Source: Planctomycetaceae bacterium
GTDB taxonomy: Bacteria; Planctomycetota; UBA1135; GCA-002686595
Length of the DNA: 64,000 bases
Direction: 5' to 3'
Assembly: GCA_016125265.1 (NCBI GenBank)
Contig: WGMC01000006.1
Coordinates: 1 to 64,000 of the forward strand
Below, piece after piece: positions 1 through 64,000 of the stretch (its first letter is position 1; every line of letters starts with the position of its first letter). The position numbers were made by a program, and so were the translations under genes. Below the pieces are notes generated by a model that saw only the letters and a program-made list of their open reading frames with translations, did not search any database and had not been told where the DNA came from.

Positions 1-174
1 CCGGCAGACGTGCACTTTGGCCGCGCGTCGGCGGTCCGGGGGGAGCGCGCCAGGATCCTCGCCAGCGCTTACGAACGCCACCCCGAGCGCTTCGTGCGCC
101 GGCCACCCACCCCGCCAGCCCTGCCAGCCGCCGTCTGGATCAACCCGCCCGCCAACGCCCAAGCGCTCCCGTAA
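1..174 (+). CDS. IS transposase, C-terminal end (continues left of window)
   Basis: Frame 1 is open from the window edge to a TAA at 172-174. It encodes 57 residues resembling the C-terminus of rve-type (IS3/IS481-like) transposases: a D-V-H-F-G-R start, an Ala/Arg-rich helix, HPERFVRRPPTPPALP and a terminal AVWINPP motif. That tail follows the DDE catalytic core, which would lie outside the window. A sequence of TGT...ACA form, TGTCTCAAAGTCATTGACA (189-207), lies just downstream and may be the element's right end; this cannot be proven without the left end. Intactness of the transposase cannot be judged here. It lies directly against a 5'-truncated phosphoribosyltransferase, so insertion probably broke that gene. 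Confidence 0.6.
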   Translation, partial: PADVHFGRASAVRGERARILASAYERHPERFVRRPPTPPALPAAVWINPPANAQALP

Positions 175-205
175 ACTCACCCGGGAACTGTCTCAAAGTC
201 ATTGA

Positions 206-562
206 CAACTTCCGCAGCTTGGCGGATCGGTGCTGCAGGCACTGCTCCGGACCCAGGCCGTGCCGAAATCCAGCTTCGCACCCAAGGGCGAGCGGCCGAC
301 GGTGGATCGACACATGGAAACGATCGCCGCGAGATCGCAACTGCTTCACCCCATGAGGCTCGTCGTCGTGGACGATGTGGTCACCAAAGGGGCCACCCTG
401 CTGGCGAGCGCCCTCCGGCTGCAGGAGGCGTTTCCGACTGCCGAAGTGAGGTGCTTTGCGATGGTGCGGACGTTGGGGCGCGAGCCGGACGTCCCGCAGG
501 TGCTGGATCCATGTGTAGGGGAGATCCGTTGGGACGGCGAGGACGTCTGGCGGGAGCCCTGA
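206..562 (+). pseudogene. Phosphoribosyltransferase-like protein, N-terminus missing
   Basis: The frame opens after a TGA at 203-205; the first usable start is GTG 230, giving 110 residues. The type I phosphoribosyltransferase PRPP loop is clear: hydrophobic strand then VVVDDVVTKGATLLAS, residues about 45-60, the two acidic residues and the T/S-K-G-A-T loop that bind Mg-PRPP. A following strand (EVRCFAMVRT) also fits a ComF/orotate-PRTase-like fold. Family proteins normally have about 100 more residues, including the substrate hood, before this loop; none are encoded here. The open frame begins immediately downstream of the IS end, so the gene looks decapitated by insertion. Whether the fragment is still expressed is unknown. 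Confidence 0.55.
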
Positions 563-611
563 ATGGCCTTCTGGGGCGCCGGGACCGGGGTGTGCGGTGG
601 TTCTGTGGGGC

Positions 612-640
612 TTGGTGGGGGGCGCCTGGGGGGGTACACT
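612..640 (+). promoter_or_regulatory. Possible sigma70-type promoter before the omega gene
   Basis: TTGGTG at 612-617 and TACACT at 635-640 are separated by 17 bases, the ideal spacing, with 3/6 and 4/6 matches to the -35 and -10 consensus. They lie in a G-rich intergenic stretch about 95 bases upstream of the small gene at 736. Judged by eye only. Confidence 0.3.
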
Positions 641-735
641 AGGCGGTTCGCGCGCTGGGGTTTGGTGCTGGCGGGTGGGATCGGGGCCTTCCTCGCGGGG
701 GGCTCGATGGGACAACTTTTTGGGGTTTGACGATC

Positions 736-963
736 ATGCCGGGTACGCACGCTGCTGATACGACGCTTCCGCAACGGCTTCAGAAGTCGGTGTCGGGGTC
801 GTTCCACAAGACCGCTCTGCTGCAGAAGCGGGTGCGCGAGTTGATCAAGGGGGCGGCGCCGCTCATCGAGACGCGCGAGCGCAACCCCATCAAGGTCGCG
901 TTCTTGGAGATGGAGCGGGGGCTCATCGAGCTCATCCCCGAAGAGGAGCGTCCGGTCCTCTGA
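736..963 (+). CDS. rpoZ: Putative RNA polymerase omega subunit
   Basis: A 75-residue protein. Its middle, LLQKRVRELIKGAAPLIE followed by RNPIKVAFLEMERGLIEL, has the omega layout: a helix of the form KR-ARELV-GA, a short loop, then P-x-x-VA-xE-I-xxG-LI. Omega binds beta' and helps assemble RNA polymerase. ATG 736 is preferred over an in-frame TTG at 727. The gene heads a same-strand series (two sulfatase-fold lipoproteins, lpxK, lpxL, hldE), starting 25 bases before the next gene. Bacterial omega subunits often sit among housekeeping genes. The assignment rests on short motifs only, so an unrelated small helical protein is possible. Confidence 0.55.
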   Translation: MPGTHAADTTLPQRLQKSVSGSFHKTALLQKRVRELIKGAAPLIETRERNPIKVAFLEMERGLIELIPEEERPVL

Positions 964-988
964 CCTAGGGGCGACGGAGCTCTTGGCC

Positions 989-2569
989 ATGCCGCGCGTC
1001 GGTCCGCGGGCGTCCCTTCGCGGGGCGCGGCCGGCGCTGCGCGCGGCCGCGGAACGCGGGGCGGCGCACTGCGCAGGATGGGCTCGCCTTGTCGCGGTCT
1101 TCGGGCTGGTCTGGCTCGGTGGCTGTGGGCCGGAGCGGGCCAAGGCTCCTGCCACCGATCTGGTGGTTTGGATCGTCGTGGACACTCTGCGGGCGGATGC
1201 TCTTGGGGCCTACGGGCGCTGGGAGCAGTTTGCGGAGCACGGCGACGGCGCGGCTGCGGCGGATGGGACCGACGCGGACGGAGCGGCGCGGACTGGGGCT
1301 CGGCCGGATGCAGGCGGCGGGACGGTCGCAGCCACGCCGCACCTCGATCGGTTTGCTGCTGAGGACGCGCTTGTGTTCGAGGCGGCGTACGCGGTCAGTC
1401 CGTGGACGGCGCCCAGTTTGGTGTCGCAGGCCACGGGGCTCTATCCGCACGAACACGGCGTGATTCGGCTGTTGCAGCCGGTGCCGGCGGGGCTCGTCAC
1501 GGTGCCGGAGGCGCTGCGTGCGGAGGGGTGGCGCACCGGTGGCGCGACGGGGAACTTCGTCGCCACGGGGCTGCTTGGGTTCGACCAGGGCTTCGAGGAG
1601 TTCGACGACCAGCACGCCAAGGGGCACGAGGGCAGCTCCGTCGATGAGCTGGTCGCGGCGACGCTGGGGCAGCTCGATCGGTTTGGTGCGCAGCCGGGGG
1701 AGGGGCGGTTTTTGTGGGCGCTTTGGTTCGAGCCCCACTGGCGTTACATCCTGCATCCGGGGCTGCGGTTTGGGCCGGCGCCGGGCGTAGATGGTGCGGT
1801 GACGGGTGGGGAGGAGCTTGGCGTATTGCGGCGGCGGGCGGCGGCGCGCAGGTCGGCGGGCGCGGCGGATGCGCTGACCGAGCGCGACCTCGCGGTGCTG
1901 CGTGGGCTCTACCAGAGCGAAGTGGCGCGCATCGATCGCGCGTTTGGGCAACTGCGTGCGGAACTCGAGGCGCGGGGCCTCTGGGAGCGCGCCCTCGTGG
2001 TGTTCACGGCCGACCACGGCGAGCAGTTGGGCGAGGGCGGTTGGCTCGGGCACACGGAGAACCTGTCCCAGGCGCTGATGCACGTGCCGCTGCTCGTCAA
2101 GCTGCCCGGGCCCCCGCGGCCGGGGCGGGTTGCGGCGCGCGTGTCGCAGGTGGATTTGGCGCCGGGGATTTTGGAGGCACTCGGGCTCGATCCCGCGGCC
2201 CTCGGGCGGCCGCCGGGGGCGCCTTCCCTCGGGCCGCTGCTGAAGGATCCGAGCGGGCCGGCGCCGCGGGACGAGATCCTGCTGCACGTGGACTTCGCGC
2301 CGGTGATCGACGCGTCCTCCACACCGAAGGTGCTGCAGTGGGGTGTGGTGGATGCCACGACGGGGCTCAAGTGGGTGGTCGACCACCGGGATCCGTCGGG
2401 CGCGCCCCGGGGCAGCCTGTACGATCTCGCCGTGGACCAAAGGGAAGAGCGCAATCTGGCTGCGGACGAGGCCTTTCCGGCGGCGGCGCGGGCCATCGCG
2501 CGGCGCCTTGGGCTGGTGCCGGAGCCGTTGGGCGCACGCTCGGGTGGCGAGCGTGTGACGCCGCGGTGA
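989..2569 (+). CDS. Sulfatase-fold lipoprotein with Thr nucleophile position (1 of 2)
   Basis: A 526-residue alkaline phosphatase superfamily protein. A hydrophobic leader ends in a lipobox (WLGGC, Cys46), so it should be a periplasm-facing lipoprotein. The N-terminal metal-binding strand is VVWIVVDTLRAD (first metal Asp about 65) and the C-terminal metal site is FTADHGEQLGEGG. In true sulfatases the nucleophile motif is C/S-x-P-S-R; here it reads SPWTAPSLVSQATG with Thr140 in the Cys position and no following Arg. Thr is the nucleophile in phosphoethanolamine/phosphoglycerol transferases of this superfamily, so phosphoester chemistry is more likely than sulfate-ester hydrolysis. ATG 989 is preceded by GGAG at 976-979. 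A low-complexity insert lies at residues 82-112. It is followed after 5 bases by a paralogue. Confidence 0.8.
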   Translation: MPRVGPRASLRGARPALRAAAERGAAHCAGWARLVAVFGLVWLGGCGPERAKAPATDLVVWIVVDTLRADALGAYGRWEQFAEHGDGAAAADGTDADGAARTGARPDAGGGTVAATPHLDRFAAEDALVFEAAYAVSPWTAPSLVSQATGLYPHEHGVIRLLQPVPAGLVTVPEALRAEGWRTGGATGNFVATGLLGFDQGFEEFDDQHAKGHEGSSVDELVAATLGQLDRFGAQPGEGRFLWALWFEPHWRYILHPGLRFGPAPGVDGAVTGGEELGVLRRRAAARRSAGAADALTERDLAVLRGLYQSEVARIDRAFGQLRAELEARGLWERALVVFTADHGEQLGEGGWLGHTENLSQALMHVPLLVKLPGPPRPGRVAARVSQVDLAPGILEALGLDPAALGRPPGAPSLGPLLKDPSGPAPRDEILLHVDFAPVIDASSTPKVLQWGVVDATTGLKWVVDHRDPSGAPRGSLYDLAVDQREERNLAADEAFPAAARAIARRLGLVPEPLGARSGGERVTPR

Positions 2570-2574
2570 AGGGA

Positions 2575-3942
2575 ATGGGGCGAGTGGGCGTGTTTCAAGC
2601 GGCGGCGTGTTTGGCGCTCGCGCTCGTCAGCGCGGGTTGCGGCTCCAAACAAACCCCGCCCAAGGGCGTGCTGCTCCTCGTCGTCGACACGCTGCGGCAG
2701 GATTCGCTGTCGGTCTATGGATACGAGCGCGAGACCTCGCCGCGCATCGATCGGTTCGCGCGCGAACGCGGCGTGATCTTCGACGGCGCGCGTTCGGCGG
2801 CCCCGTGGACCAAACCCTCGATGGCGTCGATGTTGACGGGGCTCGAGCCGCGCCAACACGGGGTGACCTTGCACCACCACCGGCTGCACTCCGCGCTCGA
2901 AACGCTGCCGGAAGTGTTCGGCGCGGCCGGTTGGGACACGGCAGCGGTGCAGAGCAACATGCTGCTTTCAAGTGTGTTCGGCTACGACCAGGGTTTTGGT
3001 GTGTACCAGGAGGACCACCTCGCGACCCACCGCACGTCGACGGGCGAGGGGATCAACCAGGCCGCGCTCGCGTGGCTGGATGGGCGCGCCGACACGACGC
3101 GTCCATGGTTCCTCTGGGTGCACCACTACGAGCCCCACTTCGATTACTTGCACTGGCCCGGCTTGACGTACGACACCGGGTACGACGGACCGCTGACGGG
3201 GGAGGAGACGATGGAGACCCTGGTCGCCTACACGTCGCACCTCGGCCCTAAGGAGATCGCGTTCCTGCGCGGGCGCTACGACGGCGAGATCCGCCGGCAG
3301 GACCAACTCGTCGGCGATCTTCTGGATGGATTGCAGGCGCGGGGGCAGCTCGACGACACGCTCGTTGTGTTCACCTCCGACCACGGCGAAGAGTTCTTGG
3401 AGCACGGCGAGCTGAGCCACCGGCACAAGTTGTTCGACGTGCTCGTGCATGTGCCGCTCGTGATCGCGCGGCCGCGTGAAAAACAACCCGGGCGCCGTGT
3501 CGCGACTCCTGTCGGGCTGTTGGATTTGGGTCGCACGGTGCTCGACTTGGCGGGTCTCGGAACTAGCACGTTCCCAGGGCACAGCTTCGCACCCGTATTG
3601 GGCTCGAAACGCGCCAAGGACCTGCCGCCTGTCGTCGCGCACACCTCGACCATCGAGGGCAATCCCGAGGGCGCGCCGCGGCAGATGGACATGCTGCTCG
3701 ACGGCCACTTCAAGTTGGTGCGCGACCTCGACCAAGGCACACGGTCCCTCTTCGATCTGTCGCAGGATCCGGGCGAGAAGGCCGATCTTGCGGCGCGGGA
3801 CCCGAAGCGCGTTTTGGAGATGGAGCGCGAACTCGTGCGTTATTTGGACCTTTCGCGGCGGCGCGGCGGCGCCCTCGAACCCGAAGCGGTGCAGCTCTCG
3901 CAAGAGCAGATCCAGCGCATGCGCGAGTTGGGCTACTTCTGA
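2575..3942 (+). CDS. Sulfatase-fold lipoprotein with Thr nucleophile position (2 of 2)
   Basis: A 455-residue paralogue of the preceding gene. The signal peptide ends in a lipobox (LVSAGC, Cys22). Metal-binding motifs are VLLLVVDTLRQD near residues 32-43 and FTSDHGEEFLEHGE; the nucleophile region reads APWTKPSMASMLTG with Thr79 where sulfatases have Cys. The C-terminus LRDLDQGTRSLFDL-SQDPGE is the usual sulfatase ending that packs on the core. AAGGGA sits directly before ATG 2575, so a GTG at 2584 with better spacing is an alternative start. It ends 7 bases before lpxK. Placement inside a lipid A operon suggests an envelope substrate such as a phospho-headgroup on lipid A or core; that is inference. 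Confidence 0.8.
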   Translation: MGRVGVFQAAACLALALVSAGCGSKQTPPKGVLLLVVDTLRQDSLSVYGYERETSPRIDRFARERGVIFDGARSAAPWTKPSMASMLTGLEPRQHGVTLHHHRLHSALETLPEVFGAAGWDTAAVQSNMLLSSVFGYDQGFGVYQEDHLATHRTSTGEGINQAALAWLDGRADTTRPWFLWVHHYEPHFDYLHWPGLTYDTGYDGPLTGEETMETLVAYTSHLGPKEIAFLRGRYDGEIRRQDQLVGDLLDGLQARGQLDDTLVVFTSDHGEEFLEHGELSHRHKLFDVLVHVPLVIARPREKQPGRRVATPVGLLDLGRTVLDLAGLGTSTFPGHSFAPVLGSKRAKDLPPVVAHTSTIEGNPEGAPRQMDMLLDGHFKLVRDLDQGTRSLFDLSQDPGEKADLAARDPKRVLEMERELVRYLDLSRRRGGALEPEAVQLSQEQIQRMRELGYF

Positions 3943-3949
3943 AGGGCCC

Positions 3950-5011
3950 ATGGCGCGTGGTACGAAAACGCGGCCCGAGGACGTGCTGGCACGCCGCGGC
4001 GGCGCCGTCGAGGCGCTTTGGGCGCCGGCGCTGCTTTTCGGGCTGGCGAGCGAGGTGCGCCGGCGGCTCTACGACGGCGGCCTTTTGCCCGTGGCGCGCG
4101 CGGGTGTGCCCGTGGTTAGCCTCGGCAATCTGAGCGCCGGCGGCACGGGCAAAACGCCGTTTGCGCTGTGGCTCGCGAAGTGGTTCCAGGCGCGCGGCCA
4201 CAAACCGGGGCTGTTGTCGCGGGGATACGGGCGCAAGGGCGACGGTCCGGGCGACGAAGCTCGCATGCTGCAAGCGCGCCTGGGCGGTGCGCCGCAGGTC
4301 GAGGATCCCGATCGTGTGCGCGGCGCGAAGGCACTGGTGGCCAAGGGCGCAGATGTCGTTCTCCTCGACGACGGATTCCAGCACCGGCGGCTCGCGCGCG
4401 ACGTGGATCTGGTGCTGGTCGATGCGACGCGGCCCTTTGGTTTGCCCTACGACGCGCGCGGACGTGCGCTCGCGGCGCCGCTGCCGCGTGGGCTCCTGCG
4501 CGAGCGCCCCGCGGCCCTGGCGCGCGCCGACGGCATCGTGCTGACCCGCGCGGACCAGGTGGATGGCACGCGGCGCGCGGAGTTGCTCGCGCGGATCGAA
4601 CGACTCGCTCCCGGCACACCGGTGGCCATCGCGCGCCATGCACCGGTGCGGCTGGTGGGTGGAAACGAAGCGCGACCGCTCGACACTCTGCGCGGCTGCG
4701 ACGTCGACCTGGTCAGCGGCATCGGAAATCCCGAAGCGTTCGAGCGCACCGTGCGCGACCTCGGCGCTTCGGTGCGCGAACACCGGCGCTTTCCCGACCA
4801 CCACGCGTACACGGAGGGCGATCTCGTGGGGCTGGGCGAGGGCGGGCGCTGGATCGTCACCACGCAGAAGGACGCGGTGAAGCTGGCGGATTTGGGCGCG
4901 GCCGCCGGGCCCGTTTGGGCGCTCGAAGTGGACCTTGCGATCGACGGGGGACTCGGTGCCCTCGAGGCACTGCTGGAAAAGGTGCTGGTCCCGCGCCGGA
5001 GCGCCCCATGA
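3950..5011 (+). CDS. lpxK: Tetraacyldisaccharide 4'-kinase LpxK
   Basis: A 353-residue inner-membrane-associated kinase that phosphorylates the 4' position of the lipid A disaccharide precursor. The unusual P-loop is SLGNLSAGGTGKTPFA (GGTGKT at residues 64-69), followed by LLSRGYGRKG and the family signature DDGFQHRRLARD (140-151), which holds catalytic and Mg-binding acids. Length matches the family (about 310-360). GAAGGG at 3941-3946 precedes ATG 3950. Its stop overlaps the next start (ATGA at 5008-5011), so it should be cotranslated with the lipid A acyltransferase. Confidence 0.93.
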   Translation: MARGTKTRPEDVLARRGGAVEALWAPALLFGLASEVRRRLYDGGLLPVARAGVPVVSLGNLSAGGTGKTPFALWLAKWFQARGHKPGLLSRGYGRKGDGPGDEARMLQARLGGAPQVEDPDRVRGAKALVAKGADVVLLDDGFQHRRLARDVDLVLVDATRPFGLPYDARGRALAAPLPRGLLRERPAALARADGIVLTRADQVDGTRRAELLARIERLAPGTPVAIARHAPVRLVGGNEARPLDTLRGCDVDLVSGIGNPEAFERTVRDLGASVREHRRFPDHHAYTEGDLVGLGEGGRWIVTTQKDAVKLADLGAAAGPVWALEVDLAIDGGLGALEALLEKVLVPRRSAP

Positions 5012-6069
5012 ACACCGCGGGCCCGGAGCATCTGGCGCCGTTCGCGCCGCCGCGGCCAAAGGGCGCGCTGCCGCCCGGGGTCGACGGCTCGTGGCCCGTG
5101 GAGCCCTCGGAGGAGGTGCACGGCACCGACCAAAGTGCGCTGGCGCGCGCGGTCTATTGGGCCGCGCGCGGTGCGTTGGCGGTCCTGGCGCGCGCCCCGG
5201 ATCGAGTGCTCGAGCCGGTGCTTTGGACCTTCGCGCGCCTCGCCCGGCGGTTCGACGGCCGGCACACGCGCGCGGCGCGCCAGTTCCTGACCCAGGCCTA
5301 TCCGGACGACACGCCGGAAGTCCGCGAAGGGCGGGTGCTCACGGCGTACCGCCACTTCCTCGATGTGGTGGTGACGAGCGCGCGGCTCGCCGCGCGTCCG
5401 CCGGGTTCGTTCCCGCTGGCCGACGTGGAGGTGGTCGAAGACCGCGAGGTGACGAAGCCCGGTGACCTCGAGGCCTACTTTGCCGCGACCGGTGGACGCA
5501 TCGCCGTGACCGCCCACTTGGGCGACTGGGAGCTGGGCTCGGCCGTGATGCCGTGGGTCGGCCTGGGGCCCGTGTACGCGATCGGAAAGCCGCCGCGGAA
5601 CCACTTCCTGTCGCGCCACATGCTGCAAACCCGCGAGGCCCGCGGCATCCGCGTCCTGGCCCGCCGCGGCGCCATGGCCGAGGCACCGGGGGTCATTGCA
5701 TCGGGCGGCACCCTGGCCCTGCTCCTCGACCAGCGCGCGCGCATGAAACCCGTGCTCGCGCCCTTCTTTGGCCGGCCGGCGCGCTGCGACCGCTCGGCCG
5801 GGGTGCTCGTCAAACGGCTCAAGGCGCCCGTGATGCTGGCCTATTGCCTGCGGTTGCCGGGTCGAAAGCGCCGATACCGCCTGGAATGCGGCCCGGTCTA
5901 CTGGCCCGAACAGGTCTCCCGTTGGACTCCCGAGGAGTTCGCGACCCGGATCAACGCCGCCTTCGAACGTAAGATACGGCAGTACCCCGAGCAGTACTTC
6001 TGGCTGCACGACCGCTACCGCGACACCCCGGTCGAGGCTCCGCCCGAAACGACCGTTCCCGAGCGATGA
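5008..6069 (+). CDS. lpxL: Lipid A biosynthesis lauroyl/myristoyl acyltransferase (LpxL/HtrB family)
   Basis: A 353-residue late acyltransferase that adds a secondary acyl chain to Kdo-lipid A. The catalytic H-x4-(D/E) motif is present as AHLGDWEL (His170, Glu175). Further family blocks follow: GKPPRN, ARRGAM, LLLDQRA and FFGRPA, with the late EQYFWLHDRY motif typical of HtrB/LpxL/LpxM. The N-terminal 45 residues are proline-rich and longer than in E. coli; a hydrophobic helix near residues 46-75 is the likely membrane anchor. The start overlaps lpxK (ATGA) and the end overlaps hldE (ATGA at 6066-6069). No kdtA (Kdo transferase) is present in this cluster, so it must lie elsewhere. Confidence 0.88.
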   Translation: MNTAGPEHLAPFAPPRPKGALPPGVDGSWPVEPSEEVHGTDQSALARAVYWAARGALAVLARAPDRVLEPVLWTFARLARRFDGRHTRAARQFLTQAYPDDTPEVREGRVLTAYRHFLDVVVTSARLAARPPGSFPLADVEVVEDREVTKPGDLEAYFAATGGRIAVTAHLGDWELGSAVMPWVGLGPVYAIGKPPRNHFLSRHMLQTREARGIRVLARRGAMAEAPGVIASGGTLALLLDQRARMKPVLAPFFGRPARCDRSAGVLVKRLKAPVMLAYCLRLPGRKRRYRLECGPVYWPEQVSRWTPEEFATRINAAFERKIRQYPEQYFWLHDRYRDTPVEAPPETTVPER

Positions 6070-7529
6070 ACCGACGCGAGCTGATCGAACACCTGGACGC
6101 ACTGGGGCGCCCCCGCGTGCTGATCGTCGGCGACTTGATCGTCGATCGCTACGTCAGTGGCGACGTCAGCCGCATCTCGCCGGAAGCGCCCATTCCGATC
6201 CTGCTCGCGGCGTCGCAGGAAGAGCGCATCGGCGGTGCCGGCAACGTGGCCGCCAACCTGCGCGCGATGGAGGCGTCGGTCGAGATCGTCGGTGTGCTCG
6301 GCGAGGATTCGAGCGCCGACGGGATGTTGGCGCTGCTCGGCGGCATCGGTGTCGAAACGGGCGGCTGTGTGCGCGATGGTGGGCGGCCGACGACCTTGAA
6401 GCTGCGCCTCGTCAGCGGTGTGCAGCAGATGCTGCGCGTCGATTGGGAAGAGGCGCGGCCGCTGCCGGCGCAGGTGGAGGCGCGGCTCTTGCAGGGTCTC
6501 GAAGCGCGAGTCGCCGCGGCGGATGCGGTCGTGCTGTCGGACTACGGCAAGGGGGTGCTCACGACGAAGGTGCTGCGCACGGTGATCGACGCGGCGCGCG
6601 CGGCGAACAAACCGGTGCTGGTCGACCCGAAGGGGCGCGACTTCTCGCGCTACAAGGGCGCCACGCTGCTGACGCCGAACCGGCGCGAAGCGGAGGAGGC
6701 CCTGGGGCGCAAACTCGATTCGCTCGAGGCGTTGCCCGAGGCGGCGCTCGAGTTGAAACGCACCGCGGACCTCGCGATGAGCGTGATCACGCTGGGCGCG
6801 GACGGCATCTTCTTCTTGGGGAAGGGCGGCCAATCGGGTCGCGTTCCTACGGTGGCGCGCGCGGTGTTCGACGTCACGGGCGCGGGAGATACGGTGATCG
6901 CGCAGTTGGCGCTGGCGCTCGGCGCGGGGCTCGATCTCGAAACGGCCGTGCACCTGGCGAACCACGGTGCGGGGATCGTAGTCGGCCGCCGCGGCGCGGC
7001 GTCGGTCACACGCCAGGAGCTGCGCGCGGCGTTGGGTTCGGGGGACCCGCAGCTCGGCAAGGTGCTGCGGCCCGAGGACGTCGAATCCGCGGTGGCGCTG
7101 TGGCGCAGCGAGGGCAAACGCATCGTTTTCACCAACGGGTGTTTCGACGTCCTGCACGCCGGGCACACGCGCTACCTGGGTTTCGCGCGCTCGCGCGGCG
7201 ACGCCTTGATCGTCGGTGTCAACGACGACGCCAGCGTGAAGCGCCTGAAGGGCCCGACGCGGCCCGTGAATGGGCTCGAGGACCGCATGGAAGTGCTGGC
7301 GGCCCTCGAGATGGTCGACGCGGTCGTGCCCTTTGGCGACGACACGCCGGCGGCGCTCATCGAACGCATCACGCCCCACATCTTGGTGAAGGGCGAGGAC
7401 TGGAAGGACAAGGGAGTCGTCGGCCGCGAGTGGGTCGAGCGCCACGGCGGCGAGGTGATCCTGGCGCCGCTGCTCGTGGGGCGGTCGACGAGTGCGATCT
7501 TGGAGCGCTCCCGGGGCGCCAAGACGTAG
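6066..7529 (+). CDS. hldE: Bifunctional heptose-7-P kinase / heptose-1-P adenylyltransferase HldE
   Basis: A 487-residue two-domain enzyme making ADP-D-glycero-D-manno-heptose for the LPS core. The N-terminal ribokinase (PfkB) domain, residues about 15-325, has the GGAGNVAAN sugar-binding motif (56-64) and the TGAGDT catalytic loop (Asp275). The C-terminal nucleotidyltransferase domain, about 345-480, starts FTNGCFDVLHAGH with the HxGH signature at 364-367 and contains the KGPTRPVN loop. It overlaps lpxL by ATGA, and ends the lipid A run: the next gene is 183 bases away. A second, split copy of both activities occurs at 12266-13833. Confidence 0.93.
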   Translation: MNRRELIEHLDALGRPRVLIVGDLIVDRYVSGDVSRISPEAPIPILLAASQEERIGGAGNVAANLRAMEASVEIVGVLGEDSSADGMLALLGGIGVETGGCVRDGGRPTTLKLRLVSGVQQMLRVDWEEARPLPAQVEARLLQGLEARVAAADAVVLSDYGKGVLTTKVLRTVIDAARAANKPVLVDPKGRDFSRYKGATLLTPNRREAEEALGRKLDSLEALPEAALELKRTADLAMSVITLGADGIFFLGKGGQSGRVPTVARAVFDVTGAGDTVIAQLALALGAGLDLETAVHLANHGAGIVVGRRGAASVTRQELRAALGSGDPQLGKVLRPEDVESAVALWRSEGKRIVFTNGCFDVLHAGHTRYLGFARSRGDALIVGVNDDASVKRLKGPTRPVNGLEDRMEVLAALEMVDAVVPFGDDTPAALIERITPHILVKGEDWKDKGVVGREWVERHGGEVILAPLLVGRSTSAILERSRGAKT

Positions 7530-7712
7530 ACCGCCGCGGCGCCGACCTGAACGGCGCGCCGACCTGAACGGGGCGCCCGGAACCCCAAGGCGGCCGCGGC
7601 GGCGGCCCCGCCGACCCGGAATCCGCTCACCCGACCGGCGCCGGCCCGTACTTCTTCGGCTCCGCCTGGCATAACCTGCGATCCGTTCCCCCGGCCCCTG
7701 CTCCCCCCGCCT

Positions 7713-8606
7713 ATGCGCCCCACGTTTCCTCCCGACCCGCGGCTCCTGGGCCGAGCGCCCGCACCGCTGATCGCCGCACTGCTTTTGGCCCTTTGCGGGG
7801 GCGGCTATTTGCTCTGGAGCAACCTCGGCGCGAAACCCGACCCCCTGGCCGTCGAGAAGGAGTCCGGGGCGGTTGCGGCGAAGGGCGAGGTGGAACTCGC
7901 ACCCTTGGCCGACGCGCCGGCCATCGCGCAGTCGGAAGGCGGTGAGAGCCCAGCGGTCCAGGCCGCCGATGTCGCCGCGGGACTTCCCGATCCGCGCGTG
8001 TGGAACAAGGATCGGGTCGACAAGGTGCTCGAAACCTTCTGGGGCCGCGAGCCCGACATCGACGCGTTGTTGCAGATGGTGCGCGAGCTGGGCGAACGCG
8101 CCGTCGTCGTCGAGGAGAGCGTGTGGACCGAGGAGGAGATCTCCACGGTGCGCGGCCGAGTCGAGATCGAAGGCATGGATCTGGCGGGGGAGTTCCAGAT
8201 CCAGCGGAACCGCATCGAAGTCGCGCTCGACGGGCCGTCCAAGATTCCCGGCACCGAGAGCCGCACGTTCCGCATCAGCCTGCGGACCGGGGAGATCGGC
8301 ATCGAAACCAGCGGCGCGTACATCAGCCATCTGGTGCCCGAAACCGAGGTGCAAAGTGTGCACGAGCTCGCCACCGCGCGGCATCCGGTGGGTTGGGAGG
8401 TGTCGGTCAGTTATTCGCGCGGCACGCGCGCGCAGCCGGTGCTGCTCTCCGATCCGCTTGCGTTCGACTACGACGAGTACGGTCCGCTGCCGAAGGAACC
8501 GGTCTGGACGGACGAGCCCGTGGCCGAGATCGTCGATCGCACGCGCCTCGACTTCTCGGCGTGGAACCAGTGGCGCTCGAAGATCGAGGCGCACAAGCCC
8601 CAGTGA
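7713..8606 (+). CDS. Membrane-anchored protein of unknown function
   Basis: A 297-residue protein with one N-terminal transmembrane helix (about residues 18-37, LIAALLLALCGGGYLLW) and a large, mostly acidic extracytoplasmic part. After a low-complexity Ala/Glu linker (45-90) comes a soluble domain containing alternating strands, for example TVRGRVEIEGMDLAGEF and SRTFRISLRTGEIGIE, and a Trp-rich end (FSAWNQWRS). No family was recognised. It follows the lipid A operon on the same strand after a 183-base gap, so cotranscription is uncertain. Codon use matches its neighbours and the start at ATG 7713 agrees with the TM helix, so it looks like a genuine gene. Confidence 0.6.
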   Translation: MRPTFPPDPRLLGRAPAPLIAALLLALCGGGYLLWSNLGAKPDPLAVEKESGAVAAKGEVELAPLADAPAIAQSEGGESPAVQAADVAAGLPDPRVWNKDRVDKVLETFWGREPDIDALLQMVRELGERAVVVEESVWTEEEISTVRGRVEIEGMDLAGEFQIQRNRIEVALDGPSKIPGTESRTFRISLRTGEIGIETSGAYISHLVPETEVQSVHELATARHPVGWEVSVSYSRGTRAQPVLLSDPLAFDYDEYGPLPKEPVWTDEPVAEIVDRTRLDFSAWNQWRSKIEAHKPQ

Positions 8607-8641
8607 CGATGGGGCCCCAGTAGCGAAGGGGTAGGCGCGGC

Positions 8642-8884
8642 TCAGGGCGCGCGTCGAGGGCCCCAGCCCGGCCGCCCGGCCCAGCGGCGCGTGGGGGCGG
8701 TTTGCGCGTCGGCGGCGGGGGCGTCGCGGCGCGAGGTGGGGCGCGAGACGGGTCCCCAGCCGGGTCTGGTCGCGGGGTAGGCCTGGGCTGCAGGAGCCGC
8801 AACGGCTGTGGTCGGGGAGGCTGAGGCGACGGGCGCCGGGGCGGTGGCCAGGAGGCCAACCGTGAGCACGAGGGTAGAAAGCAT
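8642..8884 (-). CDS. Small secreted low-complexity protein
   Basis: An 80-residue predicted protein with a signal-peptide-like N-terminus (MLSTLVLTVGLLATAPAPVASA) followed by a Pro/Ala/Arg-rich tail. The tail has two copies of the hexapeptide RPGWGP (residues 40-45 and 71-76). The frame remains open upstream into a palindromic repeat, so ATG 8884, at the leader, is taken as the start. No family was recognised. The compositional bias means it could be fortuitous, but the leader and internal repeat favour a real secreted peptide. Confidence 0.35.
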   Translation of the reverse strand: MLSTLVLTVGLLATAPAPVASASPTTAVAAPAAQAYPATRPGWGPVSRPTSRRDAPAADAQTAPTRRWAGRPGWGPRRAP

Positions 8885-8973
8885 GGCGGCGGTGGGGGCT
8901 GGGCGTACCCAGAACCCTACCCCGCCCGCGGGGTCGGGGCGCCTCCCGGGTGCGCGGGCCGGGTGCGCAGAGA

Positions 8974-9119
8974 GCCGGGTGCGCGGGCCTCCCGGCCCGC
9001 CTTGTTCCGGACCCCGAGGTGCGGTCTGTAGGGGCGCGGCCCCGTCCGCGCCCAAGGGGAGGCGCACCGCGGTGACATCCCCGCGCTCCAAGGCGGGCCT
9101 GGAGGCCCGCGCACCCGGC
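8974..9119. repeat. Palindromic repeat, outer inverted pair (REP-like)
   Basis: Left arm 8974-9003 and right arm 9090-9119 are reverse complements over 30 bases with one mismatch. Each arm itself contains the hairpin GCGGGCCTCCCGGCCCGC or its variant. A very similar pair occurs at 21437-21542, beside a REP-associated transposase. This pair interleaves with another inverted pair (9025-9182). Confidence 0.85.
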
Positions 9120-9182
9120 GGCCCGCGCTCCTCACCAACTCATCGTTCCCCTTGGGCGCGGACGGGGCCGCGCCCCTACAGA
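9025..9182. repeat. Perfect 36-base inverted repeat
   Basis: Bases 9025-9060 and 9147-9182 are perfect reverse complements (36/36), beginning TCTGTAGGGGCGCGGCCCCG. The pair straddles the right arm of the previous palindrome, so the element is compound. Together with that palindrome it fills the 304-base gap 8885-9188 between two minus-strand genes; I see no other gene there. Confidence 0.85.
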
Positions 9183-9188
9183 TCGCGC

Positions 9189-9986
9189 TCAGAATGCGAA
9201 CGACACGCCCAACGTGACCCACACGCCGTCGGTTTCGAGGCCGGCGGCGTCCAGGTCGTCGCGCACGTCGCTGTCGAGCACACGCACGCCGTTCAGCGAC
9301 AGGCTCAAGGTGGTGAGCGCGTCCAGGCTCCAGTCCAGGCCGGCACGGAGCCAAAGGTCCGAGAGCGCCGAGCTGTCGCGGCCGAAGTTGAACTCCGTTT
9401 GGCCCGCGCCCATCCAGCCCAGAGAGGCGGCCAGGTTGAGCGCGAGGTCCTCGCTCAGTTCGATCCCGCGGGCGACGCTGGCGTTCAAGTACACGTCCTC
9501 GGCCTCGACGAAGTCCACGTATGCGGCGACCGACGGTTCGACGCCAAACACGCTCCAACTGGCAGCGGCGTAGACCTCTGCCGTCGAGGCCACACCGGTG
9601 TTCGGATAGTCGTAGTTCAAGAGCCCGACGGAGAGCAACGTGTCGCCCACGTTCCGCGAGTAGTCGATCCCCAGGTCGACCTCGGTGATGCGTCCGCCGT
9701 TGCCGGGTACGCCCGCGGCGTCGCCCACATCGTTGGACATGTCCATGGTGCCCCAGGTCAGGAGGGTCACGCTGCCGCCATCCGCCGTGGGCACCGTGAC
9801 GCTGATGTCGCCCTGCATGGCGCCCTCCAGGTTCGTGGCCAGGCCGCGGGCCCAGAAGTCGCTGGTGTACCCCAAGGCAGCGCTGGCCGAGGGCGGTCCG
9901 TCTCCCACCATGGACTGGCAGGAGGCGAGGCAGAGAGCCAGGGCGGCCAGGGCGGCGCCGACAGCGGGAGGGGTGGGGGGGCTCAT
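9189..9986 (-). CDS. Outer-membrane beta-barrel protein, TIGR02001/Gcw_chp-like
   Basis: A 265-residue protein. The start ATG 9986 gives a leader ending in a lipobox-like ALCLASC. The mature part opens with ALGYTSDFWARGLATN, similar to the SDYxFRGxSQT start of the Gcw_chp/TIGR02001 outer-membrane family, and continues as amphipathic strands about 10 residues long (DLGIDYSRNVG, DTLLSVGLLNYDYP, SVFGVEPSVAAYVDF, LNLAASLGWMG) ending in aromatic VTLGVSFAF, the C-terminal Phe signal recognised by the BAM complex. It is likely a small barrel or porin-like protein; the substrate is unknown. A longer open frame upstream (to 10166) is rejected because it lacks a leader at its start. Confidence 0.65.
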   Translation of the reverse strand: MSPPTPPAVGAALAALALCLASCQSMVGDGPPSASAALGYTSDFWARGLATNLEGAMQGDISVTVPTADGGSVTLLTWGTMDMSNDVGDAAGVPGNGGRITEVDLGIDYSRNVGDTLLSVGLLNYDYPNTGVASTAEVYAAASWSVFGVEPSVAAYVDFVEAEDVYLNASVARGIELSEDLALNLAASLGWMGAGQTEFNFGRDSSALSDLWLRAGLDWSLDALTTLSLSLNGVRVLDSDVRDDLDAAGLETDGVWVTLGVSFAF

Positions 9987-10164
9987 GGGGGCGGGTGGGG
10001 CCCAACCCGTGGGCAACCCGCGTGGCCTATCGGTCCCGGCGGGGCCGCCCCTGGAGTCCCATGGGGGAAGACCCCGAGCCGGCCTTGACCCGGCCTCATC
10101 GGCCCAGCGGGACCCCTCCGAGTTGGCCTGGCGCCCCGCCTTTGCCAAAGTGGGCGCCCCAGCC

Positions 10165-11847
10165 ATGCGCGTGCTCTTCGTCTACCCGAACCTCTACACC
10201 CAGATGGGGTTCAACCACGGCCTGGCGTCCCTGTCGGCGGTGCTCGAACGCGCTGGCCACCCGACGCGCCTCGTCAACTTGAACGAGAACCTGCCGCCGG
10301 TGCCGACGCGCGAGGACCTCCTGGCCTTGGTGCGCGAGTTCGCGCCCGGGCTGATCGGGTTCTCGTGCCTGACGCAGCAGTACCCGGCGGCCCTCGAACT
10401 GGCCCGCTGGCTGCGCGCGGAATCGAGGCGCCTCGGCTTCTCCCTCGCGCCCCTTGTCGTCGGCGGCATCCATCCGACGATGGTGCCCGAGGAAGTCATG
10501 GCGGACGGCGTGTGGGATCACGTCGGTGTGGGCGAGTGCGAGGACGCGCTGCTCGCGCTGGTGCAGAGTTTGGAGCGCGGCGAGCGTCGCGACGACCTCA
10601 AGAACTTCCTCTCGTGGAAAGGCGGCGTGCGGCCGGTGCGCGCGAACCAGGCGCCAGTGCCGAGCGAACTTTGGAACCGCAATCCCGTCGGCGAGTTCCC
10701 TTCGCTCGAGACGCTGCCGATGCCCAACTACGCGCTCTTCGACACGGAGCGCATCACCGCCCAGAAGCAGGGCTGGTTCGGACTGCTGACGAGCCGCGGT
10801 TGCCCCTACCGCTGCACGTACTGCTTGAACCACAAGATCATCGACCTCTACCGGGCGGACCTCGCGCGGCCGGTGCCGCGGCTCGGATTCTTCCGGTTCC
10901 GGCCGATCCCGCTCCTGATCGAAGAGATCCGCCACGTCCTCGCGCAGTACCCCAAGATCGCGACGTTCATCCTCGACGACGACCTCTTCACGCAGAACCC
11001 CGAACACGCGCTCGCGTTCTGCGCGGCGTACGAGGAGAGCGGCATCGGCGTGCCCTTCGTGGTCAACAGCCACGTGAAACAACTGGACCCGCGTGTGGCC
11101 GAAGCGCTGGCGCGCGCCGGATGCAAGATCCTGAAGCTCGGCATCGAGGCCGGCAGTCCGCGGGTGCGCAAGGAAGTGCTGAAGCGCAACATGAGCGACC
11201 GGGACATCCTGGAGACGATCCGCTCGGCCGAGTCCTTCGACCTGCACACATCGGGATTCGTGATGGTGGGCCTGCCGGGGGAGACCCGCGAGGAGCGGCT
11301 CGCCACGGTCGATCTCTTGGCGAGGAGCGGCATCGGCCGCTTCCGCACGTCCATCTTCTATCCCTTCCCGGGCACGGAGAGTTACCGGTTGTCGCTCGAC
11401 GGCGGGTACCTCGACCAGAACAAGGCCGCGAGCCTGACTAGCTTCACGGAGTCGTCGTGCCTGGACTTCGGCGCCGAGGAGAACCTGTTCGTCGCCAAAC
11501 TCGCCGCGGCCATGCCGTGGTTCGTCAACGCGCGCCTCGACGCGTTCGGGGACTTCCCCGCGGCGCGTCGCTACCGGCCCGCCGTGCGCGAGTTGCTCGC
11601 GCTCGACGAAGCTGGTTTCGCGCGTTTCCAGGGCGAACTCCGCCAGCGCGACCAAGAACTCTCGGGCGCCTGCGTCGCCGCCGGCGAGCGGCACTACGCG
11701 ATCCGCTACAACGCGACGATGGGAGTGCGCTCGGACTTCTTCCTCGCGGAACAGACGTCGCCCGAATGGAACACGGCGGCGGCTCCTCCCGTGCCCGAAG
11801 CCCTCGCCGCACGCGCGCTCGCCGCCGCGGCCGACGAGGTCTGCTGA
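10165..11847 (+). CDS. B12-binding-type radical SAM protein
   Basis: A 560-residue enzyme. An N-terminal Rossmann-like cobalamin-binding-type domain (residues 1-155) begins MRVLFVYPNL and includes IGFSCLTQQYP and LVVGGIHPTMVPEEV. The radical SAM domain follows, with the CxxxCxxC cluster motif RGCPYRCTYC (Cys213, 217, 220), then FILDDDLFTQN and GIEAGSPRVRKEVLKR, the conserved substrate/SAM blocks of this class. The C-terminal 130 residues form a helical region with no recognised family. Related proteins act on lipids, hopanoids or P-methylation; the reaction cannot be read from sequence. ATG 10165 is chosen because homology starts there; the longer open frame runs in from upstream. It ends 13 bases before a lipoprotein gene. 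Confidence 0.8.
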   Translation: MRVLFVYPNLYTQMGFNHGLASLSAVLERAGHPTRLVNLNENLPPVPTREDLLALVREFAPGLIGFSCLTQQYPAALELARWLRAESRRLGFSLAPLVVGGIHPTMVPEEVMADGVWDHVGVGECEDALLALVQSLERGERRDDLKNFLSWKGGVRPVRANQAPVPSELWNRNPVGEFPSLETLPMPNYALFDTERITAQKQGWFGLLTSRGCPYRCTYCLNHKIIDLYRADLARPVPRLGFFRFRPIPLLIEEIRHVLAQYPKIATFILDDDLFTQNPEHALAFCAAYEESGIGVPFVVNSHVKQLDPRVAEALARAGCKILKLGIEAGSPRVRKEVLKRNMSDRDILETIRSAESFDLHTSGFVMVGLPGETREERLATVDLLARSGIGRFRTSIFYPFPGTESYRLSLDGGYLDQNKAASLTSFTESSCLDFGAEENLFVAKLAAAMPWFVNARLDAFGDFPAARRYRPAVRELLALDEAGFARFQGELRQRDQELSGACVAAGERHYAIRYNATMGVRSDFFLAEQTSPEWNTAAAPPVPEALAARALAAAADEVC

Positions 11848-11860
11848 CGAAAGTACGAAC

Positions 11861-12253
11861 ATGGCCACCAAGAACGCGCTTTCCCTCGCCGTCCTCGCGC
11901 TCGCCCTGGGCGCCTGTGCGACTCCCCGGGACGACAAGATCGTGGGTGTGGACGGGGCCCTCGCGTACCGCGAGCGCATCGCCTTGGGAAACGGAGCGAT
12001 CTTCGCCGTGCGTGTGTTCCGGCGCGACGGGGACGTGCGGACGCTCGTCGCCAGCCAACAACACGCCACCTCCGCCCAGCCGCCCCTCCCGTTCCACTTG
12101 AGCTGGCGCCGCGGAGACGCGGGATCCGCTCCGCTCGAACTGGAAGCCGAGATCCGGGACGGCGAGCGGCGCTGGATCCTGCCGACGCCCGTCAGCGTGC
12201 CGCCCGGCGGAGATCCCGAGATCCTGGGTCTGCAGCTCATCCAGGGCCGCTGA
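11861..12253 (+). CDS. YbaY-family small lipoprotein
   Basis: A 130-residue lipoprotein: leader MATKNALSLAVLALALGAC with lipobox Cys19. The mature part matches the YbaY/YscW-type beta-sandwich: GALAYRERIALGNGAIFAVRVF, then a QPPLPFHLSW strand and the closing GDPEILGLQLI. In other bacteria YbaY is an outer-membrane lipoprotein and YscW-type members help pilotins or secretins; here the role is unknown. Its spacing (13 bases after the radical SAM gene, 12 before the heptose kinase) indicates an operon. Confidence 0.65.
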   Translation: MATKNALSLAVLALALGACATPRDDKIVGVDGALAYRERIALGNGAIFAVRVFRRDGDVRTLVASQQHATSAQPPLPFHLSWRRGDAGSAPLELEAEIRDGERRWILPTPVSVPPGGDPEILGLQLIQGR

Positions 12254-12265
12254 CGACGAACGGCG

Positions 12266-13327
12266 ATGGGCGCGCGCAGCGGGAATCACCTCCCGGAAGT
12301 GGAGGGCATCGGCGATTTGGGTGCGTTCGCGCGCCTGCGTGTAGCCGTCGTGGGGGACCTGATCGCGGATCACTACGTCGAAGGGGTGCCGTCGCGGGTT
12401 TCGCGGGAAGCGCCGGTGCTGGTGCTGAGCCACCGGGCCGAGCGCTGGAGTGCGGGCGGTGCCGCCAACGTGGCGCGCAACGTGCGCGCCCTCGGAGCGC
12501 AGTGTCGGTTGCTCGGACTCGTGGGACGCGACGCCAGCGCGCGCCCGCTGCTCGAACTGCTCGAACGGGAGGGCCTCGACGCCAACGACGTCCGCACGGT
12601 GCCCGGCTGGCAGACCCCGACCAAGACCCGTGTGCTCGCCGGCGAGGACCACCGCACGCCGCAACAGGTGTTGCGCATCGACCGCGAACCCAGCGGTCCC
12701 GCGCCCGAGGACGCGCGGGTCGAACTGGCGCGGCGTGTGGCCGCGCTGGCGGGTCGGGTGGATGCGCTGATCGTTTCCGACTACGGCTACGGGGCACTCG
12801 AGCCGCACCTCGTGGCCGCGGTCGACAGCGTGGCCCGAGCCGGTGCGCGTGTGGTGCTGGACCCGCGCACGGGGCTCGGCGGGTTCGCGCGGCTCGACGC
12901 GCTCACACCGAACTTGGAGGAGCTGGCGCGGCTCTCGGGATGCGGACCCGCGGAGCTTTCGGATGGCCCGGGCATCCTCGTGGCGGCGAAGCGCCTGGCG
13001 GAGCGCGCGCGTGCGACCTTCGTGCTCGCGACCCTCGGCAACCGCGGCATGGCGCTCGTCGGAGACGGTGTGCCCGGAGGCGGTGCCTTCGTCGCGGCGA
13101 GCGGCGCTGATCGTGTGGTCGACGTCTCCGGCGCTGGGGACACCGCGGCCGCGGCCTTCGCGCTCGGCCTGGCGGCCGGATGGGCACCCGCGCGCGCCAT
13201 GGTGGTCGCGAATGCGGCCGCCGGACTGGTGGTGATGCAGATGGGCACGGCGGTGCCGGACCTGGCGGCGCTCGGCGCGGTGCTCGGCGATGTGCCCCAG
13301 TCCCAGGCGCTGGAGTGGACACGTTGA
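12266..13327 (+). CDS. hldA: D-glycero-beta-D-manno-heptose-7-phosphate kinase (HldA/RfaE domain I)
   Basis: A 353-residue stand-alone ribokinase-family protein equivalent to the first half of HldE. Motifs are VVGDLIADHYVEG with SREAP (residues 28-50), GGAANVARN (64-72) and VSGAGDT (Asp292), the base that activates the heptose hydroxyl. It should phosphorylate heptose-7-phosphate at C1. Its stop overlaps the following nucleotidyltransferase (TTGA). The window therefore has both a fused HldE (6066) and this split pair, so this copy may serve a different polysaccharide or a different heptose stereochemistry. Confidence 0.85.
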   Translation: MGARSGNHLPEVEGIGDLGAFARLRVAVVGDLIADHYVEGVPSRVSREAPVLVLSHRAERWSAGGAANVARNVRALGAQCRLLGLVGRDASARPLLELLEREGLDANDVRTVPGWQTPTKTRVLAGEDHRTPQQVLRIDREPSGPAPEDARVELARRVAALAGRVDALIVSDYGYGALEPHLVAAVDSVARAGARVVLDPRTGLGGFARLDALTPNLEELARLSGCGPAELSDGPGILVAAKRLAERARATFVLATLGNRGMALVGDGVPGGGAFVAASGADRVVDVSGAGDTAAAAFALGLAAGWAPARAMVVANAAAGLVVMQMGTAVPDLAALGAVLGDVPQSQALEWTR

Positions 13328-13833
13328 GAGGCGGGGCAGCGGGACTCGGCGCGAAGCGCTTTTGGCCGAGGGAGGAGTTGGCTCTCCGCCTTGCGGCGCT
13401 GCGCGCCGAGCGGCCCGTCGAAGTGGTGCTCGCGAACGGGTGTTTCGACCTCTTGCACGTCGGGCACCTGCGCTACCTGGCGGGGGCCCGCGCGCTCGGC
13501 GATCTGCTCGTGGTCGCGCTCAACACGGACGAGTCGGTGCGCGCGTTGAAGGGCGAGGGTCGGCCGCTCGTGCCGCTCGAGGAGCGCGCCGAGTTGCTGC
13601 TCGGCCTCGAGGTCGTCGACGCGGTCACGAGTTTTTCGGAGCGCGACCTCGGCAATACGCTCCGTGCCCTCTTGCCCGCGGTGCATGCCAAGGGCACGGA
13701 CTACCGCGCGGACACGGTCCCCGAAGCGGCGCTCGACCGGGCACTCGGCATCCGCGTCGCGATCACCGGCGACGCGAAGGACCACGCGACCAGCGAACTC
13801 GTGGCGCGGCTGGGGCGGAGCTCCGCACCTTGA
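13324..13833 (+). CDS. hldC: Heptose-1-phosphate adenylyltransferase-like protein (HldC/RfaE domain II)
   Basis: A 169-residue cytidylyltransferase-fold enzyme: ANGCFDLLHVGHLRYL with the HxGH motif at residues 45-48, NTDESVRALKGEGRPLV and the late AKGTDY motif, corresponding to HldE domain II. It would make ADP- or CDP-heptose. No ATG fits. TTG 13324, overlapping the hldA stop as TTGA and preceded by GGAG at 13312-13315, is chosen; GTG 13315 is an alternative. The HldA-HldC order mirrors domain order in HldE, suggesting a split or ancestral form. Confidence 0.82.
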   Translation: MRGGAAGLGAKRFWPREELALRLAALRAERPVEVVLANGCFDLLHVGHLRYLAGARALGDLLVVALNTDESVRALKGEGRPLVPLEERAELLLGLEVVDAVTSFSERDLGNTLRALLPAVHAKGTDYRADTVPEAALDRALGIRVAITGDAKDHATSELVARLGRSSAP

Positions 13834-14621
13834 CGACGCCCAGGTCCGCGTGGCTCCTGCCCCTCGGCGCGCTGATCGCGTTCGTGGGTGCCATGACGGG
13901 GGTTGGCGGCGGTGTGTTCGCCGTGCCGCTCTTGCACTTCGTCTGGAAGCTCGAGCTGAAGGTCGCCGTGGGCACGGCGCTGGTGCTGGTGGGGGCCAAC
14001 GCATTGTGTTCCACCGCGGTCGAGCTGCTGCATCCGCAGTGCGCCCTGCGCGTCGATCTGATCGCGGCGCTGGTGGTCGGAACATTGGTCGGCAACCAGG
14101 TCGGGCACCGCATCGCCCGCGCGATCGACACACGTATGCTCGCGCGGATCTTCGCGGTGGTGCTGGTGGTGACCGGCTTGCGCCTCCTGTTCCAGGGGCC
14201 GTCGGCGGCGGCGCTCGAGAGTGTGCTCGAGCTCGGTCCCGCGCAACTGGCCTACGCGGCGGTTTTCGGTTTGCTCGGCGGCATCGTCGCGCCGCTTTTC
14301 GGTGTGGGCGGAGGATTGGTGATGGTGCCGGGGCTGCTCTTTGCGCTGCCGGGCCTCGGCTTTCCCGCCGTGCGCGCGGCCAGCATGGGCACCAGCGTGG
14401 TCTCCGCGGCGCGCTCGGCCTGGCTGCACCACGGCGATGGCCGCGTGCGCTGGAACGTTGGTCTGTGGCTGGGTTCGGGGGCGTTGTTGGGCTCGGTGGG
14501 CGGCGTGCTCGTGGCCCATGGCGAAGGTTTCGAAGCGGTGGGCCGGCCGCTGTTGGGTGTGGTGCTCTTGGGCGTGGCGCTGCGCTTCGCCCTGGAATCC
14601 CGCCGCCCGAAGCCCACCTGA
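13830..14621 (+). CDS. TauE/SafE (TSUP) family membrane permease
   Basis: A 263-residue polytopic protein with about eight hydrophobic segments arranged as two repeats. Each repeat starts with the family's glycine-rich loop: TGVGGGVFAVPLL near residue 20 and FGVGGGLVMVPGLL near 155. TSUP proteins export or import small sulfur or carbon anions such as sulfite, sulfoacetate or taurine products; substrate is not predictable. TTG 13830 overlaps the hldC stop (TTGA), with GGCGGAG at 13814-13820 as ribosome binding site. It is the last gene of this operon and is followed by a long repeat region. Confidence 0.8.
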   Translation: MTTPRSAWLLPLGALIAFVGAMTGVGGGVFAVPLLHFVWKLELKVAVGTALVLVGANALCSTAVELLHPQCALRVDLIAALVVGTLVGNQVGHRIARAIDTRMLARIFAVVLVVTGLRLLFQGPSAAALESVLELGPAQLAYAAVFGLLGGIVAPLFGVGGGLVMVPGLLFALPGLGFPAVRAASMGTSVVSAARSAWLHHGDGRVRWNVGLWLGSGALLGSVGGVLVAHGEGFEAVGRPLLGVVLLGVALRFALESRRPKPT

Positions 14622-14711
14622 CAGCGCAACGTGCATGCGTCGCCGCGCGCGCGTCCGAACGGGGCAACGCGCGAGGAGCGCGCGCGCGTCCGAAAGGGGC
14701 AACGCCCCGTC

Positions 14712-14865
14712 CGATCGTAGCCTGGGGCAACGCCCCAGGTATTGCGGCAGACCCGGTCCGGGCTGAAGGCCCGGGCCATGCCGTCGGCACGTTGCGATGG
14801 AGCGGGCCTTCAGCCCTTGCACCGCTCTCCCGACGAACCTGGGGCGTTGCCCCAGGCTACGATCG
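14712..14865. repeat. Composite inverted unit, region A copy 1
   Basis: Arms 14712-14740 and 14837-14865 are perfect 29-base reverse complements. Each contains its own hairpin CCTGGGGCAACGCCCCAGG. Between them are complementary GGGCTGAAGGCCC and GGGCCTTCAGCCC boxes. A perfect 32-base palindrome (14869-14900) follows immediately. Confidence 0.9.
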
Positions 14866-14907
14866 GTCGCGCCGTTGGCGCTCCGGAGCGCCAACGGCGC
14901 ACCTGCA

Positions 14908-15103
14908 CGGGTTCGATCCGCACGACGCGCCGTCGGCGTGCGTGCGTGGGTTCGAGACATGCGGCGTGCTGTTGGCGCAGCATGGCCTCGCGACGTGCAG
15001 CGCGGCGTTGGCGCAGTTGCATGGGCTCGCGACGTGCAGCGCGGCGTTGGTGCGCGTGTCCGATTTCGAGACGTGCGGCGCGCCAGTTGCGTTGCTGTCG
15101 GCG
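14908..15103. repeat. Degenerate 36-39-base tandem array, region A
   Basis: Units begin at about 14912, 14951, 14987, 15026 and 15065. Those at 14987 and 15026 are 39 bases and share 26 identical leading bases (CTCGCGACGTGCAGCGCGGC...). The whole unit repeats, without unique spacers. The array sits between the two inverted units. Confidence 0.75.
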
Positions 15104-15141
15104 GCGAATGCGCGATTGTCCGAACGGGGCAACGCCCCGTC

Positions 15142-15295
15142 CGATAGTAGCCTGGGGCAACGCCCCAGGTATTGCGGTAGAACCGGTCCGGGCTGAAGGC
15201 CCGGGCCATGCCGTCGGCACGTTGCGATGGAGCGGGCCTTCAGCCCTTGCGCCCCTATCCCCACGAACCTGGGGCGTTGCCCCAGGCTACTATCG
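15142..15295. repeat. Composite inverted unit, region A copy 2
   Basis: Arms 15142-15170 and 15267-15295 are perfect 29-base reverse complements and match copy 1 except for one position in each arm: CGATAGTAG/CTACTATCG here, CGATCGTAG/CTACGATCG in copy 1. The two changes compensate, so pairing is conserved. The interior is nearly identical to copy 1. Confidence 0.9.
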
Positions 15296-15478
15296 GTCGC
15301 GCCGTTGGCGCTCCGGAGGACCCTGCGACTCGCGTCGTGCCGAACCAACGCGCGGCAGCACGCGGCCAGGGGCTGTCGCGCCGTTGGCGCTCCGGAGCGC
15401 CGTCGGCGCCCGCGCACGGGTTCGCGACGCGCTGTCGGCGGCGTATGCGCGCCCGTCCGAACGGGGCGACGCCCCGTC

Positions 15479-15505
15479 CGATCGTAGCCTGGGGCAACGC
15501 CCCAG
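15479..15505. repeat. Half unit of the composite repeat
   Basis: A single arm (27 bases, identical to copy 1 through the hairpin) lies directly downstream of the minus-strand gdh paralogue's stop codon. Its stem-loop could also act as a bidirectional transcription stop; it has no T-tract. Confidence 0.75.
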
Positions 15506-15508
15506 AAC

Positions 15509-16816
15509 TCAGGCGTAGATGCCGCGCAGCGCGCCCGCGTGGGCCACGCGGCGTACCGCCAGCATGTTGGCCGCCATGCGCAGGCGCACGCCGGAGTCCC
15601 CTTGGGACTTGAGCACGTCGTGCCACGCGTCGGTCATGAACCGCTCGAGGCGCTTGTGCACCAGACCCTCGAGCCACGCGAGGCCCTGGCGGTTTTGCAC
15701 CCACTCGAAGTAGTTCAGCACCACGCCGCCCGCATTGGCCAGGATGTCGGGCACCACCGGGATGCCGCGCTGGTCGAGGATGCGGTCCGCGCGCGCCGAA
15801 ACGGGCCCGTGGGCGCCCTCGAGCACCAACTTGGCGTCGAGGAGGTGCGCGTTGCGCGAATGCACCGCGTTGGCCACCGCGCACGGGGCGAAGATCTCGC
15901 ACGGGCGCGTCTGGAGTTCCGCGTTGTCGAGGCGTTCGGCCTCGACCGTCGCGTCCACCAAGTTGCCGTGTTCGCGGCGGTGAGCCAAGAGCGCGGGCAC
16001 GTCGAGCCCGTTCTCGTTGTAGAACGCCGCGCGGGCGTCCGAAAGGCCCACCACGCGCCAGCCGATCTCGAACAGGAGCCGCGCCAGGTTGCCACCCACG
16101 GTGCCCGCGCCCTGCACGATCACGCGGGGCCGCGCCGAAATCTGGTAGTGGTCCACCGCGAGGCGCGCGATGGTGCGCAGGCCCCGGGCCACCGCGTCCA
16201 AGTTGCCCTTGCTTCCCGCGATCGCCATCGGTTTGCCCGTGACGACGGCGTTCTCCGTGTGGCGCACGTGCAGCGAAACCGCGTCCATGACCCACGCCAT
16301 GAGGCGCTCGTCCGAGGCCACGTCCGGCGCGAAGATGTCGGTTTCGGGGCCGATCACGTCGAGCAGGTTGGCCGTGTAGCGGCGCACCGCGCGCTCGAGT
16401 TCCGCGTCGCTGCGTTTTTGTGTGTTGATGCGAATGCCGCCCGCCGAACCGCCGAAGGGCACGTTCAACGTGGCGCACTTCCACGTCATCCACGCGGCCA
16501 GTGCGCGGACCTCGTCGACGTTGAGCGTCGCACTGAGTTTGAGCGGCCCGAGGAAGGGCCCGAGGCCCTGGTTGTGCTGCACCCGGTAGCCGTCGAACAC
16601 GGCGACCTGGCCGCTGTCGAGGCGCACCGGGATCGAGCAGGTGATCTCGCGGTCCGGCTTTCGCAGGATCTGGTAGACGTCGGGGCTGATGCCCAACTTC
16701 TCGGCGGCCTCGTCGAAGAGGCTCATCATCGTCGCGAACGGCGATTCTTCGTCGAGCGGGGGCGTGTGAGGCAGCAGGTCTTCCTGCTCCTCCGGCGAAT
16801 GGGTCGTGGTGCTCAC
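15509..16816 (-). CDS. Glutamate dehydrogenase paralogue lacking the catalytic Lys
   Basis: A 435-residue Glu/Leu/Phe/Val dehydrogenase-family protein. It keeps the overall fold, the dinucleotide-binding VIVQGAGTVGG motif, the catalytic Asp (APDVASDE, Asp165) and one substrate Lys (TWKCA, Lys113). The two other key lysines are gone: the glutamate side-chain Lys in GPAKGGIR is Leu89 (GPFLGPLKL), and the catalytic Lys in GGGKGG is Ala125 (GGSAGG). It is therefore unlikely to deaminate glutamate itself. It lies 19 bases downstream of an intact paralogue. A regulatory partner subunit, as GdhA is for GdhB in Thermus thermophilus, is an attractive model. GTG 16816 is chosen because AGAGGA lies 8 bases upstream; a GTG at 16849 would overlap the upstream gene. 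Confidence 0.8.
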   Translation of the reverse strand: MSTTTHSPEEQEDLLPHTPPLDEESPFATMMSLFDEAAEKLGISPDVYQILRKPDREITCSIPVRLDSGQVAVFDGYRVQHNQGLGPFLGPLKLSATLNVDEVRALAAWMTWKCATLNVPFGGSAGGIRINTQKRSDAELERAVRRYTANLLDVIGPETDIFAPDVASDERLMAWVMDAVSLHVRHTENAVVTGKPMAIAGSKGNLDAVARGLRTIARLAVDHYQISARPRVIVQGAGTVGGNLARLLFEIGWRVVGLSDARAAFYNENGLDVPALLAHRREHGNLVDATVEAERLDNAELQTRPCEIFAPCAVANAVHSRNAHLLDAKLVLEGAHGPVSARADRILDQRGIPVVPDILANAGGVVLNYFEWVQNRQGLAWLEGLVHKRLERFMTDAWHDVLKSQGDSGVRLRMAANMLAVRRVAHAGALRGIYA

Positions 16817-16835
16817 CTTGGGTGTCCTCTTCGGT

Positions 16836-18122
16836 TCAGGAGAGCACACCGCGCAGGCGGTACGCAGTGGCCACGCGGTCGATCGCGAGGATGTAGGCCG
16901 CGATGCGCATGGACGTGCCGTACTTCTTGGCCACCTTGTCCACGTCGTAGAACGCGCTGACCATCGACTGCTCGAGGCGCGAGTTCACTATCTCTTCGGT
17001 CCAGAAGTAACCCATGCGGTCCTGGACCCACTCGAAGTAGGAAACCGTCACACCGCCCGCGTTGGCGAGGATGTCGGGCACCACCAGCACACCGCGCTCT
17101 TCCAGCTTCTTGTCCGCCGCCGCGGTGGTGGGGCCGTTGGCGCCCTCCACGATCAGCTTGGCCTTGATGCGGTCGACGTTCTGGGAGGTGATCTGGTTCT
17201 CGGTCGCGCAGGGGGCGAGGAGGTCGCAATCGAGCTCCAAGAGCTCCGCGCCGCTGATGCGGTCGGCGTCCTTGTAGTCGGCCAGGGAACCGTGTTCCTT
17301 GATCCACGCGAGCACGGCGGGCATGTCCAGACCCTTCTCGTCGAGGATGCCGCCGGAGACGTCGCTGATCGCGATGACCTTGTACCCTTCGCGGTGCAAG
17401 AGCAGCGCGCCGATGCCACCGACGTTGCCCGAACCCTGCACCACCGTGCGTGTGTTCTCCGGGCGCATGCCGAGTTTCTTCAGCGCCTCACGGCAACTGA
17501 TCATCACGCCGCGCCCGGTGGCTTCCGTGCGGCCGCGGCTGCCGCCGAGGGCGAGGGGCTTGCCCGTCACGATCGCCGTGGTGCTGCGGCGCACGTGCAT
17601 CGAGTAGGTGTCCATGAGCCAAGCCATGGTCTGCTCGTTCGTGTTCATGTCGGGCGCCGGCACGTCGCGGTCGGGCCCGAGGATGTCCATGATCGACGTC
17701 GTGTAGCGGCGCGTGAGGCGCTCGAGCTCCGACTTCGACAGCTCCCGCGGATTCACGATCACACCGCCCTTGCCGCCGCCGAAGGGCACGTTGACGACCG
17801 AGCACTTCCACGTCATCCACGCCGCCAGCGCGCGCACTTCGTCGAGGTGCACGTCGGGCGCGAAGCGGATGCCTCCCTTCGCGGGGCCGCGCACGAAGTT
17901 GTGCTGGACGCGGTAGCCCTTGAACACACGGAGATTCCCGTCGTCCATCATGACGGGGATCGAAACGGTCAGTTCGCGGTCGGGGTTGCGCAGCACTTCG
18001 CGCACGCCGCGATCGAGTCCCAGGTGGTCCGCAGCGACATCGAAGCGCTCGGCCATGGCCAGGAACGGGTTGAACTCGTCCGCTTGGCTCAGGGGCGAGG
18101 CGAGAGCGGTTCCGCTCGACAT
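16836..18122 (-). CDS. gdhA: Glutamate dehydrogenase (intact catalytic residues)
   Basis: A 428-residue NAD(P)-dependent enzyme converting glutamate to 2-oxoglutarate and ammonia. All catalytic residues are present: Lys82 in GPAKGGIRF, Lys106 in TWKCSV, catalytic Lys118 in PFGGGKGGV and Asp158 in APDMNTNE. The Rossmann motif is [10 protein letters not shown], and length fits the hexameric bacterial class. ATG 18122 gives [10 protein letters not shown]. It is the first gene of a two-gene operon with the diverged paralogue 19 bases downstream. It diverges from the heptosyltransferase pair across a 309-base gap. Confidence 0.92.
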
Positions 18123-18431
18123 GGAGAAAAAGGGGCGGGACGTGAAGGCCCGCGCCACCGAAGAGGTGTAGGGGATTTGGATCGGGCGCCACCCTGGTGG
18201 CGGCGCCGGAACTTCGTGGGGGAGGGGGCCGCGGATCCTTCGCCCGGCCCGGCGTGGGGCCGCTTCCCCGGAGGGGGACGACGATCTGCGGGCGCGCCAT
18301 TCCATCCTCGCCGGCCCGGTCGTGGAACAGGGTAGGTGCGGAATCCCGTCCGGCGGGAATCCGAGGGGGTCGGGCGGCTCCCCGCGCGGCCGCCGTTTGA
18401 CCGCTTCCCTCCCGCGCGTTCCCATGGCGCC
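18123..18431. other. 309-base divergent intergenic region
   Basis: The gap separates the minus-strand gdh pair from the plus-strand heptosyltransferases and should contain both promoters. It is GC-rich throughout; I see no convincing -35/-10 pair, hairpin or coding pattern in it. Its exact right edge depends on the uncertain start of the heptosyltransferase. Confidence 0.5.
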
Positions 18432-19499
18432 GTGGACGACGGTTGGGCGATTTCCGGGGGCGAGCGCCCCCCCAGGCACCTGGCCGTGCGGGCGCCGAAC
18501 TGGGTGGGCGACCTGGTGATGGCGACGCCGGTGCTCGAGGAGGCGCTGCACTCAGCCCGTTTCGAGCGCGTATCGATCCTCGTCCGCCGGCACCTCGTGG
18601 GGCTGGTCGAGGATGGGCCGCTCGAGCCCCACCTCGTGCCCATCGACTCCGACGGTGAGGAGACCGCGGTGTACCGGCGGCTCCGGCCCGACGGCGTGCT
18701 CCTGCTCTCCAACTCCCTGGGTGCGGCGTGGCGGGCCTTCCGCGCCGGGGTCCCGCTGCGCGCGGGCGCGGCCCTCTCGCACCGTGGGCCGCTCCTGACC
18801 CACCGCCTGTTGCCACCCACCGACGGGCTACGGCGCGTCCCGATCCCCACGGCGCAGTTGCACCGCGACCTGGCGGGGCTCGTCGGGATCGTCCCGTTGG
18901 ACCCCGAGCCCCGGCTGCACGTGGGGCCCCAAACGGCCGACGCGGCGGCCCGGGCCCTCGCCGCGGCGGGTCTCGAGCCCGGGCGGGGCTACGCGCTGGT
19001 TTGCCCGGGTGCGGCGTTCGGGGCGGCGAAGCTGTGGCCGCCGGAGCGTTTTGCCGAGGCCGCCCGGGCCCTCTGCGAGCCCCGCGATCTCGCCGTGGCC
19101 GTGGTGGGGGCGCCCGCCGAGCGCGCGCTCGTCGAACGGGTCGCCGCGTTGCTCGGCCCCGGCGCGCTGGTGCCCGACACGAAGGAACGCGGTTTGGCGG
19201 TCTTGCGCGGGCTCGCCGCGGCCGCGAAGTTGGTTCTGGTGGGGGACTCGGGTCCGCGCTGGCTGGCGGCCGCGTTCCGCGTGCCGTGTGTGAGCGTGAT
19301 GGGGCCCAACTTTCCCGAGCTGACGCAGTCGTCGTTGGGCCTGGCGGAGGTGGTGCGTGTGGAGGGCCTCGCGTGCAGCCCGTGCATGGAGCGCCGTTGC
19401 CCGCTCGGGCACCACTTGTGCCTCGACGGCCTACCGGTTGCCGCGGTGGTGCGGGCGGGTGAGCGTGTGCTCGCCAAGGCGGCCGCGAACGCGCTGTGA
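18432..19499 (+). CDS. ADP-heptose:LPS heptosyltransferase (GT9), first copy
   Basis: A 355-residue GT-B glycosyltransferase family 9 protein that would add heptose to the LPS inner core. The N-terminal acceptor domain starts [19 protein letters not shown], matching the RxPNWLGD motif of RfaF/RfaC. The C-terminal donor-binding domain has [16 protein letters not shown] and [16 protein letters not shown] followed by [10 protein letters not shown], and ends with a [10 protein letters not shown] Cys cluster typical of heptosyltransferase II-like proteins. Start is uncertain; GTG 18432 is chosen because it precedes the conserved strand, and a GTG at 18336 is possible. The stop overlaps the next gene (GTGA). 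Confidence 0.82.
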
Positions 19500-20587
19500 T
19501 CCGACGCGGCCTCGATTGGAGCGGCGGTGTGCTCCTGCGCCTGCCCAACTGGTTGGGCGATGTGGTGGCGCTCGAGCCGCTGGTGCGCCAGCTCCGCGCG
19601 CAAGCACCGGAACCGGCGCGTTTGACGCTGGTGGTGCCCGCGCCGTTGTTGGCGTTGGTGGCGCCGAGCGCGCCCGGGGCCCGGCTGCTGGCGGCGGGGC
19701 GCGAACCCCGCGCGTGGTCCGGCCACGGCACGGCGATCCTGCTGACGGGCTCGTGGCGCAGCGCGTGGATGGCGCTCGCCGCGCGCATTCCGCGGCGCGT
19801 CGGGTACGCGCGCGACGGGCGCCGCTGGTTGCTGACCGACGGATTCGAGCCCGCGCGGGAGGGCGGCGGTCGCGCGCTCGGCGGCGGGCCGCCGCCGGCC
19901 CCGTGGGCCCCGCGCTTCGCGCCCAGGCCGCTGCTCGTGTCGGCGCTCGAGCTGTGCGCTGCGCTCGGGCTGGTGTTCGAGGACGGCGCGCCGAAGCTCG
20001 CGCGCGATTCCGGCGCGGAGGCGCGGGCCGGCGCGCGCCTCGAGCGCGCGGGGTTCGCGGGGCGGCCGTTCGCCCTGCTCAACGTCGGCGGTCGGCCCGG
20101 GTCGGCGAAGGCGCTCCCGACCGGAGAGTGGGTCGAGGTGGCGCGGCGGCTCGCTGCGGCGGGGCTCGCCGTCGCGGCGGCGGCTGGGCCGGGGGAGGAG
20201 GACACACTCGCCGCCTTCGCACGCGGCGCGCCGGATGCGTTGGCGCTCGCGGCACCCCTGGCCGATTTGCCCGAGTTTACGGCGCTCGCCCGCCGCTGCG
20301 CCGTGGTGCTGACGACGGATTCGGGGCCGCGCCACCTGGCTGCTGCGGTCGGTGCGCCGCTGGTGGTGCTGTTCGGCCCGACGGATCCGCGGCACACACG
20401 CGTGGGCCGCGGCGCCCAGGTGGAGTTGCGCGAGCAGATGCCCTGCGGACCCTGCCACATGGAGCGCTGTCCGCTGCCCGCTGCACGGGAACGGGCCTGC
20501 CTGACGTCGATCGGCGCCGCGCGCATCGCGGAGGCCGCGCTGGGGCTGTTAAGCTCTTCGCCCCACCCCCACCCCCATTCCCCATGA
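19496..20587 (+). CDS. ADP-heptose:LPS heptosyltransferase (GT9), second copy
   Basis: A 363-residue paralogue of the preceding gene in the same family. Landmarks are LLRLPNWLGDVVALEPL at residues 13-29, LLNVGGRPGSAKALPTGEW, and the donor site LTTDSGPRHLAAAVGAPLVVLFGPTDPR in two adjoining blocks, with a MPCGPCHMERCP Cys cluster. Two consecutive transferases probably add successive heptoses, using product from the hldE or hldA/hldC enzymes in this window. GTG 19496 overlaps the previous stop (GTGA). The C-terminus is a His/Pro-rich tail (SPHPHPHSP), and its stop overlaps the enoyl-CoA hydratase start (ATGA). Confidence 0.82.
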   Translation: MIRRGLDWSGGVLLRLPNWLGDVVALEPLVRQLRAQAPEPARLTLVVPAPLLALVAPSAPGARLLAAGREPRAWSGHGTAILLTGSWRSAWMALAARIPRRVGYARDGRRWLLTDGFEPAREGGGRALGGGPPPAPWAPRFAPRPLLVSALELCAALGLVFEDGAPKLARDSGAEARAGARLERAGFAGRPFALLNVGGRPGSAKALPTGEWVEVARRLAAAGLAVAAAAGPGEEDTLAAFARGAPDALALAAPLADLPEFTALARRCAVVLTTDSGPRHLAAAVGAPLVVLFGPTDPRHTRVGRGAQVELREQMPCGPCHMERCPLPAARERACLTSIGAARIAEAALGLLSSSPHPHPHSP

Positions 20588-21402
20588 GTGTAGCCGAGCA
20601 GTTCCCCGTCCACATTCCCGACCTTCCGGAGCTGGTGTCCGCGCGCCGCGAGGGCAACCTCGCGTGGCTCACGATCGAGCGCGAAGCAGTGATGAACTGC
20701 CTTTCGTTCCCGACGCTTCGGCGCATGCGTGTGTTGCTCGAGGAGTTGTCGAAGGACCTGTCGGTGCGGTGTGTGTTGATCACCGGCGCGGGTGAGAAGG
20801 CGTTCTGCGCGGGCGCGGATCTGAAGGAGCGCAAGGAGATGCCGGCCGAGCTCGTGCCGCACTTCGTGCGCAACATCCGCGCGCTGATGGACGACGTGGA
20901 ACAACTGCCGCAACCGACGATCGGCGTGATCAACGGCGTGGCGTTCGGCGGGGGCACCGAGTTGCTGCTCGCGTGCGATCTGCGTGTCGCGGCGCCCCAC
21001 GCGCAGCTTGGGCTGACGGAGACGTCGCTCGCGATTCTGCCGGGGGCAGGTGGAACGCAGCGGTTGCCGCGGCTCGTGGGCAAGTCGCGGGCCAAGGACT
21101 TGATCTTGACCGCGCGGCGGATCGGCGTCGCGGAATCGGCGGCGATGGGGTTGGTGAACCGCGTGGCCGAACCGGGCCAACTGCGGGCCGCGGCGCTCGA
21201 ACTGGCGCAGTCGATCGCAGCGAACGGCCCAGTGGCCGTGCGCGCCGCGAAACGCGCGGTGGACCAGGGCAGCGAACTGCCGATGGAGCAGGGGCTAGAG
21301 GTGGAAGCGCGCTGCTACGAGGAAACACTGCCGACGTCGGACCGCGTCGAGGCATTGGCCGCCTTCGCCGAAAAGCGCAAACCCAACTTCCAAGGCCGCT
21401 AA
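20584..21402 (+). CDS. Enoyl-CoA hydratase/isomerase family protein
   Basis: A 272-residue crotonase-fold protein. The oxyanion-hole motifs are GAGEKAFCAGADLKER (about residues 66-81) and INGVAFGGGTELLLACDLRVAA (about 115-136, given here in pieces: FGGGTELLLACD), with the second acid in LGLTETSLAI and PGAGGTQRLPR after it. The retained Glu in GGGTELLL suits hydration of 2-enoyl-CoA; the AGADLKER loop resembles methylglutaconyl-CoA hydratase of leucine degradation. It starts at ATG 20584, overlapping the second heptosyltransferase, an unrelated pathway, so the overlap may be accidental operon packing. Confidence 0.85.
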   Translation: MSVAEQFPVHIPDLPELVSARREGNLAWLTIEREAVMNCLSFPTLRRMRVLLEELSKDLSVRCVLITGAGEKAFCAGADLKERKEMPAELVPHFVRNIRALMDDVEQLPQPTIGVINGVAFGGGTELLLACDLRVAAPHAQLGLTETSLAILPGAGGTQRLPRLVGKSRAKDLILTARRIGVAESAAMGLVNRVAEPGQLRAAALELAQSIAANGPVAVRAAKRAVDQGSELPMEQGLEVEARCYEETLPTSDRVEALAAFAEKRKPNFQGR

Positions 21403-21436
21403 CCGCGGGGCGGGTCCGCGACGGCCGGGTGCGTCC

Positions 21437-21542
21437 GAGAGCCGGGTGCGCGGGCCTCCTGGCCCGCCTTGGAGCCAAAACGCTCGACGATGGGGCGCCC
21501 CCCTTCCCAAGGCGGGCCAGGAGGCCCGTGCACCCGGCTCTC
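21437..21542. repeat. Palindromic repeat beside the REP-associated transposase
   Basis: Arms 21437-21472 and 21507-21542 are 36-base reverse complements with one mismatch, enclosing 34 bases. Each arm contains the hairpin GCGGGCCTCCTGGCCCGC or its variant. It is closely related to the palindrome at 8974-9119 and ends 43 bases from the end of the transposase gene. It accounts for most of the 182-base gap 21403-21584. Confidence 0.88.
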
Positions 21543-21584
21543 GCGCGCACCCGGCGCGCACGCGTCTCTCGCGGGTTCGTGGTT

Positions 21585-22223
21585 TCATCCGTTGCCATCC
21601 TTGGTCGCGGACCTCCGGCCGCCCCATGCGCTGCCCCATCTCCACTCTTCGGGGCATCTACACAGCCCGGCGGCTACAGGGTTGGCGCGGATGTACCAGC
21701 GCACATCGGCGAAGTGCGTGTCGTTCCGCACGAATCGATCGAAGTAGTCCGGCATCCAGAATGCGCCCGTCCGATCCAGGAACTGGTTCGCGCGTCTCGC
21801 GACAAACGACTTCCATGAGCGCACGATTCCGTACACGGGAAAGTCCGCGAACGTGCGCACCAGTGCGTGCACGTGGTTGGGCATCACGCACCATTCGAAC
21901 AGCGTGTAGCGGCGCCCGTCGAAGTGGAGCAGGGTGTGTTCGACTAGCTCCGCGATACGAGGAACGCGGAGAAAGCAGGACCCGTGACCGGCATCTTCGA
22001 AGCGGTCGATGCGGGCGCGCAACTCGCGCTGCTGCGCTGTGTCCCCGCGCCTGAGTTCGGCCTTCCAACGCGCCAAGAGTTCGGCGGGAACGCTGTCGTG
22101 GAGTCGGAACGTCAAACTCTGAATGACGTCCCGGGCCTCGAAGTGAGGGTGATATCCGCGCGAGTGCCAGGGGGTGCGCCGCGGCTGCGGGCCGTGCGGA
22201 TCGCTTTCGTCCCGGGTATGCAT
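21585..22223 (-). CDS. REP-associated tyrosine transposase (RAYT, Y1 HUH family)
   Basis: A 212-residue IS200/IS605-related single-strand endonuclease. The opening WHSRGYHPHF and VIQSLTFRLHDSVP are typical of RAYTs. The metal-binding HUH is MPNHVHALV (His117, His119), and the catalytic Tyr160 lies in DYFDRFVRND, followed by VRWYIRANPVAAGL. RAYTs are domesticated or semi-mobile transposases that cut and spread REP palindromes rather than themselves. A palindrome lies 43 bases past its stop. ATG 22223 gives a family-length protein; the frame continues upstream to 22379. A degenerate GC-rich hairpin may flank the 5' side (about 22341-22390). Confidence 0.88.
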   Translation of the reverse strand: MHTRDESDPHGPQPRRTPWHSRGYHPHFEARDVIQSLTFRLHDSVPAELLARWKAELRRGDTAQQRELRARIDRFEDAGHGSCFLRVPRIAELVEHTLLHFDGRRYTLFEWCVMPNHVHALVRTFADFPVYGIVRSWKSFVARRANQFLDRTGAFWMPDYFDRFVRNDTHFADVRWYIRANPVAAGLCRCPEEWRWGSAWGGRRSATKDGNG

Positions 22224-22421
22224 GGTTCGCCCGTCGGTCCCATTCCGGCGCTTGCGCACGATCGCCGAGCGCGAAGTTTCGGGGACGACGGAGTAAGACG
22301 TTCCCACCGGCCAGGCGGTGTCACTTTGGATCGCCAAGAAGTGGCGCGGGCCTGTCCGGCCGGGATACGTGGCGCGCACCCGGTGTCCCTCGCGCCCAGG
22401 CTCCGTGCCGTCGGGCGCGCT

Positions 22422-23675
22422 TCAGTGGAAGACCACCGACGCGGCGCTCGCCAGTTCGCCGCGGGTTGCCAACTGTTGGTAGCCCAGCAGCGAACCCTGC
22501 ACCAACTCCCTGCCCGTCGCCAGCGGGTCGAGCGCCACGCGGCCCTGCAGCAGGCGCAGCACGTGGTAGGTCGCGGCGCCGTGCGCGGCGCGTGCCGGGT
22601 CGTCGCTCGCCAAACACAGGTCGCGGAAACCCGTGTGGTCGAGCTCGGTGCACAGTTCGAGCGCCCGGTCGTCGTGCGCGCGCAGCTCGCTGCCAAGTGA
22701 GCCGCCGATGCGCGCCGGAGCGGCGGCCGCTGCGCCCGCGGAGATCGCCGTCGCCGGTTCGCCGCCGCCCGCGCGCCACAGGTCCGCCACGGCGACGAAC
22801 AGCGTGCGACCGGGCAGTTCCGCGACGCGCGTCAGTGCGGCGGCCGCGCGGTCGAGCGACACCATTCCCTCGCGCGCGTCGAGCGAACTCGCCAGCAGCG
22901 CGAGCGCCGGCACGTTGGGGAAGAGCAGGCGCACGAACAGAAGCGCCCGCTCCAGGGCCATCGTCTGGCCGTGCGCCAGTTGCAGGCGGCCGGGCAACAC
23001 ATCGAGCGCCGCCACCGCCGCGGAATCGCACTCGACCGCACCGAGCGGCAGATCGAACGGCTTCGCGAGCGGCACGAGCGGCTCGTCGAACGGCGCGCCC
23101 GCGTTGGCGAGCAGCACCACACGCGCGAGGTGTCCGCGCAGGTGCCGCACGGCGGCCCACGAACGCGAGTGAAGCCCCGCGGCCGAACGCAGGTCGGCGG
23201 CGGGGGTCATCAGTCCCACGGCGCTGACCAGGGCCGGCATGTCCCAGTCGTCGGCCACGAGCCCGCCGATGCGCACCCGCAGGTCGAAGGGGTCGGTCTC
23301 GTAATCGCGGCCCGGGCCCAGCGCGGCCCGGCGCGGGGCGCGGCGGAAGCCGTCGAAAGCGCGTTCGATGGCCTGTTCCGCGGCGCCGTCGGCCAAGAGG
23401 AGCGCCCCCGACAGGCGCCGCTCCAACTCGACCACCTGCGCCGGCTCCACGGCCCGACCCAGGGCCGCCGCCGCCTCGGTCGCAATTTCGTCCGCCGTGC
23501 GCCGGCCGTCGAAGCGCCGCGCCATCTCCCACGCGGCGGCCTCGAGCAAGAGCGGTCGCCCGGTGGCCTCCGGGGAAACCCCGAGCGGGTCCCGCAGGGC
23601 CATGCGCAGGGGGTCGGGGCCGGGCGGGCGGTGCCGCTCCAGGGGTCGCAGGGGCGCCGGGCGGCGGACGGACAT
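22422..23675 (-). CDS. Diverged MEMO1-like protein
   Basis: A 417-residue protein with two parts. Residues 1-110 are a helical region starting with Arg/Pro-rich sequence and DPLGVSPEATGRPLLL, resembling N-terminal domains joined to MEMO proteins in planctomycetes. The rest follows the MEMO/AmmeMemoRadiSam-B plan: ARVVLLANAG, then KPFDLPLGAVECDSAAVAAL (compare ETPLG-V-D in MEMO) and RTLFVAVADLW near the end. The metal-binding His residues of active MEMO appear absent (Ala, Asn-Ala-Gly or Gln-Thr-Met at those places), so catalysis would be lost. It diverges from an FHA/sigma54 activator across a 115-base gap. Assignment rests on pattern, not on a search. Confidence 0.45.
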   Translation of the reverse strand: MSVRRPAPLRPLERHRPPGPDPLRMALRDPLGVSPEATGRPLLLEAAAWEMARRFDGRRTADEIATEAAAALGRAVEPAQVVELERRLSGALLLADGAAEQAIERAFDGFRRAPRRAALGPGRDYETDPFDLRVRIGGLVADDWDMPALVSAVGLMTPAADLRSAAGLHSRSWAAVRHLRGHLARVVLLANAGAPFDEPLVPLAKPFDLPLGAVECDSAAVAALDVLPGRLQLAHGQTMALERALLFVRLLFPNVPALALLASSLDAREGMVSLDRAAAALTRVAELPGRTLFVAVADLWRAGGGEPATAISAGAAAAAPARIGGSLGSELRAHDDRALELCTELDHTGFRDLCLASDDPARAAHGAATYHVLRLLQGRVALDPLATGRELVQGSLLGYQQLATRGELASAASVVFH

Positions 23676-23790
23676 GGCACAACAGCCTACCCCAGGCGGG
23701 GTGGGGGGGCAGGTATCGGGGAGCGAGGGAAGCCAGGGCAGACCGTGACCCCGGGAGCGGGCCACAATAGAAGCAACTCGGGACCCAAGC

Positions 23791-25818
23791 TTGAAGATCG
23801 TCGTGGAGGAACAGGGCGCGCGCTCCGTCGTGCGCCTGGCGGACAACGCCGTCGGGGTCGGTCGGGCCCTCGACAACGAGATCCGGTTGGCCAGCGCCAA
23901 GGTGTCGCGCCACCATTGCCGGATCGAGCGCGACGGCGATGGCTGGGTCGTGGTGGACCTCGGCTCGGCCAACGGCTTGGTGGTCAACGGCACCCGCACC
24001 CGTCGGTCGCGGCTGGTCGCGGGCGACGAGTTGGTCCTGGGCGGCGCGCGGCTCTCGCTCGTGCCCGACGAGGGGGAAGGCGCCTTTGCTTCGCGCGACG
24101 AAATCGGACTGCGCACGGCCCTCGGCGAACCCAGCGAAGCCGAGGAGCGTCTCGCCCGGCTGACCGAACTGGTTCGCGCGACGGGCAGTGGCCGCAACAG
24201 CCTGGAGGTCCAGCGCGAGCTGCTGGACGCGGGCCTCGAACTCCTGGGCGCCGAGCGCGGCTTCCTGTTGCAGGCCGGCCCGCCGAACGAACCGCCGCGG
24301 GTGGTACTGGCGCGGCTCTTCGACGGCAGCGACGTGCCGGTGCCGAGTCTGCGGGTGTCCCAGGGCATCGCGCAGCTCGTCCTGCGCAAGGGCGAGCCGA
24401 TCCTGTCCGTCGACGCGCGCCGCGACGAGCGTTTTGGCGAAATGTCGAGTGTCGAGGACCTGCGCCTGCGTTCGGTCCTGTGTGTGCCGATCTCCGCGCC
24501 CGATGGGGACGGGCCGCCGCGGGGCGCGCTGCTCTTCGACAACCGCATGCAGTCGAGCCACTTCGACGCGCTCGGATTGCGCCTCGCGGGGCTGCTCGCG
24601 GAACTGGTGGGCCTCGTACTGGTCGAAGCGGACCGCCGCGAGCGTGTCGCCGGTCGGGACGCGGAGGTGGCGGCGCTTCGCTCGCAGGTCACCGCCCTCG
24701 AGGAGGAGCTTGGCCGCGCGCCCGGACCCGACGGCCGGCCCGAAGCGACGGCGCCCCGGCGGTTCCCCGGCTTGGTCGGGCGTGCGCCCGCCATGCTCAA
24801 GCTCTACGAGCAACTCGAGCGCGTGATCGCCTGCGAGCTGCCCGTTCTGATCCACGGCGAGAGCGGCACGGGCAAGGAGCTGATCGCGCGCGCCGTGCAC
24901 AACTTGGGGCCCCGCGCGAAACAGCCCTTCGTCAGCGAGAACTGCGCGGCATTGCCCGATTCGCTGCTCGAGAGCGAACTCTTCGGCCACGTGCGCGGCG
25001 CGTTCACCGGCGCGGACCGCGCGAAGAAGGGCCTCTGCGAACTCGCCAGCGGCGGCACGTTGTTCCTCGACGAAATCGGGGACATGAGTGCCGAGATGCA
25101 GAAGAAGCTCCTGCGTGTGCTGCAGGAGGGTGTGGTGCGCCCCGTCGGCGGGGACCAGAACATCGAGGTCGACCTGCGGCTCGTCGCCGCCAGCCACCGC
25201 AACTTGGTCGATCTCGTTCAGCGCGGGCTCTTCCGCGAGGACCTCTACTACCGAGTCAACGTGCTCGAACTCACGGTGCCGCCGCTGCGCGAGCGGCGCG
25301 AGGACGTGCCGCTCTTGGCGCGGGAACTGCTGGCGCGCGCCGCGCGCGAAACGGGGCGACCGCGGCCGCTGCTTTCCCACGACGTGCTCGAAGTCTTGTG
25401 CCTCTACGATTGGCCGGGCAACGTGCGCGAGCTCGAGAACGAGATGCGCCGCATGGTCGTGCTCGCCGGGGACCGTGTGCGTGTCGAACAGCTCTCCCAG
25501 GCCATCCGCGAGCGCCATCCCGGCCCCAAGGAGCAGGCCGCCGTCGACACGGCCGCGTTCGAGACCGCCGCCGCTGCCGCCGCGACCGTGGCCGCGGTGG
25601 ACGGGGACCTGCGCGGGGCGGTGGCGGAGTTCGAACGCCGCGCGATCGTCGACGCGCTCGAACGCCACGCGGGGAACAAAAGCCGCGCCGCCGTCGAGCT
25701 CGGAATCACGCGCTTCGCGCTGCAGCGCAAGCTCGAGAAGTACGGCCTCGTCGCACCGGGCGACACGGATGGCGAGCCCGCCACCGGGGACGAGTCCGCG
25801 GACGGCGCGGACGCGTAG
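23791..25818 (+). CDS. FHA-GAF-sigma54 AAA+ transcriptional activator
   Basis: A 675-residue enhancer-binding protein. Domains in order: FHA phosphothreonine-binding (about 15-90; VGVGRALDNEIRL, VSRHHC, DLGSANGLVVNG), GAF (about 125-275; GFLLQ, SVLCVPI), a short coiled coil, sigma54-interacting AAA+ (about 320-550; Walker A HGESGTGKEL, the sigma54-contact GAFTGA, Walker B GGTLFLDEIGDM), and a Fis-type helix-turn-helix (AGNKSRAAVELGITRFALQRK written here as two pieces: AGNKSRAAVELG, ITRFALQRK). It should activate sigma54 promoters after a Ser/Thr-kinase signal is read by FHA. TTG 23791 is the only plausible start. Targets are unknown. Confidence 0.9.
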   Translation: MKIVVEEQGARSVVRLADNAVGVGRALDNEIRLASAKVSRHHCRIERDGDGWVVVDLGSANGLVVNGTRTRRSRLVAGDELVLGGARLSLVPDEGEGAFASRDEIGLRTALGEPSEAEERLARLTELVRATGSGRNSLEVQRELLDAGLELLGAERGFLLQAGPPNEPPRVVLARLFDGSDVPVPSLRVSQGIAQLVLRKGEPILSVDARRDERFGEMSSVEDLRLRSVLCVPISAPDGDGPPRGALLFDNRMQSSHFDALGLRLAGLLAELVGLVLVEADRRERVAGRDAEVAALRSQVTALEEELGRAPGPDGRPEATAPRRFPGLVGRAPAMLKLYEQLERVIACELPVLIHGESGTGKELIARAVHNLGPRAKQPFVSENCAALPDSLLESELFGHVRGAFTGADRAKKGLCELASGGTLFLDEIGDMSAEMQKKLLRVLQEGVVRPVGGDQNIEVDLRLVAASHRNLVDLVQRGLFREDLYYRVNVLELTVPPLRERREDVPLLARELLARAARETGRPRPLLSHDVLEVLCLYDWPGNVRELENEMRRMVVLAGDRVRVEQLSQAIRERHPGPKEQAAVDTAAFETAAAAAATVAAVDGDLRGAVAEFERRAIVDALERHAGNKSRAAVELGITRFALQRKLEKYGLVAPGDTDGEPATGDESADGADA

Positions 25819-25965
25819 GGAGCGGACCACGGGCACCGGCCCTCAAGGAATGCGGTGCGCCCGAGCGCCCGGCTGCGGTGCGCTCCCGCCGTCCAGGAGG
25901 GTGACTTAGAGGCGCGCGCGCGCGGTGGAGCGGGGTACTCTTGGTCGGAGTCCCGGCCCCGCCCC

Positions 25966-26946
25966 ATGAGCTCTCCCCTCCAGCCCGAGCCCCACTCCGC
26001 GGCCGGCCCCAGTTGGCGCGGGGACCGCGAGACGGTGCGGCGCTTCCTGAAGGACGCGGTGCGCCCGCCGCGGGTGGCGCCGGGTGAGCACCTGCGGGCC
26101 GAACTCGACGACGAGCGCATGGGCACCGTCGGCATCACCGCGATGCTGCGCGAGGTGCCCGGCTGCGACGTGCTGTTCGTTTTGGTGCACGGCCTAGGCG
26201 GTGGGCCCGACAGCACCTACATCCTGCGCTCGTCGCGGGCGCTCTTGCACCACGGATTCTCGACGCTGGCGGTCGCGCTGCGCGGCGCGGATCGCGGCGG
26301 CGACGACTTCTACAACGTCGCGCTCGCCATCGACCTCGACACGATCCTGGCGCACCCGCGTTTGGCCGCGTATACGCGCATCCACGTGATCGGGTACTCG
26401 ATGGGTGGCTACGTGACGTTGCACCACGCGCGCGCGCCGAGGGACCCGCGTGTGCGCGCCAGCGTGGCGCTGTGCACGCCGATGGATCTCGCGGACGCGC
26501 AGGTCTACATCGACGCGCCGCGGGCGTTTTTCTACCGGCGCCACGTGCTGGGGGGCTTGAAGGAGATCTACGACGCCGTGGCCCGCCGCGGGCGTCCGAT
26601 CCCCAGTCCGAACCGCGAGGTGCAGGCCGTGCCGACGATCCGCGAGTGGGACCGACTGACCATCGCGCCGCGTTACGGCTACCGCAGCCCCGAGCACTAC
26701 TACGAAGAGCTCTCGATCCGCCCTCACCTCGCGCAGCTCGCCGTTCCCGCGCTGCTCGTGATGGCCACCGAGGACCCGGTGGTCCCCGTGCACACCGCGC
26801 TGCCCCACGTGCCGCGGGGCGGCCCCGTGGAGCTGCGCTTGGCCGAACGCAGCGGGCACCTGGCGTTCGAACGCCACCTGGACCTCGGCCAGCCCGCAAA
26901 ACTCGGCCTCGAGGCGCAATACGCGGCCTGGTGCCTGTCGCGCTGA
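25966..26946 (+). CDS. Alpha/beta hydrolase (YheT-like)
   Basis: A 326-residue hydrolase of the YheT/ABHD1-3 type. The oxyanion strand is VLVHGLGGGPDS, the nucleophile elbow GYSMGGYVTL (Ser145), the acid TEDPVVPV and the His RSGHLAF. Related proteins are esterases or lipases on lipid substrates. The N-terminal 60 residues lack a signal peptide, so it is probably cytoplasmic. ATG 25966 begins MSSPLQPEPH. It stands alone, 147 bases after the FHA regulator and 85 bases before an acyltransferase, which could be coregulated. Confidence 0.8.
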   Translation: MSSPLQPEPHSAAGPSWRGDRETVRRFLKDAVRPPRVAPGEHLRAELDDERMGTVGITAMLREVPGCDVLFVLVHGLGGGPDSTYILRSSRALLHHGFSTLAVALRGADRGGDDFYNVALAIDLDTILAHPRLAAYTRIHVIGYSMGGYVTLHHARAPRDPRVRASVALCTPMDLADAQVYIDAPRAFFYRRHVLGGLKEIYDAVARRGRPIPSPNREVQAVPTIREWDRLTIAPRYGYRSPEHYYEELSIRPHLAQLAVPALLVMATEDPVVPVHTALPHVPRGGPVELRLAERSGHLAFERHLDLGQPAKLGLEAQYAAWCLSR

Positions 26947-27031
26947 CCTCCGCCCAGTCCTGGGACAAGGGGGCGGGGCCGTCCTGGAGCCGCGGGCGGG
27001 CCCCTGCCGAAGGCGGCGTGGGCCCCTTCCC

Positions 27032-28246
27032 ATGCACGTCCAACACGGAACTCGCGCCTCGACCGCTTTCGATGCGCTGCGCGCTGCGGCGGCGTTCGCG
27101 GTCTTCTTGGGCCACGGCAGGAGTCTCGAGTTCGTCGACCACGCGGAGTTGCCAGCCGCGGGCGGCGCTGCGGAGGTGTTGCGGAGCGGCTTCTACCTGG
27201 CGACGGGTTTTGGGCACCAGGCGGTGCTCGTGTTCTTCGTCCTTTCGGGCTTCTTCATCGCGCAGTCGATCCGCGCGCGGCATCGACCGGGCGCCACGTG
27301 GTCGTTCGCGGAATACCTCTGCGATCGACTCGCGCGCCTGTGGGTGGTGGTGCTCCCTGCGTTGCTCCTGACAGCCGCCTTCGATTGGCTCTCCCGCGGG
27401 TGGATGCCCCAGTTGGTCACGGGCGCCTATCCCGGGAACGTGCTGCAGGGCGAGCTGCAAAATGGAGTGTTCGTTCTGTGGCAGAACGCGCTCTTCCTGC
27501 AGACGGTCATGGCGCCGACCTACGGCTCGAACGGTCCGCTTTGGAGCCTCGCCAACGAGTTCTGGTACTACGTGCTCTTCCCACTGCTACTGCGTGCTGC
27601 CGTGTCGCCGCGCGGGCGCGAGCGCCTCGTCTGCGGCGCCCTCGCAGTGCTCGTCGCGCTGCTGATCGGACCGGGGATCCTCGTCTACTTCCCCGTTTGG
27701 CTCTTCGGCGCGGCTCTGGCCTACGTGCCGCGCCCGAGCGTGCTCGCCGTCCCACGTTGGCTGCTGGTGGGGGCGCCCTACGCCGCGGGTGCACTGGCAT
27801 TCGGTGCGTTGCTGCTCGCCCGGTTGCGCCCTGGTTTGTCCGCGGATGTGGCCTTGGGGCTCGCCGTCGCGCTTTGGATCGGCGCCGCGCTGGTCGCTCC
27901 GAACGCCGGCCAACCGAGTCGCAGCTACCTCGCGCGGTTCGCGGGTTGGGCCGCGAGTTTCTCGTTCACGCTCTACGCCGTGCACATGCCGCTTTTCGTG
28001 CTGGCACGGGCCTGGCGCGGGCCCGGGGATCCGCTGCGATCGGTTCCCGACGGGCCGAGTCTGCTGCGTTACGGCGCGACCGCGGCGCTGATCGTGGCCT
28101 TCGCTGCTCTGCTCGCGGCGCTTACGGAGCGACACACCGGCGCGGCGCGGAAACTCTTGCGGCGTGTGCTCGTGCGCGGGGCGGAACCTCGCGTAGTGGC
28201 TCTCAATCCGGCGCCGTTCGTCTCCTCGGATCAACGCGCGGCGTGA
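27032..28246 (+). CDS. Membrane acyltransferase (acyltransferase 3 family)
   Basis: A 404-residue polytopic inner-membrane protein with about ten hydrophobic segments. The start has FDALRAAAAFAVFLGHG, where family members have the RxxA-xxVv-xxH motif (His here followed by Gly), then VFFVLSGFFIAQSI, the FxLSGFxI block of acyltransferase 3. NGPLWSLANEFWYYVLFP is the conserved WSL-xEE/xEfw-Y block, and SFTLYAVHMPLF matches the late S-Y-lYL-H motif. Such enzymes O-acylate polysaccharides, LPS or peptidoglycan. ATG 27032. The substrate is unknown. Confidence 0.82.
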   Translation: MHVQHGTRASTAFDALRAAAAFAVFLGHGRSLEFVDHAELPAAGGAAEVLRSGFYLATGFGHQAVLVFFVLSGFFIAQSIRARHRPGATWSFAEYLCDRLARLWVVVLPALLLTAAFDWLSRGWMPQLVTGAYPGNVLQGELQNGVFVLWQNALFLQTVMAPTYGSNGPLWSLANEFWYYVLFPLLLRAAVSPRGRERLVCGALAVLVALLIGPGILVYFPVWLFGAALAYVPRPSVLAVPRWLLVGAPYAAGALAFGALLLARLRPGLSADVALGLAVALWIGAALVAPNAGQPSRSYLARFAGWAASFSFTLYAVHMPLFVLARAWRGPGDPLRSVPDGPSLLRYGATAALIVAFAALLAALTERHTGAARKLLRRVLVRGAEPRVVALNPAPFVSSDQRAA

Positions 28247-28320
28247 CCGTCTAGTCAGCGAAAGAACAGCAATGCCGCGAAGGCGCGGCGCGGGTGGATT
28301 CGGGCCCCGCATCGCCAGCG

Positions 28321-29337
28321 TTACGAAACTCGCGCCGGAACGACCGTGGTCGGACCCCAGAGTTTCTTGCGGACACGTCTGGGGTGGGCGAGGAACGAGG
28401 CCAATTCTCGCAAGACCTCCTCCTCGGTGAACCACCGATCGGCGAACTGCGGTGCGTGTTCCCGAACGATGTCCGAGTTCGTCGCGACCACGACCACGCG
28501 GAAATGGCCTCCCACTTCGTCGAGCAGGCGAAGCTCCTCGCGCACGAGACCGGGATCCTCGTTGAGTCGAACTACGACGAGCGCCGCGTGGACAAGAAAG
28601 TCGCGCACGATTTCGCGCCAGCGAAGTTCGTCGTCGTCGCGCAGGGACCAAACGTCGTTCCGGTGAGCTGCCGCGAAGTGCTCCGGAACCCCCGCGGGTG
28701 CGGAGGGCGATCGCAAGAGCGCGACCCAATTCGTGCCGGTCACCGCCTCCAAGCGGCGGCGGTACACCGCAGCAGCCTCCCCCGAACTGGCCAGGAATAG
28801 AAGCGTGGGGACATGGATCGTGCGCAGGACGAGGCTGGCGATCAGTCCGAGCGCCAGGATCCAAACTCCGACGACGGCGGCAGGGTAGAAGATTCCGACC
28901 GCGATGCTGCCGACGAGCAGTACGACCAGACGGATCACATTCCTCTGCCCGTCTCTGCCGTAGAGCAGCCGGTACACAACGTGGAATGGCAGAACCCGCA
29001 GGGCGAGCGCACCGGTGCCGCCAACACGCGACCACTTGCGGAGCGCGGCCTGCGCGCGGTTGTACCCGTGGATTCCGTTGGGATGGGATGCAACTTCCGA
29101 ATGCAGACACTTCCATCGGTCGAGGACGACGCCCGCACCGATTCCGACGCCGATGCCGAGAATCACGCCTTCGACTGGACCCGCCGCGACGTGGAGCCCC
29201 AACAGGATCGCGGACGCGAGCCAGAGCCAGGCCACCCAGAGCAGCCAGCCGCGCGCGGGGCGCTCCGTAGGCGAATCGGCCTCGAGTTCGCGGGCGATTC
29301 GCGCGGCTTCCTTCCACTTGGCTCCGCGACTCATCAT
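28321..29337 (-). CDS. Four-TM membrane protein of unknown function
   Basis: A 338-residue protein. After a charged N-terminus (residues 1-35) come two closely spaced TM helices (about 37-80, LLWVAWLWLASAILLGLHVA and a Gly-rich second helix), a 55-residue cytoplasmic-like loop, and two more (about 135-180). The C-terminal 150 residues are soluble, with a Rossmann-like alternation (ALVVVRLNEDPGLV, FRVVVVATNSDIV) and DEVGGHF between them. No family was recognised. ATG 29337 is chosen because GGAG lies 7 bases upstream; it begins just after the stop of the AttH-like gene, so it is probably the last gene of the exporter operon. Confidence 0.6.
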   Translation of the reverse strand: MMSRGAKWKEAARIARELEADSPTERPARGWLLWVAWLWLASAILLGLHVAAGPVEGVILGIGVGIGAGVVLDRWKCLHSEVASHPNGIHGYNRAQAALRKWSRVGGTGALALRVLPFHVVYRLLYGRDGQRNVIRLVVLLVGSIAVGIFYPAAVVGVWILALGLIASLVLRTIHVPTLLFLASSGEAAAVYRRRLEAVTGTNWVALLRSPSAPAGVPEHFAAAHRNDVWSLRDDDELRWREIVRDFLVHAALVVVRLNEDPGLVREELRLLDEVGGHFRVVVVATNSDIVREHAPQFADRWFTEEEVLRELASFLAHPRRVRKKLWGPTTVVPARVS

Positions 29338-29350
29338 TCGGCGCTCCGGT

Positions 29351-30574
29351 TCATCTTTCGTCCCGATCCGGCCGCGCACGTTCGCCCGCGACCTTTGGGG
29401 GGCGCGCGCCGTAACCGGTCAGCTCGGCGTAGCCCTTTGCGGTGATGGGTTGGCCGCCGAACGTGCCGCGGGCCGTGACGGCGCCCTCCCAATAGAGAAC
29501 TGAGACTTCGAGTTCCTGGTCGGGCACCAGCGGGTTGACTTCGAGTTCGAGGCGTTCGCCGCTGCGCGGGTCCGTGGCAGCGATGCGCCACGAACCCGGA
29601 TAGACGGCGCCGCTGCGCGGGCTGGTCCACGTGGAGAGGTCGCGCATCGAAAAGTCCGCGAGTTCGAGGTTCACCTTCGTGCCATCGGCATCGACCAACG
29701 CGCCGTGGCTGTGCGGATCCACGCCGGGTTGACCGTCGCGTTCGGTGCGCATGCGGTAGACCATCAGGTCCGTGCCATCGTCGAGCTGCAGCGCGAACCA
29801 ATCCCAGCCGAATTGGCCCGCTTCCAGCAAACTCGTGCTCCACTCGCGGTCGAGCCACGCCTGGCCGCGCACGTCGATCGATCGGCCCTCCCAGCGGATG
29901 CTGCCCTTCGCCGCGAGTCGTGTGAGGGCGTAGTAGTAGCTGGCGCTGCCGGGTTCGGCGCCTTTCTGGCTGAGACCCTCGTCGCCTTGCAGCACCAGCG
30001 GTTTCTCGGCGGTCAAGCCGAGATCGATGCCAAAACCGCCCTGGTTCGCGCGGATGTGGAACGTCGGCCGGCGGTCCTCACCCAAGCCATCCACTCCTTC
30101 GAATCGCCAACCGTCGACCCACACGGCCAAGGGTGCGTCGCTGGCGCCGCCGAGTCCCGCGGCGCCGCGCGCAAAACGCTCGAAGGAGTGCATCTTTCCC
30201 GAGCGCCCGTCGGTCAGCGCGAAGTGGGCCATCCACAGCTCGTCGGTCGCGAAGCTGCTGGTGCGCGGCGCGCTCGACGCGGCCAAGCCGGAGCGGAAGA
30301 TCGTGAAGTGGAAGCCGTAGGGTTCGCCGTCGGGCCCGTCGAGGTTGCCCGTCGAGTACCACCATTCGGTGCGGAAGTCGCGGTGGGGGCCGTGGTCCTC
30401 GGGGAAGCGGAACTCGCGCGGCGCCAGGGCGCGTTCGAACCCCGCGCTATCGCCGGACAGCGCCGCGTCGAGGTCGATCGTAGCGGGCGCGGGCGGGGCG
30501 TCCCGACCGCACGCGGCGAGCAGCGTCGAGGCCGCGAGCAGAACGAACCAGAGCCATCGGATCGGGCGGAACAT
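29351..30574 (-). CDS. attH: AttH/CrtC lipocalin-like lipoprotein
   Basis: A 407-residue lipoprotein: leader MFRPIRWLWFVLLAASTLLAAC with lipobox Cys22. The mature part has the hallmark FPEDHGPHRDFRTEWWYSTG of AttH/CrtC (lipocalin-like) proteins, then GFHFTIFRSGL and a second beta-barrel half with WLDREWSTSLLE and FGWDWFALQLDDGTDLM. AttH is the secreted component of AttEFGH-type ABC systems; CrtC relatives hydrate carotenoids. It begins 4 bases after the permease stop, and its gene order with ATPase and permease fits AttEFGH. Confidence 0.8.
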   Translation of the reverse strand: MFRPIRWLWFVLLAASTLLAACGRDAPPAPATIDLDAALSGDSAGFERALAPREFRFPEDHGPHRDFRTEWWYSTGNLDGPDGEPYGFHFTIFRSGLAASSAPRTSSFATDELWMAHFALTDGRSGKMHSFERFARGAAGLGGASDAPLAVWVDGWRFEGVDGLGEDRRPTFHIRANQGGFGIDLGLTAEKPLVLQGDEGLSQKGAEPGSASYYYALTRLAAKGSIRWEGRSIDVRGQAWLDREWSTSLLEAGQFGWDWFALQLDDGTDLMVYRMRTERDGQPGVDPHSHGALVDADGTKVNLELADFSMRDLSTWTSPRSGAVYPGSWRIAATDPRSGERLELEVNPLVPDQELEVSVLYWEGAVTARGTFGGQPITAKGYAELTGYGARPPKVAGERARPDRDER

Positions 30575-30578
30575 GGCA

Positions 30579-33137
30579 TCAATCCTGGCGCAGGGCCCGG
30601 CTGGGTTCGAGCTGGAGGGCGCTCCAAGCGGGCAGGAGCGACGCCAATCCGGCCACCGCACCGGCCAACGCCAGGCTGGTCAGCACGAGGCGCGGGCCGA
30701 ACTCGAACGCGAGCAACGTCCATCCAAACGTACGCCCATTGACGACGTCGATCATCACGTGGGCGACGAGCGCTCCCACCGGCAGCGCGATCACGCCGGC
30801 GACGAGCCCGAGCAGCACCGCTTGGGCTCCGAGCAGGCGCACCAGTTGCCCGGGCGTCAGCCCGAGCGCGCGCAACACGGCCAACTCGCGCGCGCGGTCG
30901 AGGGCCAAGGCCATCAGCGCGGAAACCAATCCGACCAGGGCGACGAGTAGCGTCACGAAACGCAACACACCGGTCACGGCGAACGTGCGATCGAACACCA
31001 CCAAGGTCTCGCGGCGAAGTCCCGCGTTGGAACGCAGCACCACGGAGACGCCGCCGGGCAGCGCCGCGCGCAGGGGCGGCAGGGCGGCGTCGGGATCAAG
31101 GCCCGGCTCGAGCCACAGGCCGAGGGAACTGATCCCCGCATCGCCGCTCGCCCGCTGGTACGCCCCGAGGTCGACGATCGCGCTGCCCCGGTCGCTGCCG
31201 TAATCGTGCACGACCGCGGCGATCGGCAGTTCGAGGGGACCCCGCGCTAGGTCGAAACGCAGCGTGTCGCCGCGGCGCAGGCCGAGCCTGTGGGTGAGGG
31301 CTTCGGTAACGAAGAACGCCTCGCCGCGCGCCAGCGCCGCGAGGTCGTCCTCGCTGCCGCCACTTTGGAACTGGAACACGAGGGCGCCTTCGATACCCGT
31401 ATCGAGCGCAACCGTCTGCACCGCGCCGCGGGGCCCCGAAAGATCCTGGGTGCGGTACCGCAGCACACGATCCACACCCGGTGCGTTTTCGAGCGCCGCG
31501 AGTGCCTCGGTCGGAAACAGCGCGGACGCGCGTGTGCGCACCAGCGTCGGAGTGGAGGCGTAGAGATCGGCGGTGAACGCGCTGCCGAGCCACGTGATGA
31601 CACTGGTGCGGAAGCTGGCGATCAGCACTCCCACCGCGATGGACGTGGAGAGCGCCACCACGAGGGCGGCGAGCGAAATCGACGTGCGCGAAAGCGACCG
31701 GGAACTGCCGCGTGCGGCCAAGGCTCCCGGCGCGCCGAAGACTCGCGTCAGGGGTGTTTCCGCGGCGCGCAGCAACAGCGCTGCGAGCGGCGGCACCAGC
31801 AGAGCGCAGCCGACGATCAGCGCGAACAGTCCGCCGAATGCGACGGGCAGACGCGGGCCGGCGAGGACGAGCGCCGCTCCCCCGACCACCGCGAGCGCGC
31901 CGCCGACCCACGCGAATCGCGGCAGGGCCTTCCGCGCGCGCGCTTCCACTTGGGAGCGGCGCCGCGCACCCCGCGGATCGGCGCGGGACGCCTCGAGCGC
32001 CGGCGGCACGGCCCCCGCGAGTGTGGCGCCGACTCCGAGCGCAAACCCGCCGAGCAGCAGCGCCGGCGGCAGCGTCAGCTCGCGCACGGAGAGCGCGAAG
32101 TAGAGGTCATTGATCGTCTGCGTCACGAGGCCGACGAGTCCAGCTCCCAAACCGATGCCGCCCACGAGGCCGAGCAGGCTGCCGAGCACACCCAGGATCG
32201 CCGCCTCGAGCAATACGAGTCGCAGTACCTGCGCGCGGGTCGCGCCGAGGCAACGCAGGGTCGCGAGCGCACCGGCGCGACGCACCACCGAGAACAGGGA
32301 CGCGTTGTAGACGAGGAACAGTCCGACCACGAGGCTCAGCAGGCTGAGGGCCTGCAGGTTGAGTCGAAAGCCGCGGGTCATCGCCGCGAGCGCACCCGCC
32401 CGCGCACCGGCTGCTTCGATGCGCGCGTCCGCTGGCAGGAAACGGGTGAGCGCCGCGAGCAACCTTTCGTCCTCGGCGGGATCGTCGTTGGCGAGCAGCA
32501 GGTCGATGCGCGAGAGCCGACCCGTTTGTCCGAGCAGCTCCTGGGCCGTCGACACGTCGGCGACCATCAGGTTCGAGGTCAACCGCGCCGCGAACTCGTC
32601 CGGCGGCGCCAGCAGCCCGACGAGCTTGGCCTCAACCTCGGACGCGCCGACGAGCAGCGGAATGGAATCGCCGATCGTGTACCCGAGGCGCTGCGCGGTC
32701 GTTTCGGCGAGGAGCACCGCGCCGGGTTCGGTGAAAAACGCGCTGAGATCCACCCCGAGACCACCTGGCCCCAGGTACGTGCGAAAGGGTGCGTCGCAGA
32801 AGGGATCGAGACCGAGGAGCTGCAGCACCTCGCCCGGGCGGTCCGCGAGGGGCACGTGTTCCTCGAGCACCGGCGCGCTCGGCCGCACGCCGAGTTCGAC
32901 TCGGATCCGCGTGAACAGCGATTCGTCGAGCCCGACGGGCCCGCCGACGACCGAGTGTGTCGCGCGGCCGCCGGCGGCCTCCGCGGAGAGCTGCATGGCG
33001 CGCAGGCTGGCCGCGCTCGACAACTGGATCGCGAGCGCGACCGCGACGCCGAGCGCGACGCCCAGCACCGCCAGCCCCGACTGCAACGGGTGGCGCGCGA
33101 CCTCCCGCAGCGAGGCCTTGAGCAGCACGGGTTTCAC
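30579..33137 (-). CDS. Fused ABC permease, FtsX/LolE/AttFG type
   Basis: An 852-residue inner-membrane permease with two FtsX halves in one chain. The N-terminal TM (about 20-42) is followed by a large periplasmic domain. A first FtsX core contains SVVRRAGALATLRCLGAT and VLLEAAILGVLGSLLG; a second ends with DRARELAVLRALGLTPGQLV. Separate AttF and AttG permeases would together give this layout, so this is probably their fusion. GTG 33137 is chosen (RVKPVLLKASL) with a G-rich stretch upstream; the open frame continues into a GC-rich tandem repeat. It forms the exporter with the ATPase at 33360-34064, likely moving lipid or lipoprotein to the outer membrane. Confidence 0.82.
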   Translation of the reverse strand: MKPVLLKASLREVARHPLQSGLAVLGVALGVAVALAIQLSSAASLRAMQLSAEAAGGRATHSVVGGPVGLDESLFTRIRVELGVRPSAPVLEEHVPLADRPGEVLQLLGLDPFCDAPFRTYLGPGGLGVDLSAFFTEPGAVLLAETTAQRLGYTIGDSIPLLVGASEVEAKLVGLLAPPDEFAARLTSNLMVADVSTAQELLGQTGRLSRIDLLLANDDPAEDERLLAALTRFLPADARIEAAGARAGALAAMTRGFRLNLQALSLLSLVVGLFLVYNASLFSVVRRAGALATLRCLGATRAQVLRLVLLEAAILGVLGSLLGLVGGIGLGAGLVGLVTQTINDLYFALSVRELTLPPALLLGGFALGVGATLAGAVPPALEASRADPRGARRRSQVEARARKALPRFAWVGGALAVVGGAALVLAGPRLPVAFGGLFALIVGCALLVPPLAALLLRAAETPLTRVFGAPGALAARGSSRSLSRTSISLAALVVALSTSIAVGVLIASFRTSVITWLGSAFTADLYASTPTLVRTRASALFPTEALAALENAPGVDRVLRYRTQDLSGPRGAVQTVALDTGIEGALVFQFQSGGSEDDLAALARGEAFFVTEALTHRLGLRRGDTLRFDLARGPLELPIAAVVHDYGSDRGSAIVDLGAYQRASGDAGISSLGLWLEPGLDPDAALPPLRAALPGGVSVVLRSNAGLRRETLVVFDRTFAVTGVLRFVTLLVALVGLVSALMALALDRARELAVLRALGLTPGQLVRLLGAQAVLLGLVAGVIALPVGALVAHVMIDVVNGRTFGWTLLAFEFGPRLVLTSLALAGAVAGLASLLPAWSALQLEPSRALRQD

Positions 33138-33269
33138 GCGCCCCCACCCGCCGCGGCGCGCGCGCGCGGACTTTGGCGCGTCATTTCGCCCCGCAGCGCA
33201 ACCGCCGGCCGCGAGCGAAGTCTTGGGGTGGCTGGGCGGGGGTGGTGGGTCCCGCGCGCGACTCGCAGG

Positions 33270-33332
33270 TCCGCCCCCGCACGCCCCAGCGCAGCCCCCG
33301 CACGCCCCAGCGCCGCCCCCGCGCGCCGCAGC
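33270..33332. repeat. Three 21-base tandem repeats
   Basis: Units at 33270-33290, 33291-33311 and 33312-33332, of the form GCAGCCCCCGCACGCCCCAGC with small changes. The length is a multiple of three, so in either strand it would encode a heptapeptide repeat, but it lies in the 222-base gap between the ABC ATPase and permease genes. Confidence 0.75.
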
Positions 33333-33359
33333 GCCGTCCTCGGCCACGCAAAGCCGCGC

Positions 33360-34064
33360 TCAACCACGTCCGACACCCGGCGCCAGCTCCAGCGGCACCA
33401 GCCGGCCGTCCGCCAACTCGAACGCGCGGGACTGGCGCAGGGCGGCCTCGCGGCTGTGGGTCGCCACGAGCAGCGTCGTGCCGCGCTCGGCGACCAGGCT
33501 GCCCAAGAGGTCGAGCACACGCGCGGCGTTGTCGCCGTCCAAGTTGCCGGTCGGTTCGTCGGCGAGCACGACCGCGGGTTCGTGCACGAGGGCCCGCGCC
33601 AGCGCGATCCGCTGCTGCTCGCCGCCGGACAACCGATCGGGAAACGCGGCGGCGCGGTCGGCCAGGCCGACACGTGCGAGCAACGCCATCGCTCGATCGC
33701 GCTCGGCGCGGCCCGTGCGACGCTCGAGCTCCATCGGCAGCAAGACGTTTTCGAGCACCGTCAACGTCGGCAGCAGATCGAACGACTGGAACACGAAACC
33801 GACGCGCCGACGCCGCGCGAGGGTGCGCTCCCGTTCGCCCATCAGGTCGACGCGCCGACCCTCGACCCAGACTTCGCCGCGGTCGGGCCGGTCGAGGCCG
33901 CCGACCAGGTGCAAGAGCGTGCTCTTGCCCGAACCCGACCGCCCGAGCAGCGCCACACTCGACCCCGCGGGCACTTCGAGGTCCACACCCGACAGCACGT
34001 CGCGCCGCGCCCCGCCCTCCTCGAACGAGCGCCACAGCCCGCGCAGTTCGATGGTCGCGCTCAT
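33360..34064 (-). CDS. attE: ABC transporter ATPase, LolD/AttE/MacB type
   Basis: A 234-residue ATPase: Walker A LLGRSGSGKSTLLHLVGG, Q-loop FVFQSFDLLPTLT, signature LSGGEQQRIALARAL, Walker B AVVLADEPTGNLD, H-loop LVATHS. The DEPTGNLD sequence marks the lipoprotein/macrolide exporter subfamily. It should drive the FtsX-type permease encoded just downstream. Its start overlaps the stop of the epimerase-like gene (ATGA at 34061-34064). The 222-base gap to the permease is unusual for such an operon and contains a 21-base tandem repeat. Confidence 0.9.
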   Translation of the reverse strand: MSATIELRGLWRSFEEGGARRDVLSGVDLEVPAGSSVALLGRSGSGKSTLLHLVGGLDRPDRGEVWVEGRRVDLMGERERTLARRRRVGFVFQSFDLLPTLTVLENVLLPMELERRTGRAERDRAMALLARVGLADRAAAFPDRLSGGEQQRIALARALVHEPAVVLADEPTGNLDGDNAARVLDLLGSLVAERGTTLLVATHSREAALRQSRAFELADGRLVPLELAPGVGRG

Positions 34065-34936
34065 CGCACCAGACCGCGGGCTGCGAGGAGGGCTCCGTAT
34101 CCCTCCCTGTACGTTGGGTAGCGGAACACGAAGCCGCTCGCCGCGAGGCGCGCGCTGGACACTCGCTTCTCTCCGCGTTCGGACTTGTCCGCCGCGGCAA
34201 CCGGGCGCGGGGCGTCGAGGCGCGCGGCCAGGTGGGCGAGCACGTCGCGGCGGCGGGCGGGCTCGCGGTCGACGATGGCCCAGAGCACGTCGGGGTCCGC
34301 CAGGCCGGCGATGTGGGCGATCGCGCGGGCGCCGTCGTGCACGTGGATGCGGTTGGTCCAACCGTCGTGGGCCCCGTCGTAGGTGGCGCGGCCCTCCAGC
34401 ACCTCGGCGATCAGGCGCTCGCGCCCCGGGCCGTAGATGCCGCCGAAACGCGCGACGATGGGGCGCACGCCGGTGCGCGCGGCGGCGTCGGTGAAGGCGC
34501 GTTCGCCGCGCACGATCGCGCCCTGCACGGGGTCGTCCAGGTTGGGGGAACTCAGCTCGTCGACCCAGCCGCCCTTCGCCTCGGCGAAGGCGCCGGTGGA
34601 GGAGACGAGGACCGCGCGCTTCGGCGAAATCCCGCGCCGCGCCAGTTCCTCCAGCAGTCCGCTCGGTCCCGCGCCAAACGCCTCGAAGTAGGCGGATTGT
34701 GTGCGCCCTTCCGGGCTGGCAGCTAGGACCAGGAGTTCGGCCGCGGGCAGGTCGTACTCCTCGGGCGCACCGAGGTCCAACGCCATCGGAATGGCTCCGG
34801 CGGCCAGCAGCTCGGGCGCCAGCCGCTCCGGCCGACGCCGCGCCGCGACGACGGTTTTGCCCTCGGCGAGCAGCACCGCCGCCAGAGCCTCGCCCACGTA
34901 CCCGCAGCCCGCGATGAAAGTGTGCACCCTGTCCAT
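34061..34936 (-). CDS. NAD-dependent epimerase/dehydratase-like (extended SDR)
   Basis: A 291-residue Rossmann protein: MDRVHTFIAGCGYVGEALAAVL with the GCGYVG dinucleotide loop near residues 10-16, ARRRPERL, then VLVSSTGAFAEAKGGWVDE (Ser-Thr and Tyr-less active-site region) and RFGGIYGPGRERLIAEVL. It resembles YeeZ/SDR-a5-like atypical epimerases, in which the catalytic YxxxK is altered; here that motif is not evident, so activity is uncertain. ATG 34936 is preferred; the frame remains open to 35002. A strong hairpin (34948-34988) sits 12 bases before the start. The stop overlaps the ATPase start. Confidence 0.72.
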   Translation of the reverse strand: MDRVHTFIAGCGYVGEALAAVLLAEGKTVVAARRRPERLAPELLAAGAIPMALDLGAPEEYDLPAAELLVLAASPEGRTQSAYFEAFGAGPSGLLEELARRGISPKRAVLVSSTGAFAEAKGGWVDELSSPNLDDPVQGAIVRGERAFTDAAARTGVRPIVARFGGIYGPGRERLIAEVLEGRATYDGAHDGWTNRIHVHDGARAIAHIAGLADPDVLWAIVDREPARRRDVLAHLAARLDAPRPVAAADKSERGEKRVSSARLAASGFVFRYPTYREGYGALLAARGLVR

Positions 34937-34947
34937 GACGTTCCGCG

Positions 34948-34988
34948 GGCCCCTTCCTAGGGCCTCGGCGGCAGGGAGGGAAGGGGCC
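34948..34988 (-). promoter_or_regulatory. Perfect 10-bp hairpin in the leader of the epimerase-like gene
   Basis: GGCCCCTTCC (34948-34957) and GGAAGGGGCC (34979-34988) are perfect complements with a 21-base loop. On the minus strand the stem ends 11 bases before ATG 34936 and would cover the ribosome binding region, so it may limit translation. It has no T-tract, so a terminator is less likely. Confidence 0.4.
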
Positions 34989-35153
34989 ACCCCGCCCCGC
35001 ACCCAGGATTGCCTCGGCGAGGGCCTCGATCGCGGCCGAGTACGCCCGGTTTACCGGATCGAGCGAGCGTTCGACAGGGTTCCTCGGAAGTCGACGCGCA
35101 GCAGCGCCTGCGCCCTGCAACCCGTTGGTGCGGCGCCCTAGTCCGGGGCACCC

Positions 35154-35564
35154 ATGCCCACCGAACCCTCCGCCAGCTGCGACCGTCGGCCTCCCATCGA
35201 CCGTGCCGCCGTGCAAGCGCACCGATTCGACCTTCGCGAAGTGGCGCAGTTCCTGCACCGGGAGAAGGACGACGCCCGGCGCGGCCACCGCCAAGCGGCG
35301 GTGTACCTGCGCGGCCCCACGAGCATGAGCCTGCTCTCCTTCGAGGCCGGCGGTGTGTTGGCCGACCAGTCCCTCGACGGACTGGCGATACTGCATTGCG
35401 TCGACGGGCGTATCGAAGTGGAGACCGACGCCGCCGTGCACGTTTTGGAGTCGCGCCAACTGGTGGTGCTCGATCGCCACGTGCGCCACAGCGTGCGCGC
35501 TGCGGTGCCGAGCGAGATGCTCCTGACCGTGCACCTCGATCGCGAGGCACACGATCCCGCGTAG
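35154..35564 (+). CDS. Small cupin-like protein
   Basis: A 136-residue single-domain protein. The second half reads as a cupin barrel: SLLSFEAGGVLADQS, HCVDGRIEVETD, LESRQLVVLDRHVRHSVRA and SEMLLTVHL. This is the usual G-x5-H...G and G-xPxG-x2-H-x3 scheme, with the metal ligands partly replaced (ADQS in place of HxH, VRHSV retaining a His). Metal binding or a sensory role is possible; no substrate can be named. ATG 35154 has no strong ribosome binding site. It diverges from the epimerase-like gene and converges on the sigma-factor fusion, ending 46 bases from it. Confidence 0.55.
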   Translation: MPTEPSASCDRRPPIDRAAVQAHRFDLREVAQFLHREKDDARRGHRQAAVYLRGPTSMSLLSFEAGGVLADQSLDGLAILHCVDGRIEVETDAAVHVLESRQLVVLDRHVRHSVRAAVPSEMLLTVHLDREAHDPA

Positions 35565-35610
35565 GTCCGTGTTGGGGCCGTGCCGACTCGATCGGACGGC
35601 TCCTCGAGCG

Positions 35611-38223
35611 TTACGGGCGGATGGTGTTGAGTTCGCCCGGTTTCAGGCGCACCGGAATTCGCTCGGTGACCTCCACGCCGCGGACGAGCAGCAGTTCGAC
35701 CGCGGAGTCGTCGGCTTGCACCAGGTCCGAGCGGCCCCCGTTCAACTGCAGGCCGTCGCTCATGATCAGGATACCGCCCGACTGCACGGTGCACGGCACG
35801 GCTCGACCGGCGGCATCGACGAAGCGGAACGACGTGGCACGGTTGGGGTCGTCGAGCTCGATGCGGACTTCGCAGGCCGTCGGCAAGACGATCTCGATCG
35901 CTTCCAGGTCCGCGTGCTGCGCGAGCGGGATGCGCGACGAGCGCGGGTGCGAGCTGCGGCCCACCTGCAGCACCGTGCCCGCGATGGCCAGCTCTTCGAA
36001 CACAAACCGCCCGTCCGCGTCGGTCAGCACTTTCGAGGAAGGAAACGGGTCCGTTTGCCAGATGCTGCCGTCCGCCGCGATCCCGCTGCGATCGACGAAG
36101 ATGCGCACGTTCTCCAGCGGGTTCCCTCCCGCGTCCACCACGCGCCCCGCGACACGGCGCACGTGTTCCCGACCGCCGACGACGAGGCGCAGGTTGGTGG
36201 CACCCGCGGAGTACGCGTCGGGCCCGGCGACTTCGAGCGTCCGCGGGTGCTGGGCGAGGATCCGGTAGTCGCGCGCGAGCAGACCGCGGAGCTCGAAGCG
36301 GCCGTTGTTGTCGGTGTGTGCGGAGCGCCCGTCGCCGTCGGCGAGCAGCTCCTCCACAGTCCGGTGCATCAGGAGGTTGGTGCCGGCGTGTTCCTCGCGC
36401 ACGCCGCCAAAGCCCGCACCATCGGGCGTCCAGACACGCGCACCCACGACGGCCGCGCCGCTGGCATCGACAACGGTGCCGCTGATTCGCAGCGCTTCGC
36501 TGTCGAGCACAACTTCCAGGTTGCCGAGCTGCGCAGGCTGCAACTCACCGAGCTGCAGCTCGACCGGAAGCAAACCCACCGCGACGACGCGCAAGGTCAA
36601 CCACGGGGCCCGCTCGGAGTTCCACTCGAGGTGTTCCGGCAGGTGCATGCCAAAGCGCCCGTTCGCATCGGTCACGGTCGGCTCACCTTGTTCCATCGTC
36701 GCTCGCCCCTCGCCGACGCCACCGAACTCGGCCGGCAGGAACCTGACGTGCGCGCCGGCCACTGGCGTGCCGTCGGGTCTCCGCACGATGCCGGCGATGG
36801 GCCGTGTGTCGGCGGAAGTGGGGTGCAGCACCGGCAGCACCTCGTGCTCCGACGCGCCGCTCAACTCGTGCCGAGCGTTCACATGGCCGTCCAGGGACGC
36901 GTCGAGGCCAGCGCCCGCGAGCGCGCCCACGGCGGGAAAGACGAAGCGCCCTTCGGCGTCGCTCGTCGCGCGCCAGGCGGGCACACCGGCGCTGAATACT
37001 CCCGGGTTGAGCCGCTGTTGCGCCTCCGCTGGCAACCGGATGTCGAGCGCCACGCCCTCGAGCGGCCGACCGTCCGGGTCGACCACCTCGCCCGCCACCG
37101 TCACGGCAGGGCCGACCCAAACGCGCACGGGCTCCGTGCGCGGCATCGGCAGCACGGTCGGCGGCAACACGGTGGCGAGGCCAGGCGCTTCGGCGACGAC
37201 ACTGACCGGGGAGATCGGAGCGGGCAGCGCGAACGCGCCCCGTGCGTCGCTGGTGGTCACCGCGCTCGCGTTCCCAGCCTCGCCCTGGGCCCCAAAGGGC
37301 AGCCCGTAGCGTACGACCGCGCCCTCGACTGGTCGGCCGTCAAGGTGCAACACGAAGCCGGCGAGCGACGCGGCTACGGCAACTTCTGCCGACGGCAGCG
37401 GAGATTCCTTCGGCGTGCTGGGAGCGGCCACGGCGACACGTGCCTCGGGCGAGGACGTGCGCGTTTCGACGTGCGGTGCGGCGACCGGCTCGAGCTCTTC
37501 CGCAGGCGCCGCCTCGATGTCGTGCGCCCGCGGTGTGTCGGGTGAGGTTCGCAGGGCTTGCACGCCGACAAAACCGAGCAGCAGGGTCGCGGCGGCCGCT
37601 GCCGTCCATTTCAGGGTCGTCATGGCGGTGAGCTGAGCGAGGGGCGTGGGAAGCAGCGCCGGCGGGATCGCCAGAGCGCCAGCGCGTAGGTCGGGGACGA
37701 GCACCAGCGCCCACGCGCTGCGCGAACCGCCGTGTTCGCGGTCGAGGCGCGCCCGCAGTTGCGCCAGCGCGCGGTCGAGCCGCGTGTAGACGGTCTTCGT
37801 GGGCACACCCTGCCGCCGCGCGATCTCGGCCGGCGTCAGGTCCTCGAGATACCGCAGCGCCACGGTGGAGCGGTAGGGCTCCTCCAACTCGCGGAGGCAG
37901 CGGATGAGGTGCTGGTGGAGTTCGAGGCGCTCCGCGAGTTCGCCCGCGCCCAGCGGCCCGTCCGGCAGGTCCAACGCGGCCTCGCGCGCCCGCCGCCGTC
38001 CGTCTCGCCTCAGGCTCTGCCGCACCACGTTGCGCAAGACGCCGCCCAACCAGCGCCGCAGGGGCACCCCCGGGTGCGGCGGGCGCTCGAGCGCTGCGGC
38101 CAGCGCCTCCTGGGCCGCGTCCGCGGCCGCATGCGGCTCAGCGACCAGCCGCTGCGCCAAGCGCCGCAGCCAATCGCCCTCCGCCACGAGCTCGTCGACG
38201 GTCGTTCGCTTCCCCTGTCCCAT
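35611..38223 (-). CDS. ECF sigma factor fused to TM and carboxypeptidase-regulatory-like repeats
   Basis: An 870-residue chimera. Residues about 8-73 are sigma region 2 and 105-160 sigma region 4 (EPYRSTVALRYLEDLTPAEI, ARRQGVPTKTVYTRLDRAL, the last being the -35 recognition helix-turn-helix). A single TM follows (about 204-224, TTLKWTAAAAATLLLGFVG), then a 640-residue extracytoplasmic part with at least five CarboxypepD_reg-like beta-sandwich starts of the form G-V-x-D-x-x-G-x-P-x-x-G-A-x-V (LAGFVLHLDGRPVEGAVV; TVAGEVVDPDGRPLEGV; IAGIVRRPDGTPVAGAHV; ISGTVVDASGAAVVGARV; VAGRVVDAGGNPLENVRI). The sigma factor would be tethered and need release or act at the membrane. ATG 38223 is chosen since GGGAGG lies 7 bases upstream; alternatives are ATG 38238 and GTG 38244. 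Confidence 0.85.
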   Translation of the reverse strand: MGQGKRTTVDELVAEGDWLRRLAQRLVAEPHAAADAAQEALAAALERPPHPGVPLRRWLGGVLRNVVRQSLRRDGRRRAREAALDLPDGPLGAGELAERLELHQHLIRCLRELEEPYRSTVALRYLEDLTPAEIARRQGVPTKTVYTRLDRALAQLRARLDREHGGSRSAWALVLVPDLRAGALAIPPALLPTPLAQLTAMTTLKWTAAAAATLLLGFVGVQALRTSPDTPRAHDIEAAPAEELEPVAAPHVETRTSSPEARVAVAAPSTPKESPLPSAEVAVAASLAGFVLHLDGRPVEGAVVRYGLPFGAQGEAGNASAVTTSDARGAFALPAPISPVSVVAEAPGLATVLPPTVLPMPRTEPVRVWVGPAVTVAGEVVDPDGRPLEGVALDIRLPAEAQQRLNPGVFSAGVPAWRATSDAEGRFVFPAVGALAGAGLDASLDGHVNARHELSGASEHEVLPVLHPTSADTRPIAGIVRRPDGTPVAGAHVRFLPAEFGGVGEGRATMEQGEPTVTDANGRFGMHLPEHLEWNSERAPWLTLRVVAVGLLPVELQLGELQPAQLGNLEVVLDSEALRISGTVVDASGAAVVGARVWTPDGAGFGGVREEHAGTNLLMHRTVEELLADGDGRSAHTDNNGRFELRGLLARDYRILAQHPRTLEVAGPDAYSAGATNLRLVVGGREHVRRVAGRVVDAGGNPLENVRIFVDRSGIAADGSIWQTDPFPSSKVLTDADGRFVFEELAIAGTVLQVGRSSHPRSSRIPLAQHADLEAIEIVLPTACEVRIELDDPNRATSFRFVDAAGRAVPCTVQSGGILIMSDGLQLNGGRSDLVQADDSAVELLLVRGVEVTERIPVRLKPGELNTIRP

Positions 38224-38417
38224 GTGCCGCCCTCCCATGGTCACCGGTAGGGTCGATTCTTCAGAAAACCCGGGTTTTGGGCCCTGCGGGGTGCCCGAAA
38301 CGCCCTGGGGAGAGCCCGGGGGGGAGCGCGGAGGAGCTCTGGTGTAACGCGCTGCGCCCGCGGCGCATCCCGACTACGTCTGACCCTCGACGAATCCAAC
38401 CACGGGAGGATCCCAAC

Positions 38418-39683
38418 ATGTCGTTCCCCGCACTCCTTCGCCCCCTGGTGCCGCTGTTGTCGTTCGGCGCCCTCCTCCTCCCTGGCCCGAGCTACGCCCA
38501 GAGCGTTCCGGGTTTCGCGGTGAGCCAGTACGCAACTGTGACCGACCCCGTGATGCTGAGCTTCGGGCCGGATGGTTCGCTCTACGTGGGGCGTGATCCG
38601 GCGGCCGGGGGGTCCGCGACGCCCGTCCTCGTCAGCAAGGTCGGCCCGGGGGGTGCTCCCGTGACGTCCCTCGGCAACGTTTCCACCTCGGACCCCGACA
38701 CCGTGTTGCTCGATGTCGAGGGCACGATATCCGGCGTGCCCGGCACGCTCCTCGTCAGCGGATTGCTGACGTCCGGCGCGGTGGGGCACTTGAGCGGGAT
38801 CCGCCCCGATGGGACCGTCGTGACGCTCTACGCGCAGGCGGATTGGGCCAACATCGTCGAGATGAAGTTCGACAACAACGGCCGCTTCCTCTTCACGGCA
38901 GTCGAGTCGCGCAGCATCTGGAGCTCGACCGGCGGCACGCCGACGGTCCTCGCGACGTTGCCCGGCTCGGCGTACCCGACCTACTTCACGGTCGCCCCCG
39001 ACAACCGCATCGCGGTCGGCAGCAGCGACGGCGTCGTGCGGATCTACAACGCGAACGGCACCTTGGCGAACGCGTCGTTCGTGAGCTTCGCTTCCCTCGC
39101 AGGGCTGGAGTACGGCAAGGGCGGGGCGTTTGGCAACGACCTCTACGCGATCGACGCGTCCGCGGGCACCTTGGTGCGGGTGAACGCCGCGGGTGTGAAG
39201 ACCACCATCGGCACCGGCTTCGCCACCGGCAACGCCACCAAGGACCTCGCCTTCGGGCCCTCCGGCGATCTATTCGTGTCGGTGAACACCATCGACCGCG
39301 TGCTGCGCATCGCGGCACCTTGGACGAATCTGGGTTTTGCGCTCGCGGGCTCCCAGGGCCTGCCGCAGATGGCGCCCGCGGGCGGGGCGGGGCCGGGGGC
39401 GGTCACCACGTTCCCCTTGAGCCAAGCGGCGCAGAGCAGTTTCGGCGCCCTCGTGCTCGGGGTCACGCGCGTCGACGTGCCGCTCTTCGGCGGCGTGCTC
39501 GTGCCGAACACGGACGTCCTGCTTCCCTACGCCACCACAGCGGGCGGCACGGCGTCCCCTTCCGTCCTTTGGCCGCTCGCGCTGCCCGCGGGCATCCCGA
39601 TCCATGCGCAGGCGTGGACATTCGATCCGGCCGCGGTGGAGGGCATCTCGGCGTCGAACGCCTCGCGGACGATCTCCCGTTAG
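38418..39683 (+). CDS. Secreted beta-propeller-like protein with C-terminal planctomycete module
   Basis: A 421-residue protein: signal peptide about 1-27 (ending PSYAQS), then six-bladed-like NHL/SMP-30-type repeats with recurring VxxxGDLF / FGPDGSLYVG motifs (FGPDGSLYVG, FDNNGRFLF, VAPDNRIAVG, FGPSGDLFVSV). The last 110 residues form a separate module, LGFALAGSQGLPQMAPAGG to AVEGISASNASRTI, with a strand-rich pattern and a late S-N motif, like the ends of other secreted proteins here (55781 gene). It probably acts at the cell surface; no enzyme motif is visible. GGGAGGA at 38404-38410 precedes ATG 38418. It diverges from the sigma-factor fusion, which could control it. Confidence 0.72.
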   Translation: MSFPALLRPLVPLLSFGALLLPGPSYAQSVPGFAVSQYATVTDPVMLSFGPDGSLYVGRDPAAGGSATPVLVSKVGPGGAPVTSLGNVSTSDPDTVLLDVEGTISGVPGTLLVSGLLTSGAVGHLSGIRPDGTVVTLYAQADWANIVEMKFDNNGRFLFTAVESRSIWSSTGGTPTVLATLPGSAYPTYFTVAPDNRIAVGSSDGVVRIYNANGTLANASFVSFASLAGLEYGKGGAFGNDLYAIDASAGTLVRVNAAGVKTTIGTGFATGNATKDLAFGPSGDLFVSVNTIDRVLRIAAPWTNLGFALAGSQGLPQMAPAGGAGPGAVTTFPLSQAAQSSFGALVLGVTRVDVPLFGGVLVPNTDVLLPYATTAGGTASPSVLWPLALPAGIPIHAQAWTFDPAAVEGISASNASRTISR

Positions 39684-39930
39684 TCCAGCGCGGCCGCGAG
39701 GGCGTTCCGCGTCGCAGGAACGGCCACTTCGAGGATGTGCGCCGGCTTGCTCGGGCAACGCCGAGCCTCCCGCGGGAGCCGGGAGAGCACTCGGGGAAGG
39801 CGCTTCTGGCTGCGGCGAGTGGCGTGTCGGTTCCCCCGGCCGGGACGTCCGGAGCACGTGCGTTGGGCCGGGAGCCCGCGGCCGCCGAAGACGCTCCATT
39901 CGCCGCACCCCACGATCCCGGCCGCCGTTC

Positions 39931-41154
39931 ATGTCCGCCAAGCCCTGCGCCCGCTGTGAAACTCTGCCCGATGCCCTCCCCGACGCAGGGCGGTTGGTCG
40001 TGTGGTTGCCCCTGGCCCACACGGGGACCAAGCTCGCAGCTGCGCTCGCCGAACAGGGTTTCGCGTCCTCGTGGGTGGGGGCGGAGGACCGGCTCGACAT
40101 CGAGTTCGCGGCGGGCCAGCTCGGATCCCTCAGCCGCGCCGTCGAGGCCGGGCTGTCCGGGGTGGAGTTGCGCGCGGCCCGCGCGCTGTGCCTCTCGCCC
40201 GACCGCGAACCGACGGTGCGCGACGTCCACCGCGTGATGCCCGTCACCCAACTGCTCGGCTTGGCGCAGAGCCAGTGGATCGTGAACCTCCTGGCGGAAG
40301 ATCGACTGACGTCCCACTTCCAGCCGATCGTGCACGCCGAGGACCCCTCGCGGATCTTCGCCCACGAGGCGCTGCTCCGCGGGCGGAGGCCGGACGGGAC
40401 CCTGGTGGCGCCGGGGTTGCTCTTCGACGCTGCAACGCAGTGTGACCTCCTGTTCCAGCTCGATGTGAAGGCGCGTATGTCGGCCCTGCGGCAGGCCGCA
40501 GCCAACCAGATCACGTCGCACCTCTTCGTCAACTTCTCGCCGGCGGCCATCTACGACCCGGCGTTCTGCCTGCAGCGCACCGTCGCCACGGCGCGCGAGG
40601 TCGGCATCGAGAGCGAACGCGTGGTCTTCGAGGTCATCGAGTCGTCGCACTGCGCGGACGTCGAGCACGTGCGTCGGATCCTCGAGCATTACCGCGGCCA
40701 CGGGTTCCGCGTCGCGTTGGACGACGTAGGCGCCGGCTATTCGGGACTGAACCTGATGCACCAGTTGCGCCCCGACTTCATCAAGCTGGATACGGAGCTG
40801 ATCCGCGGTGTGGATCGCGAACCCTACAAGGCGGCGATTGCCCACAAGGTCCTGCAACTCGCGCGCGAACTCGGAGTGGAAACGGTCTGCGAGGGCATCG
40901 AAACTCTGGGCGAGCTCGACTGGGTCCAGAGCCACGGCGCGAACTACGTCCAGGGGTTCTTGATCGCACGCCCCTCGGCGACCGCCTTTGTGGCACTCCC
41001 GGCGGTGCCCACTGCCGCACCGGCGTCCGCACTCCCTTCGACAGCTTGGAGCCCATTGGGATCGTCGCCGGGGCCGCTGTTCGGCCGTGCGGCCCCCGAG
41101 AGGCGCCAGGCGATCGACACGCGCCCGCCGACGGACGCCGGACTCGGCCCGTAG
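39931..41154 (+). CDS. EAL-domain cyclic-di-GMP phosphodiesterase
   Basis: A 407-residue cytoplasmic protein. An N-terminal region (1-115) contains a CARC motif and LPLAHTGTKLAAALAEQG, with no recognised domain. The EAL domain (about 118-360) keeps the catalytic set: EAL as FAHEALLRGR, Asn in LFVNFSP, FEVIESSH, the DDFGTGYS equivalent as ALDDVGAGYSGL, FIKLD, VCEGIET and VQGFLIARP. It should hydrolyse c-di-GMP to pGpG. A Pro/Ala-rich tail (365-407) is probably disordered. ATG 39931. A 247-base gap precedes it, with several GC-rich inverted repeats but no riboswitch I recognise. Confidence 0.88.
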   Translation: MSAKPCARCETLPDALPDAGRLVVWLPLAHTGTKLAAALAEQGFASSWVGAEDRLDIEFAAGQLGSLSRAVEAGLSGVELRAARALCLSPDREPTVRDVHRVMPVTQLLGLAQSQWIVNLLAEDRLTSHFQPIVHAEDPSRIFAHEALLRGRRPDGTLVAPGLLFDAATQCDLLFQLDVKARMSALRQAAANQITSHLFVNFSPAAIYDPAFCLQRTVATAREVGIESERVVFEVIESSHCADVEHVRRILEHYRGHGFRVALDDVGAGYSGLNLMHQLRPDFIKLDTELIRGVDREPYKAAIAHKVLQLARELGVETVCEGIETLGELDWVQSHGANYVQGFLIARPSATAFVALPAVPTAAPASALPSTAWSPLGSSPGPLFGRAAPERRQAIDTRPPTDAGLGP

Positions 41155-41352
41155 ATCCGGCGGAATGGGGCGGCTTCGGGGCCCCCAGGGGGGCTGCGTC
41201 CGCTCCTGCCAATCTACGCTGAACGCCGAAGTCGAGCTGCGGCGGAACCCGATGCGTCCGTGCCTGTTGCAGGGCTGGCGACCCGGCGCGTCCCGTCCGG
41301 AGCGCAGCGTCGCAGCACCTGGCCGATCGGCCGCACTCGGCCAACGAGTTCC

Positions 41353-43095
41353 ATGACGAAACAGCCCCTTTGCGCCGTTCTCCTGGCGCTTGTGCCCACG
41401 GCGTCGAGTGCCGCGCTCCAGGTGACCCCCTACGGCTTCGGCGTCAACCCGCCCGGAAGTTTGCTCTGGACCGGCGGATCGGCCGGGGTGGGGGAGAGCT
41501 TCACGGTCGGAGTCTCGAACACCGCGAGCTCGGCGGCGCCCCCGTCGCTCGCCTACTTGAGCATCGCGACGTCGCCCGATCCCCACTTTCCCGCGGGCAC
41601 CGCGGTGGACGGGCTCGGCCTCCTCGGCGCGGGTGCGCCGGGGGAGGTGCTGCTCAGTCTGGTCCCGCCGAACCCGATCGCGACGCTTGGTCCCGTGCCG
41701 TGGGCCGGTGGGGCGTCGGACCCGGCGGGTTTCGTCTTGTACGTGCCGCCCGTGCCGGCCCTCGCGGGGCAGGCGCTCTACTTGCAGGGCGCGCTGCTTG
41801 CGCTCGCGAAGGAACCGACGTTGGGGGTCACGAATGGGCTGCACGTCGTGCTCGCGGCGCCGAACCCAGACCGCAAGAACGTGTTGTTGATCGTGGCCGA
41901 CGACGTGGGGGTCGATTTGATCGGGGCGTACGGCGCATCCGCTGCCGCGCCGTGTACCCCCCGGATCGACGCGCTCGCGAAGGGGGGATTGCTGTTTCGC
42001 AACGCTTGGGCGAGCCCCGTCTGCTCGCCCACGAGGGCCGCACTGCTGACTGGCCGCCACGGTTTCCGCACGGGCATAGGAGGTGTGATCACGAACACCA
42101 CACCAGGCTTGTCGCTCGGTGAAACCACTCTGCCGGAACGACTCGCGGACTACACGAGCGTGTGCATCGGCAAGTGGCACCTCTCCGGCAACCTGGGGAA
42201 CCTGCACCCGAACCAGTCCGGATTCGACCACTTCTCCGGCATCCTGGGTGGGTCCGTCAACAACTACTCCCTGTGGCCGCAGGTGATCGACGGCACCCAG
42301 GTCCTGTCGAACGAGTACACGACGAGCGCGTTCACCGACGCTGCGATCGAGCAGATCGCATCGCTGCCCGAACCGTGGTTCGTCGTGGTGAGTTACAACG
42401 CGGCCCACACACCCTTCCACGTGCCGCCCGCGGCGTTGTGTGTGCCCGAGGGCTGCGCGAACGCGTGGTGCGATTCGCTTCCGCCCAATCCCAACGATCG
42501 CCAACTCGCGCGGGCGATGGTGGAGTCCTTGGATGTGGAGATCGGGCGATTGCTCGGTGCGCTCGACAGCACACACCCGGACGCGTACGTGTTCTTCCTC
42601 GGGGACAATGGCACCACGGCCAGTGCGTCGATTCCGCCGTTCCAACCGAACCACGCGAAGGGCACGATGTACGAGGGGGGCATCCACGTGCCCCTGATCG
42701 TGCGGGGTCCCGATGTGGTCGTTGGGGAGTGCATTGGTCTCGTCGCGGCCGTGGATCTGTTCGCGACGATCGCTGAACTAGGCCAGAGCCCTGGGGCCGC
42801 CGAGGACTCGGTTTCTTTGGTGCCGTACTTCGCCGACCCGACCCTGGCCCTGCGCGCTCACGTGTACGCGGAGACGTTCTCGCCCAACGGCGGCGCGCCC
42901 CCGTTCGCCTCCCACGCGCGCGCGGTGCGCGGTGAGCGGTACAAGCTAATCCGCCGGACCGGGCAGGCGGACGAGTTCTTCGACCTTGAGCTCGACCCGT
43001 TCGAAACCGCGAACCTCCTGCCGGGCCTCACTTCTGCGGAGCAACTCGAGTACGACGCACTCGCCGCGGAACTGGTGGCCCTGGGCGTGCCCTGA
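41353..43095 (+). CDS. Secreted sulfatase (formylglycine type) with N-terminal beta module
   Basis: A 580-residue secreted enzyme. Signal peptide 1-20, then a strand-rich module (about 22-168) similar to the C-terminal module of the neighbouring propeller, joined to a sulfatase domain at about residue 174. Metal motif NVLLIVADDVGVDLIG; nucleophile motif VCSPTRAALLTGR with Cys224 in C-x-P-T-R, to be converted to formylglycine; late LGDNGTTASAS, KGTMYEGGIHVPLIV and CIGKWHL. This is the canonical type I Cys sulfatase, unlike the two Thr-type proteins at 989-3942. Polysaccharide sulfate esters are the likely substrate. ATG 41353. It is followed by the second composite repeat region. Confidence 0.88.
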   Translation: MTKQPLCAVLLALVPTASSAALQVTPYGFGVNPPGSLLWTGGSAGVGESFTVGVSNTASSAAPPSLAYLSIATSPDPHFPAGTAVDGLGLLGAGAPGEVLLSLVPPNPIATLGPVPWAGGASDPAGFVLYVPPVPALAGQALYLQGALLALAKEPTLGVTNGLHVVLAAPNPDRKNVLLIVADDVGVDLIGAYGASAAAPCTPRIDALAKGGLLFRNAWASPVCSPTRAALLTGRHGFRTGIGGVITNTTPGLSLGETTLPERLADYTSVCIGKWHLSGNLGNLHPNQSGFDHFSGILGGSVNNYSLWPQVIDGTQVLSNEYTTSAFTDAAIEQIASLPEPWFVVVSYNAAHTPFHVPPAALCVPEGCANAWCDSLPPNPNDRQLARAMVESLDVEIGRLLGALDSTHPDAYVFFLGDNGTTASASIPPFQPNHAKGTMYEGGIHVPLIVRGPDVVVGECIGLVAAVDLFATIAELGQSPGAAEDSVSLVPYFADPTLALRAHVYAETFSPNGGAPPFASHARAVRGERYKLIRRTGQADEFFDLELDPFETANLLPGLTSAEQLEYDALAAELVALGVP

Positions 43096-43131
43096 CGGCC
43101 GAGGCCGCGCCATGCGCGCCAACGGCGCGAC

Positions 43132-43336
43132 CGATCGTAGCCGGGGCAACGCCCCAGGTTTGGCGGGAAGTGGAACCCAGGGCTGAAAGCCCGCACCGAC
43201 GCACGTCGCCCACGCAACGTGCCAACACAACGTGCCGAAGCAACGTGCCAACGCAACGTGCCGACGGCATGGCCCGGGCCTTCAGCCCGGACCGGTTGTG
43301 CCGCAATACCTGGGGCGTTGCCCCAGGCTACGATCG
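43132..43336. repeat. Composite inverted unit, region B
   Basis: Arms 43132-43159 and 43308-43336 are reverse complements except for one missing base in the left arm (GCCGGGGC against GCCTGGGGC). Each is the same 28-29-base element as in region A. The unit is longer than region A copies because of extra tandem sequence inside. Confidence 0.88.
43211..43262. repeat. Four 13-base tandem repeats
   Basis: Units 43211-43223, 43224-43236, 43237-43249 and 43250-43262, consensus AACGCAACGTGCC. They lie inside the region B inverted unit. Confidence 0.9.
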
Positions 43337-43399
43337 AGCGGGGCGTTGCCCCTCCCGGACGGTCCGACGTCGGCGAGCGCGTTGCGCATCTCCTGGAGC

Positions 43400-43623
43400 G
43401 CCAACGGCGCGTTGCGTACCGCAGAGCATTCGGGCTGCCTACGGCGCGTTGCGCACCGCAGAGCATTCGGGATGCCAACGGCGCGTTGCGTACCGCAGAA
43501 CATCCGGGATGCCAACGGCGCGTTACGTACCGCACGGCCTTCTGGAGCGCCAACGGCGCGTTGCGCACCGCAGAACACTTGGGCTGCCAACGGAGCGTTG
43601 CGTACCGCAGAGCCTTCTGGAGC
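43400..43623. repeat. Six 37-38-base tandem repeats
   Basis: Units start at 43400, 43437, 43474, 43511, 43549 and 43586, then a partial seventh at 43624. Each begins GCCAACGGCGCGTTGCGTAC (small changes) and ends with CATTCGGGAT or CTTCTGGAGC variants. Conservation runs through the whole unit, with no unique spacers, so it is not a CRISPR array. Confidence 0.92.
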
Positions 43624-43637
43624 GCCAACGGCGCGAC

Positions 43638-43666
43638 CGATCGTAGCCTGGGGCAACGCCCCAGGT
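43638..43666. repeat. Half unit of the composite repeat, region B
   Basis: The same 29-base arm, identical to region A copy 1, followed by an AGGGCTGAAGGCCCGCTCC-like box at about 43687-43705. It closes the tandem array on its right side. Confidence 0.85.
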
Positions 43667-43764
43667 ACACGAACAGAACCGGCCAAGGGCTGAAGGCCCG
43701 CTCCATCGCGCGGTGCCGATCTCCGGCGCTGACGCCATGGGCCGGGTGGGAGCGATCCGCGACC

Positions 43765-45267
43765 TTACAGGATGGCGCCCGACATGCCGCCGCGCGATAG
43801 GCGGCGTTCGGCCAACTCGAACGTGGCCTGGGCCAAGAGCGCCATCAGCGCCGCGGGCACGGCGCCCTCGAGGATGCGCATCGGGTCCGCCAGGCGGATG
43901 CCCGTCAGGATCGGTTGGCCGTAACCGCCGGCACCCACGAGCGCGCCCAGGGTCGCGGTGCCCACGTTGATCACGGCGGCGGTTTTGATGCCGGCCAGGA
44001 TCGCGGGCAGGGCGAGGGGCAGCTCGATGAGCCAGAGGCGCTCCTTGGGAAGCAGTCCGAGTCCGTCGGCGGACTCGAGCAACGACGTGGGCAGGCTCGC
44101 AAGCCCCGTTTGCGTGTTGCGCACGATCGGCAGCAGGGAATAGAGGAACAGCGCGGCGATCGCCGGTTTGGCGCCGATGCCGACGAGCGGCACCAACATG
44201 ACGAGCAGGGCGAGGCTGGGAATGGTCTGCAGGATGCCCGTAACGGCGAGCACCACCTGGCCGAGGCGCGGGTTGCGGGCGGCGGCGATGCCGAGCGGCA
44301 GCGCCAGGAGCACGGCGGCGAGCAGCGACGGGAGCACCAGTGCCAGGTGGTCGAGTGTCGTCCGCAGCAGCGCCCGGTGCACACCCGTGGCCCGCCGTTC
44401 GGCGAGTTCCAAGCCCAGTTCCTCGGCGACGAACCGTCGCGCGACCAGCGCCGCCGGCTGGCGGTCGACGGCGGCCTCCCGGTTCATGCGCCGCATCGCG
44501 GCCGCGTCGATCGTGCCGGCCAGCGCCGCCCAGGATTCGACCGCGTCGGGCGCGCGTTCGGCGACGTCCCTGCGCCACAACACCACGGCCTGGTAGCTCG
44601 GGAAGAAGCCGCGATCGTCCTCTAGCACGGCGAGGTCCCACAGCTCGATCTCGGCGTCCGTGGCGTAGAGGTCCATCACGTCGAGATCGCCGGCCGCCAG
44701 CGCCCGGTAGGCCACGTCGTGGTCCAACCCGCGCACGTCGGTCTGGGGCAAACCGTAGCGGTCGCGCAGGCCCGGCCAACCGTCCGCGCGGCCGAGGAAC
44801 TCCTCGCCGAATCCGAAGCGCAGGTCGGGATGCCGCGGCAAGTCGCCGATGCGCGCGATGGAGCGCTCCTCGGCGACCCCGCGGTCCATGCCGAGCGCGT
44901 ACGTGTTGTCGAATCCGAGCGCCGGACCCAAGACCAAACCATCCGCGGCGAGCGCAGCCGCCAGGTCCGCCCGCGTGTTGAGCTCTTCCCCGCGGTAGAT
45001 CTCCGCGCGCAGCGTGCCGGTGTACTCGACGTACGCGTCCAACTCGCCGGCCACCAGGGCTTCGAACAGGATGCGTGTGCCGCCGAGTTCGGCCACGTGC
45101 CGCGCGGGCTCGCCGGCGGACCGCGCGAGCTGCACGAGCAACTCGCCGAGGACCACGGACTCCGTGAACTTCTTCGAACCGATGCGCAGCTCGGGCTCGG
45201 CCGGTTGGCAGCCGATCGAGGAGACTGCGAGCAGCCCGAGGGCCAAGCCGAACAAAGCGCGTCTCAA
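43765..45267 (-). CDS. Osmoprotectant-type ABC binding-protein/permease fusion
   Basis: A 500-residue fusion. Leader with lipobox VSSIGC (Cys20), then an OpuAC/OsmF-like substrate-binding domain (about 24-285; ELRIGSKKFTESVVLGELL, AYVEYTGTL, LDVMDLYATD), followed by a BPD_transp_1 permease domain (about 300-490; IAAARNPRLGQVVLAVTGI and AILAGIKTAAVINVGTATLG, the EAA-like loop). Quaternary amines such as glycine betaine are the usual substrates. Binding protein before permease is the reverse of the permease-first fusions known elsewhere. TTG 45267 overlaps the ATPase stop (TTGA), with AGGAGG 7 bases upstream, which makes this start convincing. Confidence 0.85.
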   Translation of the reverse strand: MRRALFGLALGLLAVSSIGCQPAEPELRIGSKKFTESVVLGELLVQLARSAGEPARHVAELGGTRILFEALVAGELDAYVEYTGTLRAEIYRGEELNTRADLAAALAADGLVLGPALGFDNTYALGMDRGVAEERSIARIGDLPRHPDLRFGFGEEFLGRADGWPGLRDRYGLPQTDVRGLDHDVAYRALAAGDLDVMDLYATDAEIELWDLAVLEDDRGFFPSYQAVVLWRRDVAERAPDAVESWAALAGTIDAAAMRRMNREAAVDRQPAALVARRFVAEELGLELAERRATGVHRALLRTTLDHLALVLPSLLAAVLLALPLGIAAARNPRLGQVVLAVTGILQTIPSLALLVMLVPLVGIGAKPAIAALFLYSLLPIVRNTQTGLASLPTSLLESADGLGLLPKERLWLIELPLALPAILAGIKTAAVINVGTATLGALVGAGGYGQPILTGIRLADPMRILEGAVPAALMALLAQATFELAERRLSRGGMSGAIL

Positions 45268-46046
45268 CCCGGTCCCTCCTGCCACGCATCGAGCAGGGCC
45301 TTCGGCGGCCGCCACGCCCGCAGGAACCTGGTGACGAACTCGTCCGCCGGCGCGCCAACCAGGTCGGTGAGGGACCCGCGCTGGCGCACACGCCCCTCGG
45401 CCAGCAGCACGAGATCCTGCGCCAAGTGCGCCGCCTCGGCGAGGTCGTGGGTCACGAGCACCACCGTGCGCCTGAGGCGCGCGAACAGCGCCGCCAGTTC
45501 GTCCTGCAGCTCGGCGCGGATCAAGGGATCCAGGGCGCCGAGCGGTTCGTCGAGCAACAGCACCTCGGGCTCCAACATCAGGGCGCGCATCAGCGCGACC
45601 CGTTGGCGCTGTCCGCCGGAGAGGCGCGCGGGCGGCCGGCCCAGCTCGGCGGGGGTCAGGTGCACCAGTTCGGCGAGTTCCGACACACGCTCGGCCACAC
45701 GCGCTTCGCTCCAGCCCGAGCGCCGCGCCAGGAGCGCCGCGTTGTCGAACGCCGAGAGGTGCGGGAACAGCCCACCGCCCTGGACTACGAAACCGAGCCT
45801 CCGCCGCAGGTCCGCGAGTCGCCGGGCGCCGCCGGGTTCCGATGCCCGCGGCAGCGGGGCGCCGCCAAACGTCACCCGCCCCTCGCTGGGCTCGACGAGG
45901 CCGACCAGGAGCCGCAACAGCGTGGACTTGCCGCTCCCGCTGGGTCCGATCAGGGCGAGTGTGGCCCCTTCGGTCAGGGCGAGGTCCGTGGGGTGGAGGG
46001 CCACCGTCGCGCCGAACCGCACGCCCGCTGCCTCGAGGGCCAACAT
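45264..46046 (-). CDS. ABC transporter ATPase, osmoprotectant/OpuBA type
   Basis: A 260-residue ATPase: Walker A LIGPSGSGKSTLLRLLVGL, Q-loop FVVQGGGLFPHLS, signature LSGGQRQRVALMRAL, Walker B VLLLDEPLGALDPLIR and H-loop LVTHDLAEAAHLA. DPLIRAELQ and EAAHLAQDL resemble OpuA/ProV-like proteins, but no CBS tail is present. It energises the fused transporter encoded downstream (TTGA overlap). ATG 46046. The divergent gamma-glutamyltransferase gene begins 71 bases away, so the two share a short promoter region. Confidence 0.88.
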   Translation of the reverse strand: MLALEAAGVRFGATVALHPTDLALTEGATLALIGPSGSGKSTLLRLLVGLVEPSEGRVTFGGAPLPRASEPGGARRLADLRRRLGFVVQGGGLFPHLSAFDNAALLARRSGWSEARVAERVSELAELVHLTPAELGRPPARLSGGQRQRVALMRALMLEPEVLLLDEPLGALDPLIRAELQDELAALFARLRRTVVLVTHDLAEAAHLAQDLVLLAEGRVRQRGSLTDLVGAPADEFVTRFLRAWRPPKALLDAWQEGPG

Positions 46047-46117
46047 CGGCGCATGGTAGCCCCGATCGGCGCACGGGGGCCTCGCATCTCGGGCCAAACG
46101 GGCTACGGTTGTGCGCC

Positions 46118-47755
46118 ATGGACCGCATCACCGGCCGCAGTTTTGCCACACGCTCCGAAGTGCTCGCCAGGAACGGCATGGCGGCGACGAGCCAGCCCCT
46201 CGCCACCGTCGCGGCCCTGGACACGCTGAAGGCCGGTGGCAGCGCCGTGGACGCGGCGCTCGCGGCCAACGCGGTGCTGTGTGTGACCGAACCGACGGGC
46301 GCGAGCCTTGGCGGCGATCTTTTTGCGATCGTGTGGGACGCGGAGGAGCGCCGCCTTTTCGGATTGAACGGCAGCGGCCGCAGCCCGCGCGAGCTGCACC
46401 GCGACTACCTGGTGTCGAAGGGGCTGACGCGCATGCCCTCCACGGGCCCGCTCTGCGTGACGGTGCCCGGCTGTGTCGACGCGTGGTACCGCTTGCACGA
46501 GCGCTGGGGCCGCTTGCCCATGCCCCAGGTGCTCGGCGCAGCCGTGCGGTACGCGCGCGAAGGATTCCCGGTCAGCGAACTCGTGGCGCACGAGTGGTCG
46601 ATCAACGCCGCGGTGTTGGCCGAGTTCGAGGGGTTCCGCCAGCAGTTCCTGCGCGAGGGTCGCGCGCCCAGGAAGGGCGAGCTCTTCAAGAATCCCAACC
46701 TGGCGCGCACGCTGGAAACGCTGGGCCAAGAGGGCCGCGACTGGTTCTACCGCGGTCCCGTCGCGCAGACCGTCGAGAAGGCGTTCGACGAGTTGGGTGG
46801 GTTCTTGAGCGTCGAGGACTTCGCCGAACACCGCTCCGACTGGGTCGATCCGGTGTCGATCCACTACCGCGGCTACGAGGTGTTCGAGCTTCCGCCCAAC
46901 GGCCAGGGCATCGCGGCGCTGCAGCTCCTGAACCTGCTCGAGCTCTTCGACGTGCGCGCCATGCGCCGCCAGAGTCCCGAGTACATCCACACGTTCACCG
47001 AGGCCAAAAAGCTGGTGTTCGAGGACCGCGCGCGTTGGTACGCGGACCCGGAGTTCGTGCAGATCCCCGTGCCGGAGTTGATCTCGAAGGCGTACGCGCG
47101 CGCGCGGGCCGAGAAGATCGATCCGTGGCGCTCCGCAAACACCTATGAGCCCGGCAACCCGGCCCTCGAGGACGGCGACACGGTCTACCTCTGCACGGCG
47201 GACGGGGCCGGCAACATGGTGTCCTTGATCCAGAGCAACTACCGCGGCATGGGTTCGGGCGTCGCGCCAGCCGGCCTCGGTTTCGTGATGCAGAACCGCG
47301 GCGAGCTCTTCGACTTGAAACCCGGCCGCTACAACACGTTCGAGCCCGGCAAGCGCCCGTTCCACACGATCATCCCGGCGTTCGTGTTGCAGGACGGCGC
47401 GCCGTTCCTGTGCTTTGGCGCGATGGGCGGAGCGACCCAACCGCAGGCCCACGCCCAGATCATCGCGAACATCGTCGACTTCAAGATGAACCTGCAAGAG
47501 GCCGGCGACGCGCCGCGGTTCGTGCACACGGGCTCGTCGGATCCGACCGGCGGGCGCATGAAACACGGGGGGCAACTGTTCCTCGAAAGCGGCTTCCCTT
47601 ACGAGAGCGTGCGCGGCCTGATGGAGCGCGGCCATCAGGTGGGTTGGGCGCGCGGCGGCTTCGGGGGGTACCAGGCCATCGGGTTCGACCCCGAGAACGG
47701 GGTCTTCCTCGGCGCCTCGGAGTCGCGCAAGGACGGGCTGGCGGCGGGGTACTGA
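46118..47755 (+). CDS. Gamma-glutamyltransferase family protein
   Basis: A 545-residue Ntn-hydrolase-fold proenzyme. The self-cleavage/nucleophile site is EDGDTVYLCTADGAGNMVSL, with Thr355 as the expected new N-terminus of the small subunit. Other family blocks are GGSAVDAALAANAVLCVTEP, GASLGGDLFAIVWD and KRPFHTIIPAFV with the GAMGG that follows. There is no signal peptide, so a cytoplasmic member of the family is likely, closer to YwrD-like proteins than to periplasmic glutathione hydrolases. It diverges from the ABC transporter operon. ATG 46118. Confidence 0.9.
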   Translation: MDRITGRSFATRSEVLARNGMAATSQPLATVAALDTLKAGGSAVDAALAANAVLCVTEPTGASLGGDLFAIVWDAEERRLFGLNGSGRSPRELHRDYLVSKGLTRMPSTGPLCVTVPGCVDAWYRLHERWGRLPMPQVLGAAVRYAREGFPVSELVAHEWSINAAVLAEFEGFRQQFLREGRAPRKGELFKNPNLARTLETLGQEGRDWFYRGPVAQTVEKAFDELGGFLSVEDFAEHRSDWVDPVSIHYRGYEVFELPPNGQGIAALQLLNLLELFDVRAMRRQSPEYIHTFTEAKKLVFEDRARWYADPEFVQIPVPELISKAYARARAEKIDPWRSANTYEPGNPALEDGDTVYLCTADGAGNMVSLIQSNYRGMGSGVAPAGLGFVMQNRGELFDLKPGRYNTFEPGKRPFHTIIPAFVLQDGAPFLCFGAMGGATQPQAHAQIIANIVDFKMNLQEAGDAPRFVHTGSSDPTGGRMKHGGQLFLESGFPYESVRGLMERGHQVGWARGGFGGYQAIGFDPENGVFLGASESRKDGLAAGY

Positions 47756-47825
47756 GCCGCCTGCGGGCGGGCGCGCCGGCCGGGGGCGCGGCAGGGTTCG
47801 TGGCAACGTCACCGGGAAAACCCCC

Positions 47826-47858
47826 GGGGCGACGCCGGTTTTTGGGTGCCGGCGCCCC
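47826..47858 (+). terminator. Possible terminator hairpin after the gamma-glutamyltransferase gene
   Basis: GGGG (47826-47829) plus CGCCGG (47833-47838) pair with CCGGCG (47849-47854) plus CCCC (47855-47858), giving a 10-bp stem with a 3-base bulge and a TTTTTGGGT-containing loop. No T-tract follows, so function as an intrinsic terminator is uncertain. Confidence 0.3.
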
Positions 47859-47972
47859 GATACGTCCCAGCTCTGGGCAGCTAGGGCAGTCGCGCCCGCC
47901 GCTTGGCGCCACGGCACGTAGAAGCCCGCGCCGCTCGGCACCAAGTCTCCGCGGCGCCTCGGCCCCACGCCC

Positions 47973-48455
47973 ATGTCCTTCCCCACCGGTCGTCAGTTGT
48001 TGCTGTTCGCCGCCCTCCAGCTCGTCACGCTGTGGGGCGTGGCCCTGTTGCTAGCGCGCGGTGTGGCACCGGAGGCCCCTGCGCCGAACCCCACCGACAC
48101 GTTCGAGTTCGAGTGGGAGACACCCACCGATGCCGGGTTGCCGGTTGCGGACGTCAGCGGGCGCGGTGCGCCGACGGTGCTGGACCGCGCCGAGGCGGGC
48201 GCCGCACCGACGGGGGCAACGCGCGAGGGCAAAGCTGGAACCGGCCTGCCGGGTCCCGTGCTCGCCGACGGCGCCACCTCGCCGGGGCTGCGCGGGCGCG
48301 CCGCCGGATCGTGGGAGCGTCAGCGCCGTGGAAAGAGGTCCGGCCGCTGGAGGGCACGCGTGCAATGGCTGCCGGGTCCGACGGGTTTCGTGCCGGTGCC
48401 GCTCCTCAAGAAGCCGTGCCGGACGCAGCGCGAGCCCACCCCGCCCCGCTCCTGA
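47973..48455 (+). CDS. Small single-TM protein of unknown function
   Basis: A 160-residue predicted protein with one N-terminal TM helix (about 9-29, LLFAALQLVTLWGVALLLARG) and a Pro/Gly/Arg-rich remainder with low complexity. No family was recognised. ATG 47973. It converges on mog, ending 15 bases from that gene's stop. Compositional bias makes it a weak call. Confidence 0.4.
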   Translation: MSFPTGRQLLLFAALQLVTLWGVALLLARGVAPEAPAPNPTDTFEFEWETPTDAGLPVADVSGRGAPTVLDRAEAGAAPTGATREGKAGTGLPGPVLADGATSPGLRGRAAGSWERQRRGKRSGRWRARVQWLPGPTGFVPVPLLKKPCRTQREPTPPRS

Positions 48456-48470
48456 CCGGCGCGACGGAGT

Positions 48471-49007
48471 TCAGCCCTTGGGCCGGAACACTTGGACCCG
48501 ATCGGGGTTGCCCTCGAGGAACGCGCCGCCGATCAGGTCGATGCAGTAGGGGATCGCCGGGAAGACGGCGTCGAGGCACACGCGGATCGCGGCCGGTTTG
48601 CCCGGCAGCGTGACGATCAGGGTCGAACCGAGGATGCCCGCCGTCTGGCGCGACAGGATCGCCGTCGGCACACCGGCATCGAGCGACGCGCGGCGCATCG
48701 CTTCGCCAAAACCCGGCATCAGCTTGTCGCAGACCGCCGCGAGGGCCTCGGGTGTCACGTCGCGCGGGCTCGGCCCGGTGCCTCCGGTCGTGCACACGAG
48801 CGCGCAGCCCTCGGCCGCGAAGTCGCGGAGGGCCGCCTCGATGGCCGGTCGTTCGTCGGGAATCAGGCGGAGCAGGTACTCCACCTCCGTCGCGAGGTAG
48901 TCGCGCAACGCGGCCTCGATGGCGGGGCCGGAGCGGTCCTCGTAGACACCTTGGCTTGCCCGGTCCGAGATCGTCAGCACGCCGATGCGGGGGGAGCGCG
49001 ATGTCAT
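48471..49007 (-). CDS. mog: Molybdopterin adenylyltransferase (MogA/MoaB)
   Basis: A 178-residue molybdenum-cofactor enzyme that adenylates molybdopterin before metal insertion. Motifs: RIGVLTISDRASQGVYEDRSG, the GGTGPSPRDVTPEA nucleotide-binding loop, LSRQTAGILGSTLIVTLPGKP and the C-terminal PYCIDLI. Length matches MogA rather than fused MoeA. It starts at ATG 49007, overlapping the stop of an upstream lipoprotein gene (ATGA). No other molybdenum-cofactor genes are in the window. Confidence 0.92.
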   Translation of the reverse strand: MTSRSPRIGVLTISDRASQGVYEDRSGPAIEAALRDYLATEVEYLLRLIPDERPAIEAALRDFAAEGCALVCTTGGTGPSPRDVTPEALAAVCDKLMPGFGEAMRRASLDAGVPTAILSRQTAGILGSTLIVTLPGKPAAIRVCLDAVFPAIPYCIDLIGGAFLEGNPDRVQVFRPKG

Positions 49008-49642
49008 GGCTGGGGATCGGGGCGCAGGCTCCGCAAGAGCTCGATGGGGGAGTCGGGGCCCACGGGCACGAACGCGGCGCCCTCGGGCAACGTGCCCGCT
49101 TCGATCTCCAGGCGGACTTCGAAACCGACCACACTGCCGTCGGCGCACAGGGCATTGGTGATGCCGCCGTGGTTGGGGCCGAGGTGGTTGTCGCAGGCGA
49201 TCAACACCTCGCTGCCCCGGCCGGGCAGGGACGGGAGCGGCGCGCGCGCCTGATCGCGTCCCGCGTACGCGGACCAGCCTTCGTCGACCCGCGCGAGGTC
49301 GCCCCAGCGCTCGGCTGGGGGCAACTCGGCGCCGGCGAGCGGCGCCTTCGCACCGGGGCAGGTCAGGAGTGCGAGGTGCTCCCCATCGGCCGGCCAGATG
49401 CCCTCGGCGACCAGGCACCCGAAGAAGGCGACGCCGCTGTGGGGTGGGGGGCCGCCGCGTTGCGCCGCGTACTCGACCAGGCCGCCGTAGAGGGCCCGCA
49501 GATTCTCGATGCACTGGGACGTGTCGCCCCGCGCCGCGAGCCGCGGCGACGGGCTTTCGGCCCCGCAGCCCAGCGCGGCGGCACCGAGCAGGAGGACCGC
49601 GGCCGTCCGATGCGGCGCGAACCGGTGTGAGGGGGCACCCAT
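49004..49642 (-). CDS. Lipoprotein with pseudopilin-type H-X9-DG motif
   Basis: A 212-residue lipoprotein: leader with lipobox AALGC near residue 29, then a CIENLRALYGGLVEYAAQRG helix reminiscent of the N-terminus of a mature type II pseudopilin domain, and a late NHGGITNALCADGSVVGFE segment with the H-x9-D-G motif that marks DUF1559-type planctomycete proteins. Those normally begin with a class III prepilin leader; here a lipoprotein leader replaces it. The function of DUF1559 proteins is unknown. ATG 49642 is used; the frame extends to a TTG at 49663. Its stop overlaps the mog start. Confidence 0.55.
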   Translation of the reverse strand: MGAPSHRFAPHRTAAVLLLGAAALGCGAESPSPRLAARGDTSQCIENLRALYGGLVEYAAQRGGPPPHSGVAFFGCLVAEGIWPADGEHLALLTCPGAKAPLAGAELPPAERWGDLARVDEGWSAYAGRDQARAPLPSLPGRGSEVLIACDNHLGPNHGGITNALCADGSVVGFEVRLEIEAGTLPEGAAFVPVGPDSPIELLRSLRPDPQP

Positions 49643-49816
49643 GGGGGCGTAGGTTAGCGCCAAGCTGGCCGGCCGCGTGCGCTTCCGCGCTCCCTCAGGG
49701 ACCCCCGCCTCCCCCTACTTACAGGGCGGCCCACGGTACGGAATTTCCCCGAGGAAACCCAACGGGGAGTTTGCATGTATACGTAAGTTCAAGCCCAATA
49801 CCTGCATCTTCGCACC

Positions 49817-51052
49817 ATGAATCCCTTCCGTTGGATCCTGGACTCGGACGCCTGGCCGGAGCGTTGGCACTGCGGCACCTGGTCCGACGCCCACGGCTAC
49901 ACACACCTGCTCGCGGACGTTGCGATAGGCGGAGCCTATTTTGCTATTCCCATTGCCCTCCTGTACTTCGTGTGGCGTCGGCCCGACTTGCCGTTCCCGC
50001 GCATCTTTTGGCTCTTCGGCGCCTTCATCCTGAGTTGCGGGGCGGGCCACCTGCTCGACGCCCTGATGTTCTACCAACCGTCGTACCGCCTGCTGACCGC
50101 GGCGAAGGTCACGACGGCGCTCGTGTCCTGGCTCACACTCGTCGCGCTCGTGCCGATCTTGCCCCAGGCCCTCGCACTGCCCAGCATCGCAAGGACCAAC
50201 GAACGCCTGGCGCGCGAGAACGCCGCGCGAAAGAAGGCCCAGGCCGAACTGCGCACACGCAACGAAGCGCTGCAGCACAAAACCGAGGAGCTGGAGCAGT
50301 TCGTGCACACCGTCGCCCACGACCTCAAGTCGCCGCTCGTGACCATGGGGGGATTCCTGGCGCTCGCGCGACACGACCTCGCGGAACAGCGGCACTCGGA
50401 CCTCGACCAGAACCTCGCGCGGGTCGAACGCGCCTCCCACCGTCTGGGTGACCTGATCCAGGGGCTCTTGGACTTGGCGCGGGTGGGCCGGGCGGTCGGA
50501 GCGCGGACTCCGGTCAACGTGGAAGCGCTCGTGAAGAATCTGGTGCTCGAACTGCACACACGCTCTCCGGAGCGCAAGGCGACCATCCGCATCGTCACAC
50601 CCCTGCCGTCGGTGCCCGCCGATGCGGGTCGACTCTCGGCGCTGTTCGAGAACCTGCTGGTCAACGCGCTGCAGTACGGTTGCCCCGACGACGACGGCGA
50701 AGTCACCGTCGGCGCGATCACCCGCGGACCGGAAGTGCACTTCTTCGTGTCCGACAAGGGCCCCGGCATTGCGCCGGAACACCACCGGCGCGTCTTCGGC
50801 CTGTTCCAGCGCCTCGCGCGCGACGAACACGGCACGGGTGTGGGCCTTGCGCTGGTCGAAAAGGTGGCGCGTGTGCACGGAGGGCGCGCGTGGGTCGAAT
50901 CCACGCCGGGTGAAGGCTCCACCTTCTGGGTGGCCCTGCCTCTTGAGGCTCCCGAAGAAAAGGCACCGGGCGGGGCAGACCGTGCCTTCGCCGACGAGAC
51001 CTCCAACCCCTACGACGTGACCCCATGGTCCAAGGAATTAGGACTTCCGTGA
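49817..51052 (+). CDS. Histidine kinase with ethylene-receptor-like sensor
   Basis: A 411-residue kinase. Three TM helices (about 33-118) match the plant ETR1 / cyanobacterial ethylene-binding domain: DVAIGGAYFAIPIALLYFV with Asp34 and Tyr41, and FGAFILSCGAGHLLDAL with Cys74 and His78, the copper ligands. Spacings D-Y 7, Y-C 33 and C-H 4 are identical to Arabidopsis ETR1 (D25, Y32, C65, H69). A short coiled coil follows, then HisKA (VHTVAHDLKSPLV, His168) and HATPase_c (LFENLLVNALQYG, VSDKGPGIAPEH, HGTGVGLALVEK). ATG 49817; the preceding 174-base gap is AT-richer than its surroundings, with TATACG at 49778-49783. It is followed by two response regulators. Confidence 0.9.
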   Translation: MNPFRWILDSDAWPERWHCGTWSDAHGYTHLLADVAIGGAYFAIPIALLYFVWRRPDLPFPRIFWLFGAFILSCGAGHLLDALMFYQPSYRLLTAAKVTTALVSWLTLVALVPILPQALALPSIARTNERLARENAARKKAQAELRTRNEALQHKTEELEQFVHTVAHDLKSPLVTMGGFLALARHDLAEQRHSDLDQNLARVERASHRLGDLIQGLLDLARVGRAVGARTPVNVEALVKNLVLELHTRSPERKATIRIVTPLPSVPADAGRLSALFENLLVNALQYGCPDDDGEVTVGAITRGPEVHFFVSDKGPGIAPEHHRRVFGLFQRLARDEHGTGVGLALVEKVARVHGGRAWVESTPGEGSTFWVALPLEAPEEKAPGGADRAFADETSNPYDVTPWSKELGLP

Positions 51053-51474
51053 GCACGGGACGAAAACTTGCCATTCTCTTGGTAGAGGACAACCCCGATC
51101 ACGCCGCACTGCTGCGCATCACGCTGCAGTACGACCAGCGGGTCGAACGGATCGAGTGGGTCTGCGAGCCGCGCGACGCATTCGATCGCCTGCGGCGCGG
51201 CGACACACGTTTCGACCTCGTGTTGCTCGATCTCGATCTCGGCCACACGAGTGGCTTCGACGTGCTCGAGGGTGTGAAGGACGACGAGCGGTTGCGTCGC
51301 ACTCCCGTGGTCGTGCTCTCGACGTCCGACGCGGGGTCGGATCGCAAGCGTGCCTACGACTTGCACGCCAACAGCTACGTGGTGAAACCCGTGGACGGGC
51401 GCCAGCTCGGCGCGCGACTCTCCGAGGTCGTCAGTTATTGGACACAGTGCGATGCGGGACTAGCACGCGCTTGA
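51049..51474 (+). CDS. Single-domain response regulator (Rcp1-like)
   Basis: A 141-residue CheY-fold receiver: ILLVEDNPDHAALL (acidic pocket), phosphoacceptor Asp61 in LVLLDLDLGHTSGFDVL, VVLSTSD and Lys112 in VVKPVDG. The DNPDH start and DLDLGHTSGFDVLE block resemble Rcp1 of cyanobacterial phytochrome systems. It has no output domain, so it may act as a phosphorelay carrier or bind another protein. GTG 51049 overlaps the kinase stop (GTGA); ATG 51025 is an alternative. It should be the kinase's partner. Confidence 0.85.
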   Translation: MSTGRKLAILLVEDNPDHAALLRITLQYDQRVERIEWVCEPRDAFDRLRRGDTRFDLVLLDLDLGHTSGFDVLEGVKDDERLRRTPVVVLSTSDAGSDRKRAYDLHANSYVVKPVDGRQLGARLSEVVSYWTQCDAGLARA

Positions 51475-51541
51475 GCTGCCATTTGCGCCCGCCGGAGGTG
51501 TATTGCCAAGCGCCCGGGTGCCTCCGTCTACGAGGAATGAC

Positions 51542-52567
51542 ATGCGCCTGAATCGTTTGCTTCTGATCGAGGACGAGGCGGACCACGCCGCGCTCGTGCG
51601 CGCCTACTGCCAGATCCTGCCTGGCGGCGCGATCGCCGTGGACTCGCGCGAAACCAGGGCGGGCGGGGTCGAAGCGCTCGAGCAGGAGCGGTACGGCGTC
51701 GTGCTGCTCGACTTGCACCTGCCCGACAGCGCAGGGATCGAACTGGTGGACGCCATCGTGCTCGCCGCGCAGGACGTGCCCGTCCTGGTCCTGACGACAC
51801 TGGACGATCGCTCGCTGGCCCTCGCGGCCATCGCCCGCGGTGCACAGGACTACCTCCTCAAGACAAGGCTGACTCCCGACGCCCTCGACCGAGCCCTGCG
51901 CAACGCCGTGCAGCGCAAGGCGTTCGAGCGCGAGCTGGCGCGCTACGAGGCGCCACTGGCGGCGGAGGGCGGCAAACTGTTGCGGCTGACGCGTGACGTG
52001 GTCCGCGCACTTGGCGCGCCGCTAGCGGTGTTGCGCGGCCATCTGGGGGACGGCGTTCGGGACGGTGCGCTCTCCGGTGTGGCCCTAGCAGAGGTGCAGG
52101 CGGCCGAGCGGCAGGTGGCGCAGGGGCTCGATCAGCTCGAGGTGCTGGTCACGGGCACCGCGGCGCCGGCGCCGCCACCCGACGCGCTGCAGTTGGACGT
52201 GTTGCTGACCGAGTTGGTCGGGCAGCTCGGCCCCGAACACCGTTTGGTGCTGCCCGGTCCGTTGCCCAAGGTCCGCGCCGACGAACGGGATCTGCGCCGC
52301 CTGCTGTCCCACATCGCGGGCACTTTGCTGCAGTCGACGGGCACGGCGGAGCGCAGCCTCTGCGTGCGCCTGGAATCGCGCCGCGAGCCGGGACTGGTGC
52401 TGGTGTTCGAGTGTGTCGGTGCCCGAGGCGTGCCGAACGAACCGGAGTTGGAACTGGTCGTCGCCCTGGCCCAATCGTCCGCGGAGGTTCTGGGCGGGAG
52501 CCTGTGGCAGGAGAGAGGCGCCCTGGTGCTCCACCTGCCCGGCATGGGCTTCCAGCGCGACGTGTGA
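51542..52567 (+). CDS. Response regulator fused to degenerate kinase core
   Basis: A 341-residue protein. Receiver domain 1-125: LLLIEDEADHAALV, Asp57 in VVLLDLHLPDSAG, VLTTLDD and Lys107 (YLLKTRL). From about residue 135 it has the layout of HisKA-HATPase: RDVVRALGAPLAVLRGHL resembles the H-box (SHELRTPL) but without the phosphoacceptor His, and DLRRLLSHIAGTLLQSTG resembles the N-box with Asn lost. It ends with a poor G2-like block. It is therefore probably a phospho-receiver with a non-catalytic dimerising/ATP-fold tail. ATG 51542, GAGGA at 51532-51536. It follows the first regulator by 67 bases. Confidence 0.78.
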   Translation: MRLNRLLLIEDEADHAALVRAYCQILPGGAIAVDSRETRAGGVEALEQERYGVVLLDLHLPDSAGIELVDAIVLAAQDVPVLVLTTLDDRSLALAAIARGAQDYLLKTRLTPDALDRALRNAVQRKAFERELARYEAPLAAEGGKLLRLTRDVVRALGAPLAVLRGHLGDGVRDGALSGVALAEVQAAERQVAQGLDQLEVLVTGTAAPAPPPDALQLDVLLTELVGQLGPEHRLVLPGPLPKVRADERDLRRLLSHIAGTLLQSTGTAERSLCVRLESRREPGLVLVFECVGARGVPNEPELELVVALAQSSAEVLGGSLWQERGALVLHLPGMGFQRDV

Positions 52568-52624
52568 GCCGAGCGGGGGCGGCCCGCGCCTTGGGTGCTA
52601 CCCTGGCGCCGGAGGAACATCCCT

Positions 52625-53257
52625 ATGGAAGAGCACAAGTGGGGCGAGGGTCTGGCCCGGGCCATCGAGGGCATCGCTGCGGAGGGACGGGAAGTGCGCC
52701 GGCGCGTGGGCGCCGCCGTGGAGTCCGCGGTCGCGGCTTCGGCGGGTGCGAAGGATGCGCTGCTCGAGGTGGCGCGTTCGGCCGCCGATGGGGCGGCCGC
52801 CGGCATCGAACGCACGCGGGCGACCGAGCGGGCCAAGGTGCTCGACGAAGTGCTGGACGGCCTCGGTGACGGATTGGGCCGCGCGGCCCACGGGGCACAG
52901 TTGGCCCTCGAGGAGGCCAAGGCCCGCGGCGCCGCGTTTGCGTCGGAGGACGTCGAGCGTCTGGCGAAGGGCTTCGAGGACCTGCGCGCCGGCCTCGTCG
53001 ATGCGGTGGGCGGGGCGCTCGCCCGCGGGCCCGCCGAGGCGAAGGAGGGTCTTGGCGACCTCCGCACCCACGCGGCCCGCAGCCTCGAGGGCGCACGACC
53101 CGGCATCGAGGCCGCGATCCAGGCCCTGCGCCGGGACCCCGCGGGCGCGGCCAGGGGTGCGGCCAGCGCCGGCGCCGCGGCCGCCCGCGAAGGCACCGGT
53201 GCGCTCTTCCATTCCCTGGCGCGCCTCCTGGACCGCGCCGCCGACCGCCTGCGCTGA
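52625..53257 (+). CDS. Alanine-rich helical protein of unknown function
   Basis: A 210-residue protein, almost all Ala/Gly/Glu/Arg-rich amphipathic helix without a TM segment or signal. It resembles apolipoprotein-like or DUF6781-type proteins, but that match is from memory only. Segments such as LARAIEGIAAEGREVRRRVG and GLGRAAHGAQLALEEAKARG show a helical heptad tendency. GGAGG at 52611-52615 and ATG 52625 are well spaced. It follows the second response regulator by 57 bases on the same strand; a role in that signalling cluster is guesswork. Confidence 0.5.
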   Translation: MEEHKWGEGLARAIEGIAAEGREVRRRVGAAVESAVAASAGAKDALLEVARSAADGAAAGIERTRATERAKVLDEVLDGLGDGLGRAAHGAQLALEEAKARGAAFASEDVERLAKGFEDLRAGLVDAVGGALARGPAEAKEGLGDLRTHAARSLEGARPGIEAAIQALRRDPAGAARGAASAGAAAAREGTGALFHSLARLLDRAADRLR

Positions 53258-53295
53258 ACCGGATCCCGCGCGGATCCGCAACTTCGCCGACGCTT

Positions 53296-55551
53296 TCAGC
53301 AGCGGAACTGCCCGACGAGCTCCAGGAGTTCGTCGGCCATGGTGCGCACGTCGCCGGCCAGGGACTGCGTGTTGGATGCCCCGTGGACCGTTCCGCGGGC
53401 GAGGGAGGACACGTGGTCCAAACTGGAGCGCATCTGGGCGCTGGTCTGGGTCGCGTTGGCCAGCGCGTGCGTGATCTCCCGCGTCGTCGCCGACTGTTGT
53501 TCCACTGCTGCTGCAATCGTGGTCTGCAAACCGTCGATTTCGTCGATCACGGTTCCGATGCGGGCGATGGCCTCGACGGCTCCACGCGAACCCGATTGGA
53601 TCGCCCCGATCTTCTCGCCGATGTCGGTTGTGGCTCGGGACGTCTGCAACGCCAGTTCCTTCACTTCGTTTGCGACGACCGCAAAGCCGCGGCCCATCTC
53701 GCCGGCGCGAGCCGCTTCGATGGTCGCGTTCAGCGCCAGCAGATTTGTCTGGGCGGCGATGGCGCTGATAGTCTTCACGATCTGACCGATTTCTGCGCTG
53801 GAGCGGTCCAGTTGGCTGACGTGGTCGTTCGTCGAGCGGGCGATGGAGACGGCGCCGCGCGCCACTCCGGCGGCATCGGCCGCGCTCCGAGCGATCTCGG
53901 TGATGCTCTCCACCATCGCGTCCGTGTTCTGCGACGCAGCTCCCATCCGAACGTTGACGTCGGACGCCGACTGGGCAGCCTGGTCCACCTGACCGGAGGT
54001 GGAAGAGGCCTCTTGGCTCATGCCGAGCGCGAGCGCGTTCAGTTCCTCGGCCGAACTCGCGAGCCGTTTTGCATTGTTGCGGATCGTGCCCAAGCTGGCG
54101 CGCAGGTCCGCCAGGAGTTTGCCCACGGCGCGGCCCATGGAGGCGACCACGTCGTCGCCCTCAAGGTCGGGCGCTTGGGTCAGGTCGCCGCGTGCGGCGG
54201 CGTCGACGACACCCAGGAGCTTCGCCGCGCGCTGTTGCATCCGCTCGGCCTGCTCGGCCTGCTCGCGCGCCAGGCGGCGTTCGGCTTCTTCGGCCTGGAC
54301 CGCCGCGGTGACGACGTTCCATGCCACCAGCACGCCGAGGTGAGAGCCCGTCGCGTCTCGAACAGCGCTGATCTCGAGATCCAGGATCTCGCCGCCCTTC
54401 TCGACGCGCCGTGCGAAGGGCAGGGCGTTTCCATGGGCGAACATGCGCGCATCCACGCCGGTTCCGGCGAGGAACTCGAGCAGTGGGCGACCCACGAGGG
54501 CGTTGGAACCCGCGCCCAGCCGTTTGGCACCGCTCTGCCCCGCCGGATTCGCGTAGCGCACCACGAGGTCGTTGTCGACGAACAGCATGCTGCTCGGGGC
54601 GTTTTCGACCATGGACGCGGCGCGCGCCGCTTCCGCCGCGAGACGCCGCGATTCCGCGGCGCCCTCCTCGGCTTCGCGCATGGCGCGCTCCAGTTGGCGC
54701 ATGGTGCGTTCGAGTTCGCTCGAGTTCGCGACGAGTTGGTCGCGCTGGGTCGACGCCTCGGTGACGGCGTGTTCCATGCGTGTCATGGTGGCGCTCACGG
54801 CCTTTGCCATCCGGCCGAACTCATCCGTCGACGTGATCTCGTTGAGCGCGCTGGTATCGCCGGATTCCAGCACACCGAGAGTCGTCGTGAGCGGGCGCAC
54901 GATCTGGCGCGCCAAGAACAACCCGAGGGTCAGGGAGAGCCCCGCGCCGAGCAGCGTCACCGTCACGGTCAAGAGATTTGCGATCGTGCGGGTGCGGGCC
55001 CCGTTTCGCACCGATATCTCCGCGTTCCGTTCGATGCGCTCGCCCAAGTCCCCGAGGCTGTCCTCGAGGCGGTCGTAGACCTCTTGCATCGGAACCAGCA
55101 TGGCGCTGGCCGCGGCCACGTCCATCGATTCGGCCCGCTCGACCACGGCGAGTGCACGTTCGATGTACAGCTCGATGTCGGGTCCAACGGCTTGGGCCGC
55201 GGCAGCAGTCTCCGCGGACAGGTCGAGGCCGTCGAGGGCTCCGTAGTACGCGCGGAAGTTGGCGGCGAACTCGTCGGCGGAGGCGCGGGCCTCCACCAGA
55301 CCGTCGCGGTCCTCGGCCCCTGCGGCGACCAGCGAGCGGTACGCCACCGCCAACATGCCGTCGTGCATCATGTCGCACAGGGTCATGTTGCGCACGGCGG
55401 GCAGCTCCGTGGTCGCGACGTGCGCGCCGTTCTTCGAAAGCGCGGACGTCGACCAGATGGCCGCGCCACCCACGAGGGCGATGCCGAGCATGGCGAGTCC
55501 CACGAGCACGTAGATCTTGTGGGCAACGGAGAGCGAGCGGAGCCGTTCCAT
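53296..55551 (-). CDS. Methyl-accepting chemotaxis protein with PAS domain
   Basis: A 751-residue transducer. TM1 (about 11-33), a periplasmic four-helix-bundle-like region (34-185), TM2 (187-213), HAMP (REIVRPLTTTLG-type, about 215-265), a coiled coil, a PAS domain (about 312-425; VENAPSSMLFVDNDLVVRYA, LVAWNVVTAA), and the MCP signalling domain (about 480-745) with the hairpin tip ALNATIEAARAGEMGRGFAV and VVANEVKELALQTSRAT. Kinase CheA control is inferred; no che genes are in the window. ATG 55551. It converges on the alanine-rich protein, ending 38 bases away. Confidence 0.9.
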   Translation of the reverse strand: MERLRSLSVAHKIYVLVGLAMLGIALVGGAAIWSTSALSKNGAHVATTELPAVRNMTLCDMMHDGMLAVAYRSLVAAGAEDRDGLVEARASADEFAANFRAYYGALDGLDLSAETAAAAQAVGPDIELYIERALAVVERAESMDVAAASAMLVPMQEVYDRLEDSLGDLGERIERNAEISVRNGARTRTIANLLTVTVTLLGAGLSLTLGLFLARQIVRPLTTTLGVLESGDTSALNEITSTDEFGRMAKAVSATMTRMEHAVTEASTQRDQLVANSSELERTMRQLERAMREAEEGAAESRRLAAEAARAASMVENAPSSMLFVDNDLVVRYANPAGQSGAKRLGAGSNALVGRPLLEFLAGTGVDARMFAHGNALPFARRVEKGGEILDLEISAVRDATGSHLGVLVAWNVVTAAVQAEEAERRLAREQAEQAERMQQRAAKLLGVVDAAARGDLTQAPDLEGDDVVASMGRAVGKLLADLRASLGTIRNNAKRLASSAEELNALALGMSQEASSTSGQVDQAAQSASDVNVRMGAASQNTDAMVESITEIARSAADAAGVARGAVSIARSTNDHVSQLDRSSAEIGQIVKTISAIAAQTNLLALNATIEAARAGEMGRGFAVVANEVKELALQTSRATTDIGEKIGAIQSGSRGAVEAIARIGTVIDEIDGLQTTIAAAVEQQSATTREITHALANATQTSAQMRSSLDHVSSLARGTVHGASNTQSLAGDVRTMADELLELVGQFRC

Positions 55552-55780
55552 GTCGGGTGTGGGCTAGGGACGAGGGGCTGGGACTCGGGGATGTATCGGG
55601 TTCGCTTGCGCCCACGGGGGGGCGGAGGGGGGCGGGGTTTATCGGTCGACTTCTACCGTTAGGTGTAGGGGGCAACCCCAGGTTCGAGCCCGATCCGGCG
55701 GCTGGGACCTCCTGTAACGCCAGCGGGGCGCCGCCCATCGGGGTCCATGGCGGGGGGCATGTGCACCCGCCGACCTCCCC

Positions 55781-58048
55781 ATGAAACAAACCGCACCGTT
55801 CCCCGCCGTTCTTGTCGCCCCGTTCCTCGCCGCGCTCGCCGCCTTGCCCGCCCTCGCGGCGGGGGACGTCGAGGGTGCGGATCCGGATGCGCTCGAGTTC
55901 TCGTCGGCGCACATCGCCACGTCCCTCGGTCACGGCCAGGGAGGGCTGGAGGGCCACGGCCCCGACTTCCGGGCCTTCTGGACGAGCGGCGGCATGCGCT
56001 ACGAGCCCGCGCTCGGGCGGCGCGCCGCGAACTTGCAGCACCTCGAACTCGCGACGCGCAGCCTGGGCCGCGAGTTCGGCGCGGATCTGCTCGTAGGTGT
56101 GCGTCCCGCTCCGCAGGCGATTGGCGACCGCGCCGTCTACGCCATTGGCCAAGCTGTGGAAGAGCGCTGGGACGTCCGGCCCGAGGGAGTGGAGTTCTCG
56201 TACTCGTTGGAGGCTCGGCCCGAGGGAGAAGGGGATCTGGTTGCGAAGCTCGCGCTCGCCACCGAACTGCCGTTTGCCGGCGTCCGCGCCGACGGCGGCC
56301 TCACCTTCGAGCTTCCCGGTGTCGGAGGCGTCTCCATTGGCGCGGCCCTCGGCATCGACGCCACCGGGCGCACCGTCCCCGCGGCGATGCACTACCGCGA
56401 CGGCGAACTCGAGCTGCGCCTCTCCGCGCAGTTCGTCGACAGCGCCGTGTACCCGATCGTCCTCGACCCCCTGGTGGGCACGGTGATCTCGGTCGAGAAC
56501 GAACCCGTGCCCAACCGCCGCCCCGACGTCGCCTTCGACGTGTCGAGCGCCCGGTACCTGGCCGTGTGGGACCGCGAGTTCTCGGCGTCCCTGAGCGTGA
56601 TCCTGGCGCGGCGGCTCAACAGCGGCGGAAATCCCGTCGGCTCGGTGATCTCGTTTCCCGGCGGCAGTTTGGCGCGCAAACCCCGCGTCGCGAACTCCAA
56701 CGCGGCGAACCATTTCATCGTGGTGTACGAGTTCGAAAGCGGTCCCCATCGCATCCTCGCGCGCACGGTGCGCGCATCGGATGGGGCACTGGGGCCGGTG
56801 GGGCCCACGATCGCCACCAGCACCGAGGGCGAGTTGCTCGACCCGGACGTCGGTGGGCAGAGCGTGGCGGACGCGTCCCTTCCCGCGGCCGTGTTGGTGG
56901 TCTGGCGCGACGATGTCGAGGGCGAGATCCTCGCCAGGCGGCTGCTCGTGAGCGGTGATGGATCCCTCGAGGCTCCGGACGCTCCGGTCGTCGTCACCTC
57001 CGACACGATCTTCGCCGACAACACCGCGCCGCGCATCAGCGCGACAACGGCGGGGCTCGACCGACACCTGATCGTCTGGCAGCAGGATTCGTCCCTGGTT
57101 GGCGTCGGATCGACGATTCGCGGCCGTGTGGTCGGCACGGACGGTCAGTTCAAGAGTTCGAGTCAGACCATCGCGAGCGTGCCCGAAGTCGAGTTGAGCA
57201 GCCCCGACGTGGACGGTCTGGACAGCAACTGGGTCGTGGCCTTCGAGCGTCGGCCCGGAGGCGGCGGCGTGGGCATTTCTGCGCGCCGCGTGACGTACAA
57301 CGGCTTGTTTGCCAACTTCGGCACATCGCCGATCGTGGACCTGACCTCGGCCGCGCTGCTCTTCACGGCCACGCGGCCCACCGTGGCGTGGACACCGCAG
57401 AAGTCCTGGGTGGCTTGGCGCCAATCGGCGCTACTCGTCGGGTGGACCCTGCGCATCGCCGGCATCAACAGCATCGACTGCTCGGTGTGCGAGACGTCGC
57501 AGCAGGTCGTGGCCCTCGGCGGCGGTGAGAACGCTTACCTCTCGGTCACCACGACCGCGAGTGGCGGCAGCACGACGGGTTTCAACGGCCTGCTGGTCTG
57601 GTCCGCAGGCGACGGCGTCGCGCCGACGATCTTCGCCCAGGGGCTGGCGTTGGATGCCAACGGCGGTTCGGCGGTGAACTTGGGTGGGGGATGTGGTGCC
57701 GGTGGCACGGCCAGCGCCAACCAGAACCCGGCGATCGGCACAAGCAACTTCCAGCTCCAGTTGACCGGCACGATTCCCTCCGCGCCGTTCACCATCCTGA
57801 ACCTGAACTCGTCGATCTTCCTGTTCCAGTGTGGCCCGTGCGCGCTGTTGCCACTGGCGACCACGGTGGTGCTGCCTGTCAACTCGAGTGGCGTCGCCAA
57901 CTTCAGCGCGGCGATCCCTTGCACCCTAGGCCTCGTGGGCAACTCCATCGACGCGCAGTGGATCACCCTGACCCCGGGCCTCGCGCCTTGCCCCTCAAGC
58001 GCGGGCTTCTCCGCGTCGAACCGCCTGCGGTTGACGTTCGGTCTCTAG
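55781..58048 (+). CDS. Large secreted protein with planctomycete C-terminal module
   Basis: A 755-residue secreted protein: signal peptide about 1-27 (ALPALAAG). Residues 35-230 are a jellyroll-like region with PIVLDPLVG at its end, as in many planctomycete surface proteins. From 235 to about 620 there are repeated beta-propeller-like blocks with RRPDVAFD, LAVWDRE, VLVVWRDD and LIVWQQD (Asp-box-like, of FG-GAP/BNR type). The last 110 residues carry the Gly/Cys-rich module: LGGGCGAGG, QLQLTGTIP, a GPCALLPL Cys pair, SIDAQWITL and SASNRLRLTFG. Likely surface-attached or released; no catalytic motif. ATG 55781. It faces the ApbE fusion, whose stop is 3 bases away. Confidence 0.75.
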   Translation: MKQTAPFPAVLVAPFLAALAALPALAAGDVEGADPDALEFSSAHIATSLGHGQGGLEGHGPDFRAFWTSGGMRYEPALGRRAANLQHLELATRSLGREFGADLLVGVRPAPQAIGDRAVYAIGQAVEERWDVRPEGVEFSYSLEARPEGEGDLVAKLALATELPFAGVRADGGLTFELPGVGGVSIGAALGIDATGRTVPAAMHYRDGELELRLSAQFVDSAVYPIVLDPLVGTVISVENEPVPNRRPDVAFDVSSARYLAVWDREFSASLSVILARRLNSGGNPVGSVISFPGGSLARKPRVANSNAANHFIVVYEFESGPHRILARTVRASDGALGPVGPTIATSTEGELLDPDVGGQSVADASLPAAVLVVWRDDVEGEILARRLLVSGDGSLEAPDAPVVVTSDTIFADNTAPRISATTAGLDRHLIVWQQDSSLVGVGSTIRGRVVGTDGQFKSSSQTIASVPEVELSSPDVDGLDSNWVVAFERRPGGGGVGISARRVTYNGLFANFGTSPIVDLTSAALLFTATRPTVAWTPQKSWVAWRQSALLVGWTLRIAGINSIDCSVCETSQQVVALGGGENAYLSVTTTASGGSTTGFNGLLVWSAGDGVAPTIFAQGLALDANGGSAVNLGGGCGAGGTASANQNPAIGTSNFQLQLTGTIPSAPFTILNLNSSIFLFQCGPCALLPLATTVVLPVNSSGVANFSAAIPCTLGLVGNSIDAQWITLTPGLAPCPSSAGFSASNRLRLTFGL

Positions 58049-58051
58049 GGT

Positions 58052-60226
58052 TCAGCGCGCGCGCAACACGAAGTTGGCGATCGACACGGCGACCCCGTCG
58101 GTGACGGCGGGGGCGCCGTAGCGTTGGAACCCCAAGAATCCCGAGGGCGCGCGGCTCGCGAACGGCGGTTCGGCGGCGAGGGTGTGGGTGTCCACGTCCC
58201 ACAGCACGAGGCCGTTGAGCGCGACGGCGAGGCGCGCGCCGCGTGCCAGCACTTCCATGCGGTTCCACTCGCCGGCCGGGCGCAATCGCTTCCAGGGCGG
58301 TGCGGGGAGCGCGCCGTAGAGGGAGCCGGTGGTCTGTGTGGGGAGCAGCGCGTGGCCCGTGGCGGGCTCCCAGCCGCGATCGTCGATGAGTTGGATCTCG
58401 GCCCCGGAGTAGGCCGGATTCTCGTCGCCGCGTTTGGCGCGCACGAACAGGCCGGAGTTCGCCGCGGTTGCGAGCTGGAAGTCGAAGCTCAGCTCGAAAT
58501 CGCGGAAGTCGTCGGCGGTGCCGATGTGCCCACTTCCGTCGGCGGGCACACGCAGCACGCCACCCTCGATCCGGTAGCCCTCCGCGTCGCCCACGGTTTG
58601 GAATCCCGCGAGACCGGACGCCAGGAGGTCGCGCCAGCCGGCTTCCAGGGCTGCCGGCGCCAGGCCGACCGCGGACGGCGCCGCGTCGATCGTCGCGGGC
58701 CCGCCGAGCTGTGCCTCGCCGAACACCGGCAACTCGCGCACCGACACGTTGCGCACCCGCACGGCGCGGTCGGAACCCCCGTCTTCGGAGGGCACATCGT
58801 GCACCTGCAAGCCGATTCGGCCGTGCCGCGCGTAACCCGCCTCGCCCTCGGGCAGTTGGAAGTCGAGCACCTTTTGGTCCTCGATCCACACCTCGACACG
58901 CGGGTCGAATCCCGTGCTGCGCACCCGCACGTGGTTCCACTGGTTGCGGGCGAAGAGCTCGCCGGCGCCCTCGTTGTGCACCAGGAACCCATCGGCGTAG
59001 AGCGCCGCGATTTCGCCCCCCGGCCGGTGGTCCAGCGTCACCTGCATGCCCTTGAGGCCGCTGTCCGGCGGCAGCATGTGGAAGAAGAGCCCCGAATCGA
59101 AGGGCCAATCGATCTTGGTCTCGAACTCCAGTTCGAACGCGCTGAACAACTGCTCGGTGTACAGCAGACCGCCTTCGCCGTTCGGGCCTGCGCGGCCGAC
59201 GATAGCGCCGTCTTCGACGCTCCAACGCGCGTCGCCGTCGTAGCGCCCACCCACGGCGGTCCAGCCGGAGAGATCCACGCCGTTCGCCAGTGCGCGGCTG
59301 TCCGCGTGCTGCATCACGAGGCGCGCATCGGGATAGCGTGCGACCAGCGCCTCCGCCTCGGGCACCGTCAGCACCGACGCGGCCGACGCCAGCGCATCCG
59401 CGAGGGCCCCGCGCCCGGCGATCACGGTCGTCGTGCGCCCGTGCACCAACGCGAGCCCCGTCCGCGGATCGAGGACATGGGACCAGCGCCGCCCCGCCGC
59501 ATCGAAGTGCTGCTCCGCGTCGCCCGACGTCGCCACGTGGCATCGGGAGAGCACGAGGTCGCGCGTCCCGACCCGCACCGACCAACCGGGGCGCCCCGGC
59601 GGAGCTTCGGACAACGCCAGGTCGCCACCGAGTTCCACGAGCGCCGATCCCACGCCTGCGCGGGTGAGTTCGGCCAGGAGGCGCTCCGCCGCGAATCCCT
59701 TCGCGATGCCGCCGAGGTCGAGCGACATGCCCGGCCGCGCGAGGCGCGCGGTCCAGCCCGTGCTCGAACTCCCCGCGGCGGTCAGTTCGAGCGCCCGCCA
59801 ATCGACCTTCTCCCGCGCGGCGGCGATGTCCCCGTGGTCCGGCAGACGGCCCTCCGCCCGCGCCGCGCGCCAGAGCCGCGTCAGCGGCGCGGCCGTCGGG
59901 TCGAACGCTCCGCCCGAGGCCTCGGCCACCGCGCGCGCGGTCGTGAAGCAGAGCGCGAGGACCGCCGGGACTTCGACGGCATCGGCACCCGCGACCTGAG
60001 CAAGCGCACCGAGCGCCCCGTCGTCGCGCCAGTCGGACAGGGCCCAGTCCAGTTCCTCGGCCGCGCGGAAGGCCGCGAGGGACGCCGCCTCCGCGCGCTC
60101 CTCATCCGCCGCGTACAGCACCAAACGGGCCTCCACACCGAACACCGGCCGGCGGAACTCAAAACGTGCGAGATCGGTGGGCGGCGCGGCGGAAAGGGCC
60201 GCCGCGAGGGCGAGGGAGGTCCACAT
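58052..60226 (-). CDS. ApbE FMN-transferase fused to two DUF1080 domains
   Basis: A 724-residue chimera. After a signal peptide (1-16), residues 22-308 are ApbE, FAD:protein FMN transferase: SLDLGGIAKGFAAERL (168-183), VELGGDLALS, RWSHVLDPRTGLAL and LADALASAASVL, with Mg-binding Asp/Thr. DUF1080 (3-keto-disaccharide hydrolase, PF06439) follows twice: about 315-510 (ANGVDLSGW, FDSGLFFHMLPP, NQWNHVRVR) and 530-724 (NSGLFVRAK, GAEIQLIDD, GEWNRMEVLARG). A combined flavin-transfer and glycoside-cleaving protein on one chain is unusual. ATG 60226. It converges with the secreted gene and diverges from the SUMF1-like gene, beside Gfo/Idh and isomerase genes. Confidence 0.85.
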   Translation of the reverse strand: MWTSLALAAALSAAPPTDLARFEFRRPVFGVEARLVLYAADEERAEAASLAAFRAAEELDWALSDWRDDGALGALAQVAGADAVEVPAVLALCFTTARAVAEASGGAFDPTAAPLTRLWRAARAEGRLPDHGDIAAAREKVDWRALELTAAGSSSTGWTARLARPGMSLDLGGIAKGFAAERLLAELTRAGVGSALVELGGDLALSEAPPGRPGWSVRVGTRDLVLSRCHVATSGDAEQHFDAAGRRWSHVLDPRTGLALVHGRTTTVIAGRGALADALASAASVLTVPEAEALVARYPDARLVMQHADSRALANGVDLSGWTAVGGRYDGDARWSVEDGAIVGRAGPNGEGGLLYTEQLFSAFELEFETKIDWPFDSGLFFHMLPPDSGLKGMQVTLDHRPGGEIAALYADGFLVHNEGAGELFARNQWNHVRVRSTGFDPRVEVWIEDQKVLDFQLPEGEAGYARHGRIGLQVHDVPSEDGGSDRAVRVRNVSVRELPVFGEAQLGGPATIDAAPSAVGLAPAALEAGWRDLLASGLAGFQTVGDAEGYRIEGGVLRVPADGSGHIGTADDFRDFELSFDFQLATAANSGLFVRAKRGDENPAYSGAEIQLIDDRGWEPATGHALLPTQTTGSLYGALPAPPWKRLRPAGEWNRMEVLARGARLAVALNGLVLWDVDTHTLAAEPPFASRAPSGFLGFQRYGAPAVTDGVAVSIANFVLRAR

Positions 60227-60335
60227 GGTGTCGAGTGCGGGTTGCGCGGGCGCCGGGAGTATGGGCCGGGGGGAGCATGGGGCGAGGGGGCGCCCCTGTG
60301 CAAGATCGGCCCCCGTCGGGTATCTAGTGGCGACC

Positions 60336-61208
60336 ATGGGCGGTCCCTCGTGTTGGCTGGTGGCGTTCGCGGCGGCGTGGCTCGGCGGAGGCGCCGAACC
60401 CTTCCAGCAGGCGGTGCCCGGCGCGCGGGCCAAGCTCGAGATGGTGCCCATTCCCGCCGGCACGGTGCGAGACGCCGCGGGCGCGGAACACAGCGTCGGC
60501 GGCTACTGGATGGCGACCACCGAGGTCACCTGGGATCTCTTCGACGCGTTTGTCCTGGGCCAGGACGGACCGGAGCTTCCGCCCGGCGTCGACGCGGTGG
60601 CTCGCCCGAGCAGACCGTACATCACCGCCGACCGCGGCTTCGGGCGAGAGGGCTACCCGGCGCTTTCGATTGGCCTGCCGGCGGCCCAGGCGTTCTGCGA
60701 CTGGCTCAGCGCGCACACGGGACGGACCTGGCGCCTGCCGACCCCGCTCGAATGGCAGCACGCGGCGCTCGCCGGTGACGAGGGCCCGTGGCACGCCAGC
60801 GCCATGCCGACCGGCGACGGCGCGCGGACCTTCGAGGGGAGGAGTGTGGTGGGCCTCGAAGCCGTCGCGTGGTATCGCGAGGTGGCCCAGCGCCGCACCC
60901 ATCCGGTCGCGTCGCTCGCGCCGAACAACTTTGGGCTCCACGACATGCTGGGCAACGTCGCCGAGTGGGCGACCAGTGCGGACGGCAAGGGGCGGTTGCT
61001 CGGCGGCAGCTACCAGGACCGCGCCGAGGACGTCACGGCGCGCTCCGAGAAGCGCCCGAGCGCCGTCTGGAACGCCAGCGATCCCAACTTGCCGAAGAGC
61101 CGTTGGTGGCTCGCGGACGCGCCCTTCGCGGGTTTCCGAGTGCTCTGTGAAACGGCGCCCGCGCCCGCGGCCGAGGTGCCCGGAACTCGACCGCCCGAAC
61201 AGCCCTGA
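60336..61208 (+). CDS. Secreted SUMF1/FGE-fold protein
   Basis: A 290-residue protein: signal peptide about 1-22 (ending AEPFQQ), then a formylglycine-generating-enzyme-fold domain: EMVPIPAGT, YWMATTEVTWDLFDAF, GLPAAQAFCDWLSAHTG, RLPTPLEWQHAALAG, FGLHDMLGNVAEWATS, GGSYQD and ending AGFRVLCET. True FGEs need two redox Cys late in the domain; only one (RVLCE) is near the end, so catalysis as FGE is doubtful. It diverges from the ApbE fusion and precedes Gfo/Idh by 29 bases, so a sugar-binding or structural role is possible. ATG 60336. Confidence 0.75.
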   Translation: MGGPSCWLVAFAAAWLGGGAEPFQQAVPGARAKLEMVPIPAGTVRDAAGAEHSVGGYWMATTEVTWDLFDAFVLGQDGPELPPGVDAVARPSRPYITADRGFGREGYPALSIGLPAAQAFCDWLSAHTGRTWRLPTPLEWQHAALAGDEGPWHASAMPTGDGARTFEGRSVVGLEAVAWYREVAQRRTHPVASLAPNNFGLHDMLGNVAEWATSADGKGRLLGGSYQDRAEDVTARSEKRPSAVWNASDPNLPKSRWWLADAPFAGFRVLCETAPAPAAEVPGTRPPEQP

Positions 61209-61237
61209 ACGTCAACTCCTCCGCCCGACGCACTGCC

Positions 61238-62608
61238 ATGGCCCACAAACACCGCTCTCTCTCCGCGCGCGAACAGTTGCTCGAACCCGGCTACGGCGTG
61301 GACCGCCGTGCGCTCTTGGGCGGAGGGCTGGCGCTTGGGCTGCCGCTCCTGCTTCCGCGGGCCCTGCGCGCCGGTCAGGGCGACGCGGGCGTCCGCCCAC
61401 TGAGGGTGGGCCTAGTGGGCTGCGGCGGGCGCGGCACGGGTGCCGCCTGGCAGGCGATGCACGCGGAGGCGGGTGGTGTGGTCCTCTGGGCCATGGGCGA
61501 CGTGTTCGCCGACCGCCTCGAGTCGTCGCGCAGTTACCTCGAGGGTGCGCTCTCGGAGGAGGGCAACAGCGCGCGCATGGACGTACCCGAGGAGCGCCGT
61601 TTCACGGGCTTCGACAGCTTCCGCGCCGTGATCGACTCCGGAGTCGACATCGTGCTCTTGACCGCGATCCCCGCGTTCCGTCCGGCGCACATCACCTACG
61701 CGGTCGAGAAGGGCTGCCACGTGTTCTGCGAGAAGCCGATGGCCGTCGACGTGCCCGGTCTGCGGCGTGTGGAGGCTGCAGCTGCGCGGGCCAAGGAGAA
61801 GGGCCTTTCGCTCGTTTCGGGGTACTGCTGGCGCTACAACACCCGCCACCGCGAGCTGTTCCAGCGTGTGCACTCCGGTGCGATCGGCGACCTGCAGGCC
61901 GTGTACACCAACTACTACGCCGGGCCGCTCGGCACACGTCCGCGTCAGGAGGGTTGGAGCGACACCGAGTGGATCCTGCGCAACTGGCACCACTTCCGCT
62001 GGCTGTCGGGCGACCACCTCGCCGAACAGGCGATCCACTCGGTCGACAAACAGTCCTGGGCCTTCGCCGACCGTGCGCCGCTGCGCGCCATCGCGGTGGG
62101 CGGCTGCCAGACGCGCAAGGGCACGGAGAAGGGCGACACCTTCGATCACTTCGCCGTGGTGTACGAGTACGAGGGCGGCGCCCGCGCCTTCTGCAACGCG
62201 CGCCAGTGGCCGAACAGCTACGGCGAGAACAACGACTTCCTCTACGGCTCGAAGGGCCGCGCGATCATCGAGAACTGGGCTCCACACCACGCGATCGAGA
62301 CCTACGGCGGCGAAAGGTGGGTGTACGATGGCGAAGGCAACGACATGTACCAACAGGAGCTCGACGAACTCGTCGCGTCGATCCGCGCCGGCAAGCCGGT
62401 GAACGACGGGATGTGGATGTGCCGCAGCAACCTGCTCGGCATCCTCGGCCGCGAGGCGGCGTACACAGGCCGCGCCATCACGTGGGAGGAGATCCTCAAC
62501 AGTGAGCGGAAACTCGGGCCCCCCGGCATGGAGGACGGTGTGCTCGAGTTCGGAGCCCTCGCCCACAGCTTCGACGAGCCGGTGCCCGGGGAGTACAAAC
62601 TCCTGTGA
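61238..62608 (+). CDS. Gfo/Idh/MocA oxidoreductase with twin-arginine-type leader
   Basis: A 456-residue exported oxidoreductase. A DRRALLGGGLALGLPLLL leader (about 22-45) fits Tat export of a folded NAD(P)-protein. The Rossmann domain starts LRVGLVGCGGRGTGAAW, followed by CEKPMAVD with the conserved EKP Lys. The C-terminal domain has YCWRYNTRH and GDHLAEQAIHSVD, the catalytic-pocket His of the planctomycete clade. Such enzymes oxidise sugars at C3 or act on inositols with tightly bound NAD. Its end overlaps the next gene (GTGA). DUF1080 upstream acts on 3-keto glycosides in other bacteria, so the two may work in one pathway. Confidence 0.85.
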   Translation: MAHKHRSLSAREQLLEPGYGVDRRALLGGGLALGLPLLLPRALRAGQGDAGVRPLRVGLVGCGGRGTGAAWQAMHAEAGGVVLWAMGDVFADRLESSRSYLEGALSEEGNSARMDVPEERRFTGFDSFRAVIDSGVDIVLLTAIPAFRPAHITYAVEKGCHVFCEKPMAVDVPGLRRVEAAAARAKEKGLSLVSGYCWRYNTRHRELFQRVHSGAIGDLQAVYTNYYAGPLGTRPRQEGWSDTEWILRNWHHFRWLSGDHLAEQAIHSVDKQSWAFADRAPLRAIAVGGCQTRKGTEKGDTFDHFAVVYEYEGGARAFCNARQWPNSYGENNDFLYGSKGRAIIENWAPHHAIETYGGERWVYDGEGNDMYQQELDELVASIRAGKPVNDGMWMCRSNLLGILGREAAYTGRAITWEEILNSERKLGPPGMEDGVLEFGALAHSFDEPVPGEYKLL

Positions 62609-63525
62609 CGAACGCGGTGCTCGATCGGCGCAGTGTGCTGGGCGCAGCCTGTGCGGTGGCGGGCGCCTTCGCGCTCGCGCGCGCGCAGGAAGCGGAAGCC
62701 GTGCGCACGCCGCGGGCGATCCGGCGTTCGCTCAAGTACGGCATGGTGGGGGAGGGCGCGACTCTCCAGGACAAGTTCGCGCTGCTCCGGGATCTCGGTT
62801 ACGACGGTGTCGAGTTGGACAGTCCCAACGAGCTGGATCCGGACGAGGTGCTCCGCGCCAAGGAGCGCACCGGACTTCTGATCCCCGGTGTGGTCAATGC
62901 GTGGCACTGGCAGCACAGCTTCGGCGATCCGGATCCCGCGGTGCGCCAGAAGGGTCGCGAGGGCCTGGAGCGTAGCTTGCACGATGCGGCCCTCTACGGC
63001 GCCAGCACGGTGCTCGTGGTGCCAGGTGTGGTGAACGGGCGCATGTCCTATGGCGATGTCCATGGGCGCAGTCGGGTGGAGATCGGTGCGCTCGTGCCGC
63101 TCGCCGAGGAACTCGGCGTGACGATCGCCTTCGAGAACGTTTGGAACCACTTCCTCTTGAGCCCGCTCGAAGCCGCGCAGTACGTGGATTCCTTCCAGTT
63201 GAAGGCCGTGGGTTGGTACCTGGATCTTGGGAACCTGGTGCGCAACGCCTGGCCCGTGCACTGGGTCGAAGCGCTCGGCTCTCGCATCGTCAAACTCGAC
63301 ATCAAGGACTACAGCCGCAAGCTGCGCGACGAGGCGGGTCTCTGGCGCGGCTTCGAAGCGGAGATCGGCGACGGCGACGTCGGTTGGGCGGAGACCATGG
63401 CGGCGCTCGACCGCGTCGGCTACACCACCCGATCGGACGCCTGGGCCAGCGCCGAGGTGGGCGGTGGCGACCGCAAACGCCTGGCGGACGTCCTTGCGCG
63501 CATGGACCGCGTGCTCAACGCCTAG
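62605..63525 (+). CDS. Exported TIM-barrel sugar isomerase/epimerase
   Basis: A 306-residue protein of the xylose-isomerase-like TIM-barrel family (AP_endonuc_2). A DRRSVLGAACAVAGAFALA leader (about 7-25) fits Tat export. Motifs: LRDLGYDGVELDSPNEL, ALYGASTVLVVPGVVN, LGVTIAFENVWNHFL (metal Glu), VGWYLDLGNLVRN (metal Asp) and IVKLDIKDYSR (metal acids/His region altered to Asp-Ile-Lys-Asp). GTG 62605 overlaps the oxidoreductase stop. Paired enzymes of this type process 3-keto sugars in other bacteria. The following gene has GGAGGA 7 bases before its start. Confidence 0.85.
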   Translation: MTNAVLDRRSVLGAACAVAGAFALARAQEAEAVRTPRAIRRSLKYGMVGEGATLQDKFALLRDLGYDGVELDSPNELDPDEVLRAKERTGLLIPGVVNAWHWQHSFGDPDPAVRQKGREGLERSLHDAALYGASTVLVVPGVVNGRMSYGDVHGRSRVEIGALVPLAEELGVTIAFENVWNHFLLSPLEAAQYVDSFQLKAVGWYLDLGNLVRNAWPVHWVEALGSRIVKLDIKDYSRKLRDEAGLWRGFEAEIGDGDVGWAETMAALDRVGYTTRSDAWASAEVGGGDRKRLADVLARMDRVLNA

Positions 63526-63556
63526 GCCCAACGCGTTGGGCGCGGAGGATCCCTAC

Positions 63557-64000
63557 ATGGCCCGATCTCACACGACCAACAACCTGTGGATGGCAGCCGG
63601 CGCTGCGCTCGTCTGGTTTGCCCAGGGGCGGGCGGCGTCGCTCCAGGGCGCTTCCGCGGGCGATGCGGCCACGGCGCAGGGCGCAGCGGATCCGTTCGCG
63701 ATCGCCCGTGCCAAGTTGCCGGAGGGGCTGCTCGTGTTCCCACCGCTCGAACGCGACGAGTGGTCGAGCACCCGCCTCGTGTACCAGATCCGCCCGCACT
63801 ACGGTTCCGCGTCGGCGCTGCGGGTGCGGCTCGAGCGCGCGCACGAAGGGCGACCCTTCGAGCGCTACGAGAACTGGGAGAGTGCCCACTACCTGTTCAC
63901 GGCGCTGGCGTCGCGCCTCGGCGGCGAGGTGGCCTATGTGGCGGGCATCCGCGAGGATGGGAGTTGTGTGGTCGAACGTTGGGTCACAGAGCCCCGCGAG
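63557..64000 (+). CDS. Secreted protein of unknown function (runs off window)
   Basis: The first 148 residues of a protein open to the window edge. A signal peptide is likely (NLWMAAGAALVWFAQGRAA, about 9-27), followed by an Ala/Gly-rich linker and a domain start with LPEGLLVFPPLERDEWSS, LVYQIRPHYG, ALASRLGGEVAYVAGI. GGAGGA at 63544-63549 and ATG 63557 are well spaced. It follows the isomerase by 31 bases and should be in the same operon. No family was recognised from this part. Confidence 0.65.
   Translation, partial: MARSHTTNNLWMAAGAALVWFAQGRAASLQGASAGDAATAQGAADPFAIARAKLPEGLLVFPPLERDEWSSTRLVYQIRPHYGSASALRVRLERAHEGRPFERYENWESAHYLFTALASRLGGEVAYVAGIREDGSCVVERWVTEPRE

Follow-up and report, generated by a model that had tools for sequence, protein, structure and literature searches.

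What is the hairpin-rich element that separates two convergent genes at 14696-15506 of the window, a stretch of 64,000 nucleotides (contig C3:1-64000) from a planctomycete genome of 5.11 Mb in 48 contigs? An initial annotation, made from the sequence of the window, described two inverted units with a tandem array between them, a change in each arm that was compensated in the other, and a recurrence of the same parts elsewhere in the window. We examined the anatomy of the locus, its copies in the genome and in other genomes, and the gene that may have dispersed it.

Anatomy of the two clusters in the window

Both inverted units (14712-14865 and 15142-15295), with their perfect 29-base arms and internal hairpins, were found again, as were the 32-base palindrome at 14869-14900, the C/A difference between the arms of the two units and the degenerate array of 36-39-base units between them. 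The cluster extends further than had been annotated, to 14696-15506, and beyond 15319 it includes a third REP and the tail hairpin that belongs to it. The 29-base arms are GTAG-tagged REPs of the form GTAG-CCTGGGGC-AAC-GCCCCAGG, and five copies are present at the locus, at 14717(+), 14838(-), 15147(+), 15268(-) and 15484(+). The tail hairpin of the first REP, GGGGCAACGCCCC (14696-14708, +), is one of two covarying types (GGGGC../GCGCC..). In dimer 1, REP 1 (GTAGCCTGGGGCAACGCCCCAGG; 14717-14739, +) is identical to the consensus. It is followed by the inner hairpin GGGCTGAAGGCCC (14760-14772, +), by an inverted copy of this hairpin (14804-14816, -) and by REP 2 (14838-14860, -), which lies head-to-head with REP 1, GTAG outwards, and coincides with a match to the Acido-Lenti-1 model (14838-14882). 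The palindrome at 14869-14900 consists of a tail hairpin, GCGCCGTTGGCGC, and the first array unit. The degenerate array itself (14888-15082) is a minisatellite private to this site, in which TRF detects 2.5 copies of a 39-bp unit at 14987-15082. Dimer 2 has a tail hairpin at 15126-15138 (+), REP 1 at 15147-15169 (+), a pair of inner hairpins (15190-15202 and 15234-15246) and REP 2 at 15268-15290 (-), with an Acido-Lenti-1 match at 15268-15312. The third REP is single (15484-15506, +; tail hairpin 15463-15475) and ends 2 bp short of the stop codon of the downstream convergent gene. This gene (15509-16849, -; stop at 15509) encodes a Glu/Leu/Phe/Val dehydrogenase of the glutamate-dehydrogenase type, and the upstream convergent gene (13830-14621, +) is of the TauE/SafE type according to Pfam, the open frame that was scored being 13290-14621. 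Gene starts and ends were predicted with a simple caller based on codon usage, which was written for this analysis. No intrinsic terminator with a T-tract was found within 14550-15600. The cluster is apparently neither an integron nor a CRISPR: there are no open cassettes at the locus, and the array units of the family are degenerate, 12-75 bp long and different from site to site.

The initial annotation stated that the same parts recur in the same order at 43132-43666. Instead, this region contains one imperfect dimer, a different 37/75-bp array and a single REP. The left REP of the dimer (43137-43158, +) has one base missing and the right REP lies at 43309-43331 (-). The array (43393-43635; TRF, 62-304 of the gap starting at 43332) holds 3.3 copies of a 75-bp (2 x 37) unit and, except for a hairpin core, is unlike the array of the first cluster in sequence. 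The single REP (43643-43665, +) coincides with an Acido-Lenti-1 match at 43621-43665 (-). The second cluster likewise lies between convergent genes.

The arms belong to a dispersed GTAG-REP family

The arm is not confined to these two sites. When the genome was searched with the REP 23-mer at up to 3 mismatches, 212 copies were found (103 forward and 109 reverse), and the reversed pattern gave 0 copies genome-wide at the same threshold. In 171 complete copies, the core bases are conserved at 0.96-1.00 almost throughout, with one loop base lowest, and the spacers that flank the core are variable. The GTAG foot is conserved at 0.98-1.00 and the stem is 8 bp, in line with the unpaired GTAG and 6-13 bp stem that define the GTAG-REP superfamily. 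Upstream of GTAG, a further hairpin takes one of two forms, GGGGCAACGCCCC or GCGCCAACGGCGC, in which two variable pairs change jointly. Inverted REPs at a conserved spacing, the hallmark of REPINs and BIMEs, are present as 34 head-to-head dimers (GTAG outwards) spaced at 118-150 bp, most often (22 dimers) at 121-122 bp; in addition, there are 60 tail-to-tail pairs, 126-684 bp apart, and 13 same-direction pairs. The 212 copies are dispersed and extragenic, 0 of 67 sampled clusters being within a called gene. Thus, the REP dimers fit the GTAG-REP dimers of Di Nocera et al. (PMC3733652), and the claim that the element is not of a known kind does not hold for the features that we tested.

The surveys of loci drew on about 1 Mb of the genome, taken as stretches. 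One 446-bp cluster occurs, together with its array, both on contig C6 and on contig C37, with 96% identity and unrelated flanks; about 300 bp separate the end of the copied cluster from the end of a contig, and a chimeric assembly is therefore possible. Many contig ends break inside REP clusters (for example, those of C1, C9, C10, C12, C20, C26, C35 and C39), and therefore copy number and array length are underestimated. At C3:64970 (locus L091:6471-6556), the head hairpin of the REP occurs four times in tandem with a spacing of 21 bp. A SAM riboswitch was observed on contig C5 (locus L099:16223-16335). There is also a second dispersed family of inverted pairs with a GTAG foot (TGTAGGGGCGCGGCCCYGTCCGCGCCCAAGGGG). 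In the window, it lies at 9028-9179, between the convergent genes 8606 and 9188, and about 30 matches at up to 2 mismatches, often as head-to-head pairs, were found in the approximately 1 Mb sampled.

Pairing between the arms is at chance level

The change in each arm had been read as compensated in the other. Either selected pairing or copying of one arm from the other had been considered; under selection, the arms would be kept complementary as parts of a functional structured RNA or DNA with long-range pairing. The arms are indeed perfect in both units of the window, and unit 1 folds very stably (-71.6 kcal/mol vs -33.3 kcal/mol for shuffles; z = -13.3). However, long-range covariation was absent over 33 sibling dimers. 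Whole-arm pairing in these dimers was 95.9%, as compared with 96.0% in shuffles, and pairs changed on both sides numbered 1, as compared with 1.7 by shuffling. The variable arm position (columns 5/212 of the alignment) is A-U in 13 dimers, C-G in 5 and unpaired in 15; counted without alignment, the variable base is paired in 18 of 34 dimers, where shuffling predicts about 17.4. Position 2/215 is unpaired in 12 of the 33 dimers, with 0 compensated pairs. Thus, arm mutations that destroy long-range pairing, which had been named beforehand as evidence against a selected structure, occur in the family. Because both arms are copies of one conserved REP, they are complementary in any case, and we judge selection for long-range pairing to be very improbable.

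Compensation is present at a shorter range, inside single REP hairpins across genomes (CCTRGGGC/GCCCYAGG and CCTTGGGC/GCCCAAGG). Stem variants in which pairing is kept in other genomes are CCTAGGGC..GCCCTAGG, CCTTGGGC..GCCCAAGG and CCTGTGGC..GCCACAGG. A cross-genome table of stems built from loci with the exact 23-mer is biased and was left out of this comparison.

A tnpA gene lies inside matching ends

A single tnpA gene is enclosed by one of the head-to-head REP pairs (C27:22343-23073, locus L108), in which the REPs are 708 bp apart. The product of this gene, of 150 aa, is an IS200-type HUH/Y1 protein with the motifs DHVH, WQ and YIDEQEKHH. The ends of this element are near-identical inverted repeats of at least 57 bp, which contain the REP and the inner hairpin GGGCTGAAGGCCC, as do the dimers of the window. 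Since the ends share both parts with the dimers, the dimers of 121-150 bp, those at 14717-14860 and 15147-15290 included, are most simply read as non-autonomous, gene-less derivatives (REPIN/MITE-like) of a parent of about 730 bp. The suggestion that the locus is a mobile or structural element was right. It belongs to a REP family of about 200 copies with tnpA inside matching ends. Two findings count against the transposon reading: only one recognised tnpA of this family is present in the genome, and NCBIfam assigns the protein to IS200/IS605 and not to REP_Tyr_transpos.

The closest solved relatives of the protein are TnpA structures of the ISDra2 type. Judged by motif and length only, the protein appears to be a TnpA-Y1 of subclass 1.2, for which DH[IV]H, WQ, Y--Q--HH and a length of about 148 aa are characteristic. 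The Y--Q--HH motif was found in 40 of the 42 homologues collected, and the Y--NP motif of class 2 (RAYT, TnpA-REP) in 0 of 42; thus, the protein is not a RAYT by this motif. The inverted ends of 57 bp also separate the element from IS200/IS605 subclass 1.1, which has same-strand asymmetric hairpin ends and no inverted repeats. Quentin et al. described subclass 1.2 as low-copy, generally without terminal hairpins and without REPs (PMC6006769). This trait is not shared by the present family, since 16 of the 37 loci have Acido-Lenti-1 ends. A homologous gene is likewise enclosed by two such REPs in five further genomes (Rhodopirellula, Aporhodopirellula, Pirellula, Lacipirellula and a Verrucomicrobia MAG), and two homologues on Bacteroidota plasmids lie between inverted palindromic arms.

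A second Y1 transposase gene is present in the window at 21585-22379 (-). It is of the class 2, REP-associated type (MPNHVHALV, YIRANP), with a score of 70 bits for NF047646 against a cut-off of 80. This RAYT-like gene was considered as the cognate transposase and rejected, there being no GTAG REP of the main family nearby. It could be the transposase of the TGTAGGGGCGCGGCCCYGTCCGCGCCCAAGGGG repeats.

The Acido-Lenti-1 model matches ends of the element

The Acido-Lenti-1 model (RF01687; 46 nt) spans the head hairpin, the CTAC linker and the tail hairpin of the REP end. The paper that defined it lists it as a probable RNA (PMC2864571), and no link of Acido-Lenti-1 to a transposase was found in the literature searched. 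As labelled by Rfam, the matches would be genes of a true small-RNA family. The three sites in the window score 37.3-38.5 bits, at or above the gathering score of 37, and nine further matches were found in ten sampled loci of the same genome; the tnpA element of this genome has ends that score 33-35 bits, below gathering. However, at least about 50 copies are present per genome in several genomes, no neighbour gene is constant except tnpA, and the matches form inverted pairs at tnpA ends. Acido-Lenti-1 lies within 200 bp of tnpA in 16 of the 37 loci, where direct reading of the sequence gives more, and at both ends in 7. The orientation at tnpA ends is head-to-head in 25 cases and otherwise in 2, and the distance is 42-160 bp. 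In 99 genomes of the phylum, Acido-Lenti-1 is present in 24, the transposase in 20 and both in 19 (Fisher p = 7e-15, a value that is indicative only, given the non-independence of related genomes). Acido-Lenti-1 is absent from all 14 control genomes. We therefore give a small-RNA gene family hardly any credence. Two loci (L178:1144-1348 and L159:798-963) match the miRNA models MIR1437 and MIR537 far under the cut-offs; these are chance matches on hairpin-rich repeats.

Clusters lie mostly between gene 3' ends, and most tail-to-tail gaps contain private minisatellites

Among the 67 sampled clusters, 43 could be placed relative to genes: 35 are in convergent, 7 in tandem and 1 in divergent gaps. 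By comparison, 15 of the 226 other gaps of at least 50 bp are convergent. Gene ends that face clusters are 3' ends in 99 of 106 cases. We also sampled 464 kb systematically, taking 19 stretches from a fixed position in the contigs, one contig start and the window. In this sample, REPs occur in 5 of the 24 gaps that are convergent, in 3 of the 105 that are tandem and in 0 of the 43 that are divergent (Fisher p = 0.0015). An early estimate that REPs lie in most convergent gaps came from loci chosen around REPs and was biased; it is replaced by the 5 of 24.

Of the 55 tail-to-tail gaps, 44 contain tandem arrays; their units measure 12-75 bp and are often 17 bp long. Only 17 of 1225 pairs were similar among the 50 longer arrays; the arrays are thus mostly private to their sites. 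Away from REPs, the background is 89 TRF loci in 566 kb, of which 14 have a score of at least 100.

The repeat was not recognised in relatives of the same family or order

A search for the REP pattern in 40 genomes of the same family or order gave no recognisable copy, and BLAST with the whole unit gave no real copy in family and order relatives. PF07596, a marker that many named genomes of Planctomycetota share, is absent here. The exact 23-mer is present in Planctomycetota, in Verrucomicrobiota and in a MAG labelled as Kiritimatiellota. In a tree of tnpA proteins, that of the window's genome and the Kiritimatiellota protein are sisters (96/92); a protein from Opitutales branches within a clade (100/100) that otherwise consists of Pirellulales-type Planctomycetota. 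The simplest interpretation is that the REP was gained and expanded recently, probably through horizontal transfer, with MAG binning and thin sampling as caveats on this history.

Discussion

In all likelihood, the locus is a GTAG-REP cluster of a dispersed family of single-strand-DNA transposons, with a tnpA parent of about 730 bp and gene-less dimers. We infer the following for the activity of TnpA and its consequences. TnpA would bind the single-stranded REP hairpin with its 5' GTAG foot, for example on the lagging-strand template. By analogy with TnpA-REP (PMC8266576), it may cut beside the hairpin and then move or copy the unit. Copies would last in the gaps where two convergent genes end, the sites at which they are least harmful or of some benefit. 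There, the strong hairpins probably induce slippage and hence tandem duplication nearby, which would give each cluster its own minisatellite. Moreover, the clusters may form 3'-end structures on transcripts from both directions.

Placement raises the question of whether the host has recruited the repeats as 3'-end elements (bidirectional terminators, 3'-stabilisers of mRNA or gyrase sites), TnpA being their origin only. The concentration of clusters in convergent gaps and at facing 3' ends would be expected of such elements, the core is conserved at nearly all bases while the spacers drift, and REPs of other genomes likewise prefer gaps of the convergent and unidirectional kinds, close to 3' ends (PMC3733652). 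However, tolerated insertion at 3' ends accounts for the placement without any function, about four-fifths of convergent gaps have no REP, T-tract terminators are absent at the cluster, and the repeat is missing from all 40 relatives of the family and order. We consider recruitment less likely than not. It is more doubtful still that the repeats are passive, having spread only through recombination, slippage and gene conversion, with tnpA as a hitch-hiker. The private arrays do show active local duplication and one cluster was copied whole, but passive processes fit poorly with dimers of fixed 121-122 bp at dozens of unrelated sites and with tnpA in matching inverted ends across several phyla.

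A wider proposal reaches beyond the locus, and we see the chances for and against it as about equal. Subclass 1.2 TnpA, hitherto an orphan, would be the transposase of a distinct REP system that has inverted three-hairpin ends (tail, TAG-footed head and inner) and is present in Planctomycetota, Verrucomicrobiota and perhaps Bacteroidota. This system would have spread between phyla and expanded to about 200 copies in a genus-level lineage, unlike the vertical and slow picture of REPIN/RAYT, and Acido-Lenti-1 would be its end. The proposal joins three things that are unlinked in the literature searched: a REP family of Planctomycetota and Verrucomicrobiota, a "REP-less" transposase subclass and an Rfam small RNA. 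If it is true, small-RNA gene is the wrong annotation for Acido-Lenti-1 matches, and TnpA of subclass 1.2 acquires a DNA substrate that can be tested. Furthermore, about 200 REPs in this genome against none in 40 relatives would be a natural experiment on REP invasion, settling at 3' ends and the seeding of minisatellites.

Comparison with known systems

With GTAG-REP dimers, REPINs and BIMEs (PMC3733652, PMC8049555, PMC8266576), the family shares the GTAG foot, 8-bp stem, 3-nt loop, hundreds of copies, inverted dimers, extragenic position near gene 3' ends and a cognate Y1 locus. It differs from them in that the dimers add two hairpin pairs (tail and inner), the transposase is of the IS200-like subclass 1.2 and not a RAYT, and most tail-to-tail gaps contain private minisatellites. 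The transposase resembles published TnpA-Y1 of subclass 1.2 (PMC6006769) in its length of about 150 aa, DH[IV]H, WQ and Y--Q--HH motifs and low copy number. In contrast to the published members, which have no REPs and are mostly from Cyanobacteria and Bacteroidetes, it has head-to-head REP flanks and occurs in Planctomycetota and Verrucomicrobiota. In REPtrons and TIRtrons of the P. putida type, a degenerate GTAG REP and a further stem-loop, joined together, flank the gene (PMC3733652). Both systems have a Y1 transposase enclosed by inverted double-hairpin ends, as well as many gene-less copies, whereas the transposase class and the hosts are different here and the GTAG-REP is intact. What was described as Acido-Lenti-1 RNA (RF01687; PMC2864571) is here a repetitive transposon end, not a gene. 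Finally, the family has the HUH/Y1 fold, hairpin ends and tetranucleotide foot of IS200/IS605; however, instead of asymmetric hairpins on the same strand, it possesses inverted ends with GTAG outwards on both sides, and most of its copies are gene-less.
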